Shown piece by piece: positions 1 to 40,659 of a stretch of DNA of 40,659 bases. The first letter of the stretch is position 1. Each line of letters starts with the position of its first letter. Source of the stretch: a virus. The notes below the pieces were generated by a model, which saw only the letters and a program-made list of their open reading frames with translations, searched no databases and had not been told where the DNA came from. The stretch covers positions 1-40,659 of IMG/VR virus record IMGVR_UViG_3300045453_000023. One strand, given 5' to 3'. A program made the translations under genes and the position numbers.

Positions 1-181
1 CTATAGGGAGCACTTTCCGATAATCTGATCGGTCCGCTTTTGCAGGGCGGCCTGTAATGGCTTGACGGCGAGCCAGGCATACTTGGCCGTTTGGCTCAGG
101 CTGCGATGCCCCAGCTGGCTTTGTACGACACCCAGGTTTTCCCCCTGGTTCAGGAGATCGCTTGCCGTCGAGCGGCGCAGA
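1..181. repeat. Terminal direct repeat, left copy
   Basis: These bases recur at the right end of the window (40479-40659) with one substitution, G114 here and A40592 there. The repeat starts exactly at the integrase stop codon and covers its 3' end. In the gene the change is CTG to TTG, both Leu. The simplest reading is contig-end overlap of a circular genome from a mixed population. A tandem prophage or a duplicated gene end would look the same from this window alone. Confidence 0.95.
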
Positions 182-864
182 TCATTCAGCCACAGGTGGG
201 GAAGCCCGGCCTTGGCGCGCAGGCCTTCCCACATCTTTTGAGCCGAAGTCCGGCACCAGGGCCTATCGGGCGTTTCGCCCCAGAAAAGCCAGCGGGCCTC
301 TGGTGGGTTCGCGCGCAACAGGAGCCGCCACAGCGGCACCAATTCCTCGGGCAGCGGCACGAAATGCGGTTTGCGAGGTTTGGTGGTCGGTTTGAGCCAA
401 CCGGGGATCTCGCGATCGAGCAAGGCGTGCTCCGGCTTGGCGAGCCGCACTTCGCCGGGCCGCGACCCGAGCAGATAGAGCGACCAAAAATACACGCGGT
501 GTTTCAGGCGCAAGTCTTCCAGCAGCGGAACGAGGCGCGCCCATTCTTCCGGGCTCGTCGTGGTCGAGCGCGGATGTTCCGGCTGCTTCGCGATCCCCGC
601 CGTGGGATCGAGGCCATTCGTGAGCCCCATCCCTGCCGCCCAGTTGAAGGCAGCCCGCAGATGGCCGAGCGCTTTGTTGGCGTGACCTGGCCGATCCGCC
701 AGTGACGTCCACCACTCCAACAGTGCGATCTTTGGCAGCGCGTCGACGGGCAGGGCGGCGATCGGCGGGAACACCTGGCGGACCAGGCGCGCATAGTAGG
801 GTGCCGAGGGTTTCCCGTGCAGATGATGTGTGTGATAGAGCGCAAGCAGTTCGCCGACGGTCAT
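1..864 (-). CDS. int: Tyrosine recombinase (phage integrase)
   Basis: Site-specific recombinase expected to insert the phage at the host tRNA-Pro. The 287-residue protein has an N-terminal SAM-like DNA-binding half (about 1-90) and a C-terminal catalytic half. Visible active-site residues are R135 (LGSRPGEV), a Lys near 162-165, R230 in LNDLRRS, H253 in LGHRS and the nucleophile Y262 in AKYAWL. The box II residue that is usually His is Asn (N227), a tolerated variation. The start is the ATG opening MTVGELLALYH; no good upstream alternative is seen. The gene points away from the attP-like tRNA fragment, as is usual. On the circular map the barrel gene at 39759-40397 lies directly downstream on the same strand. 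The last 181 bases (C-terminal about 59 residues) recur at the other end of the window. Confidence 0.95.
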   Translation of the reverse strand: MTVGELLALYHTHHLHGKPSAPYYARLVRQVFPPIAALPVDALPKIALLEWWTSLADRPGHANKALGHLRAAFNWAAGMGLTNGLDPTAGIAKQPEHPRSTTTSPEEWARLVPLLEDLRLKHRVYFWSLYLLGSRPGEVRLAKPEHALLDREIPGWLKPTTKPRKPHFVPLPEELVPLWRLLLRANPPEARWLFWGETPDRPWCRTSAQKMWEGLRAKAGLPHLWLNDLRRSTASDLLNQGENLGVVQSQLGHRSLSQTAKYAWLAVKPLQAALQKRTDQIIGKCSL

Positions 865-1004
865 GGTCGTGGGCCCTCCATGGCAATATGACTGCGCCCA
901 CCGTACGGCCCTGTCGAACGGCTTGGCTATAACGCGAAATGAGGGGTTGCTACGCTTTCGAATAAGTCCAACGCTAGTAAGATGAAGTAGCTAGGTGATA
1001 ACCC

Positions 1005-1052
<48 letters not shown>

Positions 1053-1143
1053 TCTTCTCGCCGGTTCGAGTCCTCCGTGCCATCTCATCCCTCCCGTGAT
1101 GCATTCCTTGTCAGCTGTCTACGCCCCGTACAATCTCCCCACG

Positions 1144-1350
1144 TCAGGCTTTTCCTGGGGCATCCTGAGTGGGCAGGTAAGGCTTGGTGTCTTTCCACAG
1201 TCCGAACTGACTTGCGAGTTGGTACCGGAGTTGGCTGGACACCGACCAGCCTGATTTCTTCGCCGCTGCCTTGATCGCCGCTTCCAGCAGCTCGTCGCAG
1301 TAGAAATGCATCATCTTTTTCCGCCTCGTTGATCGCGCCATGATTTGCAT
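1144..1350 (-). CDS. Small basic protein, ribbon-helix-helix-like; candidate switch regulator
   Basis: A 68-residue basic protein. After a short N-terminal arm (ARSTRRKKMMHFYCDE) it shows a helix-turn-helix-like stretch, LLEAAIKAAAKKSGWSVSSQ, of the size and spacing found in Arc/MetJ (ribbon-helix-helix) repressors. The ATG at 1350 is chosen because AAGGAGGTGA sits five bases upstream; a GTG two codons earlier would overlap that ribosome site. It diverges from another small RHH-like gene at 1496 across a shared control region with matching promoters, so it is a candidate for one half of the lysis-lysogeny switch. The DNA-binding role is inferred from size, charge and position. Confidence 0.6.
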   Translation of the reverse strand: MQIMARSTRRKKMMHFYCDELLEAAIKAAAKKSGWSVSSQLRYQLASQFGLWKDTKPYLPTQDAPGKA

Positions 1351-1402
1351 TGTCACCTCCTTTCCGACCTAGTGGCTTCCCCATTCGTATCGGCCGGCAG
1401 TA

Positions 1403-1470
1403 ACCGTATCACTAACTTTAATTGGGTGTCAATTTTTACGCTTGACAATGTATCTAAAGTTAGATACAAC
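1403..1470. promoter_or_regulatory. Divergent promoters with palindromic operator
   Basis: On the plus strand, TTGACA (1442-1447) is followed after 17 bases by TACAAC (1465-1470). Between them lies the perfect palindrome TATCTAAAGTTAGATA (1451-1466). On the minus strand, TTGACA occupies 1432-1427 with a weak -10 near 1409-1403. Its spacer region carries TAACTTTA (1412-1419 on the plus strand), the reverse complement of the operator centre. Two divergent promoters sharing an operator core is the architecture of a repressor/anti-repressor switch. The adjacent genes on both sides are small RHH-like proteins. Confidence 0.7.
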
Positions 1471-1495
1471 GTCGCTACTTCTTCCGAGGGGGTCC

Positions 1496-1669
1496 ATGAA
1501 AAAGCCCAACCTGAGCTTCCCAATCGATCGCAAGCTGCTCCTAGCAATTGACCGCGATAAGCAAAGACTGAAGCTGTCGCGAGCCGATGTCGTGCGTCAG
1601 ATTCTCTATAAGCACTACGGCTGGGTAGACGAGGCAGTCAGTGTTCTTACGACGAAGGGCGCGGCATGA
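1496..1669 (+). CDS. Ribbon-helix-helix (CopG/Arc-like) DNA-binding protein
   Basis: A 57-residue protein with clear RHH layout: beta strand PNLSFPIDRKLL, helix LLAIDRDKQRLKL, turn SRADV, helix VRQILYKHYGWVDEAV. The ATG at 1496 is chosen over an earlier in-frame ATG near 1442 because GAGGGGG precedes it and because the earlier start would overlap the promoter. It is the first gene of the rightward early operon and overlaps the next gene by ATGA. The palindrome TATCTAAAGTTAGATA inside its own promoter suggests autoregulation (inference). It is likely the Cro- or repressor-like half of the switch opposite the gene at 1144-1350. Confidence 0.75.
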   Translation: MKKPNLSFPIDRKLLLAIDRDKQRLKLSRADVVRQILYKHYGWVDEAVSVLTTKGAA

Positions 1670-1848
1670 GTCGCGACGACGCGCCTCCGAAAGGTGGTGG
1701 GGCGATGAAACCAGTGACGTACGAGCAGCTCACGGGACTAGCGGAGGAGCAGATCACGCGTTATGCGGCCGAGGCGGCGGCGAAGTGCGAATCTGCTGAC
1801 GCGGTGTATCTGCTCCGCGGGTATGCCGTTGGCGCCTTTTTGCTGTGA
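1666..1848 (+). CDS. Hypothetical early protein ending at an in-frame TGA
   Basis: A 60-residue protein, MSRDDAPPKGG to GYAVGAFLL, overlapping the RHH gene by four bases. I recognise no family. The reading frame after the TGA at 1846-1848 stays open for another 40 codons to a TGA at 1969-1971. That downstream part looks coding (VLDPDNWDRRAQDEQRLDAL). The original gene may therefore have been about 101 residues and now carry a nonsense codon, or the two halves may be separate small genes. An ATG at 1968 would start a further 20-residue Arg-rich ORF ending at 2030. No ribosome site is obvious for the second half. Confidence 0.5.
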   Translation: MSRDDAPPKGGGAMKPVTYEQLTGLAEEQITRYAAEAAAKCESADAVYLLRGYAVGAFLL

Positions 1849-2072
1849 GCCCGCGTCTCCGGCGCGCTGTGTGTGCTCGATCCGGACAATTGGGACCGCC
1901 GGGCTCAGGATGAGCAGCGCCTCGATGCGCTGGTCAAATCGATTACGCCGGTGCGCGAGAGGGTCGCATGACCGGCCTCGAGCGGCTGCAGGCGCGGCAG
2001 CGGGAGGCGCGGCGGGCCCGGCGCCGGTGACGTCGACGGCGGACCCATAAAAAAATTTGGCCTGGAGGGCCT

Positions 2073-2381
2073 ATGGAAACCCCTAGTTTTGAGCATGAGG
2101 GACCCCAGTCGATGGTGGAGCCGGCTGCGCGGCGCCGGATCCGCGCGGGGGATTGTCTCTACGCGCTGTACACAGATTTGCAATCGCAGGCGCGGGGGCT
2201 TCCGCCCTGGGATGCGGCTGCGCGGGAGCGCTGGCTCGACTCCTGCGCCGGGCTGCTCGCGGCGGTGCCGGATGCCGCGCAGCGGGCGAGCTGGGCCTAT
2301 TGGCTCGCCTCGGCGCTGCGCGGGTTCGGCCCGCCGATCTGTGTGCTGGCCGGCCATCTGCTCGCGCGGGCGTCGAGATAA
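2073..2381 (+). CDS. Hypothetical early protein
   Basis: A 102-residue protein with a good ribosome site (CTGGAGG) before the ATG. It is rich in Ala, Arg and Trp, with amphipathic helical stretches such as AARERWLDSCAGLLAAV and RASWAYWLASALRG. There is no signal peptide and no recognised domain. It lies in the early operon after a 224-base stretch (1849-2072) that holds only the remnant described for the preceding gene and a tiny Arg-rich ORF. Function unknown. Confidence 0.6.
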   Translation: METPSFEHEGPQSMVEPAARRRIRAGDCLYALYTDLQSQARGLPPWDAAARERWLDSCAGLLAAVPDAAQRASWAYWLASALRGFGPPICVLAGHLLARASR

Positions 2382-2432
2382 GACGGTCTGTCTGGTTGTC
2401 GCCCGGTCTGTGCGGTCTATCCGGTTCATCGG

Positions 2433-2468
2433 ACGAGACAGACGAGAGAGACGAGACAGACGAGAGAG
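2433..2468 (+). repeat. GA-rich tandem repeat between genes
   Basis: The 18-base unit ACGAGACAGACGAGAGAG occurs twice back to back and is followed by ACCAG. Upstream, GGTCTGTCTGGT (2385-2396) is the exact reverse complement of ACCAGACAGACC found at 21909-21920 inside the tail-chaperone gene. The repeat fills the junction before the gene at 2492. Confidence 0.85.
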
Positions 2469-2491
2469 ACCAGCTCAACCAGGAGGGACCT

Positions 2492-2779
2492 ATGGCGATC
2501 ACGATGCAGCGACAGCCGGTGCAGCATGTGCGGGAGGAGATGCGCGGACACCGAGAGGCCATTCACGCGTCGGCGAAGCAGCCGCTGCATCCGGGTGTGA
2601 CGCGGCGGGAGCTCGGCCCGGCCTATCGGATGGATGAGCGCGAGCTGCTCGCGCGCGGGGTGTGTCACGCGCTCGCGGACCAGACGGAGCGCGGCGAGCG
2701 CTGGGCGCATCGGCTGTTGATCGGCTGCGGGCTGGTGGTGATCGGCTACACGGTCGCCAAAGCGCTGGGATGGTGGTGA
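2492..2779 (+). CDS. Small protein with C-terminal membrane anchor
   Basis: A 95-residue protein. The soluble N-terminal part (MAITMQRQPVQHVREEMRG onward) is followed by one hydrophobic segment near the C-terminus, LLIGCGLVVIGYTVAKALGW, giving a tail-anchored inner-membrane topology. The ATG has a strong ribosome site (AGGAGGG). The stop overlaps the next start (TGATG). It begins a run of three small membrane proteins among four genes. I cannot assign a function; phage early membrane miniproteins often act in exclusion or host takeover, but nothing here shows that. Confidence 0.65.
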   Translation: MAITMQRQPVQHVREEMRGHREAIHASAKQPLHPGVTRRELGPAYRMDERELLARGVCHALADQTERGERWAHRLLIGCGLVVIGYTVAKALGWW

Positions 2780-2988
2780 TGCGCATCGGCTTTTCTTTCC
2801 CCGCGTTCGTGGCGGCCCTGATGGGGACGAGGGCGACGCAGAATCGTGCGCGATTGTACGTCGCGCCGGACAAAAGCAAGCTGCGGCTCGGCGGCCAGTC
2901 GCGTCCTCGCGGCTGGAAGGACAAACGAAAACGGCTTCGCAAAATCGCCCGGCTGGCTCGCCGGGTCAACCGGCGGAGGGCGGCATGA
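2779..2988 (+). CDS. Small, strongly basic protein
   Basis: A 69-residue protein, MRIGFSFPAFVAALMG then a highly basic tail (KDKRKRLRKIARLARRVNRR). It may bind nucleic acid or sit at the membrane through its first 15 residues. The start is fixed by the TGATG overlap with the gene before, and the end overlaps the next gene by ATGA. Family unknown. Confidence 0.55.
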   Translation: MRIGFSFPAFVAALMGTRATQNRARLYVAPDKSKLRLGGQSRPRGWKDKRKRLRKIARLARRVNRRRAA

Positions 2989-3200
2989 CGCCGGCGGCGG
3001 TCGATCTCGTCGTCACCTGCGCGGTGATGTTCGCCTGCGGGGTCTGGCTCGGCTACGTCCTCGGCAAGTGGCGTGAATGGGCTCGCACGCGCCGGGCGCT
3101 CCGGGGGTTTCTCTGCAGCAAGCACGTGCAGCAGAAGTACACGCTCCAGGAGCGCAATGCCGTCTTGGCCGTGATTCAGCACGTGCGGGAGTCGACGTGA
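2985..3200 (+). CDS. Small single-pass membrane protein
   Basis: A 71-residue protein with an N-terminal transmembrane segment (VDLVVTCAVMFACGVWLGYV) and a basic cytoplasmic-type tail (GKWREWARTRRALRG), ending in a helical stretch. It is coupled by ATGA to the gene before and by GTGATG to the one after. Function unknown; topology is read from the sequence. Confidence 0.6.
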   Translation: MTPAAVDLVVTCAVMFACGVWLGYVLGKWREWARTRRALRGFLCSKHVQQKYTLQERNAVLAVIQHVREST

Positions 3201-3346
3201 TGGCCTGCTTCGTCGCCACGCTGCTCGCGGCGCCGTGGTACGTCTGGGGCGTGGTCTGCGCGCTGGTCGGGCTGGCGGTGTTCGTGCTGTTTTCGGCGGG
3301 CTATTTCTTCGGGGTGGATCGGTGGGCGGCGCGGAGGCGGTCATGA
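3200..3346 (+). CDS. Very small membrane protein
   Basis: A 48-residue protein with one long hydrophobic stretch (WYVWGVVCALVGLAVFVLFS) followed by YFFGVDRWAARRRS, so the positively charged end is probably cytoplasmic. It overlaps the previous gene by one base and the next by four. It is too small to classify. Confidence 0.55.
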   Translation: MACFVATLLAAPWYVWGVVCALVGLAVFVLFSAGYFFGVDRWAARRRS

Positions 3347-3708
3347 GTTGTGACTGTCACCGGCGGCTCGGGCCGGTGACACCGAAAGTCGATGAGGCCG
3401 AGCTGCAGCAAATTATCAACGACGTCAAAGAAAGGTGGGCAGCGATGAGTGCACCAGTTCTGCGAATGAAGATGTCGGTCGGGTCGGTGAAGAAGGTGAG
3501 TGATGGTCAGGGGAATATTGTCTCTGAAGAAGTGCAGCTGAGCGCGGTCTACAGCAGCGACCCAGCTTCAGCGAATGCCCAGTGGTCGAAGTGGACGCCC
3601 TGCGCGAGCCTCAACATGCAGATCAATAACCCGGACGCCTTCGGCCGCGTGTTGCCCGGGCAATTCGTCTTCGTCGATCTCACCATCACCGACAAGGACA
3701 GCCTGTAG
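3343..3708 (+). CDS. Conserved-looking early protein, unknown
   Basis: A 121-residue protein from the ATG at 3343, which overlaps the gene before by ATGA. An in-frame ATG at 3445, preceded by AAAGGTGG, would give an 86-residue protein, MSAPVLRMKMSVGSVKK to VFVDLTITDKDSL. The second half is beta-rich and well formed, and the Cys-bearing first 35 residues (MSCDCHRRLG) look different, so the shorter form may be the main product. No known family recognised. Confidence 0.6.
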   Translation: MSCDCHRRLGPVTPKVDEAELQQIINDVKERWAAMSAPVLRMKMSVGSVKKVSDGQGNIVSEEVQLSAVYSSDPASANAQWSKWTPCASLNMQINNPDAFGRVLPGQFVFVDLTITDKDSL

Positions 3709-3711
3709 ATC

Positions 3712-3945
3712 ATGAACGTGTACCGCCGTGAAGATCCGGCCTCTGTCGTGTCGCTGATGAGGCTGGCCGCCGAAAGCGGATTCTACACCGGCCGGCTTCA
3801 CACCCCGGCGGCGCGATTCTATTTCGATCTGTGCACATCACTCGGCGAAGTGTATTCGCGAGAGCTCACAGAAGCTGGTTGGAAGTCGTTCTCGGAAATT
3901 CATGGCGAAGGGGTGGCGGAGTTTTCAATGGGGGATCCGTCATGA
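3712..3945 (+). CDS. Hypothetical early protein
   Basis: A 77-residue soluble protein, MNVYRREDPASVVSLMRLA to FSMGDPS. It is mixed helical, with no Cys cluster or membrane segment, and is coupled by ATGA to the next gene. Family not recognised. Confidence 0.55.
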   Translation: MNVYRREDPASVVSLMRLAAESGFYTGRLHTPAARFYFDLCTSLGEVYSRELTEAGWKSFSEIHGEGVAEFSMGDPS

Positions 3946-4163
3946 GGGCGTGTCGGGACTGCGGAGGCTTGGTGAGTCGTCTGCGGGTGCGGCGGTGCCG
4001 GCGATGTCATGCCACATGGAAGTCCCGCCGGTGGCGGGCGGCGCGCCAGGCGCGGGCGACGTTCGGCGGGGTGCGCACGCATCGGGTGCAGGCGCTGGCG
4101 GATCGGATGCTGCCGCGCGTCTCACGCCTCACGCCTCACGCATTACGGGACGTCCATGGCTGA
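3942..4163 (+). CDS. Zinc-ribbon miniprotein, C-terminus formed by repeat DNA
   Basis: A 73-residue Arg-rich protein with CRDC near the N-terminus and CRRC about 14 residues later, the four-Cys pattern of a zinc ribbon. Its last residues (RLTPHALRD) are translated from a heptamer repeat at 4118-4145 and overlap the next gene, so the original stop has probably been lost to repeat insertion. One of about ten small Cys-pair proteins in this genome. Confidence 0.55.
   Translation: MRACRDCGGLVSRLRVRRCRRCHATWKSRRWRAARQARATFGGVRTHRVQALADRMLPRVSRLTPHALRDVHG
4118..4145 (+). repeat. Heptamer tandem repeat (CGCNTYA family)
   Basis: Four 7-base units, CGTCTCA, CGCCTCA, CGCCTCA and CGCATTA, followed by CGG, just before the start of the next gene. 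The same family, including a CGCATTA unit and a trailing CGG, occurs at 20833-20867. A reverse-strand version lies at 21829-21850. It looks like an intergenic simple repeat placed at gene junctions. Confidence 0.8.
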
Positions 4164-4518
4164 CATCCTCCGCGTCTACATTGCCGGACCGTACTCGCAC
4201 GGTGACCAGGCCGACAATGTCCGCACGGCGGGCCTCGCGGCGCTGGCCGTGATGAAGGCCGGGCACGCGCCGTTTTGTCCCCACCTGTTTCACTTCCTCC
4301 ATTTCCTGGAGCCGCATAGCTACGTGGAATGGTGCGCGCTCGATCTGCACTGGCTCAGGGCCTGCCATGTGGTGCTGCGGCTGCCGGGCCATTCGCCGGG
4401 GAGCGACCGCGAAGTGGACGCCGCCAAGCAGCTCGGCCTGCCGGTGTATTACACGCTGGCGGCGTGTCTGGAGGAGTTGCCGAAGGTGGAAAGGGTAGCG
4501 GTGTCGTATGGCGTTTAA
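4156..4518 (+). CDS. Nucleoside 2-deoxyribosyltransferase-like protein
   Basis: A 120-residue protein. The N-terminal strand and loop RVYIAGPYSHGDQADN match the nucleoside 2-deoxyribosyltransferase fold (RxYIAGPY), and later parts (VVLRLPGHSPGSDREVDAAK, LGLPVYY) fit the nucleotide-sugar pocket of the DUF4406 branch. Such proteins handle nucleosides or nucleotide bases; the substrate cannot be read here. The ATG at 4156 is chosen because the family begins at MADILRVYIAG; upstream in-frame sequence is repeat DNA. It overlaps the MazG-like gene, suggesting a nucleotide-pool unit together with that gene. Confidence 0.8.
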   Translation: MADILRVYIAGPYSHGDQADNVRTAGLAALAVMKAGHAPFCPHLFHFLHFLEPHSYVEWCALDLHWLRACHVVLRLPGHSPGSDREVDAAKQLGLPVYYTLAACLEELPKVERVAVSYGV

Positions 4519-4861
4519 TCGATTGACCCCAGCGCAGGCGGAGCGGCTGGCGCTGTTGTGTGAAGAGCTCGGCGAGGCCATCCAGGCCATCGGCAAAGTT
4601 CAGCGGCATGGCTACTGCTCGTATCACCCCGATCGCTTCGGAGGACCCGATAACCGCGGGCACCTCATGAAAGAGTTGGGGGATGTGCAGTTCGCCGTGG
4701 AGCTGCTGTGCGCGACGGCCGATCTTGATGAAGCGCAGATTTTGGAGATGAGAACGAAGAAGGCCAATCAGGTCTGGAAGTATCTCCACCACCAGGGCAA
4801 GGGCAAACGTCTGCATGCCGCCCGCTGGCCGCATACGCGACTGGAAGGAGAGACATCATGA
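4508..4861 (+). CDS. MazG-like nucleotide pyrophosphohydrolase
   Basis: A 117-residue all-helical protein with the MazG-type metal motif: E19, E20 and E23 in LCEELGEAI, then E56 and D59 in MKELGDVQFAVE. This is the ExxE...ExxD arrangement that binds Mg2+. Members hydrolyse NTPs or dNTPs to the monophosphate and pyrophosphate, and phage versions may alter alarmone or nucleotide pools. The length fits a single-domain MazG-like protein. It sits between the deoxyribosyltransferase-like gene and the methyltransferase, in keeping with nucleotide metabolism or DNA modification. Confidence 0.85.
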   Translation: MAFNRLTPAQAERLALLCEELGEAIQAIGKVQRHGYCSYHPDRFGGPDNRGHLMKELGDVQFAVELLCATADLDEAQILEMRTKKANQVWKYLHHQGKGKRLHAARWPHTRLEGETS

Positions 4862-5055
4862 GCGTCGCGGTGGAACAACTGGGCCGGGAGCTGGCGCGGC
4901 AGATTCACATGCTGGCCGCGCTGAAGGAAGAGCGGAAGGAGTCGATGAAGGGCTTTCAGATGCGCGAGCAGGCGATTCTCAAAGAGATCCACCGCCTCGC
5001 GCTCGACGTGCGCACGGGCCAGAGCAGCCTGTATCCGGAGGGGCAGGAGCGGTGA
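4858..5055 (+). CDS. Small coiled-coil protein
   Basis: A 65-residue, mostly helical protein (MSVAVEQLGRELARQIHML, then ALKEERKESMKGFQ) with heptad-like Leu spacing and no Cys or membrane segment. It is coupled by ATGA to the MazG-like gene and by GTGA to the methyltransferase. Function unknown; such short helical proteins often precede phage methyltransferase or nuclease genes. Confidence 0.55.
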   Translation: MSVAVEQLGRELARQIHMLAALKEERKESMKGFQMREQAILKEIHRLALDVRTGQSSLYPEGQER

Positions 5056-6338
5056 CGCGGAACGAACTCCTCATTGATAGTTTTGCCGGCGGCGGTGGGG
5101 CCTCTTTGGGGATCACCTGGGCGCTCGGCCGGCATCCGGATGTCGCGATCAACCACGATGCGGCGGCGATCACGATGCACAAGGCGAATCACCCGACCAC
5201 GAAACACTATACCGAAGATGTGTGGAAACTTTCGCCGCGTGATGTGACCAAGGGCAAGCCGGTCGGCCTGCTCTGGGCGAGTCCAGACTGTAAGCACTTC
5301 TCGCGGGCCAAAGGCTCCCAGCCGGTCGAAAAGAAGATTCGCAGTCTCGCCTGGGTCGTCGTGAAGTGGGCGGTGGAATCGGCGCCGCGGCTCATCGTGC
5401 TGGAGAACGTGCGGGAGTTCGAAGAATGGGGGCCGTTGGTTCCGCGCTGGGTCTGTCGGGACTGCGGCTGGAAAGGGACCGAAGGCCAGGCGACATTGGA
5501 ACGCCGGCGCCGGACCTGTCCCCACTGTGATGCCCTCGCGCTCACGAAAACGTCTGAGCTCATGCCTGACCCGGATCGCAAGGGGCTCACGTTCAAGCGC
5601 TTCACCGGCCGACTGCGGAACCTGGGCTACGAGATCCAGTGGCGGGTCTTGAATGCCGCCGACTACGGCGCGCCCACGCATCGGCGGCGGCTGTTTTTAA
5701 TTGCGCGCCGGGACGGGGCGCCGATCGTGTGGCCGGCGCCGACACACGCGCACCCCAAGAAAGCGAAGGCCGCTGGGCTTCTCCCGTGGCATACCGCCGC
5801 CGAGTGTATCGACTGGACGCTGCCGTGTCCGTCGATCTTCGAACGCAAGCGCCCGTTGGTGCCGGCGACGATGCGCCGCATCGCGATGGGGATCAAGCGG
5901 TACGTCCTCGACAACCCCAAACCGTTCATCGTGGACATGCAGCGAGAGAACCGCGCCAAGGACGTTGACGAGCCGATGGGAACCGCGACGACGCAGCATA
6001 ACCGGTTCAATCTCGTCACCCCCTGCATGGTCCGGTGCAACCACGGCGGCGAGCACTTCCGAGGCCAAGGCACCCCCGAGCCGATGTGTACGCTCACGCC
6101 GTCGCGAGACGCGCATGGGGTTATAGCTCCCACCCTGGCGACGTGCGAGGCCTGCATCATGGTGATGCCGTGCGGCTTGTCGGCTGGGCTCGAGACGGGC
6201 TGGGCGATCGGTGCGGGCAAGCGCGTGGCGGTGTATCTACCGGAGCTTCGCGAGCCCGATCTCATGGTGAAGATGGCGCATCTCGTCACGGACAACTGGT
6301 GCGACATCCTGGACTGGATAGGCGCGCGCTATGGATGA
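5052..6338 (+). CDS. DNA cytosine-C5 methyltransferase with deoxyribosyltransferase-like C-terminus
   Basis: A 428-residue protein. Methyltransferase motifs in order: motif I DSFAGGGGAS (9-18, S-adenosylmethionine binding), the catalytic loop SPDCKHFS with C80, motif VI LENV (117-120), a zinc ribbon insert (CRDC 135-138, CPHC 156-159) and motif VIII-like YGAPTHRRRLF (205-215). After two EP-containing segments (DVDEPMGTAT, TPEPMCTLT) the expected motif IX-X end (GN-V-P) is missing. From about residue 364 the sequence reads CEACIMVMPCGLSAGLETGW, AIGAGKRVAVYLPEL, EPDLMVKMAH, which matches the C-terminal part of nucleoside-deoxyribosyltransferase-like phage proteins. It appears to be a fusion or deletion chimera that may be inactive. 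The GTG start overlaps the previous stop (GTGA). Confidence 0.85.
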   Translation: MTRNELLIDSFAGGGGASLGITWALGRHPDVAINHDAAAITMHKANHPTTKHYTEDVWKLSPRDVTKGKPVGLLWASPDCKHFSRAKGSQPVEKKIRSLAWVVVKWAVESAPRLIVLENVREFEEWGPLVPRWVCRDCGWKGTEGQATLERRRRTCPHCDALALTKTSELMPDPDRKGLTFKRFTGRLRNLGYEIQWRVLNAADYGAPTHRRRLFLIARRDGAPIVWPAPTHAHPKKAKAAGLLPWHTAAECIDWTLPCPSIFERKRPLVPATMRRIAMGIKRYVLDNPKPFIVDMQRENRAKDVDEPMGTATTQHNRFNLVTPCMVRCNHGGEHFRGQGTPEPMCTLTPSRDAHGVIAPTLATCEACIMVMPCGLSAGLETGWAIGAGKRVAVYLPELREPDLMVKMAHLVTDNWCDILDWIGARYG

Positions 6339-6498
6339 CATCGACATCGACGCCGCGGACGTGATCTGGGCCGAGCAGCTCCTGGCCGGCGGGGAGCCGG
6401 TCTGCCGCGTCTGCGGCTGTACCGATGAGCGGGCCTGCGACGGCGGCTGCATCTGGGCCGAGGCGGATCTGTGCTCTCGGTGCGCGAGGGCGGCATGA
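6331..6498 (+). CDS. Cys-rich zinc-binding phage miniprotein
   Basis: A 55-residue acidic protein with the pattern CRVCGCTDERACDGGCIWAE then DLCSRC: seven Cys residues in four clusters. This ACxGGCxW..DLCSxC signature is common in small phage proteins of unknown function and should bind zinc. The start at 6331 overlaps the methyltransferase end by eight bases, and the stop overlaps the next start by ATGA. Confidence 0.75.
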   Translation: MDDIDIDAADVIWAEQLLAGGEPVCRVCGCTDERACDGGCIWAEADLCSRCARAA

Positions 6499-6644
6499 CG
6501 CTGCTGTGCTGGCTTGGCCTCCACAACTGGGAGCCGATCCTGCGCGGGTATTTCGAAGATGCGGCCTACTGGCTCACGCATGGCGAGCTGCCACGCGACG
6601 AAGCGGTCTGTCTGCGGTGCGGGAAACGTCGGTTTTTTGATTAG
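6495..6644 (+). CDS. Small Cys-pair protein
   Basis: A 49-residue protein, MTLLCWLGLHNWEPILRG onward, ending CLRCGKRRFFD. The opening L-HxW and the closing CxRCG resemble the small phage zinc fingers that combine His and Cys ligands. It is coupled to the preceding Cys-rich gene. Function unknown. Confidence 0.65.
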   Translation: MTLLCWLGLHNWEPILRGYFEDAAYWLTHGELPRDEAVCLRCGKRRFFD

Positions 6645-6661
6645 CACGAGGTTGTTGCACG

Positions 6662-7647
<986 letters not shown>

Positions 7648-7648
<1 letters not shown>

Positions 7649-8205
7649 TGGATCTGCTGGAGGCGGTAACGGTGACGTTCGAGCTGGTGGGCCAGGCGGT
7701 GAGCGACGCCTCGCTCAAGGCGATCGTCCAGGAGCTCGTCCGCTACCCCGAGGCGGATGTGCTGGAGGCGCTGACACGCTGCCGGCGGGAGTGCCGCAAG
7801 CTCTCCCTGGCCGACATCCTCGATCGCATCCCGGGGCAGCATCCGAAGCCGGAAGAGGCGTGGGCGCTGGTGTCGCGCTGTCTGGTGAACGAGCAGGTGT
7901 CGGTGGTGTGGACGGACGAGATGCGGGAGGCCTACGGCGTGGCGGCGGCGCTGGCGGATGATCCGGTTGCGGCGAGGATGGCGTTCAGGGAATCGTACAG
8001 CGAGCTGGTGAGTCGGGCCCGTGCGAAGAACCAGGCGCCCACGTGGACGGTGAGCCTCGGGACGGATCCGGCCGGGCGTGAGCTCGCGCTGCAGGAGGCC
8101 GTGAAGAAAAACCAGATCAGCCAGGCGCACGCGGCGGCGCTGGTGCCGCATCTGGAGCCCGTGTCGCCGGCGGTGCAGGCGCTGATCACGCAGGTGGGCA
8201 AGTGA
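7648..8205 (+). CDS. Conserved phage protein next to the replication gene
   Basis: A 185-residue soluble protein, MDLLEAVTVTFELVGQAVSD to ALITQVGK. Segments such as VLEALTRCRRECRKLSLADI, RIPGQHPKPEEAWALVSRC, VVWTDEMREAYGVAA and ARMAFRESYSELV belong to a protein often found directly after phage initiator genes. By position it may be a replication accessory or helicase-loader counterpart of lambda P, but no ATPase motif is visible. The ATG at 7648 overlaps the previous stop. A TTG one codon earlier is less likely. Confidence 0.7.
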
Positions 8206-8498
8206 GAACGGCGACGAGTCCGAAGACCGGGATCACGTGGCGGCTGTGCGCGTGGAACGACGTGTGCCAGCTGCCAGTGACGACGCTGCTGGACGACAAG
8301 CCGGTGTACTGTCACTGGCACAAGCGCTGTCTCACGGCGCCGCAGCAAGGCGGGAGCTACGAGCATTTTCTGCTGTGGCACGCATGGCTCCAACAGGCCT
8401 ATCCGTCCCGCGGCTGGTGGGGCCGGCCGCCGGAGGAGCTGTGGCCGGTGCTGCAGGGCGTCCACACGATCTGGCATGCCGAGGCGGTGGCGGCATGA
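8202..8498 (+). CDS. Small protein with a Cys/His cluster
   Basis: A 98-residue protein with C-(x)5-C in LCAWNDVCQ and C-x-W-H-x-x-C in YCHWHKRCL, a possible zinc site, followed by Trp-rich helices (HFLLWHAWLQQAYPSRGWW). The GTG start overlaps the previous stop. Part of a run of four Cys-bearing small genes before the terminase. Function unknown. Confidence 0.65.
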   Translation: MRTATSPKTGITWRLCAWNDVCQLPVTTLLDDKPVYCHWHKRCLTAPQQGGSYEHFLLWHAWLQQAYPSRGWWGRPPEELWPVLQGVHTIWHAEAVAA

Positions 8499-8686
8499 AC
8501 CCGATCTGTCCGCAATGCAAGCAGCCGATCGAGGGGATCGACGTGACACGTTACGCGGTGGGCTGGTGCCGGCTCGATGTGCATGTGGGCTGTCTCCCGC
8601 TCCACGTCCGGACCTGTCGGCCCTGCCGCGTACACAACGAACGGCTGGCGACGACCATGCCTCCCAAGACGGACGCGGCGGCATGA
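8495..8686 (+). CDS. Zinc-ribbon miniprotein
   Basis: A 63-residue protein starting MNPICPQCKQPIEG, with later Cys/His residues in WCRLDVHVGCLPLH and CRPCRVH. This is enough for two zinc sites of ribbon or LIM-like type. It is coupled by ATGA at both ends. No known function. Confidence 0.7.
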   Translation: MNPICPQCKQPIEGIDVTRYAVGWCRLDVHVGCLPLHVRTCRPCRVHNERLATTMPPKTDAAA

Positions 8687-9099
8687 CGTGCGGCAAGTGC
8701 CAGGCGCGGCTGATCGATGATGCTGGTGATGTGCGGTGTGTGAATTGCGGATGGCGGCCGGGATGTCCGGTCCCCGTGATCCAGGCGGCAATCAACCAGG
8801 AGCGAGCGATGCCACGATTCACGAGCGAAGAACACCGAAAGAACTGGCTGGCCGCGATGGCGAAGCGGCGTGCGCAGAAGGCCGAGGAGCAGGCGGTCGT
8901 AGGGGGGGGCAGCGCCAAGCCCAAGGCGGCATCCTCTGCGGTGCCGGCGGTGCGTGAGCCTAAGACCGTGGTGCCGCGCGCGGTCGCAGGCAACACGCTC
9001 TCGGTGATCGATGCGGCGATCGTCCAGATCCGGGAGGACGTCGACGCGTTGGTCCGTGCCCGTGAGATCCTCGCGCGGATGCAAGGCGATTCAGCGTGA
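8683..9099 (+). CDS. Zinc-ribbon protein with helical tail
   Basis: A 138-residue protein. The N-terminus has a classic ribbon (CGKCQARLIDDAGDVRCVNC), a basic helical middle follows (RFTSEEHRKNWLAAMAKRRA), then a Pro/Ala linker and a C-terminal helix (IDAAIVQIREDVDALVRARE). A nucleic-acid-binding adaptor is possible (inference). An in-frame ATG at 8809 (MPRFTSEEHRK), with AGGAGC upstream, could give a shorter product without the ribbon. It is the last gene before the late control region. Confidence 0.65.
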   Translation: MTCGKCQARLIDDAGDVRCVNCGWRPGCPVPVIQAAINQERAMPRFTSEEHRKNWLAAMAKRRAQKAEEQAVVGGGSAKPKAASSAVPAVREPKTVVPRAVAGNTLSVIDAAIVQIREDVDALVRAREILARMQGDSA

Positions 9100-9231
9100 C
9101 GGGTCCTTCCCAGCCTGCCACCCATGCGGGTGAGCAAAGCCGCAGAAACGGGCTAGGGGTAGAGGGGGAATCGAGGTTGTCATAGGTAGGGGTTTACTAC
9201 TTAGGATTTTCTAAACGAGGCTGACGACGTG
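9100..9231 (+). promoter_or_regulatory. Noncoding region before the terminase: weak hairpin and candidate late promoter or cos
   Basis: The region between the early operon and the terminase holds a small hairpin, CACCC-ATGC-GGGTG (9119-9132), and a TTGTCA box at 9177-9182. AT-rich sequence (TACTTAGGATTTTCTAAAC) follows about 15 to 19 bases downstream, so a promoter is plausible though spacing is uncertain. In lambda-like phages the packaging site cos lies upstream of the small terminase gene, making this the first place to look for it. No exact cos can be read from sequence alone. Confidence 0.45.
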
Positions 9232-9777
9232 ATGGGCAAACGGCCGGGGTATCTGACGGCGTATGCGAACCATGCGGGCATTTCGAAGCCGGCGGCGGCG
9301 GAGCAACTCAAGCGGGTGGGGATCGACTACCTGCAGCCGTTCGATTTTGCTGAGGCGGACAAGCGGCGGGAGGCGGCGCGGCACGCGGACCGCGCGCCGT
9401 TTGCCAAACCCATCTACGTGCAGCCCGGCGAGTCGCCGCGGGATCCGGAAGAGACCTCTGATTCAGACGCCCCGGGCCCGAAGGACCCGACGTATGCCCA
9501 GCACCAGGCCAAGCGCGAGAAGTTCAAGGCCAAGCTGGCGGAGCTCGATTATTTGGAGCGGATCAGCACGCTGGTCCGCCGCGAGGCCGTCGAGACGGAA
9601 TCCTTCCGCGTCGCGCGGCTGGTGCGGGACGCTATCCTGAACGTGCCGGCGCGGCTCGCCGGGATCCTCGCGGCGGAAACCGATCAGCGGCGCGTGCACG
9701 ATCTGCTGGAGAGCGAGCTCCGGCAGGCGCTGGAGGCGTTGGCCGGCGATGACACGAAGGGTACGGCAGCGGCATGA
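9232..9777 (+). CDS. Terminase small subunit (Nu1-like)
   Basis: DNA-recognition subunit of the packaging motor. The 181-residue protein has an N-terminal winged-helix segment (YLTAYANHAGISKPAAAEQL then RVGIDYLQPFD), a charged middle, and a helical C-terminal part (KREKFKAKLAELDYLERIST, VRDAILNVPARLAGILAAET). This is the arrangement seen in Nu1-family subunits that bind cos with gpA. The ATG at 9232 is chosen over the GTG one codon earlier. It overlaps the next gene by ATGA. The large subunit follows after two inserted genes. Confidence 0.85.
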   Translation: MGKRPGYLTAYANHAGISKPAAAEQLKRVGIDYLQPFDFAEADKRREAARHADRAPFAKPIYVQPGESPRDPEETSDSDAPGPKDPTYAQHQAKREKFKAKLAELDYLERISTLVRREAVETESFRVARLVRDAILNVPARLAGILAAETDQRRVHDLLESELRQALEALAGDDTKGTAAA

Positions 9778-10823
9778 GCACCGTCACCGACATCGAGTGG
9801 ACCGATGTGTCGTGGAATCCCGTGCGGGGGTGTTCGCTCGTCTCGGCCGGCTGCGCGCATTGCTACGCGATGAAGCAGGCGCATCGGTTCAGCGGACCGG
9901 GCAAGCCTTACGAGGGCCTGACGGAGCTGGGCCCGCAGGGGCCGCGGTGGACCGGCAAGATCAAGCTGGTGCCGGAGCTGCTCGATGAACCGTTGGGGTG
10001 GAAGAAGCCGAGGCGGGTGTTCGTCAATTCGATGAGCGATCTGTTCCATGAGGATGTGCCAGAGGAGTTTATCAATCGAGTATGGGCCGAAATGTGCATC
10101 GCGGACTGGCACGTCTATCAGATCCTCACGAAACGCCCGCAGCGCATGCTTGATTTCTTGACCAGGAACGATTGGCAACTTGTGGGATCGATCGTCGCGT
10201 CCCGCTCACAAGAAGCGGCCTATCGTGCCCTTGCTCGAAAGCGGGCCGGCTTCAAGGTCTGCGAGCATGTCTGGCTCGGCGTCTCCGTCGAAGATCAGAA
10301 AACGGCCGACGAGCGCATTCCGCTCCTGCTCCAGACGCCGGCGGCGGTGCGGTGGATCAGCCTGGAGCCGATGCTGGGGCCGGTGGACATATCTTGTTAC
10401 CTCCAACCTCCCGCACATATTTCTGGGCGTCATGTGCGACTTGGTCGGGGAGAATGGATTATCGATGCGGATGGTGCGCATCTCATGTGGCGCGGCCTCG
10501 ATTGGGTCGTGGTCGGCGGGGAGAGCGGGCCGGGAGCGCGGCTGTGCGACGTGGCGTGGATCCGGTCGATCGTGCGGCAGTGCCGGGCGGCGGGGGTGCC
10601 CGTGTTCGTGAAGCAGCTCGGCAGCCAGCCTCGGGGATGGTGCGTCGATCGCCTGCACGGGGATGAACCGGAGTCCGCGTATCAGCGAGATCATTGCGGC
10701 TGGTACGAGGCGAGCGAGATCCCGAAGCCGTGTGCAGGCCGGTGCCTCGTACTGTACGACAAGAAAGGCGGCGATCCGTCCGAATGGCCCGAGGGTCTGC
10801 GCGTGCGGGAGTGGCCGCGATGA
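9774..10823 (+). CDS. Gp37/Gp68 (DUF5131) family three-Cys protein
   Basis: A 349-residue protein opening TDIEWTDVSWNPVRGCSLVS then AGCAHCYAM, the three-Cys signature of the phage Gp37/Gp68 (DUF5131) family, which resembles a radical-SAM cluster site. Other family landmarks are FVNSMSDLFHEDVP, YQILTKRPQRM, WLGVSVEDQ, WISLEPMLGPVD, VVVGGESGPGAR and PVFVKQLGSQP. The biochemical role is not established. In many genomes such proteins travel with a partner called TcmP; none is seen here. It lies between the two terminase subunits, coupled by ATGA on the left and ATGATG on the right. A Trp-containing insert around 195-240 is less typical. Confidence 0.88.
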   Translation: MSTVTDIEWTDVSWNPVRGCSLVSAGCAHCYAMKQAHRFSGPGKPYEGLTELGPQGPRWTGKIKLVPELLDEPLGWKKPRRVFVNSMSDLFHEDVPEEFINRVWAEMCIADWHVYQILTKRPQRMLDFLTRNDWQLVGSIVASRSQEAAYRALARKRAGFKVCEHVWLGVSVEDQKTADERIPLLLQTPAAVRWISLEPMLGPVDISCYLQPPAHISGRHVRLGRGEWIIDADGAHLMWRGLDWVVVGGESGPGARLCDVAWIRSIVRQCRAAGVPVFVKQLGSQPRGWCVDRLHGDEPESAYQRDHCGWYEASEIPKPCAGRCLVLYDKKGGDPSEWPEGLRVREWPR

Positions 10824-11005
10824 TGATCCTGCAGTGTCCATCGTGCCAGCACGAATGGGTTGAGCAGCTCCAGGTGCCCATGAATCTCACGGCGGCCGCG
10901 ATGCGCATGAAGGCAATGAGTTTCTGCGTCAAGTGCGGGAGCCATGGCGCGCTGCTCCTCACCGGCGCTGCCTATCGGGATGCCAGGAAAAGGGTAGCGC
11001 GATGA
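10820..11005 (+). CDS. Zinc-ribbon miniprotein between DUF5131 and terL
   Basis: A 61-residue protein, MMILQCPSCQHEWVEQLQVP with a second pair CVKCG after about 25 residues: a four-Cys ribbon. It overlaps the previous stop and the next start. Its constant partnering with terminase is not known to me; in position it resembles the small zinc proteins often found ahead of GpA-type terminases. Confidence 0.65.
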   Translation: MMILQCPSCQHEWVEQLQVPMNLTAAAMRMKAMSFCVKCGSHGALLLTGAAYRDARKRVAR

Positions 11006-12945
11006 CTGCAGACGTCTGCACTGCCCATCTCGCCGATCCGGGGTGTTACACCGTCGCGTTTCGGGCGGGGCTGCGGCCGGATCCGGTCCAGACCATCGAC
11101 GAGTGGGCCGATCAGCATGTGCAGCTGCCGAGCTACGTGGCCGAGGCGGGCCAATGGCGCACGAGCCGCACGCCGTACCTGCAGGAGATCATGCAGTGCC
11201 TCAGCCCGTCGCATCCCTGCCGGAAAGTCGTGTTCATGAAGCCCGTCCAGGTCGGCGGCACGCAGGCCGCGGTGAATTGGCTGGGCTTCGTCATCGCGCG
11301 GGCGCTCGGCGCCATGCTCATCTTCGAGCCGACGAAAGACCTCGCGAAGAAGATCTCCAAGGAAAAAGTCGATCCCATGCTGGAGCTCACGCCCTGCCTC
11401 CAGGGCAAGGTCAAAGAAGCGCGGTCGCGCGACAGCGGCAACACCACCTTTGCCAAAGAATATCTGGGCGGGTTCGTGAACTTCATCGGGGCGAACAGCG
11501 CCGTGGGCATGCGGTTTACCAGCGCGCCCTACATCGTGATCGACGAGGTCGACGCCTATCCGCACGACATCGACGACGAAGGCCACCCGGCCGACTTGAT
11601 CGAAAAGCGCGCCGCCACCTATGCCCGCTACAAGATCTTCGAGCTCTCCACGCCGCTCGTGGCCGACAGCAGCCGCATCGAGCCGGATTATGAGAAGGGC
11701 AGCCGCGGCCGCTATCACGTGCCCTGTCCCTTCTGCGGGCACCTGCAGCATTTGCAGTGGGGCCAGTTGATGTTCACGTTCGACGGCGTCAAGCGGCCGG
11801 AAGACGCGGCGTACCAGTGCGCCGGCTGCGGCGCGCTGATCCCCGAGCGGTACAAGACCTGGATGATGGACCCGGTGCGCGCCCGGTGGATCCATGAGGA
11901 CCCCGACAACCCGGTGCGCTCCTTTCATTTGAACCTGCTCTATCAGCCCTACGGCTGGGCGTACCCGTGGGCGCGGCTCGCGCAGGAATGGCTGGCGGCA
12001 AACGACAAGCTCAAGGCCGGCGACCCGCGCGACTTGAAGACCTTCACCAACACCATCCTCGCCGAGACGTGGGAAGAAAAAGGCGAGAAGGTCGAGCACA
12101 GCGAGCTGTATCAGCGCCGCGAGACGTACGAGGCGCCCTGTCCCGCCGGCGTGCTCGTGCTCACCGCCGCGGTGGACGTCCAGGACGATCGGCTCGAAGC
12201 CGAGATCGTGGGGTGGGGCAAAGACGAAGAGGCCTGGTCGATCGAGTACCGGCGTTTCGCCGGCTCGCCCGGGCAGCCGCAAGTCTGGAAGGATCTGACC
12301 GACTGGCTGCAGCTGCGCCGTGAGCATGCCGACGGGATCGCGCTGCGCGTCGAGGCCGTGGGCGTGGACACCGGCGGGCACCATACGAAGGAGGCCTATT
12401 GGTACGTGGGGCGGTACCGCGGGCGCGCCTACGCCCTCAAAGGGAGCAATCAGCACGGTGCTCCGTTCATCCCGCCGCGTCCGAAAACGCAGCGGCGCTT
12501 TCGGCTGCAGCTCCACCAGATCGGCACCGTGGCGGGAAAAGACACGCTCTTCCCGCGGTTCAAGCTCGCGGCGCCGGGCCCGGGCTACATGCATTGGCCC
12601 AACCGGCCGGAGTACGACGAGGAATACTTCGCGCAGCTGGCCAGCGAGGAGAAGCGCCACAAGTACGATCGCGGCGTCCAGATCGGCTACTACTACAAAA
12701 AAATCCGCACGCGCAACGAAGCGTTGGACCTGTGGGTCTACAACTTGGCCACGCTCTCGATCTGGAACCCGCCCTTGGACCAGATGGCGGCCGAATGGGA
12801 GCGGCTCACGGCCCGCGCCAAGGCTCGGCAGATCGTGCTGCCGTCCACCGAAGAGCCGGCCGTCTCGACGCCGGTGCCCGCGGCGCTGGTGACGCCGTCG
12901 GCCGCCGCGCGGGGCCGACGCCTGATTTCCAGCGGGGTGGCCTAG
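11002..12945 (+). CDS. Terminase large subunit, GpA family
   Basis: ATPase and nuclease of the DNA packaging motor. The 647-residue protein shows the GpA layout: WADQHVQLPS, a Walker A-like loop KPVQVGGTQ (80-88), Walker B IVIDEVDAY (178-186), STPLVADSSRIEPDYEKG (coupling region), a zinc ribbon (CPFCGH and CAGCGAL) and the nuclease domain opening with AAVDVQDDRLEAEIVGWG. The length matches lambda gpA. The ATG at 11002 overlaps the previous stop. The first codons contain the palindrome TGCAGACGTCTGCA, so the N-terminus reads MTADVCTAH. Confidence 0.95.
   Translation: MTADVCTAHLADPGCYTVAFRAGLRPDPVQTIDEWADQHVQLPSYVAEAGQWRTSRTPYLQEIMQCLSPSHPCRKVVFMKPVQVGGTQAAVNWLGFVIARALGAMLIFEPTKDLAKKISKEKVDPMLELTPCLQGKVKEARSRDSGNTTFAKEYLGGFVNFIGANSAVGMRFTSAPYIVIDEVDAYPHDIDDEGHPADLIEKRAATYARYKIFELSTPLVADSSRIEPDYEKGSRGRYHVPCPFCGHLQHLQWGQLMFTFDGVKRPEDAAYQCAGCGALIPERYKTWMMDPVRARWIHEDPDNPVRSFHLNLLYQPYGWAYPWARLAQEWLAANDKLKAGDPRDLKTFTNTILAETWEEKGEKVEHSELYQRRETYEAPCPAGVLVLTAAVDVQDDRLEAEIVGWGKDEEAWSIEYRRFAGSPGQPQVWKDLTDWLQLRREHADGIALRVEAVGVDTGGHHTKEAYWYVGRYRGRAYALKGSNQHGAPFIPPRPKTQRRFRLQLHQIGTVAGKDTLFPRFKLAAPGPGYMHWPNRPEYDEEYFAQLASEEKRHKYDRGVQIGYYYKKIRTRNEALDLWVYNLATLSIWNPPLDQMAAEWERLTARAKARQIVLPSTEEPAVSTPVPAALVTPSAAARGRRLISSGVA
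11007..11020. repeat. 14-base palindrome TGCAGACGTCTGCA, copy 1
   Basis: Perfect palindrome within the first codons of terL. Exact copies are at 16104-16117 and 36871-36884, with a 13/14 copy at 37508-37521. Confidence 0.9.
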
Positions 12946-13178
12946 TGCCGGAGCTGCTCACGCCCGAGGAAGTCGCCGGCATTTTCAAGCTGAAGCGCAT
13001 CCGGACGGTGTACGACTGGATCGCCGAAGGGCTGTTCCCCAACGTGATTTGCATCCGGAAACAGTATAGAATTCCGCAAGCCGACGTGGACCGGCTGATC
13101 GAGCAATCGAAGACTGCGGGTCTCTGCCCGCCGCCGGCGCCCACGAAGCGGCGGGTGATTTCGCGAGGGGTGCAATGA
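12945..13178 (+). CDS. Small HTH protein, excisionase/MerR-like
   Basis: A 77-residue protein whose first 55 residues (LLTPEEVAGIFKLKRIRTVY, DWIAEGLFPNV, YRIPQADVDRLIEQ) match the winged-helix HTH_17 fold of excisionases and small phage regulators. The basic tail ends RRVISRGVQ. The GTG start overlaps the terL stop by one base. It could be an excisionase or a DNA-binding packaging accessory. Its place after terL and far from int argues against a classical excisionase. Confidence 0.75.
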   Translation: MPELLTPEEVAGIFKLKRIRTVYDWIAEGLFPNVICIRKQYRIPQADVDRLIEQSKTAGLCPPPAPTKRRVISRGVQ

Positions 13179-13561
13179 GCGAGCGACCAGTCAAAATCGA
13201 AATGTACGTAGAGGCCTGGCTCTGCAATATTCGAGGCCATTCACACCAATCTGAGGCAGATGCTTTGGCATGTATTAAACGAGCAGCTACGCTCGTCGAG
13301 CGTGGGGTGGAAAGGCAAGTATTAGTGAGGGCGGCCGTCGCACTTTTATTATCTGGGTTCACGTATCAAAAGGCGGGCTGCATCCTAGGTGTGAACGGCA
13401 TGACCGTCAAGAATTGGCTTCAGCGATATGCTAACAGCACTGGAAAACAATTCGAGTATGACGTCACAGACCTGGTGGACTTAAGAAAGCATCGTGAAGA
13501 GTGGATACGTGAACTGACGACACCGTTGGGGAAGCGGCTGAAGGATGGCAGTGATGACTAG
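13175..13561 (+). CDS. HTH protein of unknown role
   Basis: A 128-residue protein with a helix-turn-helix in its second half (SGFTYQKAGCILGVNGMTVK then NWLQRYAN), like the sigma-70 region 4 or transposase-type HTH. The DNA here is visibly richer in A/T than its neighbours (for example TTTTATTATCTGGG), suggesting later acquisition. It begins an insert between terL and the portal genes. Target and role unknown. Confidence 0.65.
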   Translation: MSERPVKIEMYVEAWLCNIRGHSHQSEADALACIKRAATLVERGVERQVLVRAAVALLLSGFTYQKAGCILGVNGMTVKNWLQRYANSTGKQFEYDVTDLVDLRKHREEWIRELTTPLGKRLKDGSDD

Positions 13562-13568
13562 CGCGTGT

Positions 13569-13602
13569 GAATGGGCCGGTCCGTTGGAGCCGCCGGCATG
13601 AA
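13569..13602 (+). repeat. 34-base direct repeat, left copy
   Basis: A 34-base segment ending in an ATG start recurs at 13976-14009 with three mismatches. Both copies contain CCGTTGGAGCCGCC. In the right copy it encodes the C-terminus EWAGPLEPPT of the gene between the repeats. The left copy reads EWAGPLEPPA at the end of a 15-codon ORF starting at 13555. The pair looks like the footprint of gene insertion or duplication by recombination. Confidence 0.85.
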
Positions 13603-14008
13603 CGCAGATATTCAATCGACGTGTCCGCATCGCTGGATTGATATCTCGATCTACGAAGTTCCGGAGCGGGCTCGATATGTGTGTATGAATTGTCGTGCGC
13701 AGTGGGAAGGCGAGCCGGGCAAGTGCCCCTGTCATCCTGAGGAGAAGCGCTCAGCATGGACGACCGAGAAGCCGCTTGCCGGCGAGCCGTTGTTTTATTG
13801 GATCAGGAACTACCGTTCTGTTTGTTGGGCTAAGAGTGTCTCAAACCATCCAGGCCCTGAATTAGTGCTCATCGAGCTGATGGATGGCGTGCCCTGGATC
13901 GTTTTTGTTCAGTATGGGCATAGGCGACGCAGCGTTGATATGTGCGGCGTTCCACTGGAAAGTGTAGTGGAAGCTGAATGGGCGGGCCCGTTGGAGCCGC
14001 CGACATGA
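13598..14008 (+). CDS. Cys-rich protein of unknown function
   Basis: A 136-residue protein. The N-terminal half has a likely zinc site (CPHRW, VCMNCRAQW, GKCPCH); the C-terminal half is a compact alpha/beta segment (LVLIELMDGVPWIVFVQYG). It is flanked by the two 34-base repeats and lies in the A/T-richer insert after terL. Function unknown. The ATG at 13598 lies at the end of the left repeat; an earlier in-frame start inside the repeat is unlikely. Confidence 0.6.
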   Translation: MNADIQSTCPHRWIDISIYEVPERARYVCMNCRAQWEGEPGKCPCHPEEKRSAWTTEKPLAGEPLFYWIRNYRSVCWAKSVSNHPGPELVLIELMDGVPWIVFVQYGHRRRSVDMCGVPLESVVEAEWAGPLEPPT

Positions 14009-14009
14009 A
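13976..14009 (+). repeat. 34-base direct repeat, right copy
   Basis: Right partner of the repeat at 13569-13602, 407 bases downstream, 31 of 34 bases equal. It provides the stop of the gene at 13598 and the start codon of the next gene. Confidence 0.85.
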
Positions 14010-14184
14010 ATCCGTGCTCGACCAGCTCCGCCTCCTGCTCGCCGAGAAGTGCCTCGCCATTGCCGTCACGCTTGCTCCTCGGAACGACGACGGCGTCGAT
14101 CTCATGGAATCCATCCGCGACTATCTGCAGCGGTCGCTGCATCGTGAAAAGCGGCGCCGTGGTGCCTCCGGGCACGGCGGCTGA
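14005..14184 (+). CDS. Small helical protein
   Basis: A 59-residue protein, MKSVLDQLRLLLAEKCLAIA to REKRRRGASGHGG. It is helical with a basic tail and begins within the right 34-base repeat, coupled by ATGA. Last gene of the insert between terL and the portal region. Function unknown. Confidence 0.5.
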   Translation: MKSVLDQLRLLLAEKCLAIAVTLAPRNDDGVDLMESIRDYLQRSLHREKRRRGASGHGG

Positions 14185-14260
14185 TCCTCGCGGGGTGCCG
14201 TCCACGGCACGCCGCCGCAGTCCTTCCCTCAACAAATCTTCCTCTCTTCCCTCACATCGC

Positions 14261-14290
14261 TGACGTTCAGTGACGTTTAGTGACGTTTTG
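14261..14290 (+). repeat. Three 10-base repeats TGACGTTYWG before the head operon
   Basis: Three back-to-back 10-base units, TGACGTTCAG, TGACGTTTAG and TGACGTTTTG, preceded by a pyrimidine-rich stretch, in the 149-base gap before the gpW-like gene. A period of exactly one helical turn is typical of binding sites on one DNA face. It may be a regulator or packaging-protein site. Confidence 0.8.
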
Positions 14291-14333
14291 TGCCTGGTAG
14301 ATTCCACCGGCACGCGTAGACTCCGCGGCCATC

Positions 14334-14549
14334 ATGGCCGGGATCACGAAAGCCCAAGCCGAAGCGCAGCTCGCCAGTTACCTCGCGGCGGAAACGGCCG
14401 TGCTTGCCGGCCAGTCGTATGACATCAACGGCCGCCGCCTCACGCGGGCGAACCTGGCCGAAATTCAAAAAGGCATTCAGCTCTGGAACGCCCGGGTGGT
14501 CCGCCTCACCAACGGCGGGATCACCGTCCGCGGCGCCACGCCGGTGTAA
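14334..14549 (+). CDS. gpW-like head-tail joining protein (DUF6148-type)
   Basis: A 71-residue protein, MAGITKAQAEAQLASYLAAE then GQSYDINGRRLTRANLAEIQ. The two helices and the GRxLTRADxxEI pattern are typical of the small protein placed just before lambda-type portals, whose lambda counterpart gpW stabilises filled heads. The length fits. No strong ribosome site is seen, and translation may depend on sequences in the 150 bases upstream. The portal gene starts three bases after its stop. Confidence 0.75.
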   Translation: MAGITKAQAEAQLASYLAAETAVLAGQSYDINGRRLTRANLAEIQKGIQLWNARVVRLTNGGITVRGATPV

Positions 14550-14551
14550 CG

Positions 14552-16180
14552 ATGGAACGCCATCTCACTATCGCCGGCCAGTCCATCACCGTCAAAGAGA
14601 ACTGGCTCGACCGGGCGGTGCGGTTCCTGGCGCCGATCCATGGCGCCAAGCGCTTCAAGGCGCGGATGTTCGAAGCGGTGACGGCGGCCTATGTCGGCGC
14701 GTCGCGGTCGGACCGCGCGCTCTCGCAATGGAACCCGCAGATCGGCGACGCCGACAGCGATGCCATCTACGATCTCGATATCCTGCGCGCCCGCTCGCGC
14801 GATCTGCTGCGCAATGCGCCGCTCGCCGGCGGCGCCGTCAATACCGTCGTGACCAACGTCGTCGGGACCGGGCTGCTGCTCGAGCCCCAAATCGATGCAC
14901 GGGCGCTCGGCATGTCCGACGAGGAGGCGCAAGCCTGGCAAGACCAGACCGAGCGCGAATGGTGTCTCTTTTCGGAGAGCCCGGAGGTCGACGCGGCCCG
15001 CACCCTGAACTTTACCGGCATGCAAGAACTCGCGTTCCGCTCGGTGCTCGCCAGCGGGGATGTGCTCGTGGTGCTGCCGGCGTTTGTCCGCGACGGCTCG
15101 CCCTATCGCACGAAGCTGCAGCTCGTCGAAGCGGATCGGCTCAGCAATCCCCACAACAAACCCGACAGCGATCGGCTGGCCGGCGGCGTCGAGAAAGACC
15201 AGTACGGCGCGGCCGTCGCGTATCACGTCCAGTCCACGCACCCGGGCACCACCCTCGCCACGCAGAAGACGGAATGGCAGCGCCTCGAGGCCTACGGCAA
15301 GAGCGGGCGGCGGAACGTGCTGCATCTCTTCAAGCCGCTGCGGCCCAACCAAAGCCGGGGCGTGCCGTATCTCGCGCCGGTGATGAAGCCCCTCAAGCAG
15401 CTCGACCGGTACACGGACGCCGAGATCATGGCGGCGGTCATCGCAGGCATGTACACCGTCTTCGTCAAGAGCGACCTGGGCGACGGCGCGATGGCGCCGA
15501 TGGCACCCGCCAGCGAGACCGGCGGCTTGACCAGCGACGAGGATTATAAGCTCGCCGCGGGCGCCATCGTGGGACTGGCGCCGGGCGAATCCATCGAGAC
15601 GGCGAACCCGGGCCGCCCGAACAGTGCGTTTGACCCGTTCGTGCAGGCCGTGCTCCGGCAGATCGGCGTGGGCCTCGAGCTGCCCTTCGAGATTTTGATC
15701 AAGCATTTCACCGCCAGTTATTCCGCCGCGCGCGCCGCCATCCTGGAGGCGTGGAAATTTTTCATCATGCGCCGGCAGTGGCTCGCGCAGAGTTTCTGCC
15801 AGCCGGTCTACGAGGCCTTCCTCTGGGAGGCCGTGCTCTCGGGCCGGATCACCGCCCCAGGCTTCCTCACGGATCCGCTGCTGCGCAAGGCCTATTGCGG
15901 CGCGCTCTGGATCGGGCCGGCGAAGGGCATGATCAACGAGCAGGCCGAAGTCGAAGCGGCGGGCCGGCGCATCGAGCTGGGCATCAGCACGCGGGCCGAA
16001 GAGACGGCGCAGCTCACGGGCGGGGACTGGGACCGGAAACACGCACAGCAGGTCAAAGAAAAGCGGATGCGCGTCCGCGATGGGCTCGAGGCCCCGGCCG
16101 GAGTGCAGACGTCTGCACCGGCCGAGCCTGGCGCCGCCGGCACCGAGCGCACCCTCGAGGACCTGGAGGATCAGCGGTGA
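14552..16180 (+). CDS. Portal protein, lambda gpB family
   Basis: Dodecameric portal at the unique head vertex through which DNA passes. The 542-residue protein carries family landmarks: NWLDRAVRFLAPIHGAKRFK, AARSRD-like RARSRDLLRNAPLAGGAVNT, VVGTGLLLEP, DVLVVLPAF, LVEADRLSNPHNK, LHLFKPLRPNQSRGVPYLAP, and PFEILIKHFTASYSAARAAI near 390. The length matches gpB. The C-terminus is a Pro/Ala-rich tail carrying palindrome copy 2 (encoding VQTSA). It overlaps the protease gene by GTGA. Confidence 0.95.
   Translation: MERHLTIAGQSITVKENWLDRAVRFLAPIHGAKRFKARMFEAVTAAYVGASRSDRALSQWNPQIGDADSDAIYDLDILRARSRDLLRNAPLAGGAVNTVVTNVVGTGLLLEPQIDARALGMSDEEAQAWQDQTEREWCLFSESPEVDAARTLNFTGMQELAFRSVLASGDVLVVLPAFVRDGSPYRTKLQLVEADRLSNPHNKPDSDRLAGGVEKDQYGAAVAYHVQSTHPGTTLATQKTEWQRLEAYGKSGRRNVLHLFKPLRPNQSRGVPYLAPVMKPLKQLDRYTDAEIMAAVIAGMYTVFVKSDLGDGAMAPMAPASETGGLTSDEDYKLAAGAIVGLAPGESIETANPGRPNSAFDPFVQAVLRQIGVGLELPFEILIKHFTASYSAARAAILEAWKFFIMRRQWLAQSFCQPVYEAFLWEAVLSGRITAPGFLTDPLLRKAYCGALWIGPAKGMINEQAEVEAAGRRIELGISTRAEETAQLTGGDWDRKHAQQVKEKRMRVRDGLEAPAGVQTSAPAEPGAAGTERTLEDLEDQR
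16104..16117. repeat. 14-base palindrome, copy 2
   Basis: TGCAGACGTCTGCA near the 3' end of the portal gene. With one more base on each side it forms a perfect 16-base palindrome, GTGCAGACGTCTGCAC. Confidence 0.9.
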
Positions 16181-17553
16181 AGCTGCTCGACGTCATGACG
16201 GCGCCGTGGGCGATCACGCCCGACAAGTTCGCCGAGATCCAGGAAGTCTACCTGCGGCACGTGCGCGGCCAGTCGCTCACCGACGAGGAGCTCGGCAACC
16301 TGCGCGCGGCCGGGATCATCAAGTTGAAACCGGCCGACGGCAAGCGGGAGCCGTACCAGAATCTGGACGGCGTCGCCCTCATCGCCATCGAGGGGACGAT
16401 CGCCAAGAAGGCGAACCTCTTCTCCGACATCTCGGGCGGCGCGTCGACGCAGCTCATCGGCCAGGCGATCGGGCAGGCGCTGGAGGATCGGAGTGTGCAC
16501 GTGATTCTCCTGCACATCGACAGTCCCGGCGGCACCGTCGACGGCACGCAGGAGCTCGCCCGGCAGGTCTTCGCGGCCCGCCGGCAGAAGCCGATCGCCG
16601 TCTATACCGACGGCATGATGTGCAGCGCGGCCTACTGGATCGGCGCGGCGGCCGAGGAACTGTACATCTCGGGCGACACAGTCGTCATCGGGTCGATCGG
16701 CGTGGTGGCCTCGCACACCGACTGGTCGAAGTTCGAAGAGATGCGCGGCATCAAAACGACCGAGATCGTCGCGGGCAAGTTCAAGCGCATCGCGTCGAGC
16801 CATGCGCCGCTCACCGACATCGGCCGGGCCACGATTCAAGAGCAGGTGGATCACATCTACTCGGTCTTCGTCCAGGACGTGGCGACGTTCCGCGGCGTCA
16901 CGCCGGAGACAGTGCTGAAGGACATGGCGGACGGCCGGATCTTTCTCGGCCTGCAGGCCGTGGAGCGCGGGCTCGTCGACGGCGTGCGGAGTTTCGACGC
17001 CCTCGTGAGCGAATTAGCCACCAGACAACCGACGGGAGGAGCACGTATGAGCGGAACGGCAGGACAGAAAGTCATCACGCAGGCGGAGCTCGACAAGGCG
17101 GTGAGCGAGGCGCGCGACGCCGGGAAGCAGGAAGGCCTCGAGGCGGGCAGGGCCGAGGGGGAGAAGCAGTTCGAGGCCGGCAAGGCCGAGGGGCTGAAGC
17201 TCGGCGCCGAGCAGGAGCGGGAGCGGATCAAGGGCGTGCAGGCGCAGTTCCTGCCGGGGCATCAGGCCTTGATTCAAGAGCTGATGTTCGACGGCAAGAC
17301 CACCGGACCGGAAGCGGCCGTGAAGGTGCTCGAGGCCGAGCGCAAGGGGAAGCAGGGCAAGCTCGAGGAGTTCTTTGCCGATGCGCCTGCGCCGGTCGTG
17401 CCGACCGCTCCGGTGGAGACCGCCGAGGCGAAGACCGATGATGCCAAGCGCGAGAAGCTGATCAAGGACATTCAGGAGCGGGACAAGTGCGACTATCAGA
17501 AGGCCGCGCTGACGGCGGCGAAAGAGCAGCCGGCCCTGTTCCGCCATCGATAA
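16177..17553 (+). CDS. S49-family head maturation protease, with scaffold domain
   Basis: Counterpart of lambda gpC, the SppA-like protease that matures the prohead. The 458-residue protein has the S49 core: LHIDSPGGTVDGT (113-124), catalytic Ser in GMMCSAAYW (S150), IGSIGVVASH (171-180) and the general-base Lys in AGKFKRIASS (K201 or K203). The C-terminal part from about residue 291 is a charged coiled coil (SEARDAGKQEGLEAGRAEG) like a scaffold. The GTG start overlaps the portal stop. An internal start for the scaffold is listed separately. Confidence 0.93.
   Translation: MKLLDVMTAPWAITPDKFAEIQEVYLRHVRGQSLTDEELGNLRAAGIIKLKPADGKREPYQNLDGVALIAIEGTIAKKANLFSDISGGASTQLIGQAIGQALEDRSVHVILLHIDSPGGTVDGTQELARQVFAARRQKPIAVYTDGMMCSAAYWIGAAAEELYISGDTVVIGSIGVVASHTDWSKFEEMRGIKTTEIVAGKFKRIASSHAPLTDIGRATIQEQVDHIYSVFVQDVATFRGVTPETVLKDMADGRIFLGLQAVERGLVDGVRSFDALVSELATRQPTGGARMSGTAGQKVITQAELDKAVSEARDAGKQEGLEAGRAEGEKQFEAGKAEGLKLGAEQERERIKGVQAQFLPGHQALIQELMFDGKTTGPEAAVKVLEAERKGKQGKLEEFFADAPAPVVPTAPVETAEAKTDDAKREKLIKDIQERDKCDYQKAALTAAKEQPALFRHR
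17047..17553 (+). CDS. Nested scaffold protein (Nu3-like) from an internal start
   Basis: An in-frame ATG inside the protease gene is preceded by GGGAGGAGC at the right distance and opens MSGTAGQKVITQAELDKAVS. The 168-residue product would be the coiled-coil scaffold alone, lacking the protease. Lambda makes gpNu3 in exactly this way from inside gene C, so a dual product is the likely reading. The strong internal ribosome site is the main evidence. Confidence 0.8.
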   Translation: MSGTAGQKVITQAELDKAVSEARDAGKQEGLEAGRAEGEKQFEAGKAEGLKLGAEQERERIKGVQAQFLPGHQALIQELMFDGKTTGPEAAVKVLEAERKGKQGKLEEFFADAPAPVVPTAPVETAEAKTDDAKREKLIKDIQERDKCDYQKAALTAAKEQPALFRHR

Positions 17554-17604
17554 CGGGAGCGAGACGACACACACGGAGCGAGCCTTAACCGGGAGATTGC
17601 CACC

Positions 17605-17988
17605 ATGATGGGACAAACCGCAGGCATCGAGAAATCAGTCAAGTGCACGGCCGCCGTCGCGACGGCCTATCTCATCGCCAAGCCGGGGGCGGACGACGAC
17701 ACGTTCAGCCAGGCCACGGCCTCCACGGAAGATCTGGTCGGCGTGTTTCAGCACACCACCACGGCGGCCGGCGAGGAGATCCGGCTCATGCTCACCGGCA
17801 TCAGCAAGGTCAAGCTCGGCGGCACGGTCACCCGTGGAGCCCTGCTCACGTCCGATGCCAACGGCAAGGCCGTGGCGATCGGCGCCGTGGCGGGCACGAA
17901 CTACGCGAGCATCGGGCGGGCGCTGGCGTCGGGCGTCGCGGACGACATCATCCCCGTGCTGCTGAACCCGAGCCGGCCGCAAGGATAA
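17605..17988 (+). CDS. Head decoration protein (gpD-position, DUF2190-like)
   Basis: A 127-residue beta-rich protein (SVKCTAAVATAYLIAKPGAD, GVFQHTTTAAGEEIRLMLTG, LTSDANGKAVAIG) resembling the DUF2190-type capsid cement proteins that sit at the place of lambda D between protease and major capsid genes. It should stabilise the expanded shell. Two adjacent ATG codons are possible; the first is kept. A hairpin follows the stop. Confidence 0.8.
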   Translation: MMGQTAGIEKSVKCTAAVATAYLIAKPGADDDTFSQATASTEDLVGVFQHTTTAAGEEIRLMLTGISKVKLGGTVTRGALLTSDANGKAVAIGAVAGTNYASIGRALASGVADDIIPVLLNPSRPQG

Positions 17989-17997
17989 CGGAGAGAA

Positions 17998-18015
17998 GCC
18001 CCAGTCGCCTGGGGC
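17998..18015 (+). other. RNA hairpin before the major capsid gene
   Basis: GCCCCAG-TCGC-CTGGGGC forms a perfect 7-base-pair stem with a four-base loop in the short gap between decoration and capsid genes. It lacks a T-run, so mRNA stabilisation or processing is likelier than termination. Confidence 0.75.
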
Positions 18016-18053
18016 ATTGGGGCAACTCACCACGCAAGAAGGAGTAAACGACC

Positions 18054-18995
18054 ATGCCGGAACCGAGGAATTTACACGTCGATTCGATCATGACCAACTT
18101 CTCGTTGCAGTACAAGAACGAGGAGATGATCTGGCAGGACGTGGCGCCCGTCGTGCCGGTCGGGAAACGATCGGACAAGTATTTCAAGTACAACAAGGCC
18201 AACGCCTTCCGGCTCTTCGACGACAAGATCGGTCCGAAGAGCATGGCCAACGAGATCGATTACGAGGTGTCGAGCGACAACTACTCGGTCAAGGATCACG
18301 CCCTGGCCGATTACGTCACCCAGGAAGAGATCGACAACGCCGACACGCCGCTCTCGCCGGAAAAGGATGCCAACGACTTCGTCAACCTCATGTTGGAGGT
18401 CGCGCAGGAAAAGCGCGTCGCCGATCTGTTCACCACGGCGGCGAACTATCCGAGCGGCAACAAGGTCACGCTCTCCGGCACCGGCCAGTGGAGCGGCTCG
18501 GCGGACAATCCCATCAAGGACATCCAGGACGCCATCGAAGCCTGTTTCCAGCGGGCGAACACCCTCTGGTTCGGCATCGATGCCTGGCTCGTCTTCCGCC
18601 GGCTGCCGGAGATCTTGGACGCCGTCAAGGCCGCGAGCCGCATGCAGAGCAACAGCGGCGGCCTGGCCACCCAGTCGGAAGTCGCGGCCCTCTTCGACGT
18701 GGACCGCGTGCTCGTCGGCCGGGCGCGGTACATCTCGTCCAAGGAAGGCCAGACCGACACCTACGCCCGCATTTGGGGCAAGCATGCCGGCGCGCTGTAT
18801 GTGCCGCCGGGGTCGGTCGGAGTCCGCACGATCTGTTTCGCCAAGACCTTCAGCGAGACGCGCAAGCTCACCTTCCGCAGCTTCGACGAAAAGCGCGGGA
18901 TGAAAGGCGCGGTCTATCTGAAGACGGGCTGGAACTCCGACGAAAAGATCACGGCCAGCGACATCGGCTACATCATCGAAAACGCCGTCGCGTAA
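18054..18995 (+). CDS. Major capsid protein
   Basis: A 313-residue protein in the position of lambda E. Landmarks include LQYKNEEMIWQDVAPVVPVG, SDKYFKYNKANAFRL, DHALADYVTQEEIDNAD, FGIDAWLVFRRLPEI and GAVYLKTGWNSDEKI. This is the pattern of a family of HK97-fold capsid proteins without an N-terminal delta domain, in keeping with a separate scaffold. A good ribosome site (AAGGAG) precedes the ATG. Flanked by two RNA hairpins, consistent with high, separately tuned expression. Confidence 0.9.
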   Translation: MPEPRNLHVDSIMTNFSLQYKNEEMIWQDVAPVVPVGKRSDKYFKYNKANAFRLFDDKIGPKSMANEIDYEVSSDNYSVKDHALADYVTQEEIDNADTPLSPEKDANDFVNLMLEVAQEKRVADLFTTAANYPSGNKVTLSGTGQWSGSADNPIKDIQDAIEACFQRANTLWFGIDAWLVFRRLPEILDAVKAASRMQSNSGGLATQSEVAALFDVDRVLVGRARYISSKEGQTDTYARIWGKHAGALYVPPGSVGVRTICFAKTFSETRKLTFRSFDEKRGMKGAVYLKTGWNSDEKITASDIGYIIENAVA

Positions 18996-19024
18996 GCGGC
19001 GGCGGTCCCTGAGCAGGAGGTTCT

Positions 19025-19048
19025 GCCGCGGGCCTTCGGGCCCGCGGC
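19025..19048 (+). terminator. Strong UUCG hairpin after the capsid gene
   Basis: GCCGCGGGCC-TTCG-GGCCCGCGGC: a perfect 10-base-pair GC stem closed by the extra-stable TTCG tetraloop, 30 bases after the capsid stop. No T-run follows, so it may be a partial terminator or a 3' end protector that keeps capsid mRNA abundant while reducing downstream tail expression. Confidence 0.75.
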
Positions 19049-19079
19049 CTTCACTCACGACGCACGAAGGGAGTCCGCG

Positions 19080-19271
19080 ATGAAGGTCACGCTCAAGAGC
19101 ACCGTCGGCGTGCTCCGGCACAACAACAAGGAATACGGGCCCGGCGACAAAGTGGAGATGACGAAGGAGGAGGCAGCCAAGATCCAGCACCATATCGAGG
19201 AGGCCGAGGAACTCTTCGGCGAGCCGAAGCCCAAGGCCAGAGATCTCGACGACCCGGACCGGCTGGTCTAG
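19080..19271 (+). CDS. Small head or connector protein
   Basis: A 63-residue protein, MKVTLKSTVGVLRHNNKEYG then PGDKVEMTKEEAAKIQHH. The fold (two strands, Y-G-PGD turn, helix) matches the protein at 20672-20830 (MKVKLSCTYYNEKKEKVGEP), so the two are paralogues. Such small proteins are common near head-tail connectors. Exact role unknown. Confidence 0.65.
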   Translation: MKVTLKSTVGVLRHNNKEYGPGDKVEMTKEEAAKIQHHIEEAEELFGEPKPKARDLDDPDRLV

Positions 19272-19613
19272 ATGTCGGACTCCGTCAACCTGGTGGCCGC
19301 CTTGGGCGGCGAGCTGGTCACCTACCAGCCCTACGGCGGGGTGGCCAAGACGTTCCGGGCGCTCGTCGAGCGGCAGCCGTCGCAGGTGGCGCTGCTGACC
19401 GGCGTCGCGTATCCGGAGCACAGCCTGCTCGTGACGTTTCCCAAGGATGCGACGAACGGCGTGACGGCGATCACCAAGGGCAAAGACAAGATCAAGTTCA
19501 AGCGCACTCTCAGCGAGAGCCAGGAGACGGAGTTCACGGTGGTGGTGATCGACAAAGAAGATGCCGGTCTCGTCGCCGGCGACGGCGGGATGTTTACCGT
19601 GGTGGTGAAATAA
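19272..19613 (+). CDS. Head-tail connector protein (gpFII-position)
   Basis: A 113-residue beta-rich protein (GELVTYQPYGGVAKTFRALV, VTFPKDATNGVTAI, EFTVVVIDKEDAG). Position between the capsid and the gpZ-like gene, and the length, fit the head-tail attachment protein of lambda FII type. It starts directly after the previous stop and ends directly before the next start. Confidence 0.65.
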   Translation: MSDSVNLVAALGGELVTYQPYGGVAKTFRALVERQPSQVALLTGVAYPEHSLLVTFPKDATNGVTAITKGKDKIKFKRTLSESQETEFTVVVIDKEDAGLVAGDGGMFTVVVK

Positions 19614-20147
19614 ATGCCGAGCGCGATCGCGGCCGAGGCCATCAATTTTGACGAGCTCAAGCAGGCGCTCACCACGGCGCCGCAGCTCGTGCAGCGCAAC
19701 GTAAAAAGTGAACTGTTCCGCTGGACGCGGCGCGTGCGGAAGAAAGTCATCCGCGAGCGGCTCTCCGGTGCGCCCGGGATCACCGGCGGGCAGTTCAAGA
19801 AGGGCAAGCACGTGCAGGCCTTCGTCACGGGCCGCGATCTCGCGAGCCTCAAGGCGGTGAACAAGATCAGCCGCATTCTGCGCGTGCACGAAGACGGCGC
19901 GACGATCAGACCCACGCACGGCGAGTGGCTGTACCTCAGCAAGAAAACGCGCGTAGCCGGCAAGGGGCATGTCTTTGCCCGGGTGCGGCAGGTAGTCATT
20001 CCGGCGCGACTCGGCTTCGAAGCGCTCTGGCGGCGGGAATTGCCCCAGGCCTACGAGAAGGTGAACGACGCCGTGCACCGGGCCATGCGCGAGGCGATCG
20101 ACAAGCAGATGAAAGCCGCGGCGAGCTTTATCCAGCGGGTGGTGTAG
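19614..20147 (+). CDS. Minor tail / connector protein (gpZ or HK97 gp10-like)
   Basis: A 177-residue basic protein: IRERLSGAPGITGGQFKKGK, then EDGATIRPTHGEWLYL and a helical C-terminal half. The GxPG..TG...KTG-like opening and the central GATI..GEWLYL segment resemble phage proteins of the gpZ/HK97-gp10 type that act at the head-tail junction. It sits before the tail terminator as expected. Confidence 0.7.
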   Translation: MPSAIAAEAINFDELKQALTTAPQLVQRNVKSELFRWTRRVRKKVIRERLSGAPGITGGQFKKGKHVQAFVTGRDLASLKAVNKISRILRVHEDGATIRPTHGEWLYLSKKTRVAGKGHVFARVRQVVIPARLGFEALWRRELPQAYEKVNDAVHRAMREAIDKQMKAAASFIQRVV

Positions 20148-20149
20148 CA

Positions 20150-20632
20150 ATGGCCGAGAGCGTGGCCGAACGCATCATGAAACATCTGCAGACCACCATC
20201 GCAGCGGTCACCGTCGCCAACGGCTACGCGAATACGGTCCATTCGGTGCAGCGCTTCAAGCAGGACGGCCAAGATCCCATCGAGGGCAACGGCGTCCTGA
20301 TCATCGACGGAGACGACACGGTCGAGTTCGACGGGCCGCTCGCCGGCGCCTATAGCCTCGTGTCCCGTCGGAAGCACGTGGATCTCGTGATCATCGCCAG
20401 GCAGGAGACCGATCTCGACAGCCGGTCCGCGTCAGAATTGATGAACAGCCTGGAGGCCGACGTGCGCAAGGCCGTCAATGTCGACCACACCCGCGGCGGC
20501 GACGCGGTCAATACCGAAGAGACCCAAGCGGGCGAAAACGACGTGCAGATCGGCATGCCGGAGCTGCGGCGGGTGCTCGGCTACGACATCCGCTACCGCC
20601 ATCGGCGGACGGATCCAACCGTGGCCGGATAG
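20150..20632 (+). CDS. Tail terminator-like protein (gpU-position)
   Basis: A 160-residue alpha/beta protein beginning SVAERIMKHLQTTIAAVTVA, followed by strands (VLIIDGDDTVEFDG, KHVDLVIIARQET) and RYRHRRTDP at the C-terminus. The opening helix, hydrophobic strands and closing basic strand fit the tail terminator fold that caps the tail tube. Start ATG two bases after the previous stop. Confidence 0.7.
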   Translation: MAESVAERIMKHLQTTIAAVTVANGYANTVHSVQRFKQDGQDPIEGNGVLIIDGDDTVEFDGPLAGAYSLVSRRKHVDLVIIARQETDLDSRSASELMNSLEADVRKAVNVDHTRGGDAVNTEETQAGENDVQIGMPELRRVLGYDIRYRHRRTDPTVAG

Positions 20633-20671
20633 TGATGGGTGATCGGTGATGGGCGATCAGCGGAGGACCGA

Positions 20672-20830
20672 ATGAAGGTGAAGCTCTCCTGCACCTACTA
20701 CAACGAGAAGAAGGAAAAGGTCGGCGAGCCGGGCGACGTGCTCGACCTGCCCAAGGCCGAGGCCGAGCGGCTGCTCAACGGCGGCAGCGCCGAGCTGGTC
20801 GAGCCCCCGAAGAAATCAGAGCGCGACTAG
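20672..20830 (+). CDS. Small paralogue of the protein at 19080-19271
   Basis: A 52-residue protein, MKVKLSCTYYNEKKEKVGEP then GDVLDLPKAEAERLLNGGSA. It has the same strand-turn-helix plan and PGD turn as the 63-residue protein near the capsid gene. It follows a junction made of TGATGGG-type short repeats (20633-20660) and is followed by the heptamer repeat. Function unknown. Confidence 0.65.
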   Translation: MKVKLSCTYYNEKKEKVGEPGDVLDLPKAEAERLLNGGSAELVEPPKKSERD

Positions 20831-20832
20831 CG

Positions 20833-20867
20833 CGCATTACGCGTCACGCATCACGCGTCACGCTTCA
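20833..20867 (+). repeat. Heptamer tandem repeat before the tail-tube gene
   Basis: Five 7-base units CGCATTA, CGCGTCA, CGCATCA, CGCGTCA and CGCTTCA followed by CGG, ending nine bases before the tail-tube start. Same family as 4118-4145; the trailing CGGAGG supplies the ribosome site of the next gene. Confidence 0.85.
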
Positions 20868-20878
20868 CGGAGGACGAC

Positions 20879-21823
20879 ATGGGACGTATTCTCACGAATC
20901 GCCAGGTGCTGGGGGCGAAGATCGAAGCCGCCGAAGGCGTGGCGGAGACGTTGGCCGGGGCCGACTGCAACGTGCAGATCATGGAGCCCAAGTTCGAGGC
21001 CGACGTGCCGATGTTCAAGCGCGAGATCCTGGACGTCTCCTACTCGCCGTATAAGATGATCCCCGGCACGCGCCTCGCCCGGATCAGTTTCAAAGTCGAG
21101 GCCAAGGGGTCGGGGGCGGCCGGCACGGCGCCGGCCATCGGCAAGCTGAACAAGGCCTGCGGGCTCGGCGAAACCGTCGTCGCCTCCACCAGCGTGACCT
21201 ATGCGCCCGTGTCGGCGCTCGCCAGCATCCCCACGCTCACCCTGGCCCTCTACATGGACGGCGTGCGGCAGCAGATCCGCGGCGCCCGGGGGAACCGGAA
21301 ATACGTCGCCAAGAACGGCGAACCCGGCATGTACGAGTACGAATTCGTCGGCATCTACGACGGCGTGTCCGACGTGGCGCTCCCCACGCCCTCCGGCGTG
21401 GAGACGACCGTGCCGATCGCGCTCCTCTCCGCGCAATTCACCATCGCGTCCTTCGCCGCGTTCCTCTCGCAGATCTCGCTCGATCTCGGCAACGTGCTGG
21501 AGCCGCGGCCCGACATCAACAAGGCCGAGGGCTACATCAGCGCGCTGCTCACCAAGCGCGAGCCGAAGGGCAGCTTCGATCCTGAAATGGAGCTCGTGGC
21601 CACGCACGATTTCTACGGCCGCTGGCTCGCCGGCACCACGGGGGCGCTCACCTGGCGCCATACCGGGAGCGCGGGCAACATCCTCATCATCACCGCGCCC
21701 GTGTGCCAGTACACCAAGATCGCGCCGTCCGACCGGAACGGCATCGCCACGCTCGGCGCCGATTTTCTCTTGGCCCGGAGCGCCGCCGGCGGCAACGACG
21801 AACTGTCGGAAGCGTGGACGTAG
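20879..21823 (+). CDS. Major tail tube protein (gpV-position)
   Basis: A 314-residue beta-rich protein (QIMEPKFEADVPMFKREILD, YSPYKMIPGTRLARISFKVE, LTLALYMDGVRQQIRGARGN, YEYEFVGIYDGVSDVALP). Size and position just before the chaperone frameshift gene fit the tail-tube subunit that polymerises around the tape measure. The ribosome site is GGAGG from the repeat junction. Confidence 0.85.
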   Translation: MGRILTNRQVLGAKIEAAEGVAETLAGADCNVQIMEPKFEADVPMFKREILDVSYSPYKMIPGTRLARISFKVEAKGSGAAGTAPAIGKLNKACGLGETVVASTSVTYAPVSALASIPTLTLALYMDGVRQQIRGARGNRKYVAKNGEPGMYEYEFVGIYDGVSDVALPTPSGVETTVPIALLSAQFTIASFAAFLSQISLDLGNVLEPRPDINKAEGYISALLTKREPKGSFDPEMELVATHDFYGRWLAGTTGALTWRHTGSAGNILIITAPVCQYTKIAPSDRNGIATLGADFLLARSAAGGNDELSEAWT

Positions 21824-21859
21824 GGGCGGTGACGAGTGATGCGTGATGAGCCAGGACCC

Positions 21860-22522
21860 ATGAACCAGACAAACCAAACAAGCCAGAGAAACGAGAGCAA
21901 CCAGATGGACCAGACAGACCAGAGAGACCAGACCGACGGTGCGCTCGCGCGCACCTATCAGATCGGCGGCGTCACGTATCGCCTGGAGCCGCTCTCGTGG
22001 CAGCAGAACAAATGGCTGGGCGAGCGCATCTTCCGCGACGTGGACGTGCGGACCATCACCTTCGGCTCCATCTACGACTATGGGCGCGAGCAGGGCCCGC
22101 TGTTCATGGCGATCTGCCTGCTCGCCGAGGGGCAGACGCGCAAGCAGAAGTCGCAGCAGACCCTGCGGGACATCGAGGCGCTGGCGGAAGAGTTCCGCGG
22201 GGAGCTGAGCGGCTGGGAGGTGGCCGCCTTCTGCACACATTTTTTCTTCTGCTGTCGGCCGGATCAGATGGCGATGCTGCTGCCGGGCCGCGCGCTGCAG
22301 GAGCTCTTCGAGGCCGAGGCCGCCAAATTGTCCCCTGTACCTGGAGCGACTGGGTCGAGCGGGCCCTCGTCGCCCTCACCGACGGCGACGTTACCAAGCT
22401 CGAGCCCATCCTCACCGGATGGGGACCCGCTGATTCAGATCCGTACCTCAAACGCTGCATCGAGCGAGCCAGCGTCGACCGCGCCATCCTTGGCTGGTGC
22501 GGCGTCGAGCTGCCCTGGTTGA
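21860..22522 (+). CDS. Tail assembly chaperone G (zero-frame product)
   Basis: A 220-residue protein in lambda G position. The core (TYQIGGVTYRLEPLSWQQNK, WLGERIFRDVD, GPLFMAICLLAEGQTRKQKS, HFFFCCRPDQMAMLLPGRAL) is that of tail chaperones that coat the tape measure. The N-terminal 25 residues (NQTNQTSQRNESNQ, DQTDQRDQTD) are translated GA-rich repeat DNA. Starts at GTG 21836, ATG 21839 or ATG 21905 are also possible. ATG 21860 is preferred because AGGACCC precedes it, like other starts here. The Ser/Pro-rich C-terminus after about 22325 looks like a shadow of the -1 frame. Confidence 0.75.
   Translation: MNQTNQTSQRNESNQMDQTDQRDQTDGALARTYQIGGVTYRLEPLSWQQNKWLGERIFRDVDVRTITFGSIYDYGREQGPLFMAICLLAEGQTRKQKSQQTLRDIEALAEEFRGELSGWEVAAFCTHFFFCCRPDQMAMLLPGRALQELFEAEAAKLSPVPGATGSSGPSSPSPTATLPSSSPSSPDGDPLIQIRTSNAASSEPASTAPSLAGAASSCPG
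22240..22246 (+). promoter_or_regulatory. Slippery heptamer TTTTTTC for -1 frameshifting
   Basis: T TTT TTC lies exactly in phase with the zero frame (codons TTT TTC), the canonical X XXY YYZ slippery form. It would move ribosomes into the frame that stays open to 22647. The -1 frame reads convincingly only from about 22330, so an alternative slip near AAATTGTCCCC (22325-22335) cannot be ruled out. Confidence 0.6.
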
Positions 22523-22647
22523 GCGAGCGGCCGGCCGCCCGGCGGGACCAACGGATCGGGGAGTTTTGCGGCGGCGTCTGCGTCGCGGAGTGCACGCAGA
22601 CCTTCGGCGACGGCCTCGCGACCGCCTGCCGGACGTGCCCGAATTGA
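22246..22647 (+). CDS. T part of the tail chaperone, made as a G-T frameshift fusion
   Basis: The -1 frame relative to G is open here and from about 22330 reads as a natural protein: CTWSDWVERALVALTDGDVT, then WGPADSDPYLKRCIERASVD, AILGWCGVELPWL and a Cys-containing end (CGGVCVAECTQTFG, TACRTCPN). There is no good independent start, which is expected if it is only made fused to G, as lambda gpGT. GT recruits tube subunits to the tape measure. The listed start marks the shift after TTTTTTC. Confidence 0.7.
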   Translation, partial: LLLSAGSDGDAAAGPRAAGALRGRGRQIVPCTWSDWVERALVALTDGDVTKLEPILTGWGPADSDPYLKRCIERASVDRAILGWCGVELPWLSERPAARRDQRIGEFCGGVCVAECTQTFGDGLATACRTCPN

Positions 22648-22656
22648 GATGCGGGC

Positions 22657-22693
22657 AGGCGCGCGTCTCGGCGCAGCGCGGGGCGGGCGGGTG
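22657..22693 (+). repeat. 37-base GC-rich dispersed repeat, copy 1
   Basis: A 37-base segment starting AGGCGCGCGTCTCGG and ending GGCGGGCGGGTG lies in the gap before the next gene. An identical copy is at 28863-28899, again in a gap before a gene, and a partial copy at 28831-28852. The preceding GCGGGN is shared too. Confidence 0.9.
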
Positions 22694-22731
22694 AGAAGGG
22701 ATCACGGGGTAAACGGGGTAACGGGGGAGCG

Positions 22732-23376
22732 ATGCCGCCAGTACTCGACAACGTCTTCATTCTCAAAACGCGGGACGGGCGTCAGCTGGTCTTCAACGAG
22801 AAGAGCACGGGCCGGCTGAGTGCCGTGCTGACCGACGAGGCCGGGCAGGTCATCCAGGCGAGCCAGCTCACGGCGCTGAAGCTCTGGCTGCATCTCAAGG
22901 ACGACACGACGCTGCCGGCCGGCGGCATCAACGCCGTGAGCGATACCAACATTCTCAACACCGGCCGCGGCTCCATCGGGAACAACCAGACCGTCACGGG
23001 GGCAACGCTGACCGCCGACAATGCCATCCGGTTGACCGTGAGCGGCCACGGACTCGCCAATGGCGATTTATATGCGGTGCGGAACGTCGCCGGGCTCAAG
23101 GGCGCGAACGGCGACTGGGTGATCCAGGTCGTCGATCCCAACACCATCGAATTGCTGGGCTCCAGCGGGAGCGGTGCGTATACCGGCGGCGGCACCGGGA
23201 CGAAGGGCCTCCACATCACGCTCGAGCCGGCGGACAACGCCATCGTGCAGAGTCCCGCCCCGGCCGTCGGCGCGTGGGAATGGCATGAGGCCTATGTGCT
23301 GGCGACCTACGGCGGGTCGAAACAACTGCCGTGTCTCTTTCACTTTCCCGTGCGCAATTTAGGCAAAGCCAGTTAG
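22732..23376 (+). CDS. Virion structural protein with FCCH-like domain
   Basis: A 214-residue protein. The middle (IRLTVSGHGLANGDLYAVRN, VAGLKGANGDWVIQVVDPN, TIELLGSSGSGAYTGGG) is a repeat module (GHGLxxGDxxxIxxVxG) common in phage tail and structural proteins and often reported as the FCCH domain. The ends are beta-rich. It is likely a tail or adhesion component. First gene of the block inserted between the tail chaperones and the tape measure. Confidence 0.7.
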   Translation: MPPVLDNVFILKTRDGRQLVFNEKSTGRLSAVLTDEAGQVIQASQLTALKLWLHLKDDTTLPAGGINAVSDTNILNTGRGSIGNNQTVTGATLTADNAIRLTVSGHGLANGDLYAVRNVAGLKGANGDWVIQVVDPNTIELLGSSGSGAYTGGGTGTKGLHITLEPADNAIVQSPAPAVGAWEWHEAYVLATYGGSKQLPCLFHFPVRNLGKAS

Positions 23377-23384
23377 GAGGACCC

Positions 23385-23768
23385 ATGCTGACCATCGCGG
23401 AGATGACCGAGCAGGAACAGGTGCTGGCCTACAAGATCGAGGACGAGCTGGTCGCGGCGCGCGTCATGAACGAGGCCGATGCGAAGACCTACGCCGCCAT
23501 CTGCATCGAGCGCGCGCGGGCCTATGCCGCGCGGATCACCACCATGACGATTCCGCTGTACCTGCAGACCTGGGCGGTGGAGATGGCCGCGGCCAAGGGC
23601 ACGGCGCGCATCAAGGTGCATCACAACTATCTGCCCTGGCTCGCCGGCTTTCTCGTCACGCGCTACGGCGAGGCGGTCGAGCACTGGCCCGATGCGCTCA
23701 CGGACAAGGATCTGGAGCGGGCCCGCGACTGGAAGCGCAAGGGCCTGCCGCCCGTGGTGGTCGCCTAA
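23385..23768 (+). CDS. Unknown protein in the tail region
   Basis: A 127-residue helical protein, MLTIAEMTEQEQVLAYKIED to RKGLPPVVVA, with a strong ribosome site (AGGAGGACCC). Helices such as YAAICIERARAYAARITTM and PDALTDKDLERARDWKRKG are charged and compact. Family not recognised. Possibly a tail assembly factor by position. Confidence 0.6.
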   Translation: MLTIAEMTEQEQVLAYKIEDELVAARVMNEADAKTYAAICIERARAYAARITTMTIPLYLQTWAVEMAAAKGTARIKVHHNYLPWLAGFLVTRYGEAVEHWPDALTDKDLERARDWKRKGLPPVVVA

Positions 23769-23800
23769 TCGCCGAGCGTTGAGCAGAGGAGGACTAGAGC

Positions 23801-24211
23801 ATGTCGCAGATGACCGACTATCTCGAAGCGGAAATCCGGAAGCATATCTTCCGGACCGGGAGTTTCACCAAACCGACCGTGCTCGCCGTGGGGCTGTTTA
23901 CCGCGGCGCCGGGCGAAGCGGGCGGCGGCACGGAAGTCTCGGGCGGCAGCTATGCCCGCGTGCAGCGCGATCCGCTGGACGCGAACTGGACGGCGGCGAG
24001 CTCGACCGACGGGCTCACCGACAACGCGGCGGCGCTCACGTTTCCCACGCCCACGGCGAACTGGGGCGTGATCACGCACTGTGCCATCTTCGACGCGACG
24101 AGCGCCGGCAACATGCTGCTCTACGGCGCGCTGACCAACAGTAAGACCGTGAACAACGGCGACCCGGCGCCCAACTTCCCGACCGGCGCGCTGGACGTCA
24201 CGTTCGCGTAA
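23801..24211 (+). CDS. Tail fibre-type structural protein
   Basis: A 136-residue protein: MTDYLEAEIRKHIFRTGSFT, LAVGLFTAAPGEAGGGTEV, SYARVQRDP, NAAALTFPTPTANWGVITHC, AIFDATSAGNMLLYGAL. The sequence pattern (F..LFTAAP...G..EVSGGSYARV...FP..TA.WG.VTH..IFDA..GGNLL) is that of a widespread phage structural or tail-fibre subunit of about 130 residues. Good ribosome site GAGGAGG. Confidence 0.8.
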   Translation: MSQMTDYLEAEIRKHIFRTGSFTKPTVLAVGLFTAAPGEAGGGTEVSGGSYARVQRDPLDANWTAASSTDGLTDNAAALTFPTPTANWGVITHCAIFDATSAGNMLLYGALTNSKTVNNGDPAPNFPTGALDVTFA

Positions 24212-24215
24212 GCCC

Positions 24216-24434
24216 GTGCGCGGGCGGTCGATCATCTGGTGCGGGTGCCGGCGGCACACGATCCAGTATCACAGCAATTTCGACCGCTGTTTTCAGTGTC
24301 GGAAGGAAAGCGGGTTCTATGAGGCCAGACGGCCGGCAAACTATTGGAGGACACGATATGTGGAAACGAATGGGCGTGATCGTATGCGTCGGTGGCGCGC
24401 TGCTCGGCGCGCTGCTGGGTTACCCGTCCGCTGA
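24216..24434 (+). CDS. Cys-pair miniprotein overlapping the next gene
   Basis: A 72-residue basic protein, GTG start, with WCGCRRHTIQYHSNFDRCFQ then CRK: a CxC...CxxC ribbon. Its last 77 bases overlap the next gene, which has a much better ribosome site. The N-terminal zinc-like part looks real; the Arg-rich C-terminus may be a shadow. Confidence 0.45.
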   Translation: MRGRSIIWCGCRRHTIQYHSNFDRCFQCRKESGFYEARRPANYWRTRYVETNGRDRMRRWRAARRAAGLPVR

Positions 24435-24759
24435 GGCGCACAGCATCGCGGAGTGGGATCGCGTCGCCGGCGACGTGTCGGCGAGCAATCCGGCCGGCGA
24501 CGTGGCGCACTATGAAGTGTTCACGTGCCTCGCGTCCGGCTGTTCGGCCGGCACGTTCAGCAAAGTCGCGCAGGTGCCGCAGAGTCCCCTGGCGCCGTCG
24601 GGGACGCCGCAACCGCCCGTTTCGTGGACGCTCACGCCGGGCACGCGGGGCGAGATCAAGGTCCGGGCGGTGGATACCGCAGCGAACGTTGGCGCATTTT
24701 CCAATGTGGAACCGTTCGACGCGGTCCCTCCGCAGGCTCCTGCGGTCAAGGTGCGCTGA
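24358..24759 (+). CDS. Secreted fibronectin-III-like protein in the tail operon
   Basis: A 133-residue protein with a signal peptide (MWKRMGVIVCVGGALLGALL then GYPSAEAHS, cleavage likely after AEA) and one Fn3-like domain (IAEWDRVAGDVSASNPAGDV, HYEVFTC, GEIKVRAVDTAANVGAFSN). Two Cys in FTCLASGC could form a disulfide outside the cytoplasm. A signal peptide on a protein inside a tail-gene cluster is unusual: virion proteins are not exported. It may be an envelope protein acting on adsorption or release. The ribosome site TTGGAGG is strong. A 35-codon open stretch after it (24756-24863) has no proper start. Confidence 0.65.
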   Translation: MWKRMGVIVCVGGALLGALLGYPSAEAHSIAEWDRVAGDVSASNPAGDVAHYEVFTCLASGCSAGTFSKVAQVPQSPLAPSGTPQPPVSWTLTPGTRGEIKVRAVDTAANVGAFSNVEPFDAVPPQAPAVKVR

Positions 24760-24865
24760 TACCGCCGGAGCCTGAGTTCGCGCGGCCGCAGTATCCGACG
24801 AATCGAGAGATGGTGGCCTACTTGCAGCATCTCCGGGCGCTCATTCTAGTGTGTGGGAGGTAAGC

Positions 24866-25264
24866 ATGCCGACGCCCATTCGTCTCGTCACAAAAGTCCG
24901 GACCGGATGGTGGCATGTGTGGCGCCTCCCCGACGGCTCACTCCGGCAGACCGAATGCAGCCAGGCAGAGTATCGCCGCATGGCGGCCGAGCCGCAATTC
25001 CTGCCCGCCCCTCCTGATCCCGCATGGAGGCACGATCGGAGTTTCGAGGGCCCGGTGCTGTCGTCCGGTCTGCAACACTTTGAGCATGGCGACCTGTTCG
25101 AAGACGAGTTCGACTATCTGATCGGCGTCGAGCGGATACCTGGGCGTGTCGACTATCACAGTGTCCCGAGAGCCTCGGTCAAGCGCCACGCGATCACGGG
25201 GGCGGTCACGATTGATGACCGGCCCTCGTTTATTGTCGTCGACAATCTCATGGAGAAGCGCTAG
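24866..25264 (+). CDS. Unknown protein in the tail region
   Basis: A 132-residue protein, MPTPIRLVTKVRTGWWHVWR then EDEFDYLIGVERIPGRVDYH and VTIDDRPSFIVVDNLMEKR. Strong ribosome site GGGAGG. Mixed alpha/beta, no membrane segment. The stop overlaps the next GTG start. Family not recognised. Confidence 0.6.
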   Translation: MPTPIRLVTKVRTGWWHVWRLPDGSLRQTECSQAEYRRMAAEPQFLPAPPDPAWRHDRSFEGPVLSSGLQHFEHGDLFEDEFDYLIGVERIPGRVDYHSVPRASVKRHAITGAVTIDDRPSFIVVDNLMEKR

Positions 25265-26379
25265 TGCCCGTTGCCTTTGTCGCTTCCACAACATTCCACC
25301 AAAGCACGCTCGCATCCTCTGTGACGACTAGCGTAGCGGTGGCGGCCGGGTCGGATCGTGTGTTGATCGCCTCAGTCGGTATTGAGACCAGTGGGCGGAC
25401 GGGCGCGAGTATCGTCTTTAACGGCACCGAAAGCCTGACCCTCAAGAGCCGCCACACGAATGCCGGCGGCGATCAAATCATCGAATGGTGGCACCGTGTC
25501 AATCCGACGGCTACCACGGCCAATTGCGTCTTGACGTTCGGTGGCGGGACGGCGCGGGCCAGTGGAGCTTATACCCGTGTCACGGGCGCGCACCAAACGA
25601 CGCCGCTCGGTACGGCAGGCGTGTCCGAAGGGTCCGGCAATCGCAGCGTGACGATTACTGACGGGGCGACGAACGATCTAGTTATTGACCACCTCATGGA
25701 TCAGGCTGGCGATGCGGCTGTGGGTGCAGGACAAACCCTGCGCTGGGGGCCACTGAGCAACGCGGCCAATGTCAATAACGGTTCCACCGAGCCAGGGGCC
25801 GCGAGCGTGACGATGAGCTGGACGCTCTCGGGCTTTGCCGCGTTTCAAGCGGCGATCAATATTAAGCAGGCGACCGGCGCCGACACGACCCTCGCCGCGG
25901 TGCTCTCCGGTGCTGGGTCGCTGGCCGGCGCGCTGTCGACCGACATTACCATGGCGGCGGCGCTCGCCGGTTCGGCGCAGCTCGCAGCGCAACTCACCAC
26001 GCAGATTACGATGGCCGCGCAACTTGCCGGCTCCGGGTCGCTAGCCGGCGCGTTGACCACGGACATCCGCTTCGCCTCGGCACTGACCGCCTCGGCCACG
26101 CTCGCCGCGCAGCTGACGACGGAGATCCGCCTCGCCGCGCAGCTGGCCGGCAGCGCCTCCCTCGCCGGCGCGCTCACCACGGCGATCGAGCTCCGCGCCC
26201 TGCTCGCCGGCAGCGGCAGTCTGAGCGCGCAGTTGGAAGTGATTGTCCTGAACCTCATCAAGATCGCCACGGTGTTCGGCGCGGCGCCGGCATGCTCGAC
26301 CGCGCTCGGCGCCGTGCCCACGCCGGCGGCCGCGCAGGGGGCGGCGCCGACCCTCACGGCGCCGGGAGGAGCCGCCTAA
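25264..26379 (+). CDS. Ala-rich repeat protein, probable tail or fibre component
   Basis: A 371-residue protein. The N-terminal 205 residues form a beta-rich lectin-like domain (VAFVASTTFHQSTLASSVTT, GSDRVLIASVGIETSGRTGA, SWTLSGFAAFQAAINIKQA) of the kind found in phage and bacterial surface proteins. Residues 210-324 are about six tandem 20-residue repeats of the type LAAQLAGSASLAGALTTAIE. The C-terminus is Ala/Pro-rich. GTG start overlapping the previous stop. It is likely exposed on the virion, with the repeats as a spacer of variable length. Confidence 0.65.
   Translation: MPVAFVASTTFHQSTLASSVTTSVAVAAGSDRVLIASVGIETSGRTGASIVFNGTESLTLKSRHTNAGGDQIIEWWHRVNPTATTANCVLTFGGGTARASGAYTRVTGAHQTTPLGTAGVSEGSGNRSVTITDGATNDLVIDHLMDQAGDAAVGAGQTLRWGPLSNAANVNNGSTEPGAASVTMSWTLSGFAAFQAAINIKQATGADTTLAAVLSGAGSLAGALSTDITMAAALAGSAQLAAQLTTQITMAAQLAGSGSLAGALTTDIRFASALTASATLAAQLTTEIRLAAQLAGSASLAGALTTAIELRALLAGSGSLSAQLEVIVLNLIKIATVFGAAPACSTALGAVPTPAAAQGAAPTLTAPGGAA
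25891..26235 (+). repeat. 60-base coding repeats, about 5.75 units
   Basis: Five full and one partial 60-base units encode the 20-residue Ala/Leu/Gly repeats. Units two to five are the most regular (each ends LTT- or STD-I). They lie entirely within the 371-residue protein and keep the frame. Confidence 0.85.
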
Positions 26380-28445
26380 TGGCCGAAAATCGCGAGCTCG
26401 CGCTGGTGCTCAAGCTGGTCGCCGATCAGTTTCAGAGCGAACTCCGCAACTCGCAGGGGGCGCTCGGGTCGTTCACCCACTTCATCAAGGATTGGAAAAC
26501 GCAGGTGACCGCCGCCGGCACGGCGCTGTTCGCCATCGCCAAGAGCACGGCGAATTACGGGGATGAACTGGTCAAGATGAGCCAGAAGCTCGGCACCACC
26601 GTCGAAGACACGGCTCGTCTGCAGCATGCCGCCAGGCTGTCCGATACCGATCTTCAGGGCCTCTCCGCCTCGGTCGGGTTCTTATCGAAAAATATGCTGG
26701 AGGCCTCGCAGGGAAACGTCGAGGCGCAACGCACGTTCGAACGGCTGGGCATCAGTACCACGGACGCGAACGGGCAACTGAAAGGAACCACCGCGGTCCT
26801 GCTTGAGCTCAACGACAAGTTCCGGCTCATGCCGGACGGCCCGGAGAAAACAGCCCTCGCCATGAAGGCGCTCGGCAAATCCGGCAAAGACGTGATCCCT
26901 CTCCTCAATTCGGACATGCGGGAGGCCTTCACCGAGGCGGAGAAGCTTGGCCTGGTGATGAGCGACAAGGCGGCCCGCGCCGCCGAACACTTCAATGATG
27001 AGCTGACCAAGCTGCAAGGCGCAATCCGTGGCGTGACCAACGATGCCGGCACCGCACTGATCCCCACGTTTGACGCTATCGCGCATGCGCTCACGACGAT
27101 CATTACCGATGCTCGCGAGGCGGCCAGGGCCATCGCGGGGCTCAATAAGATCGACGCGCCGCAAGTCGGTGTCGTCAAGCCACCGGATGGAGGGAAGAAT
27201 CTCAGGATTCTCCCCAAGCCCGAGGGTATTGACAAAGCGGTGCTCGACGATCCGTTTTTCATGTCGCCGGAGCAGGCGAAGCAGGCTGCGGAGCAAGTGC
27301 GTCTCGGCGAGCAGCTGCGCGAAAAGCACATCGCCCTCTGGAATGAGATCACCGGCAAAGCGAAGCTCGACATCTTCCTCGCCGAAAACCGCGCGCTGGA
27401 AATTCAGAACCGCCTCGCGCGGGAATCCAGTGAGGGGCCGAACCAAGACTTTCTCGCGTTCGACCGGCGCGAGCAATTCCGCAAGGAAGACGAGGCCGCG
27501 CAGGAGCGGCTGGGGCGGATGATCGTCGAGCAGACGCAGCTGGAGGTTTCGATCCGCGACGCGGCCGCCGCGAGCGAGCGGCAGCAGCTCGTCGAGAATC
27601 TGCAGACGTGGGTGGCCTATTACGACCAAGTCGGCGGGTCGGCCGAGCGTCGCCATGCGAAGGAGCTGGATCTCGTCCGTGCCAATTTGGCCATGCAGAC
27701 GCAGCTCACCACCGAAGAGGCCGGGCGGCTCTTGATCGCCTGGCAGAATCACGACGAGCAGCTCGCGCAGCAGATCCTGGCCCGCACCACGCTCACCGCG
27801 CAGCAAAAGGAGACCATCGAGCTGCAAGCGCTGGCCCGCGTGGCGGCGGCGAACGAGCAGGCGTCCGAGGATATCTTCGCCGGCTGGGCGCGCGGCATGG
27901 AGCGCTATGTGCAGGACACCAAGTCGGGCTTCGGCCTCGCCGCCGACATGGCGCGGCGGACCGCGCAGGCGATGGAGCAGTCGTTCCGAAACTTCTTCTT
28001 CGATCTGTTCGAGGGGCGAGTCAAGAGTTTGAATGATGTGCTGAAGGGCCTGCTCGATTTCGTGAAACAGATTGCCGCGCAGATCGCGGCGCAGCTCGCC
28101 GTCAAGTTTGTCTTGCAGGGGCTCGGCTTCGGCGCCAACACCGGCGGCATGCTGGTTCAGCGCTTCGCGATGGGCGGGCCGGTGCTCGGCACGGGCAATC
28201 GCGACACCGTGCCGGCGCTGCTCACGCCCGGTGAATTCGTCCTCTCGCGCAAAGACGTGGCGGACATCAAGCGCGGCTTTTCCCCCTATGCCATGGCGCA
28301 GGCGGGGAACGTCACGGTGAATATCCACAACGCGCCGGCGGACACGACGGCCGTGGTGAATCAACGCCGTGCGGCCGACGGCCTCGTGCTCGATGTGATT
28401 CTGCGCAACCGGCGTGATCTGCGCCCGCTTTTGGGAGGGGCCTAG
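26379..28445 (+). CDS. Tail tape measure protein
   Basis: A 688-residue protein setting tail length and later helping DNA entry. The N-terminal third (LALVLKLVADQFQSELRNSQ, AIAKSTANYGDELVKMSQKL, ALKALGKSGKDVIPLLNS-like ALGKSGKDVIPLL) is that of siphophage tape measures; the middle is long helix; the C-terminal part has GGMLVQRFAMGGPVLGTGNR and PALLTPGEFVLSRKDV, the usual closing module. At about 70 nm of helix it is a medium-length tail. Good ribosome site (GGGAGGAG). Confidence 0.92.
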   Translation: MAENRELALVLKLVADQFQSELRNSQGALGSFTHFIKDWKTQVTAAGTALFAIAKSTANYGDELVKMSQKLGTTVEDTARLQHAARLSDTDLQGLSASVGFLSKNMLEASQGNVEAQRTFERLGISTTDANGQLKGTTAVLLELNDKFRLMPDGPEKTALAMKALGKSGKDVIPLLNSDMREAFTEAEKLGLVMSDKAARAAEHFNDELTKLQGAIRGVTNDAGTALIPTFDAIAHALTTIITDAREAARAIAGLNKIDAPQVGVVKPPDGGKNLRILPKPEGIDKAVLDDPFFMSPEQAKQAAEQVRLGEQLREKHIALWNEITGKAKLDIFLAENRALEIQNRLARESSEGPNQDFLAFDRREQFRKEDEAAQERLGRMIVEQTQLEVSIRDAAAASERQQLVENLQTWVAYYDQVGGSAERRHAKELDLVRANLAMQTQLTTEEAGRLLIAWQNHDEQLAQQILARTTLTAQQKETIELQALARVAAANEQASEDIFAGWARGMERYVQDTKSGFGLAADMARRTAQAMEQSFRNFFFDLFEGRVKSLNDVLKGLLDFVKQIAAQIAAQLAVKFVLQGLGFGANTGGMLVQRFAMGGPVLGTGNRDTVPALLTPGEFVLSRKDVADIKRGFSPYAMAQAGNVTVNIHNAPADTTAVVNQRRAADGLVLDVILRNRRDLRPLLGGA

Positions 28446-28811
28446 ATGGCGGCCTATCCCTCGATCGCCATCGCGCTGGGCAACTTCGCCGAGCTGCCGC
28501 GGGCCTACCGCACGCTCCGAACGCACTACGGCCAGGGTTACGTGCAGACCCGCTCGGAGAGCACGACGGCGCCGCGGCGGTTCCGCCTGCTGCATGAGAA
28601 GGTCCCGGCCGCCGATGTGACGACGTGGGAGGCGTTTTGGGACGCGCACAAAGGCGGCGCCGCGGTCTTCGACTTTACCAACCCGCGCACCGGCGCGGTC
28701 ATTTCGTGCCGCTTCGATCACGACGAGCAGAATCCGCCGCCGATTGTCCCTATCGGCCAGGCGAATAGCGGCTTCAACATCGGCCCGATCGAGCTGGAGG
28801 AAGCGCTATGA
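28446..28811 (+). CDS. Minor tail protein M-like (DUF2460-type)
   Basis: A 121-residue beta-rich protein: PRAYRTLRTHYGQGYVQTRS, RRFRLLHEKVPAADVTTWEA, FWDAHKGGAAVFDFTNPRTG, VISCRFDHDEQNPPP. The FWxxHxGGAxxFDFTNPxTG pattern is typical of the tail-tip protein following tape measures in lambda-like phages (gpM position). It starts directly after the previous stop. Confidence 0.8.
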   Translation: MAAYPSIAIALGNFAELPRAYRTLRTHYGQGYVQTRSESTTAPRRFRLLHEKVPAADVTTWEAFWDAHKGGAAVFDFTNPRTGAVISCRFDHDEQNPPPIVPIGQANSGFNIGPIELEEAL

Positions 28812-28862
28812 CGGGCAAGGCGAGGTCTCGGCCGTCGCGGGGCGGGCGGGTGAGCAGCGGGA

Positions 28863-28899
28863 AGGCGCGCGTCTCGGCGCAGCGCGGGGCGGGCGGGTG
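28863..28899 (+). repeat. 37-base GC-rich dispersed repeat, copy 2
   Basis: Identical to 22657-22693. A partial copy sharing GCGGGGCGGGCGGGTGAG lies just upstream, so the junction contains the element one and a half times. The 94-base gap before the gpL-like gene holds nothing else. Confidence 0.9.
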
Positions 28900-28905
28900 C
28901 GATAG

Positions 28906-29526
28906 ATGAAATCGCTGACGTCGGCGCTCATCGCGGAATCCAACAAGCTGGCCGACACGGGCGCCTGGCTCGCGCTCGTCAGTGTGGACATCGCCGACGG
29001 GACGATCCTCCGGCTCACGCCCAATCCGGCCAGCATCACGTTCGACGGCGTCGCCTATCAGCCCTGGCCCATGCAGATCGATCAGGTGCAGCAGGACAGC
29101 CGGGGCGGCCTGCCGGACGTGACGGTCACGCTGTCCAACGTCACGCGCGAGATCAGCGCCTATCTCGAAGTCAACGACGTGCGCGGTCGGCGCGTCACGC
29201 TGCAATACGTGCACAGCGCCAATCTGGCCGACGCGACGGCGCTCGCCGTGGACGAGCGCTACGAGATCACGGCCGTCCGCGTCCGCGCAGAAGTGGCGAC
29301 CTTCGTGCTGGGGCATGAGCGGATGGAATCGCATATTTTTCCGGGCGGCCGGTTCCTCCGAGACCACTGCCGCTGGATCTACAAGAGCGCCGAGTGCGGC
29401 TATGCGGGGAGCCTGGCCACCTGCGACAAAATCTTGGAGGGCGCGAACGGATGCCGCGCGCATACCAACATTCCGCGCTTCGGCGGTTTTCCCCTGTTGC
29501 CCGGCGTGACGGGGAGAATCACATGA
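28906..29526 (+). CDS. Minor tail protein L-like, four conserved cysteines
   Basis: A 206-residue tail-tip protein in lambda L position. Landmarks: LVSVDIADGTILRLTPNPAS, ITFDGVAYQPWPMQIDQVQQ, PDVTVTLSNVTREISAYLE. The C-terminal part holds four Cys (C155, C164, C173, C183) in HCRWIYKSAECGYAG, LATCDK and GCRAHTN, then RFGGFPLLPG. Lambda gpL binds an iron-sulfur cluster through four Cys of this region, so the same is expected here. Coupled by ATGA to the gpK-like gene. Confidence 0.85.
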   Translation: MKSLTSALIAESNKLADTGAWLALVSVDIADGTILRLTPNPASITFDGVAYQPWPMQIDQVQQDSRGGLPDVTVTLSNVTREISAYLEVNDVRGRRVTLQYVHSANLADATALAVDERYEITAVRVRAEVATFVLGHERMESHIFPGGRFLRDHCRWIYKSAECGYAGSLATCDKILEGANGCRAHTNIPRFGGFPLLPGVTGRIT

Positions 29527-29942
29527 CGCCACTGGTGATCGACGATCTGATCGGCATCCCGTTCCGGCTGGGCGGGCGGTATCAGCCGGGGGCTCCGCGA
29601 GGCCGTGAGGCCGAGCGAGGATTGGACTGTTGGGGACTGGTGATGGAATGTTTCCGCCGGCGGGGCCTCACCGTACCGGATCCGTTCACGTCGGACGTGG
29701 CGGTGATGGCGGCGAAGGATTGGATTCTCGCCAAGCTCACCGGCTGGGTGCGCGCGAGCGAACCGGCGGCCGGCCTCGTGGTGGAGCTCGTGCCGGGCGG
29801 CGGCGTCCCGGCGCATGTGGGCTATTGTCTCGACGCGCAGCGGTTCCTCCATGTGGGCGACGATGGGGCCGGGGTGATCGTTTCGCGCCTCGACCGCGCG
29901 CCGTGGGTCGACAGGATCGTCGGATTCTATGACTACCGGTGA
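29523..29942 (+). CDS. NlpC/P60-type tail hydrolase (gpK-like)
   Basis: A 139-residue cysteine peptidase of the NlpC/P60 fold. Catalytic C36 is in GLDCWGLVMECF and the His in PAHVGYCLD (H98), with strand RFLHVG following. Such proteins sit at the tail tip and cut peptidoglycan cross-links during entry. It overlaps the next gene by 14 bases. Confidence 0.88.
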   Translation: MTPLVIDDLIGIPFRLGGRYQPGAPRGREAERGLDCWGLVMECFRRRGLTVPDPFTSDVAVMAAKDWILAKLTGWVRASEPAAGLVVELVPGGGVPAHVGYCLDAQRFLHVGDDGAGVIVSRLDRAPWVDRIVGFYDYR

Positions 29943-32900
29943 CGAACAGACCAGGCCGACGGCCGAGCTGGCGCTGATCGCCCGTCCGTTGGACGGCGCG
30001 GCCTCCGCGGAGCGTGTGGCGATCGAGCCGGGCCGCTATGTCTCCGAGGTCCTGCCCGCGCAGGTCACAGCGGAGGCCTGGGTGGTGGTGGCCTCGGGCC
30101 GTGTGCTCGATCCGCCCGAGTGGCCGCGGCACCTCATCCTGCCCGGCACCGAGCTGCTCTGCTATCCGCGCTACGGCAACTTTGGGAAGCTCGCCAATAA
30201 GTTCTTGATCGGCGGCATCGCCTTCGCCGCCGGGCTCATGTTGTCCTTCACGCCGGCGGCGCCGCTCGGGATGTTTTTGATGGCCATGGGAGCTGGCATG
30301 GCGGCGGGGGGTGCCTCGCAGCTGTTGATGGGCAAGCCCGGCGATCCGGCGAGCCCCAGCGGCTCGTCCGTGGGCGATCAAGCTGGCTCGCCCACCTATG
30401 GCTTCGCCGGCATCCAGAACAGCACGCGCGTCGGCGCGCCCATTCCGGTGGTCTACGGCACGCATCGCGTCGGCGGGCAGCCGATCGCCTCGTCGGTGGT
30501 GACGCAGGACGATCACGATGTGCTGCACATGCTGCTCGCGCTCAGCGAGGGCGAGATCGGAGGCGTCAGCGGCATCGAGATCAACGAGCAGCCGGTGGCG
30601 AATTTCGCCTCCGTCACGACGGAGACGCGGCTCGGGACCAACACGCAGCCCGCGATCGGTCTCTTCGGGGACGCGGCGGCGACCACCGTGCAGGCGCTGC
30701 TGTCCCTCACCACCAGCTTCGTCACGTACACGACGACCCTCACGAATCTGAATGCCTTCGAGGTCAAGCTGGAGTTCCCGCAGGGCCTGTTTGCGCTGGG
30801 GAACAACGGCGGCTTTTTCAGCGCCTCGGTCTCGATCGAGGTGGACTACAAACTCTCATCGGCCGGGGGGTGGACGACCGGCCCGCGCGTCACCTACACC
30901 GACGCCAAGCGGGCCGTGCTGCGCCGATCCATTAGGGTGGACGGCCTGGCCGCCGGCCAGTACGACATCCGCGTGCGCCGGACCACGGCCGAATCGGCCA
31001 GCGCCAGCCTGGTGGATGCCGTCCAGCGCGCGGCGGTCACCGAGATCATCAACCACGGCTTCGTCTATCCCAACGTGGCCCTGCTCGCCGTGAAAACGCT
31101 CGCGACGAATCTGCTCACCAGCAGCGTGCCGAAAGTCACGAGCCTCGTCACCGGCGTCACGGTCAAAGTCTGGAGCAGCTCCACGCAGTACACCGTCGCC
31201 TGGTCGGACAATCCCGCGTGGGTCGTCTTCGACATGCTGACCAACCCGCGCTACGGCATGGGCCGGTTCGTCTGGCCCACGGAATACCGCACGGGGACGG
31301 TGCAGGTGAACAACGGCAGCGCGGTCGTGCAGGGCACGGGCACGGGCTGGACGGCGAACAATGTGAGAAAGGGCCAGCAGCTGGTGATTCCCGGGCAGGG
31401 CCGCCTCGGCACGGTGCTGAGCCTCAACGTGGGGCTCCAGCAGATCACCCTCACGGCGAACTGGGCGGGCCTCACGCAAGCAGGCCTCGACTATGAGCTC
31501 CACGCCGCCGACTTGGATATTCAGAGCTTCCTCGACTGGGCGGCCTTCTGCGACGAGCTCGTGCCGGATGGCCAGGGCGGCACGGAGAAGCGCGCCACCG
31601 TCAACATGGTCTTCGATGCGGATCGCCAGGGCATCTGGGAGGCGATCAACAAGATCTGCGGGCTGGGGCAGGCCGCCCCGCTCAAGCTCGGGAGCTACAT
31701 CCGCATCAAGGTGGAAAAGGCCTCCACGCCGGTGCAACTCTTCGCCATGGCGAACATCGTCAAGGACAGCTTTGAAGAGATCTTCATGCCGCTGAAAGAG
31801 CGGGCCAATATCTTCGAAGTGCAGTTCCTGAACGCGGCGAACAATTACCAGCAGGACATGATCGTGCTGGAAGATCCCGCCCTCTTCACGAACAGTGAGC
31901 CGCCGCGCCGGCAGAGCGTGAGCCTCTACGGCATCACCCGGTCGAGCCACGCGGCCCGCATGGCCCGGCTGTATCGCGCGATCAACCGGGACATCACCCG
32001 CACCATCATGTTCGACGTGGGGATCGACGCTGTGCGCTGCGAGCCGGGCGACGTGATCCGCTTTCAGCACGACGTGCCGCAATGGGGCTTCGGCGGTCGG
32101 GCCGCAGCGGGATCCACGAGCAACACGATCGTCCTCGATCGCCCGGTCACGCTCGCGCCGGCCACGAGCTACGAAGTGCTCGTCCGGCATGCCGACGACA
32201 CGGTCGAGATCAAGAGCGTCACCACGGGACCCGGCACGGTGAGCACGCTCGGTATTGCCGGCACCTGGACGACCACGCCGGTGGACGGAGAAGTCTGGGC
32301 CTTCGGCGCCGTCGGCGTCTCGACGAAGCCGTTCCGGATCATCCAGATCGATCGGACCGAGCATCTCAATGCGCGGATGACCTGTGTGGAGTACGTGGCG
32401 TCGATCTACGACGATTCGTCGGTGCCGGAAGTGAACCAGCTCAACTACAGCGCTCTCGGTGAATTGGCCGGGCCGCCGGGCCCGGTGAAGAATCTGGTGT
32501 TATTGGAGCAGGACCTCACGCCGCAGTCGGTCTGGGTGTCGTTCACCCCGCCAGGGTCCCTGAATTTCGCCACGGCCCGGATCTATCGCACCGACAGCGG
32601 CGTGGACGTGCTGCTGGGCGAATCGTCCAACGGGGCGTTTCCCATCAGCGGCATTCCCTCCGGCACGCTCCTCTCGGTGAAGGTGACGAGCCTGTCGACC
32701 GCCGGCGTGGAAAGCGACAAGAGCACGGCGCCGACCGCGTCCATCGTGACGGGGGAAGTGCACCCGCCCGATGTGACCGGGTTCACGCAATATTTCGAAG
32801 GCGGCATTGCCTATCTGGTGTGGACGCCGGTCAGTTGGGTGAACGCCATCGAGTACGAGCTGCGGAAAGGAACTACGTGGGAGGCGGGGGTGATCCTCGG

Positions 32901-33771
32901 CCGCACGCCGCTCACTCGCGTGCCGGCGGCCGGCGACGGGACCTATTGGATCGCCGCGCGCGACAGCAGCGGAGCCTATTCCATCGTGCCGACCTCGCTT
33001 CCCGTCACCGGCTCGGCGCTCACCCAGAACGTCGTCGTCACGTTGGACGAGGACGGCGCCGGCTGGCCGGGCACCGTCACGGGCGACGCCGTCGTCACCG
33101 ATGGGGTGGTGAAGCTCGGCGGCACGGCGCTGTTCGACGCGATCGCGGATCTCGATGCCGAGCCCGGCCTGATCGACGCGTGGGGCGGCGTGGCGAGCAG
33201 CGGCACGTATGAAATCGCCGCGAGCGAGATCATCGATCTGGGGACGTCCAAGCTGGTCGGGATCGTCGCGACCTATGAGGCGCGGGGCGAAGACCCGAAC
33301 GCGCTCATCGACGCCGTGCCCGACTTCGACGCGCTGGCCACGCTCGACGGCAGCTACGGCGCCTTCGTCGACGTGCGGCTGCAGGTCGCCATCGCCGGCA
33401 ACGACGGGGTGTTCGGGGCCTGGCTCAATCTGGTGCCGGGCCAGTACGTCGGCCGGAAGTTCAAGTTCCGCGTCGCGCTCAGCACGACGTCGGATCAAGT
33501 GACCGCCGTGCTCACGGCGCTGGACATCACGGTCGATATGCCGGACCGGATCGAGAGTCGAGACAATGTCAGCGTGGGGGCCTCCGGCTTGACGGTGACG
33601 TACAGCCCCGCGTTTCAAGCGAAGCCGACGGTCCACATCACGATCGTGAATGCGACGGACGGGGACGATGCCAAGCTGACAAACGAGAGTGCGGCCGGGT
33701 TCGACGTGCTGGTGCGCAACGGCGGGGCCGGCGTGGCCCGGTCAGTCAACTGGACAGCAGTGGGGTACTAA
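29929..33771 (+). CDS. Tail tip attachment protein J with an I-like N-terminal region
   Basis: Central host-recognition and tip protein. The 1280-residue product is larger than expected at the N-terminus. Residues 1-85 form a ubiquitin-like beta-grasp piece (LALIARPLDGAASAERVAIE to LCYPRYG). Residues 90-135 are Gly/Ala-rich and hydrophobic (FLIGGIAFAAGLMLSFTPAA). Both are features of lambda gpI. The J core follows (VGAPIPVVYGTHRVGGQPIA, LLALSEGEIGGVSGIEINEQ, NPRYGMG, IDRTEHLNARMTCVEY), then Fn3 domains (about 845-1010) and beta-sandwich domains to the end. No separate I gene exists between K and J. Confidence 0.92.
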   Translation: MTTGDEQTRPTAELALIARPLDGAASAERVAIEPGRYVSEVLPAQVTAEAWVVVASGRVLDPPEWPRHLILPGTELLCYPRYGNFGKLANKFLIGGIAFAAGLMLSFTPAAPLGMFLMAMGAGMAAGGASQLLMGKPGDPASPSGSSVGDQAGSPTYGFAGIQNSTRVGAPIPVVYGTHRVGGQPIASSVVTQDDHDVLHMLLALSEGEIGGVSGIEINEQPVANFASVTTETRLGTNTQPAIGLFGDAAATTVQALLSLTTSFVTYTTTLTNLNAFEVKLEFPQGLFALGNNGGFFSASVSIEVDYKLSSAGGWTTGPRVTYTDAKRAVLRRSIRVDGLAAGQYDIRVRRTTAESASASLVDAVQRAAVTEIINHGFVYPNVALLAVKTLATNLLTSSVPKVTSLVTGVTVKVWSSSTQYTVAWSDNPAWVVFDMLTNPRYGMGRFVWPTEYRTGTVQVNNGSAVVQGTGTGWTANNVRKGQQLVIPGQGRLGTVLSLNVGLQQITLTANWAGLTQAGLDYELHAADLDIQSFLDWAAFCDELVPDGQGGTEKRATVNMVFDADRQGIWEAINKICGLGQAAPLKLGSYIRIKVEKASTPVQLFAMANIVKDSFEEIFMPLKERANIFEVQFLNAANNYQQDMIVLEDPALFTNSEPPRRQSVSLYGITRSSHAARMARLYRAINRDITRTIMFDVGIDAVRCEPGDVIRFQHDVPQWGFGGRAAAGSTSNTIVLDRPVTLAPATSYEVLVRHADDTVEIKSVTTGPGTVSTLGIAGTWTTTPVDGEVWAFGAVGVSTKPFRIIQIDRTEHLNARMTCVEYVASIYDDSSVPEVNQLNYSALGELAGPPGPVKNLVLLEQDLTPQSVWVSFTPPGSLNFATARIYRTDSGVDVLLGESSNGAFPISGIPSGTLLSVKVTSLSTAGVESDKSTAPTASIVTGEVHPPDVTGFTQYFEGGIAYLVWTPVSWVNAIEYELRKGTTWEAGVILGRTPLTRVPAAGDGTYWIAARDSSGAYSIVPTSLPVTGSALTQNVVVTLDEDGAGWPGTVTGDAVVTDGVVKLGGTALFDAIADLDAEPGLIDAWGGVASSGTYEIAASEIIDLGTSKLVGIVATYEARGEDPNALIDAVPDFDALATLDGSYGAFVDVRLQVAIAGNDGVFGAWLNLVPGQYVGRKFKFRVALSTTSDQVTAVLTALDITVDMPDRIESRDNVSVGASGLTVTYSPAFQAKPTVHITIVNATDGDDAKLTNESAAGFDVLVRNGGAGVARSVNWTAVGY

Positions 33772-34155
33772 ATGGACGAGACAGTCAAAGCGATATTGGC
33801 TGAGCCGGATCGGTTTCTGGGTGGCACGCTGCTCGATTTCGGGCAAGCCATGCCGAGCCGGTGGCTGCTGAACGAGGCCCTTAGCCGGCCAGGAAGGCCG
33901 GTGTATTTCACGCCGGAGGAATTGCGCCGCGAATGGCCAAAGCGCACCACCATCCACCTGATTCAGCTGGAGGAGCTGCGCTACTTCGCCGTCATCGGGG
34001 AAGGCTTCGGTTGTAATGGCGACATCGCCATTCTGCGCACGCCAGATCCGCGTCGATCGGAAGGCCCTCGGTTTCCCTGCACAGATCCGGGCGAGATCGC
34101 GCTGCTGGGCGATAACGGCCATGAGTGGCACCTGGTGCCAGCTTCTAACGGGTAA
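33772..34155 (+). CDS. Unknown protein after J
   Basis: A 127-residue protein, MDETVKAILAEPDRFLGGTL to HEWHLVPASNG, in the place where fibre or fibre-assembly genes occur. HLIQLEELRYFAVIGEGFGC and IALLGDNGHEW are well-formed beta segments. Family not recognised. It starts immediately after the J stop and precedes the fibre gene with nine bases between. Confidence 0.55.
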   Translation: MDETVKAILAEPDRFLGGTLLDFGQAMPSRWLLNEALSRPGRPVYFTPEELRREWPKRTTIHLIQLEELRYFAVIGEGFGCNGDIAILRTPDPRRSEGPRFPCTDPGEIALLGDNGHEWHLVPASNG

Positions 34156-34164
34156 GGAGGACGC

Positions 34165-35166
34165 ATGTCGCAAAATTCACTGGTCGTCCCAAACGGCACC
34201 GGCGCCGCCGTCCGCGCGGCGCTGAACAATGGATTGAACACGCTGGTCACCAACAACAGCGGCACCTCGGCGCCGAGCACGACCTACGCCTACATGCTGT
34301 GGGCTGACACCACCAACGATCTGCTGAAAATCCGCAACGCGGCCAACAGCGCCTGGATCACGGTCGGCCGGCTGAGCCTCACGAATCTGGGGCTCTCGGC
34401 CATTCCGCGCGGGGACCTCTGGGGCATGACCCTCTCCAACAACGGCACGGATGCCGTCAACGACATCGATGTCGCGGCCGGGAGTTGCGCGTCCGACGAT
34501 GCGGTGGACGCAAACCGGGTGCTCTTGAATCCCGGACAGATGACCAAGCAGCTCGATGCCGTGTGGGCGGCCGGCTCGGCGGCGGGCGGCCGGATTTCGA
34601 GCGAGGCGCTCGCGAACGGGACGTGGCATGTCTATGCCTTCCGGCGATCCGGCGGAACGGACGACTATTGCTTCAGCCAATCGCTCACGCCGACCTTGCC
34701 GGATGGCGGCACGAATAAGCGCCGGATCGGCAGCATTCTGCGCGAGAGCGCGGCGATCGTGGCCTTCGTGCAGGACGGGGACTTGTTTCTCCGCAAGGCG
34801 GCCGTCAATGACGTGTCGGCCAACAATCCTGGATCCTCAGCGGTCCTCCGGACGCTCAGCGTGCCAGCCGGGTTGAGCGTCATTGCGAGGCTGAATGTGG
34901 GGCTGAGCATCGGCAGCTCGGTCAGTCAAAACCAGGCCTACGTGTCGTGTCCCGACGTCGACGATCAGACCCCGGCGCATACCACGACGCCCGGCTGCTC
35001 CGTCGGCATCATCGTCTCGGCCGGAGTCGGGATTCAGGCCGGCCCCTTGGAGGTGCGCACGAACACGTCGCGCCAAGTGCGGTCACGGCTGGCCGGCTCC
35101 GATGCCGGGACGACGCTCTACCTCAATACACTCGGATGGATCGACACACGAGGGAGGTTGAACTGA
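34165..35166 (+). CDS. Tail fibre protein
   Basis: A 333-residue fibre. Its N-terminus (SLVVPNGTGAAVRAALNNGL, NTLVTNNSGTSAPSTTYAYM, LWADTTNDLLKIRNAANSAW) is the connector repeat common to phage fibre proteins, and the remainder is beta-rich (GTWHVYAFRRSGGTDDYCFS, LFLRKAAVNDVSANNPGSSA, LYLNTLGWIDTRGRLN). Strong ribosome site (TAAGGAGG). Confidence 0.85.
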   Translation: MSQNSLVVPNGTGAAVRAALNNGLNTLVTNNSGTSAPSTTYAYMLWADTTNDLLKIRNAANSAWITVGRLSLTNLGLSAIPRGDLWGMTLSNNGTDAVNDIDVAAGSCASDDAVDANRVLLNPGQMTKQLDAVWAAGSAAGGRISSEALANGTWHVYAFRRSGGTDDYCFSQSLTPTLPDGGTNKRRIGSILRESAAIVAFVQDGDLFLRKAAVNDVSANNPGSSAVLRTLSVPAGLSVIARLNVGLSIGSSVSQNQAYVSCPDVDDQTPAHTTTPGCSVGIIVSAGVGIQAGPLEVRTNTSRQVRSRLAGSDAGTTLYLNTLGWIDTRGRLN

Positions 35167-35483
35167 TGGGAGCAATCTGCTGTGAGAAAACGACCGGGCG
35201 GGTGCGCGAGTATGTGCGGCACGGCATGCCGGCGAGCTACGACGCGGCGGTGCACGATCTGCTGGAGGCCGACGCGCCGCCGCCGGAGGGCACGCGCTGG
35301 GACGGCGCGGCCTGGGTGCCGCTGCCGCCCAAGACGGATCAGGAGAAGGCGGCCGACGCTACGGAGCAGCTCGACGGGCAGGTGCTCCTGAAGGCCGTGG
35401 CGCTCTGGTGCGCCCAGCGGTTCGGCGTCACGCCGGCGCAAGCGCGCACCGAAATCGCGGTGATCTATCGGAGCCTGGTGTAA
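35166..35483 (+). CDS. Small protein after the fibre, possible fibre accessory
   Basis: A 105-residue protein, MGAICCEKTTGRVREYVRHG then GTRWDGAAWVPLPPKTDQEK and a helical end. The WDGxxWVP motif recalls tail fibre assembly and fibre C-terminal proteins. It overlaps the fibre stop by one base. Role inferred from place and motif only. Confidence 0.55.
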   Translation: MGAICCEKTTGRVREYVRHGMPASYDAAVHDLLEADAPPPEGTRWDGAAWVPLPPKTDQEKAADATEQLDGQVLLKAVALWCAQRFGVTPAQARTEIAVIYRSLV

Positions 35484-35486
35484 ACG

Positions 35487-35990
35487 ATGACGCCCGCTGA
35501 GCTCCAAACCCTGGGACCGTACTTCCGGCCGGGCGAGCGGTACCTGAACGGCACGCCGGTCGAGTGGACGTCGATCCACTACGAGACGATGTTCTGGCTG
35601 AAGGTCCTGCGCGAGCATCTCGACGCGCCGATCCACTTGATCCGCGGCGCACATCCGCATCAACCCACGGCCATCGACGCCTGCTGTCCGTCGGTGCCGC
35701 TCGCGCAGGTGTTCCTCGCGCTGACGCGGGTGCCGCGCTGTTCATGGGGCATCTATAGCGGCGCCTCGTTTCATGTCGACTGCCGAGAGTTTCGGTTTCT
35801 GCCGTCGCGCTGGCTCGCGGTGAAGCTCGAGGAGGAGCGGCTGCTCAAGGAATTCGGCTTGGGTGAATTGGAGACGGCGCGCAAAGGCGGCTGGATCTAT
35901 CTGTCCTTCAACCATCCGAAGGCGCTCGACGCCGTGAACCTCGTCTGCCGGCTGGCGGACGGGAAGCGGACGGCGCCGGCGGCCGTCTGA
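35487..35990 (+). CDS. Putative endolysin, peptidase M15-like
   Basis: A 167-residue protein. PHQPTAIDACCPSVPLAQVF, then CSWGIYSGASFHVDCREF reproduces the HxxG.A.D...G.G.Y....FHVD pattern of M15 (D-Ala-D-Ala carboxypeptidase-like) zinc peptidases, with putative ligands His 56 to 58, Asp 64 and the His-x-Asp at FHVD. M15 enzymes are common phage endolysins, and the next genes look like membrane lysis proteins. The pattern is diverged, so an unrelated structural protein remains possible. Confidence 0.6.
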   Translation: MTPAELQTLGPYFRPGERYLNGTPVEWTSIHYETMFWLKVLREHLDAPIHLIRGAHPHQPTAIDACCPSVPLAQVFLALTRVPRCSWGIYSGASFHVDCREFRFLPSRWLAVKLEEERLLKEFGLGELETARKGGWIYLSFNHPKALDAVNLVCRLADGKRTAPAAV

Positions 35991-35992
35991 GT

Positions 35993-36118
35993 GTGGCGAA
36001 ACTCTATCGCTGTCCCCGCTGCGGCGCGACGTATCCGCACGACGGGGGCCATCATCACGCGGTGTATCAGTGTCCGATGGGGGACACGCGGCGCAGGACG
36101 CGCCAGAAAGGACGGTGA
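35993..36118 (+). CDS. Zinc-ribbon microprotein
   Basis: A 41-residue protein from a GTG start: VAKLYRCPRCGATYPHDGGH then HHAVYQCPMG and a basic tail. CxxC and a later Cys with four nearby His suggest a zinc site. It lies between the putative endolysin and the membrane protein genes. Confidence 0.55.
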   Translation: MAKLYRCPRCGATYPHDGGHHHAVYQCPMGDTRRRTRQKGR

Positions 36119-36125
36119 CGGACCG

Positions 36126-36413
36126 ATGGGGGACTCGCTCGAAGGATCGTTCGGCGGACTGACGGCGCGGATCAACGGCCGCGAGACGATCTATCTGTTC
36201 ATCACGGTCGTCTGTCTCATCGTCGTGGGGTACATGCTGTGGCACAGCATCGAGGAGGCCCGTCAAGACCATAAGGTCTTGCAGGGCGAGATCGGCTCGA
36301 TGAACGACACGCTCCAGGAGCAGAACTACATCATCACGTTGACGAGCGAGGAGCGGGAACAGCTCAAGCTCACCATGCCGCGCAGCCTGCGCGACAAACT
36401 GGAGCGGCATTAA
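36126..36413 (+). CDS. Single-pass membrane protein, inner spanin or holin candidate
   Basis: A 95-residue protein with one transmembrane segment (ETIYLFITVVCLIVVGYMLW) after a 20-residue N-terminus, then a helical, charged domain (HSIEEARQDHKVLQGEIGSM, NDTLQEQNYIITLTSEEREQ). One membrane helix plus a coiled-coil domain is the plan of inner-membrane spanins (Rz), and also of some holin-like proteins. It lies in the lysis region. Similarity not verified. Confidence 0.6.
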   Translation: MGDSLEGSFGGLTARINGRETIYLFITVVCLIVVGYMLWHSIEEARQDHKVLQGEIGSMNDTLQEQNYIITLTSEEREQLKLTMPRSLRDKLERH

Positions 36414-36428
36414 CCAAGGGGGACCACG

Positions 36429-36902
36429 ATGACACGGTTAAGCGCGATGGTCATGATTCTGTGTGTGGCGCTGACGGCGATGTGGCCGCTCGCGGGCTTG
36501 GCGCAGGAGGCGCCGGTGCCGGCGGCCGAGGGGTCTTGGGTGGCGGCCGTCATCCGCTTTCTGCATACCGATGCCGGCGTGGCGTTGTTGTTGGCGCTCT
36601 GGGGGCTGAGTGAAGCGTTGGCGATGATTCCGGCCGTCAAGTCAAACAGCGTGTTTCAGCTGCTCTGGGGCATTCTCTCGCGGATGAAGAAGCCGGCGAC
36701 GGCGGCCGTGCTCCTCTGCGTGTTGGCCTTCGGATTGACCGCCTGCGGGCATACGGTCGAGCAGCTGCAGAAGATCGCGCACGATGCGATCGACACGGCC
36801 GGGAAGATCTACCAGGACGTGACCGAGAACGTCGACCTGATCAAGAAGACCGTCACGCCGGCGGCCCCAGTGCAGACGTCTGCAGAGCCGGCCGGGCAAT
36901 GA
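36429..36902 (+). CDS. Membrane protein with embedded lipoprotein signal, lysis region
   Basis: A 157-residue protein. It opens with a signal peptide or membrane segment (LSAMVMILCVALTAMWPLAG then LAQEAP), a second hydrophobic stretch (DAGVALLLALWGLSEALAMI), and a third that ends in a lipobox (LAFGLTAC, C106). The Met at residue 86 opens MKKPATAAVLLCVLAFGLTA, a complete lipoprotein signal by itself. The product might be a holin-like protein fused to an outer-membrane lipoprotein. The remaining 50 residues are helical (EQLQKIAHDAIDTAGKIYQD). The C-terminus carries palindrome copy 3. Confidence 0.6.
   Translation: MTRLSAMVMILCVALTAMWPLAGLAQEAPVPAAEGSWVAAVIRFLHTDAGVALLLALWGLSEALAMIPAVKSNSVFQLLWGILSRMKKPATAAVLLCVLAFGLTACGHTVEQLQKIAHDAIDTAGKIYQDVTENVDLIKKTVTPAAPVQTSAEPAGQ
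36684..36902 (+). CDS. Nested lipoprotein (outer-spanin candidate) from an internal start
   Basis: In-frame ATG giving a 72-residue lipoprotein: basic n-region MKKP, hydrophobic core, lipobox LTAC with the lipidated Cys at residue 21, and a short helical domain. Nested or overlapping outer spanins are known in phages. No strong ribosome site precedes the internal ATG, so translation from it is uncertain. Confidence 0.4.
   Translation: MKKPATAAVLLCVLAFGLTACGHTVEQLQKIAHDAIDTAGKIYQDVTENVDLIKKTVTPAAPVQTSAEPAGQ
36871..36884. repeat. 14-base palindrome, copy 3
   Basis: TGCAGACGTCTGCA near the 3' end of the lysis-region membrane gene, encoding VQTSA as in portal copy 2. Identical to 11007-11020 and 16104-16117. 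Confidence 0.9.
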
Positions 36903-37108
36903 TGGGCGACGTCGGCGCGGTCGCGACATTCCTCGACGACCTGCTGAAATATTTTGCGATGGATCCGGACGGCTACGCGCGGGCGAGCGTGGAACGCAAA
37001 CTGGAGGCGTTGCATGAGGCGAGCAAGCGGGCGCTGGCTGAGAAAGATTGGGCCGCCGTCGATCGCTGTGTGGCTCAGTATCGCGAGCTGCAGCGCACTA
37101 CCGCCTGA
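36899..37108 (+). CDS. Small helical protein, lysis region
   Basis: A 69-residue protein, MMGDVGAVATFLDDLLKYFA then RASVERKLEALHEASKRALA. Helical, acidic to basic alternating, coupled by ATGATG to the previous gene. The last 40 bases overlap the next ORF in another frame. Unknown function. Confidence 0.55.
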   Translation: MMGDVGAVATFLDDLLKYFAMDPDGYARASVERKLEALHEASKRALAEKDWAAVDRCVAQYRELQRTTA

Positions 37109-37502
37109 GCGGCCGGGGCTCGACACGGCGCGGTGCGATCCGGTGGAACGCCAGGATTGCGTGTCGGTGAGCGCGGCCTTCGTCGCCGAGCGGCTAACGA
37201 TGGAGGAGAAGGTCGTCCGCCTACAGCTCGAGCTCCGCAGCTGCCGGCGCTGGCGGCAGTCGGGCTTCATCCTGCCGGCGGCGAACCTTCGATTGACGTC
37301 GCGGCCGCCGCTCGAGCCGCCGGCGCCGCACTTCCTCGCGGCCGGCTTCCCCCCCTGCCGCGGCGGCGAGCGCGGCTACTGGCAGCCGCTGGTGACGCCC
37401 GACCAGCGCATGGTCCGCCTGGCCGTCACGACCATCGACTTTCTCGATCCGCAGACCGTCCTCTGCTGGGTGCAGGCCGAGCAACAGATCGAAGTGCGGT
37501 GA
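37068..37502 (+). CDS. Unknown Pro-rich protein with lipobox-like start
   Basis: A 144-residue reading frame from a GTG whose first residues, VWLSIASCSALPPERPGLD, look like a very short lipoprotein signal with a Cys followed by Pro-rich sequence, reminiscent of Rz1. The hydrophobic part is short. Starts at 37146 (GTG) or 37200 (ATG, MEEKVVRLQLELRS) are alternatives. The body (SRPPLEPPAPHFLAAGFPPC, GERGYWQPLVTPDQRMVRLA) looks coding. Last rightward gene of the late operon; the minus-strand gene converges on it after 44 bases. Confidence 0.5.
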   Translation: MWLSIASCSALPPERPGLDTARCDPVERQDCVSVSAAFVAERLTMEEKVVRLQLELRSCRRWRQSGFILPAANLRLTSRPPLEPPAPHFLAAGFPPCRGGERGYWQPLVTPDQRMVRLAVTTIDFLDPQTVLCWVQAEQQIEVR

Positions 37503-37507
37503 GGGAC

Positions 37508-37521
37508 TGCAGACGTCTGCG
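37508..37521. repeat. 14-base palindrome, copy 4 (one mismatch)
   Basis: TGCAGACGTCTGCG, in the 44-base gap between convergent operons. Thirteen of 14 bases equal the other copies; here it lies outside any gene. Confidence 0.85.
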
Positions 37522-37546
37522 GTCAGCGCGGCGCCGGCGTGAGTGT

Positions 37547-38026
37547 TCAATCGAGCGCCCGGGCCGGATCGCGGGTGTGGTCGCCCTCGCCGACGGCGTG
37601 CCACCAGCGGGTAATCGCGTCAGCCAGTGCGATCGACTCCAAGAGCGAGAGGCCGCGCAGGCGCTGGACAAGGTCATCCGGCTTGCTCACGCCCCATTTT
37701 TGATCGAGCTGATTGAGCCGGATGGAGTCGGCGACGTTGGCCCAAATAAATTGGGGCGACGAAAAATCCATCATCCAGCCATTACAGCTATCCAAAATCA
37801 GGCTGATTTCCTCAGGCGAAAACCGCTCGCGCAACGTCGGCCGGATCTCGGCAAGCAACCGGTAATAGCGCGCGAGGTCGCCATTGATCTGCTCACTCCG
37901 CACGTCGGCGCGCTCATCGACCCAGGCCAGCACTTGCGGCTCAATCGTGATCGAGATCGGTTTTTTGGGGTCGGCTTTTTTGCGCGGGGTCATCGTCGGC
38001 TTGCCGTTGGTCGGTTTTTTGGGCAT
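37547..38026 (-). CDS. RHH regulator with extra C-terminal domain
   Basis: A 159-residue protein. After a Lys/Pro-rich leader, PISITIEPQVLAWVDERADV then RSEQINGDLARYYRLL is a CopG-type ribbon-helix-helix. The C-terminal 95 residues are helical (RFSPEEISLILDSCNGWMMD, RLNQLDQKWGVSKPDDLVQR, LADAITRWW). AGGAGGAGG precedes the ATG. It is the last gene of a leftward three-gene operon whose promoter contains a palindromic operator, so autoregulation is likely (inference). Confidence 0.75.
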   Translation of the reverse strand: MPKKPTNGKPTMTPRKKADPKKPISITIEPQVLAWVDERADVRSEQINGDLARYYRLLAEIRPTLRERFSPEEISLILDSCNGWMMDFSSPQFIWANVADSIRLNQLDQKWGVSKPDDLVQRLRGLSLLESIALADAITRWWHAVGEGDHTRDPARALD

Positions 38027-38171
38027 CGGGTGATCCTCCTCCTAATTGTGCGAGGGCTTGCTCGATGAGCCGCCGGGCCTCGGCGACCTGGCGGCTCTTA
38101 AAATGGCGGCCCGACTCCCGCAGGAGCCGGACCGCCTCAGTGAGACGCTGGACGAGTTGCGGGTCGGCCAT
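37941..38171 (-). CDS. Small helical protein in the leftward operon
   Basis: A 76-residue protein, MADPQLVQRLTEAVRLLRES then RQVAEARRLIEQALAQLGGG and a charged tail (QKTDQRQADDDPAQ). Its last 86 bases overlap the start of the RHH gene in another frame. The real product may end earlier in function, but the stop is at 37941. It begins one base after the preceding gene's stop. Possibly a coiled-coil partner of its neighbours. Confidence 0.5.
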   Translation of the reverse strand: MADPQLVQRLTEAVRLLRESGRHFKSRQVAEARRLIEQALAQLGGGSPDAQKTDQRQADDDPAQKSRPQKTDLDHD

Positions 38172-38172
38172 A

Positions 38173-39309
38173 TCAGCCGGCGATCTCCGCGAGCGGGTGG
38201 CCTGAGCGGACCAGCGCGGCCCGCACGGCGCGCAGTGTGTATGTATCGCGACGCCGAGCCAGCAACCAGTCTGCGCGGACTCCGCCAATCTCGCCGCCGA
38301 CCTCGCGGCAGAGCTGCTGCCGGTACGCCTCCGTGCCGGAGGGACAATTGCCGCCCGCAATCGAGTCGGCCACGCCGACCCACACGTGCCCGTACTCCTG
38401 GCGATCTTGTCGCCGCTGAGTCCGCGCGGCCAGCATTTTAGCGCACGCACTACGGCGGATCTCGCGCACTCGGCGCTCAGCCCGATCGAGCGACGTGGCC
38501 TCCACGTGATACCCACGGATCAGATATCCGCGGACTGGGTGGACCGCAAATCCGCGCCCCTGCTCCACCCAGACGATCCGCGCCACACGCGGGCGATCGG
38601 GGATCGGCTCGTAGTCGAGGATGATCTGCCCGTCCGGCGTGCGCAACGTCGGGAATTTGACGAGCGCGCGGACCGTGACTGTGAGTGACACGGAGGAGTC
38701 GTGGCCGGACCATTTGCCGTTATCGCTCCAGACACGGGTGGAGTCGCCGCTGGCCGTGACACGGGCCGGATCGAGCGTCCACGCGACCGACACCGAGTGA
38801 TCACCGCCGGCCCAGCGGGACTCGGCGCGCTTGAGCGGCCAGTTGTCCGCGAGCGCGGCCGCGGCGGTACGCGCGGCCTCATCCATCGCCAGTCGCACGC
38901 CGCGGCGCAGTCCGACACGATCGAGCGCGTAGCGCTCGATCGTGTCCGCCGGCCAGGCGTGGCGGCTGAGCAGCTGGCCGATCAGCCGCGCCGGAATCGC
39001 CGGCGCGCCGTGTTGCTCGGCGTAGGCCGCGGCGCGCCGGAGCGCGGAGACCCGCTCCTCGTAATCGGTCGGGAGGCCGAGTCCGGCGCAGATCCGCTCT
39101 CCTCGTCGCGTATAGCGGTAGTCGGCGGCCGCCTCGGCGTTGCGCGACCAATGCCCCGTGAGCGAGGCGTACTCACGGACCGCGGGGCTCTGCCGGATGC
39201 GGCCGAGACGCGAGGCGAGAAACTTGATGGCGCCTCGTACGGTGGTAGCGGTGGAGCCGGCCGCCTGCGCCGCCGCGAGCACATCGGATATGGATTGATA
39301 GGTCAACAT
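38173..39309 (-). CDS. Unknown 378-residue protein, leftward operon
   Basis: Not recognised. The N-terminal part is helical (LTYQSISDVLAAAQAAGSTA, YASLTGHWSRNAEAA, RICAGLGLPTDYEERVSALR), the centre beta-rich (HSVSVAWTLDPARVTASGDS, VSLTVTVRALVKFPTLRTPD, QIILDYEPIPDRPRVARIVW), and the C-terminus holds GVADSIAGGNCPSGTEAYRQ with a second Cys soon after (QLCREVGG). ATG 39309 is chosen over a GTG four codons earlier. A strong promoter lies about 90 bases upstream. Because it is transcribed against the late operon and has its own regulator, expression in the lysogen is likely. Confidence 0.65.
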   Translation of the reverse strand: MLTYQSISDVLAAAQAAGSTATTVRGAIKFLASRLGRIRQSPAVREYASLTGHWSRNAEAAADYRYTRRGERICAGLGLPTDYEERVSALRRAAAYAEQHGAPAIPARLIGQLLSRHAWPADTIERYALDRVGLRRGVRLAMDEAARTAAAALADNWPLKRAESRWAGGDHSVSVAWTLDPARVTASGDSTRVWSDNGKWSGHDSSVSLTVTVRALVKFPTLRTPDGQIILDYEPIPDRPRVARIVWVEQGRGFAVHPVRGYLIRGYHVEATSLDRAERRVREIRRSACAKMLAARTQRRQDRQEYGHVWVGVADSIAGGNCPSGTEAYRQQLCREVGGEIGGVRADWLLARRRDTYTLRAVRAALVRSGHPLAEIAG

Positions 39310-39382
39310 GCTGCACCTCACTCGCCCGAGGGGTGGAGAGCCGCGCCCGTCGGGCTCGCGCTGCGCCGGCTCTGTAGTACGC

Positions 39383-39424
39383 TAATCATGTGATGATTAT
39401 CCTATAATAATATGATAGTGTCAA
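39383..39424 (-). promoter_or_regulatory. Strong sigma-70 promoter with palindromic operator
   Basis: Read on the minus strand, TTGACA (39424-39419) is followed after exactly 17 bases by GATAAT (39401-39396). The perfect palindrome TAATCAT-GTG-ATGATTA (39383-39399) covers the -10 box and start site, a classic repressor position. The area is the most A/T-rich in the window. It drives the leftward three-gene operon ending with an RHH protein. Confidence 0.8.
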
Positions 39425-39514
39425 GAGGGCCAAGCAAACTTTGATTCCGTAGGGTGTGATACGTAGACTTGCGCGGCCGTTGCCCTCCGGCATCCGCCGG
39501 CCGTATCATCAGGG

Positions 39515-39748
39515 GTGGATGTTTCGTCGCTCCGGGCCGGCATGCGGCTGCGTCTGCGGGTGGACTACGGCCCGGCGGCGGCCGGCGCGACGGCGCGGAT
39601 CATCGAATTTCGCGGGATGCCGCACGACTGGCGGGTGCTCATCCGCTGGGATCGGCCGAGCGTGAACTCGCCGCCCACGCCCACCATGACGCTCGCGCCC
39701 CACGAGCTGGACCGGTTCGACGTCCTGCCCGCGCCGCCACGGCGCTGA
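39515..39748 (+). CDS. Small unknown protein between two leftward units
   Basis: A 77-residue protein, GTG start, VDVSSLRAGMRLRLRVDYGP to VLPAPPRR, beta-rich (SLRAGMRLRLRVDYG, TARIIEFRGMPHDWRVLIRW). ATG at 39542 is an alternative start. It runs opposite to its neighbours; no strong promoter is seen. The 205 bases before it hold the leftward promoter and the upstream part of that operon. Confidence 0.45.
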   Translation: MDVSSLRAGMRLRLRVDYGPAAAGATARIIEFRGMPHDWRVLIRWDRPSVNSPPTPTMTLAPHELDRFDVLPAPPRR

Positions 39749-39758
39749 GCGGCGTCCG

Positions 39759-40397
39759 TTAGAAATGCACGCTCACGCCGAAGACGGCGAGTTGGGCGCT
39801 ATACTGCGCCTTCACGTCCACGCCGCTGTTGGTGATGTTCTGGTGCTTGATCTCGGCGTAATTGTACTTCCACTCCCCAAAGATGCCTAGGTAGTCCGTG
39901 AGCTTGATCCGGAGGCCAGCCACCCCGTTGAACCCGGCGTTGACCGCATCGCTGTCGCCGGTGGCAAACTTCAGGTGCGACCAGAACAGTGCGACGCCGC
40001 CGCCGAGATAGGGCTCGAAGCGGCCGAGCTTGGCCCGCAGCATGAGGTTCGCCGGCGCCCACGTCCACAACCGATGCGGCACACCGTTGGCTGTTCCCAG
40101 GTTCACCCCGCTGAGCACCAGGGGTTGTTGCTTTAAGTTGGGGGTGGAGTAGTAGAGATCCGACTCTACGCCGATCCATGGTGCGGCGGCCGCGTAATAC
40201 CCGATCTTGCCTCCATATGCGATGGATGATGTTTGCGCGAAGTCGTTTCCTCTGATCGTCACGCCACCACTGCTCCATTCGACATGCCGCAGTGGGTCGG
40301 GGAAAAGTCCGCCCACTTGGCCAGCCATGTACACTTCCGCTTGCGCAGCGGTCGCCCATGCAAGCGACGCCACGATGGCCACGATCCATCGAACCAT
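39759..40397 (-). CDS. Outer-membrane beta-barrel protein, probable lysogenic-conversion gene
   Basis: A 212-residue protein with a signal peptide (MVRWIVAIVASLAWATAAQA, cleavage before EVYM) and an OmpA/OmpW-like eight-strand barrel pattern: alternating strands such as VYMAGQVGGLFPDP, SIAYGGKIGYYAAAAPWIGV, VPHRLWTWAPANLMLRAKLG, FEPYLGGGVALFWSHLKF, YLGIFGEWKYNYAEIKHQN, ending in the typical Phe (VSVHF). Ribosome site AAAGGAGG. It has its own promoter and lies next to the integrase on the circle, the usual place of genes expressed by lysogens. It may alter the host surface or block receptors (inference). Confidence 0.85.
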   Translation of the reverse strand: MVRWIVAIVASLAWATAAQAEVYMAGQVGGLFPDPLRHVEWSSGGVTIRGNDFAQTSSIAYGGKIGYYAAAAPWIGVESDLYYSTPNLKQQPLVLSGVNLGTANGVPHRLWTWAPANLMLRAKLGRFEPYLGGGVALFWSHLKFATGDSDAVNAGFNGVAGLRIKLTDYLGIFGEWKYNYAEIKHQNITNSGVDVKAQYSAQLAVFGVSVHF

Positions 40398-40425
40398 AAC
40401 GTGTCCTCCTTTTCGTAAGGGTTCC

Positions 40426-40454
40426 GTTCTAGACCATCATTCTCTTAGGTGCAA
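40426..40454 (-). promoter_or_regulatory. Promoter of the barrel gene
   Basis: On the minus strand, TTGCAC (40454-40449) is separated by 17 bases from TAGAAC (40431-40426), followed about 30 bases later by the AAAGGAGG ribosome site. This allows the barrel gene to be transcribed independently of the integrase upstream. Confidence 0.55.
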
Positions 40455-40478
40455 GAGCCATCCGGACTTACTCCACCA

Positions 40479-40659
40479 CTATAGGGAGCACTTTCCGATA
40501 ATCTGATCGGTCCGCTTTTGCAGGGCGGCCTGTAATGGCTTGACGGCGAGCCAGGCATACTTGGCCGTTTGGCTCAGGCTGCGATGCCCCAACTGGCTTT
40601 GTACGACACCCAGGTTTTCCCCCTGGTTCAGGAGATCGCTTGCCGTCGAGCGGCGCAGA
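40479..40659 (-). CDS. int: Integrase 3' end, second copy (partial, cut by window end)
   Basis: Encodes the C-terminal 59 residues of the integrase (from LRRSTASDLL to GKCSL) including the catalytic His and Tyr, 99.4 percent identical to 1-181. The only difference is a synonymous Leu codon. Directly downstream (leftward) is the barrel gene promoter region. If the genome is a circle this is the same gene as at 1-864. Confidence 0.9.
   Translation of the reverse strand, partial: LRRSTASDLLNQGENLGVVQSQLGHRSLSQTAKYAWLAVKPLQAALQKRTDQIIGKCSL

Follow-up and report, generated by a model that had tools for sequence, protein, structure and literature searches.

AcrIE10 is a type I-E anti-CRISPR protein of 113-116 residues (PDB 8JI9, 9M71, 9M7T and 9UER) that is carried on mobile elements. 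It forms a butterfly-shaped dimer (PMC12740422) and occupies the intermolecular groove of Cas7e, which stops assembly of the type I-E Cascade (PMC13131331). Acr-Aca fusion proteins, which inhibit CRISPR and also regulate their own expression, are known for Cas9 inhibitors (PMC13131331). AcrIIA11 and AcrIIA15 are fusions of this kind, directed against Cas9. Canonical acr-aca operons combine a strong promoter containing an inverted repeat with a small extra gene and a likely DNA-binding protein encoded last, and prophage morons or lysogenic conversion cassettes have an autonomous promoter, run opposite to their neighbors, lie beside the integrase and vary in presence. Here we compare these systems with a leftward operon in a viral sequence of 40,659 nucleotides (40.7 kb; IMG/VR record IMGVR_UViG_3300045453_000023), the whole of which we call the window. 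The reading that we favor, tentatively, is that the operon is a horizontally mobile accessory (moron) cassette with a strong promoter of its own, dedicated to counter-defence of the anti-CRISPR kind. The cassette as such is most likely anti-CRISPR-like and of a known general kind, with the unnamed but widespread protein family of its first gene as the new element.

The operon comprises three genes on the minus strand, encoding proteins of 378, 76 and 159 residues, and lies where it was originally predicted. The 378-residue protein (P0001, 38173-39309) has an ATG start and a GAGGTG ribosome-binding site, and the gene for the 76-residue protein (P0004, 37941-38171) starts one base past its stop. 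The 159-residue protein (P0002, 37547-38026) carries C-terminal motifs of the LDxKWGV...RFW type, belongs to a family related to AcrIE10, and its gene has a very strong ribosome-binding site, AGGAGGAGGAT, that can be read directly at 38033-38043 on the same strand. Codon statistics preferred the frames of the 378- and 159-residue genes over all other frames. The small helical protein of the prediction does have an open reading frame, which overlaps the 159-residue gene by 86 bases; its coding support is weak, at 0.02 bits/codon in the non-overlapping part.

Upstream of the operon, a sigma-70-type promoter, TTGACA-17-GATAAT (39396-39424, minus), agrees with the consensus at 11 of 12 positions and is the only match this good within the window, where 0.05 would be expected by chance. 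A palindrome, TAATCAT-CAC-ATGATTA (39383-39399), has perfect 7-bp arms and overlaps the 3' half of the -10 element, making it a putative operator, and by itself it is mildly unusual for such an AT-rich stretch (p ~0.1 against local shuffles). Both the strong promoter and the palindrome over the -10 had been anticipated and are present. Between the -35 and the -10 lies an imperfect second copy with ATCAT-3-ATGAT half sites and one mismatch (39404-39416), a possible second operator that is suggestive only. No intrinsic terminator was found 3' of the operon. The promoter and inverted repeat, the small extra gene and the candidate DNA-binding protein in last place all recall canonical acr-aca operons. 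However, the first gene product, at 378 residues and from an unnamed family, is far larger than a typical Acr, and a search of the operon for Aca families found no known one.

Among the relatives of all the operon proteins, only AcrIE10 is informative. A profile of nine P0002 relatives, searched against the PDB, matched all four AcrIE10 entries (9m7t, 9m71, 9uer and 8ji9) with E values of 2.7e-6 to 3.1e-6, over ~75 residues that include the Asn-Gly region and with ~30 bits, and nothing else in the PDB fell below E 0.04. A profile made without P0002 recognised both P0002 itself (103 bits) and the AcrIE10 segment (30.7 bits). Two single relatives (L089 and L091) also had AcrIE10 as their best matches in the whole PDB, at E 0.1-0.3. 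The connection depends on the family profile, as phmmer with P0002 alone did not find AcrIE10. An AlphaFold2 model of P0002, made with no alignment and no templates, was moderately confident (pLDDT 66). In a VIA-align 2 comparison with this model, the AcrIE10 chains were the top two of 163, with Z scores of 6.7 and 6.1 (the next was 4.4) and 103 of 113 residues aligned, which may reflect a similar overall fold, although Z scores below 8 can arise from a common helical arrangement. Foldseek with the same model found nothing significant in the PDB or BFVD. P0002 differs from AcrIE10 in its greater length and its Lys-rich N-terminal tail, and its conserved C-terminal motifs (LDxKW and RFW) fall outside the aligned AcrIE10 segment. 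Each of these lines is moderate, and in combination they make it likely that P0002 and AcrIE10 share ancestry. A shared fold is no proof of a shared function, and AcrIE10 may instead have branched off, as a specialist, from a family of regulators. A search for AcrIE10 relatives in IMG/VR by exact 8-mers, meant to show whether GNC genes (see below) accompany them, found none. The similarity suggests that AcrIE10 may be part of a wider family of longer proteins from environmental phages, perhaps doubling as autoregulators, and such a family would bear on the origin of anti-CRISPR proteins.

The 378-residue protein had been described as having no family. For the named libraries this holds, as Pfam, NCBIfam and PHROGs do not name its family, but in sequence space it does not. 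Used as a query, P0001 retrieved nothing related from IMG/VR, GTDB genomes, phages, plasmids or the PDB, and the family was uncovered only by a degenerate DNA pattern for the C-terminal motif DSxxxGNCxxGT, which in P0001 reads DSIAGGNCPSGT (residues 315-326). The pattern matches 49 IMG/VR contigs, ~40 of them non-redundant, and nearly all share the same layout, in which a residue run ending in V leads into DSxxAGNCxxGTxxF, which a variable link joins to a helical tail. Direct alignments of P0001 reached E 1e-18 with L078, in the C-terminal part, and E 4e-16 with L085. Against a family profile made without it P0001 scored 75.9 bits, compared with 5.6 for the best of 200 shuffles, and 18 sequences agree without exception at seven columns (D315, S316, G320, N321, C322, G325 and T326 in P0001 numbering). 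P0001 is a member of a widespread, unnamed phage family, which we call GNC; the remote homologues that the original prediction proposed to look for were found by the motif pattern, so the protein is not familyless. Two candidate names were tried and set aside: ARPP-1 (Pfam) matched at E 0.012, too weak to name a family, and the 'tail assembly chaperone' phrog_1196 gave a weak local match in two GNC members only (L044 and L080). An AlphaFold2 model of P0001 alone had a pLDDT of 40 and was too poor to use.

We searched P0002 against the genes surrounding GNC genes. It matched four of these, each downstream of the GNC gene and on the same strand; the two genes overlap in L058, are 44 bp apart in L061 and L077, and have one 60-aa gene between them in L053. 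L061 and L077 are two contigs of one phage, hence there are at least three further loci that bear the pair; on a naive estimate, chance would give the three placements with a probability of ~0.006. L058 has a GpA terminase and L077 a Terminase_6, which marks the phages as unrelated. In L058 and L061/L077 the pair is oriented against the neighboring genes, and a promoter-like site lies upstream of the cassette in all four pair-bearing loci, the window included (11, 10, 10 and 8 of 12 matches). The site in L053 is covered by an 8-bp inverted repeat (TGTAATAC/GTATTACA; p 0.003). A family with members on ~40 distinct IMG/VR contigs is tied by conserved gene order to an anti-CRISPR-related protein, which offers a guilt-by-association lead. 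Most other GNC contigs have no recurrent neighbor family in common. P0002 relatives also occur apart from GNC genes, in L086, L087, L089, L090 and L091, in some cases close to genes for a terminase or portal. L085 may have the pair as well: a few genes downstream of its GNC gene, at 13625-14122, is a possible but very divergent relative of P0002 (E 0.05).

The window belongs to a siphovirus with a lambda-type TerL and portal, a major head protein, a tape measure and a tail fibre J, and the phage is temperate. The ends of the record (1-181 and 40479-40659) are identical over 181 bp bar one mismatch and correspond to the 3' end of the integrase gene. In a relative whose integrase is 69% identical (L030), two small lipoprotein-like genes directly follow the integrase and lead on to the late genes. 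The shared ends and this gene order favor reading the window as a circular map, which places the operon between the late genes and the integrase. Although classed as linear, the record probably represents one full circle of ~40,478 bp. The accessory slot is bounded by the late genes and the tyrosine integrase (1-864, minus). In another relative (G006, 41.6 kb, near-complete, TerL 72%), the interval between late genes and integrase is 1.7 kb and holds a similar lipoprotein-like gene, and neither the GNC motif nor the P0002 motif occurs in it, the cassette being absent. The slot therefore varies between relatives, as expected for morons. With a promoter and putative operator of its own, an orientation opposite to the late genes and a variable slot that lacks the cassette in G006, the operon fits the self-contained module that had been proposed. 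The same slot of the window also holds a gene for an outer-membrane beta-barrel protein with a signal peptide (39759-40397, minus; PF13505, E 8e-10), which lies between the operon and the integrase and is a possible lysogenic conversion or receptor-altering gene. The small lipoprotein-like genes found in this slot in related phages (L030:8831-9593 and L031:15068-15394) may encode superinfection-exclusion lipoproteins. A host search by terminase gave a distant Nitratiruptor prophage as its sole result, and scans of genome contigs found no host for the phage.

We favor counter-defence because no operon protein has an informative relative other than AcrIE10. The promoter would act both on entry and in the lysogen, yielding the GNC protein, the 76-residue protein and P0002. 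P0002 dimers would bind the promoter palindrome, perhaps through a possibly RHH-like (ribbon-helix-helix-like) N-terminus, and limit expression of the operon, much as in Acr-Aca fusions; the likeness to AcrIIA11 and AcrIIA15, which likewise join CRISPR inhibition to autoregulation via a promoter inverted repeat, is one of role, and DNA binding by P0002 is something we infer. By analogy with AcrIE10, P0002 would also bind a Cas7-type subunit of the host CRISPR system and block assembly of the type I complex, and the GNC protein could be a partner or a second inhibitor, with the 76-residue protein as a further counter-defence factor. In the boldest form of this idea, which we consider unlikely, the GNC proteins make up a large counter-defence class of phages that has gone unrecognised, and P0002, on a mobile, self-regulating cassette, both represses the operon and blocks Cas7 assembly of type I CRISPR complexes; if true, P0002 would be a single-protein Acr-Aca directed at class 1 systems.

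The chief rival to counter-defence, which we regard as possible if doubtful, is that P0002 is only an autorepressor of RHH type, from the family that gave rise to AcrIE10, and that GNC is the effector in some other phage-host interaction. The N-termini of P0002 relatives do resemble a ribbon followed by helices, P0002 has a weak match to a PHROG repressor (E 0.03) and a basic, Lys-rich N-terminal tail, MazE was another weak match (E 0.02), and palindromes overlie the promoters of both the window and L053. The P0002 N-terminus is thus possibly ribbon-helix-helix-like, and autoregulation of the operon is plausible, with P0002 as the sole candidate regulator. However, no RHH family was significant for P0002, in Pfam or otherwise, and no Pfam or NCBIfam regulator scored above cut-off. 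Furthermore, its AlphaFold2 model has no N-terminal strand, most of its relatives are acidic (pI ~5), and the similarity to AcrIE10 continues past the RHH-like part and takes in the LNG region. The RHH regulator of the original prediction is therefore agreeable with the sequence pattern and the weak repressor match but not with the Pfam search, and is suggestive only.

Two further explanations assign the activity to GNC. In one, which the original prediction had put forward, the operon would serve phage-phage exclusion or another anti-phage defence expressed in lysogens, with GNC as the effector and P0002 as its repressor. The separate promoter, the orientation against the late genes, and a position adjoining the integrase would suit such a role, as would a slot that holds lipoprotein-like genes in relatives and an outer-membrane protein here. 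We found no specific support for it, however: PADLOC gave no match for P0001 or P0004 and only a weak one for P0002 (E 0.022), no nuclease, NTPase or membrane domain was recognised, GNC relatives are often found among small phage genes annotated without function, and the sole informative relative is an anti-CRISPR protein, so that we judge exclusion improbable. The other explanation, a toxin-antitoxin system in which a GNC toxin and an RHH antitoxin, P0002, stabilise the prophage, draws on the two adjacent genes, the possible RHH protein, a promoter that looks autoregulated and the MazE match. Yet the effector gene comes first, no toxin family was matched, and of ~37 non-redundant contigs with a called GNC gene just three carry a relative of P0002 too, which is at odds with obligate pairing. 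Since most GNC genes are found without P0002, we reject this explanation as highly improbable.

Elsewhere in the window, a divergent pair of small genes at 1144-1669 encodes a NikA-like/RHH protein on the minus strand and an RHH_1-like protein on the plus strand. The pair contains a TTGACA-17-TACAAC promoter at 1442 and may be a lysogeny switch without a CI-type repressor. The window also contains a 12-bp palindrome, GCAGACGTCTGC, in four exact copies (11008, 16105, 36872 and 37509) against 0.23 expected, with another at 4803 that has one mismatch. It often lies near gene ends or starts, and it is also found in loci of TerL-related phages (L005, L006, L007 and L010).
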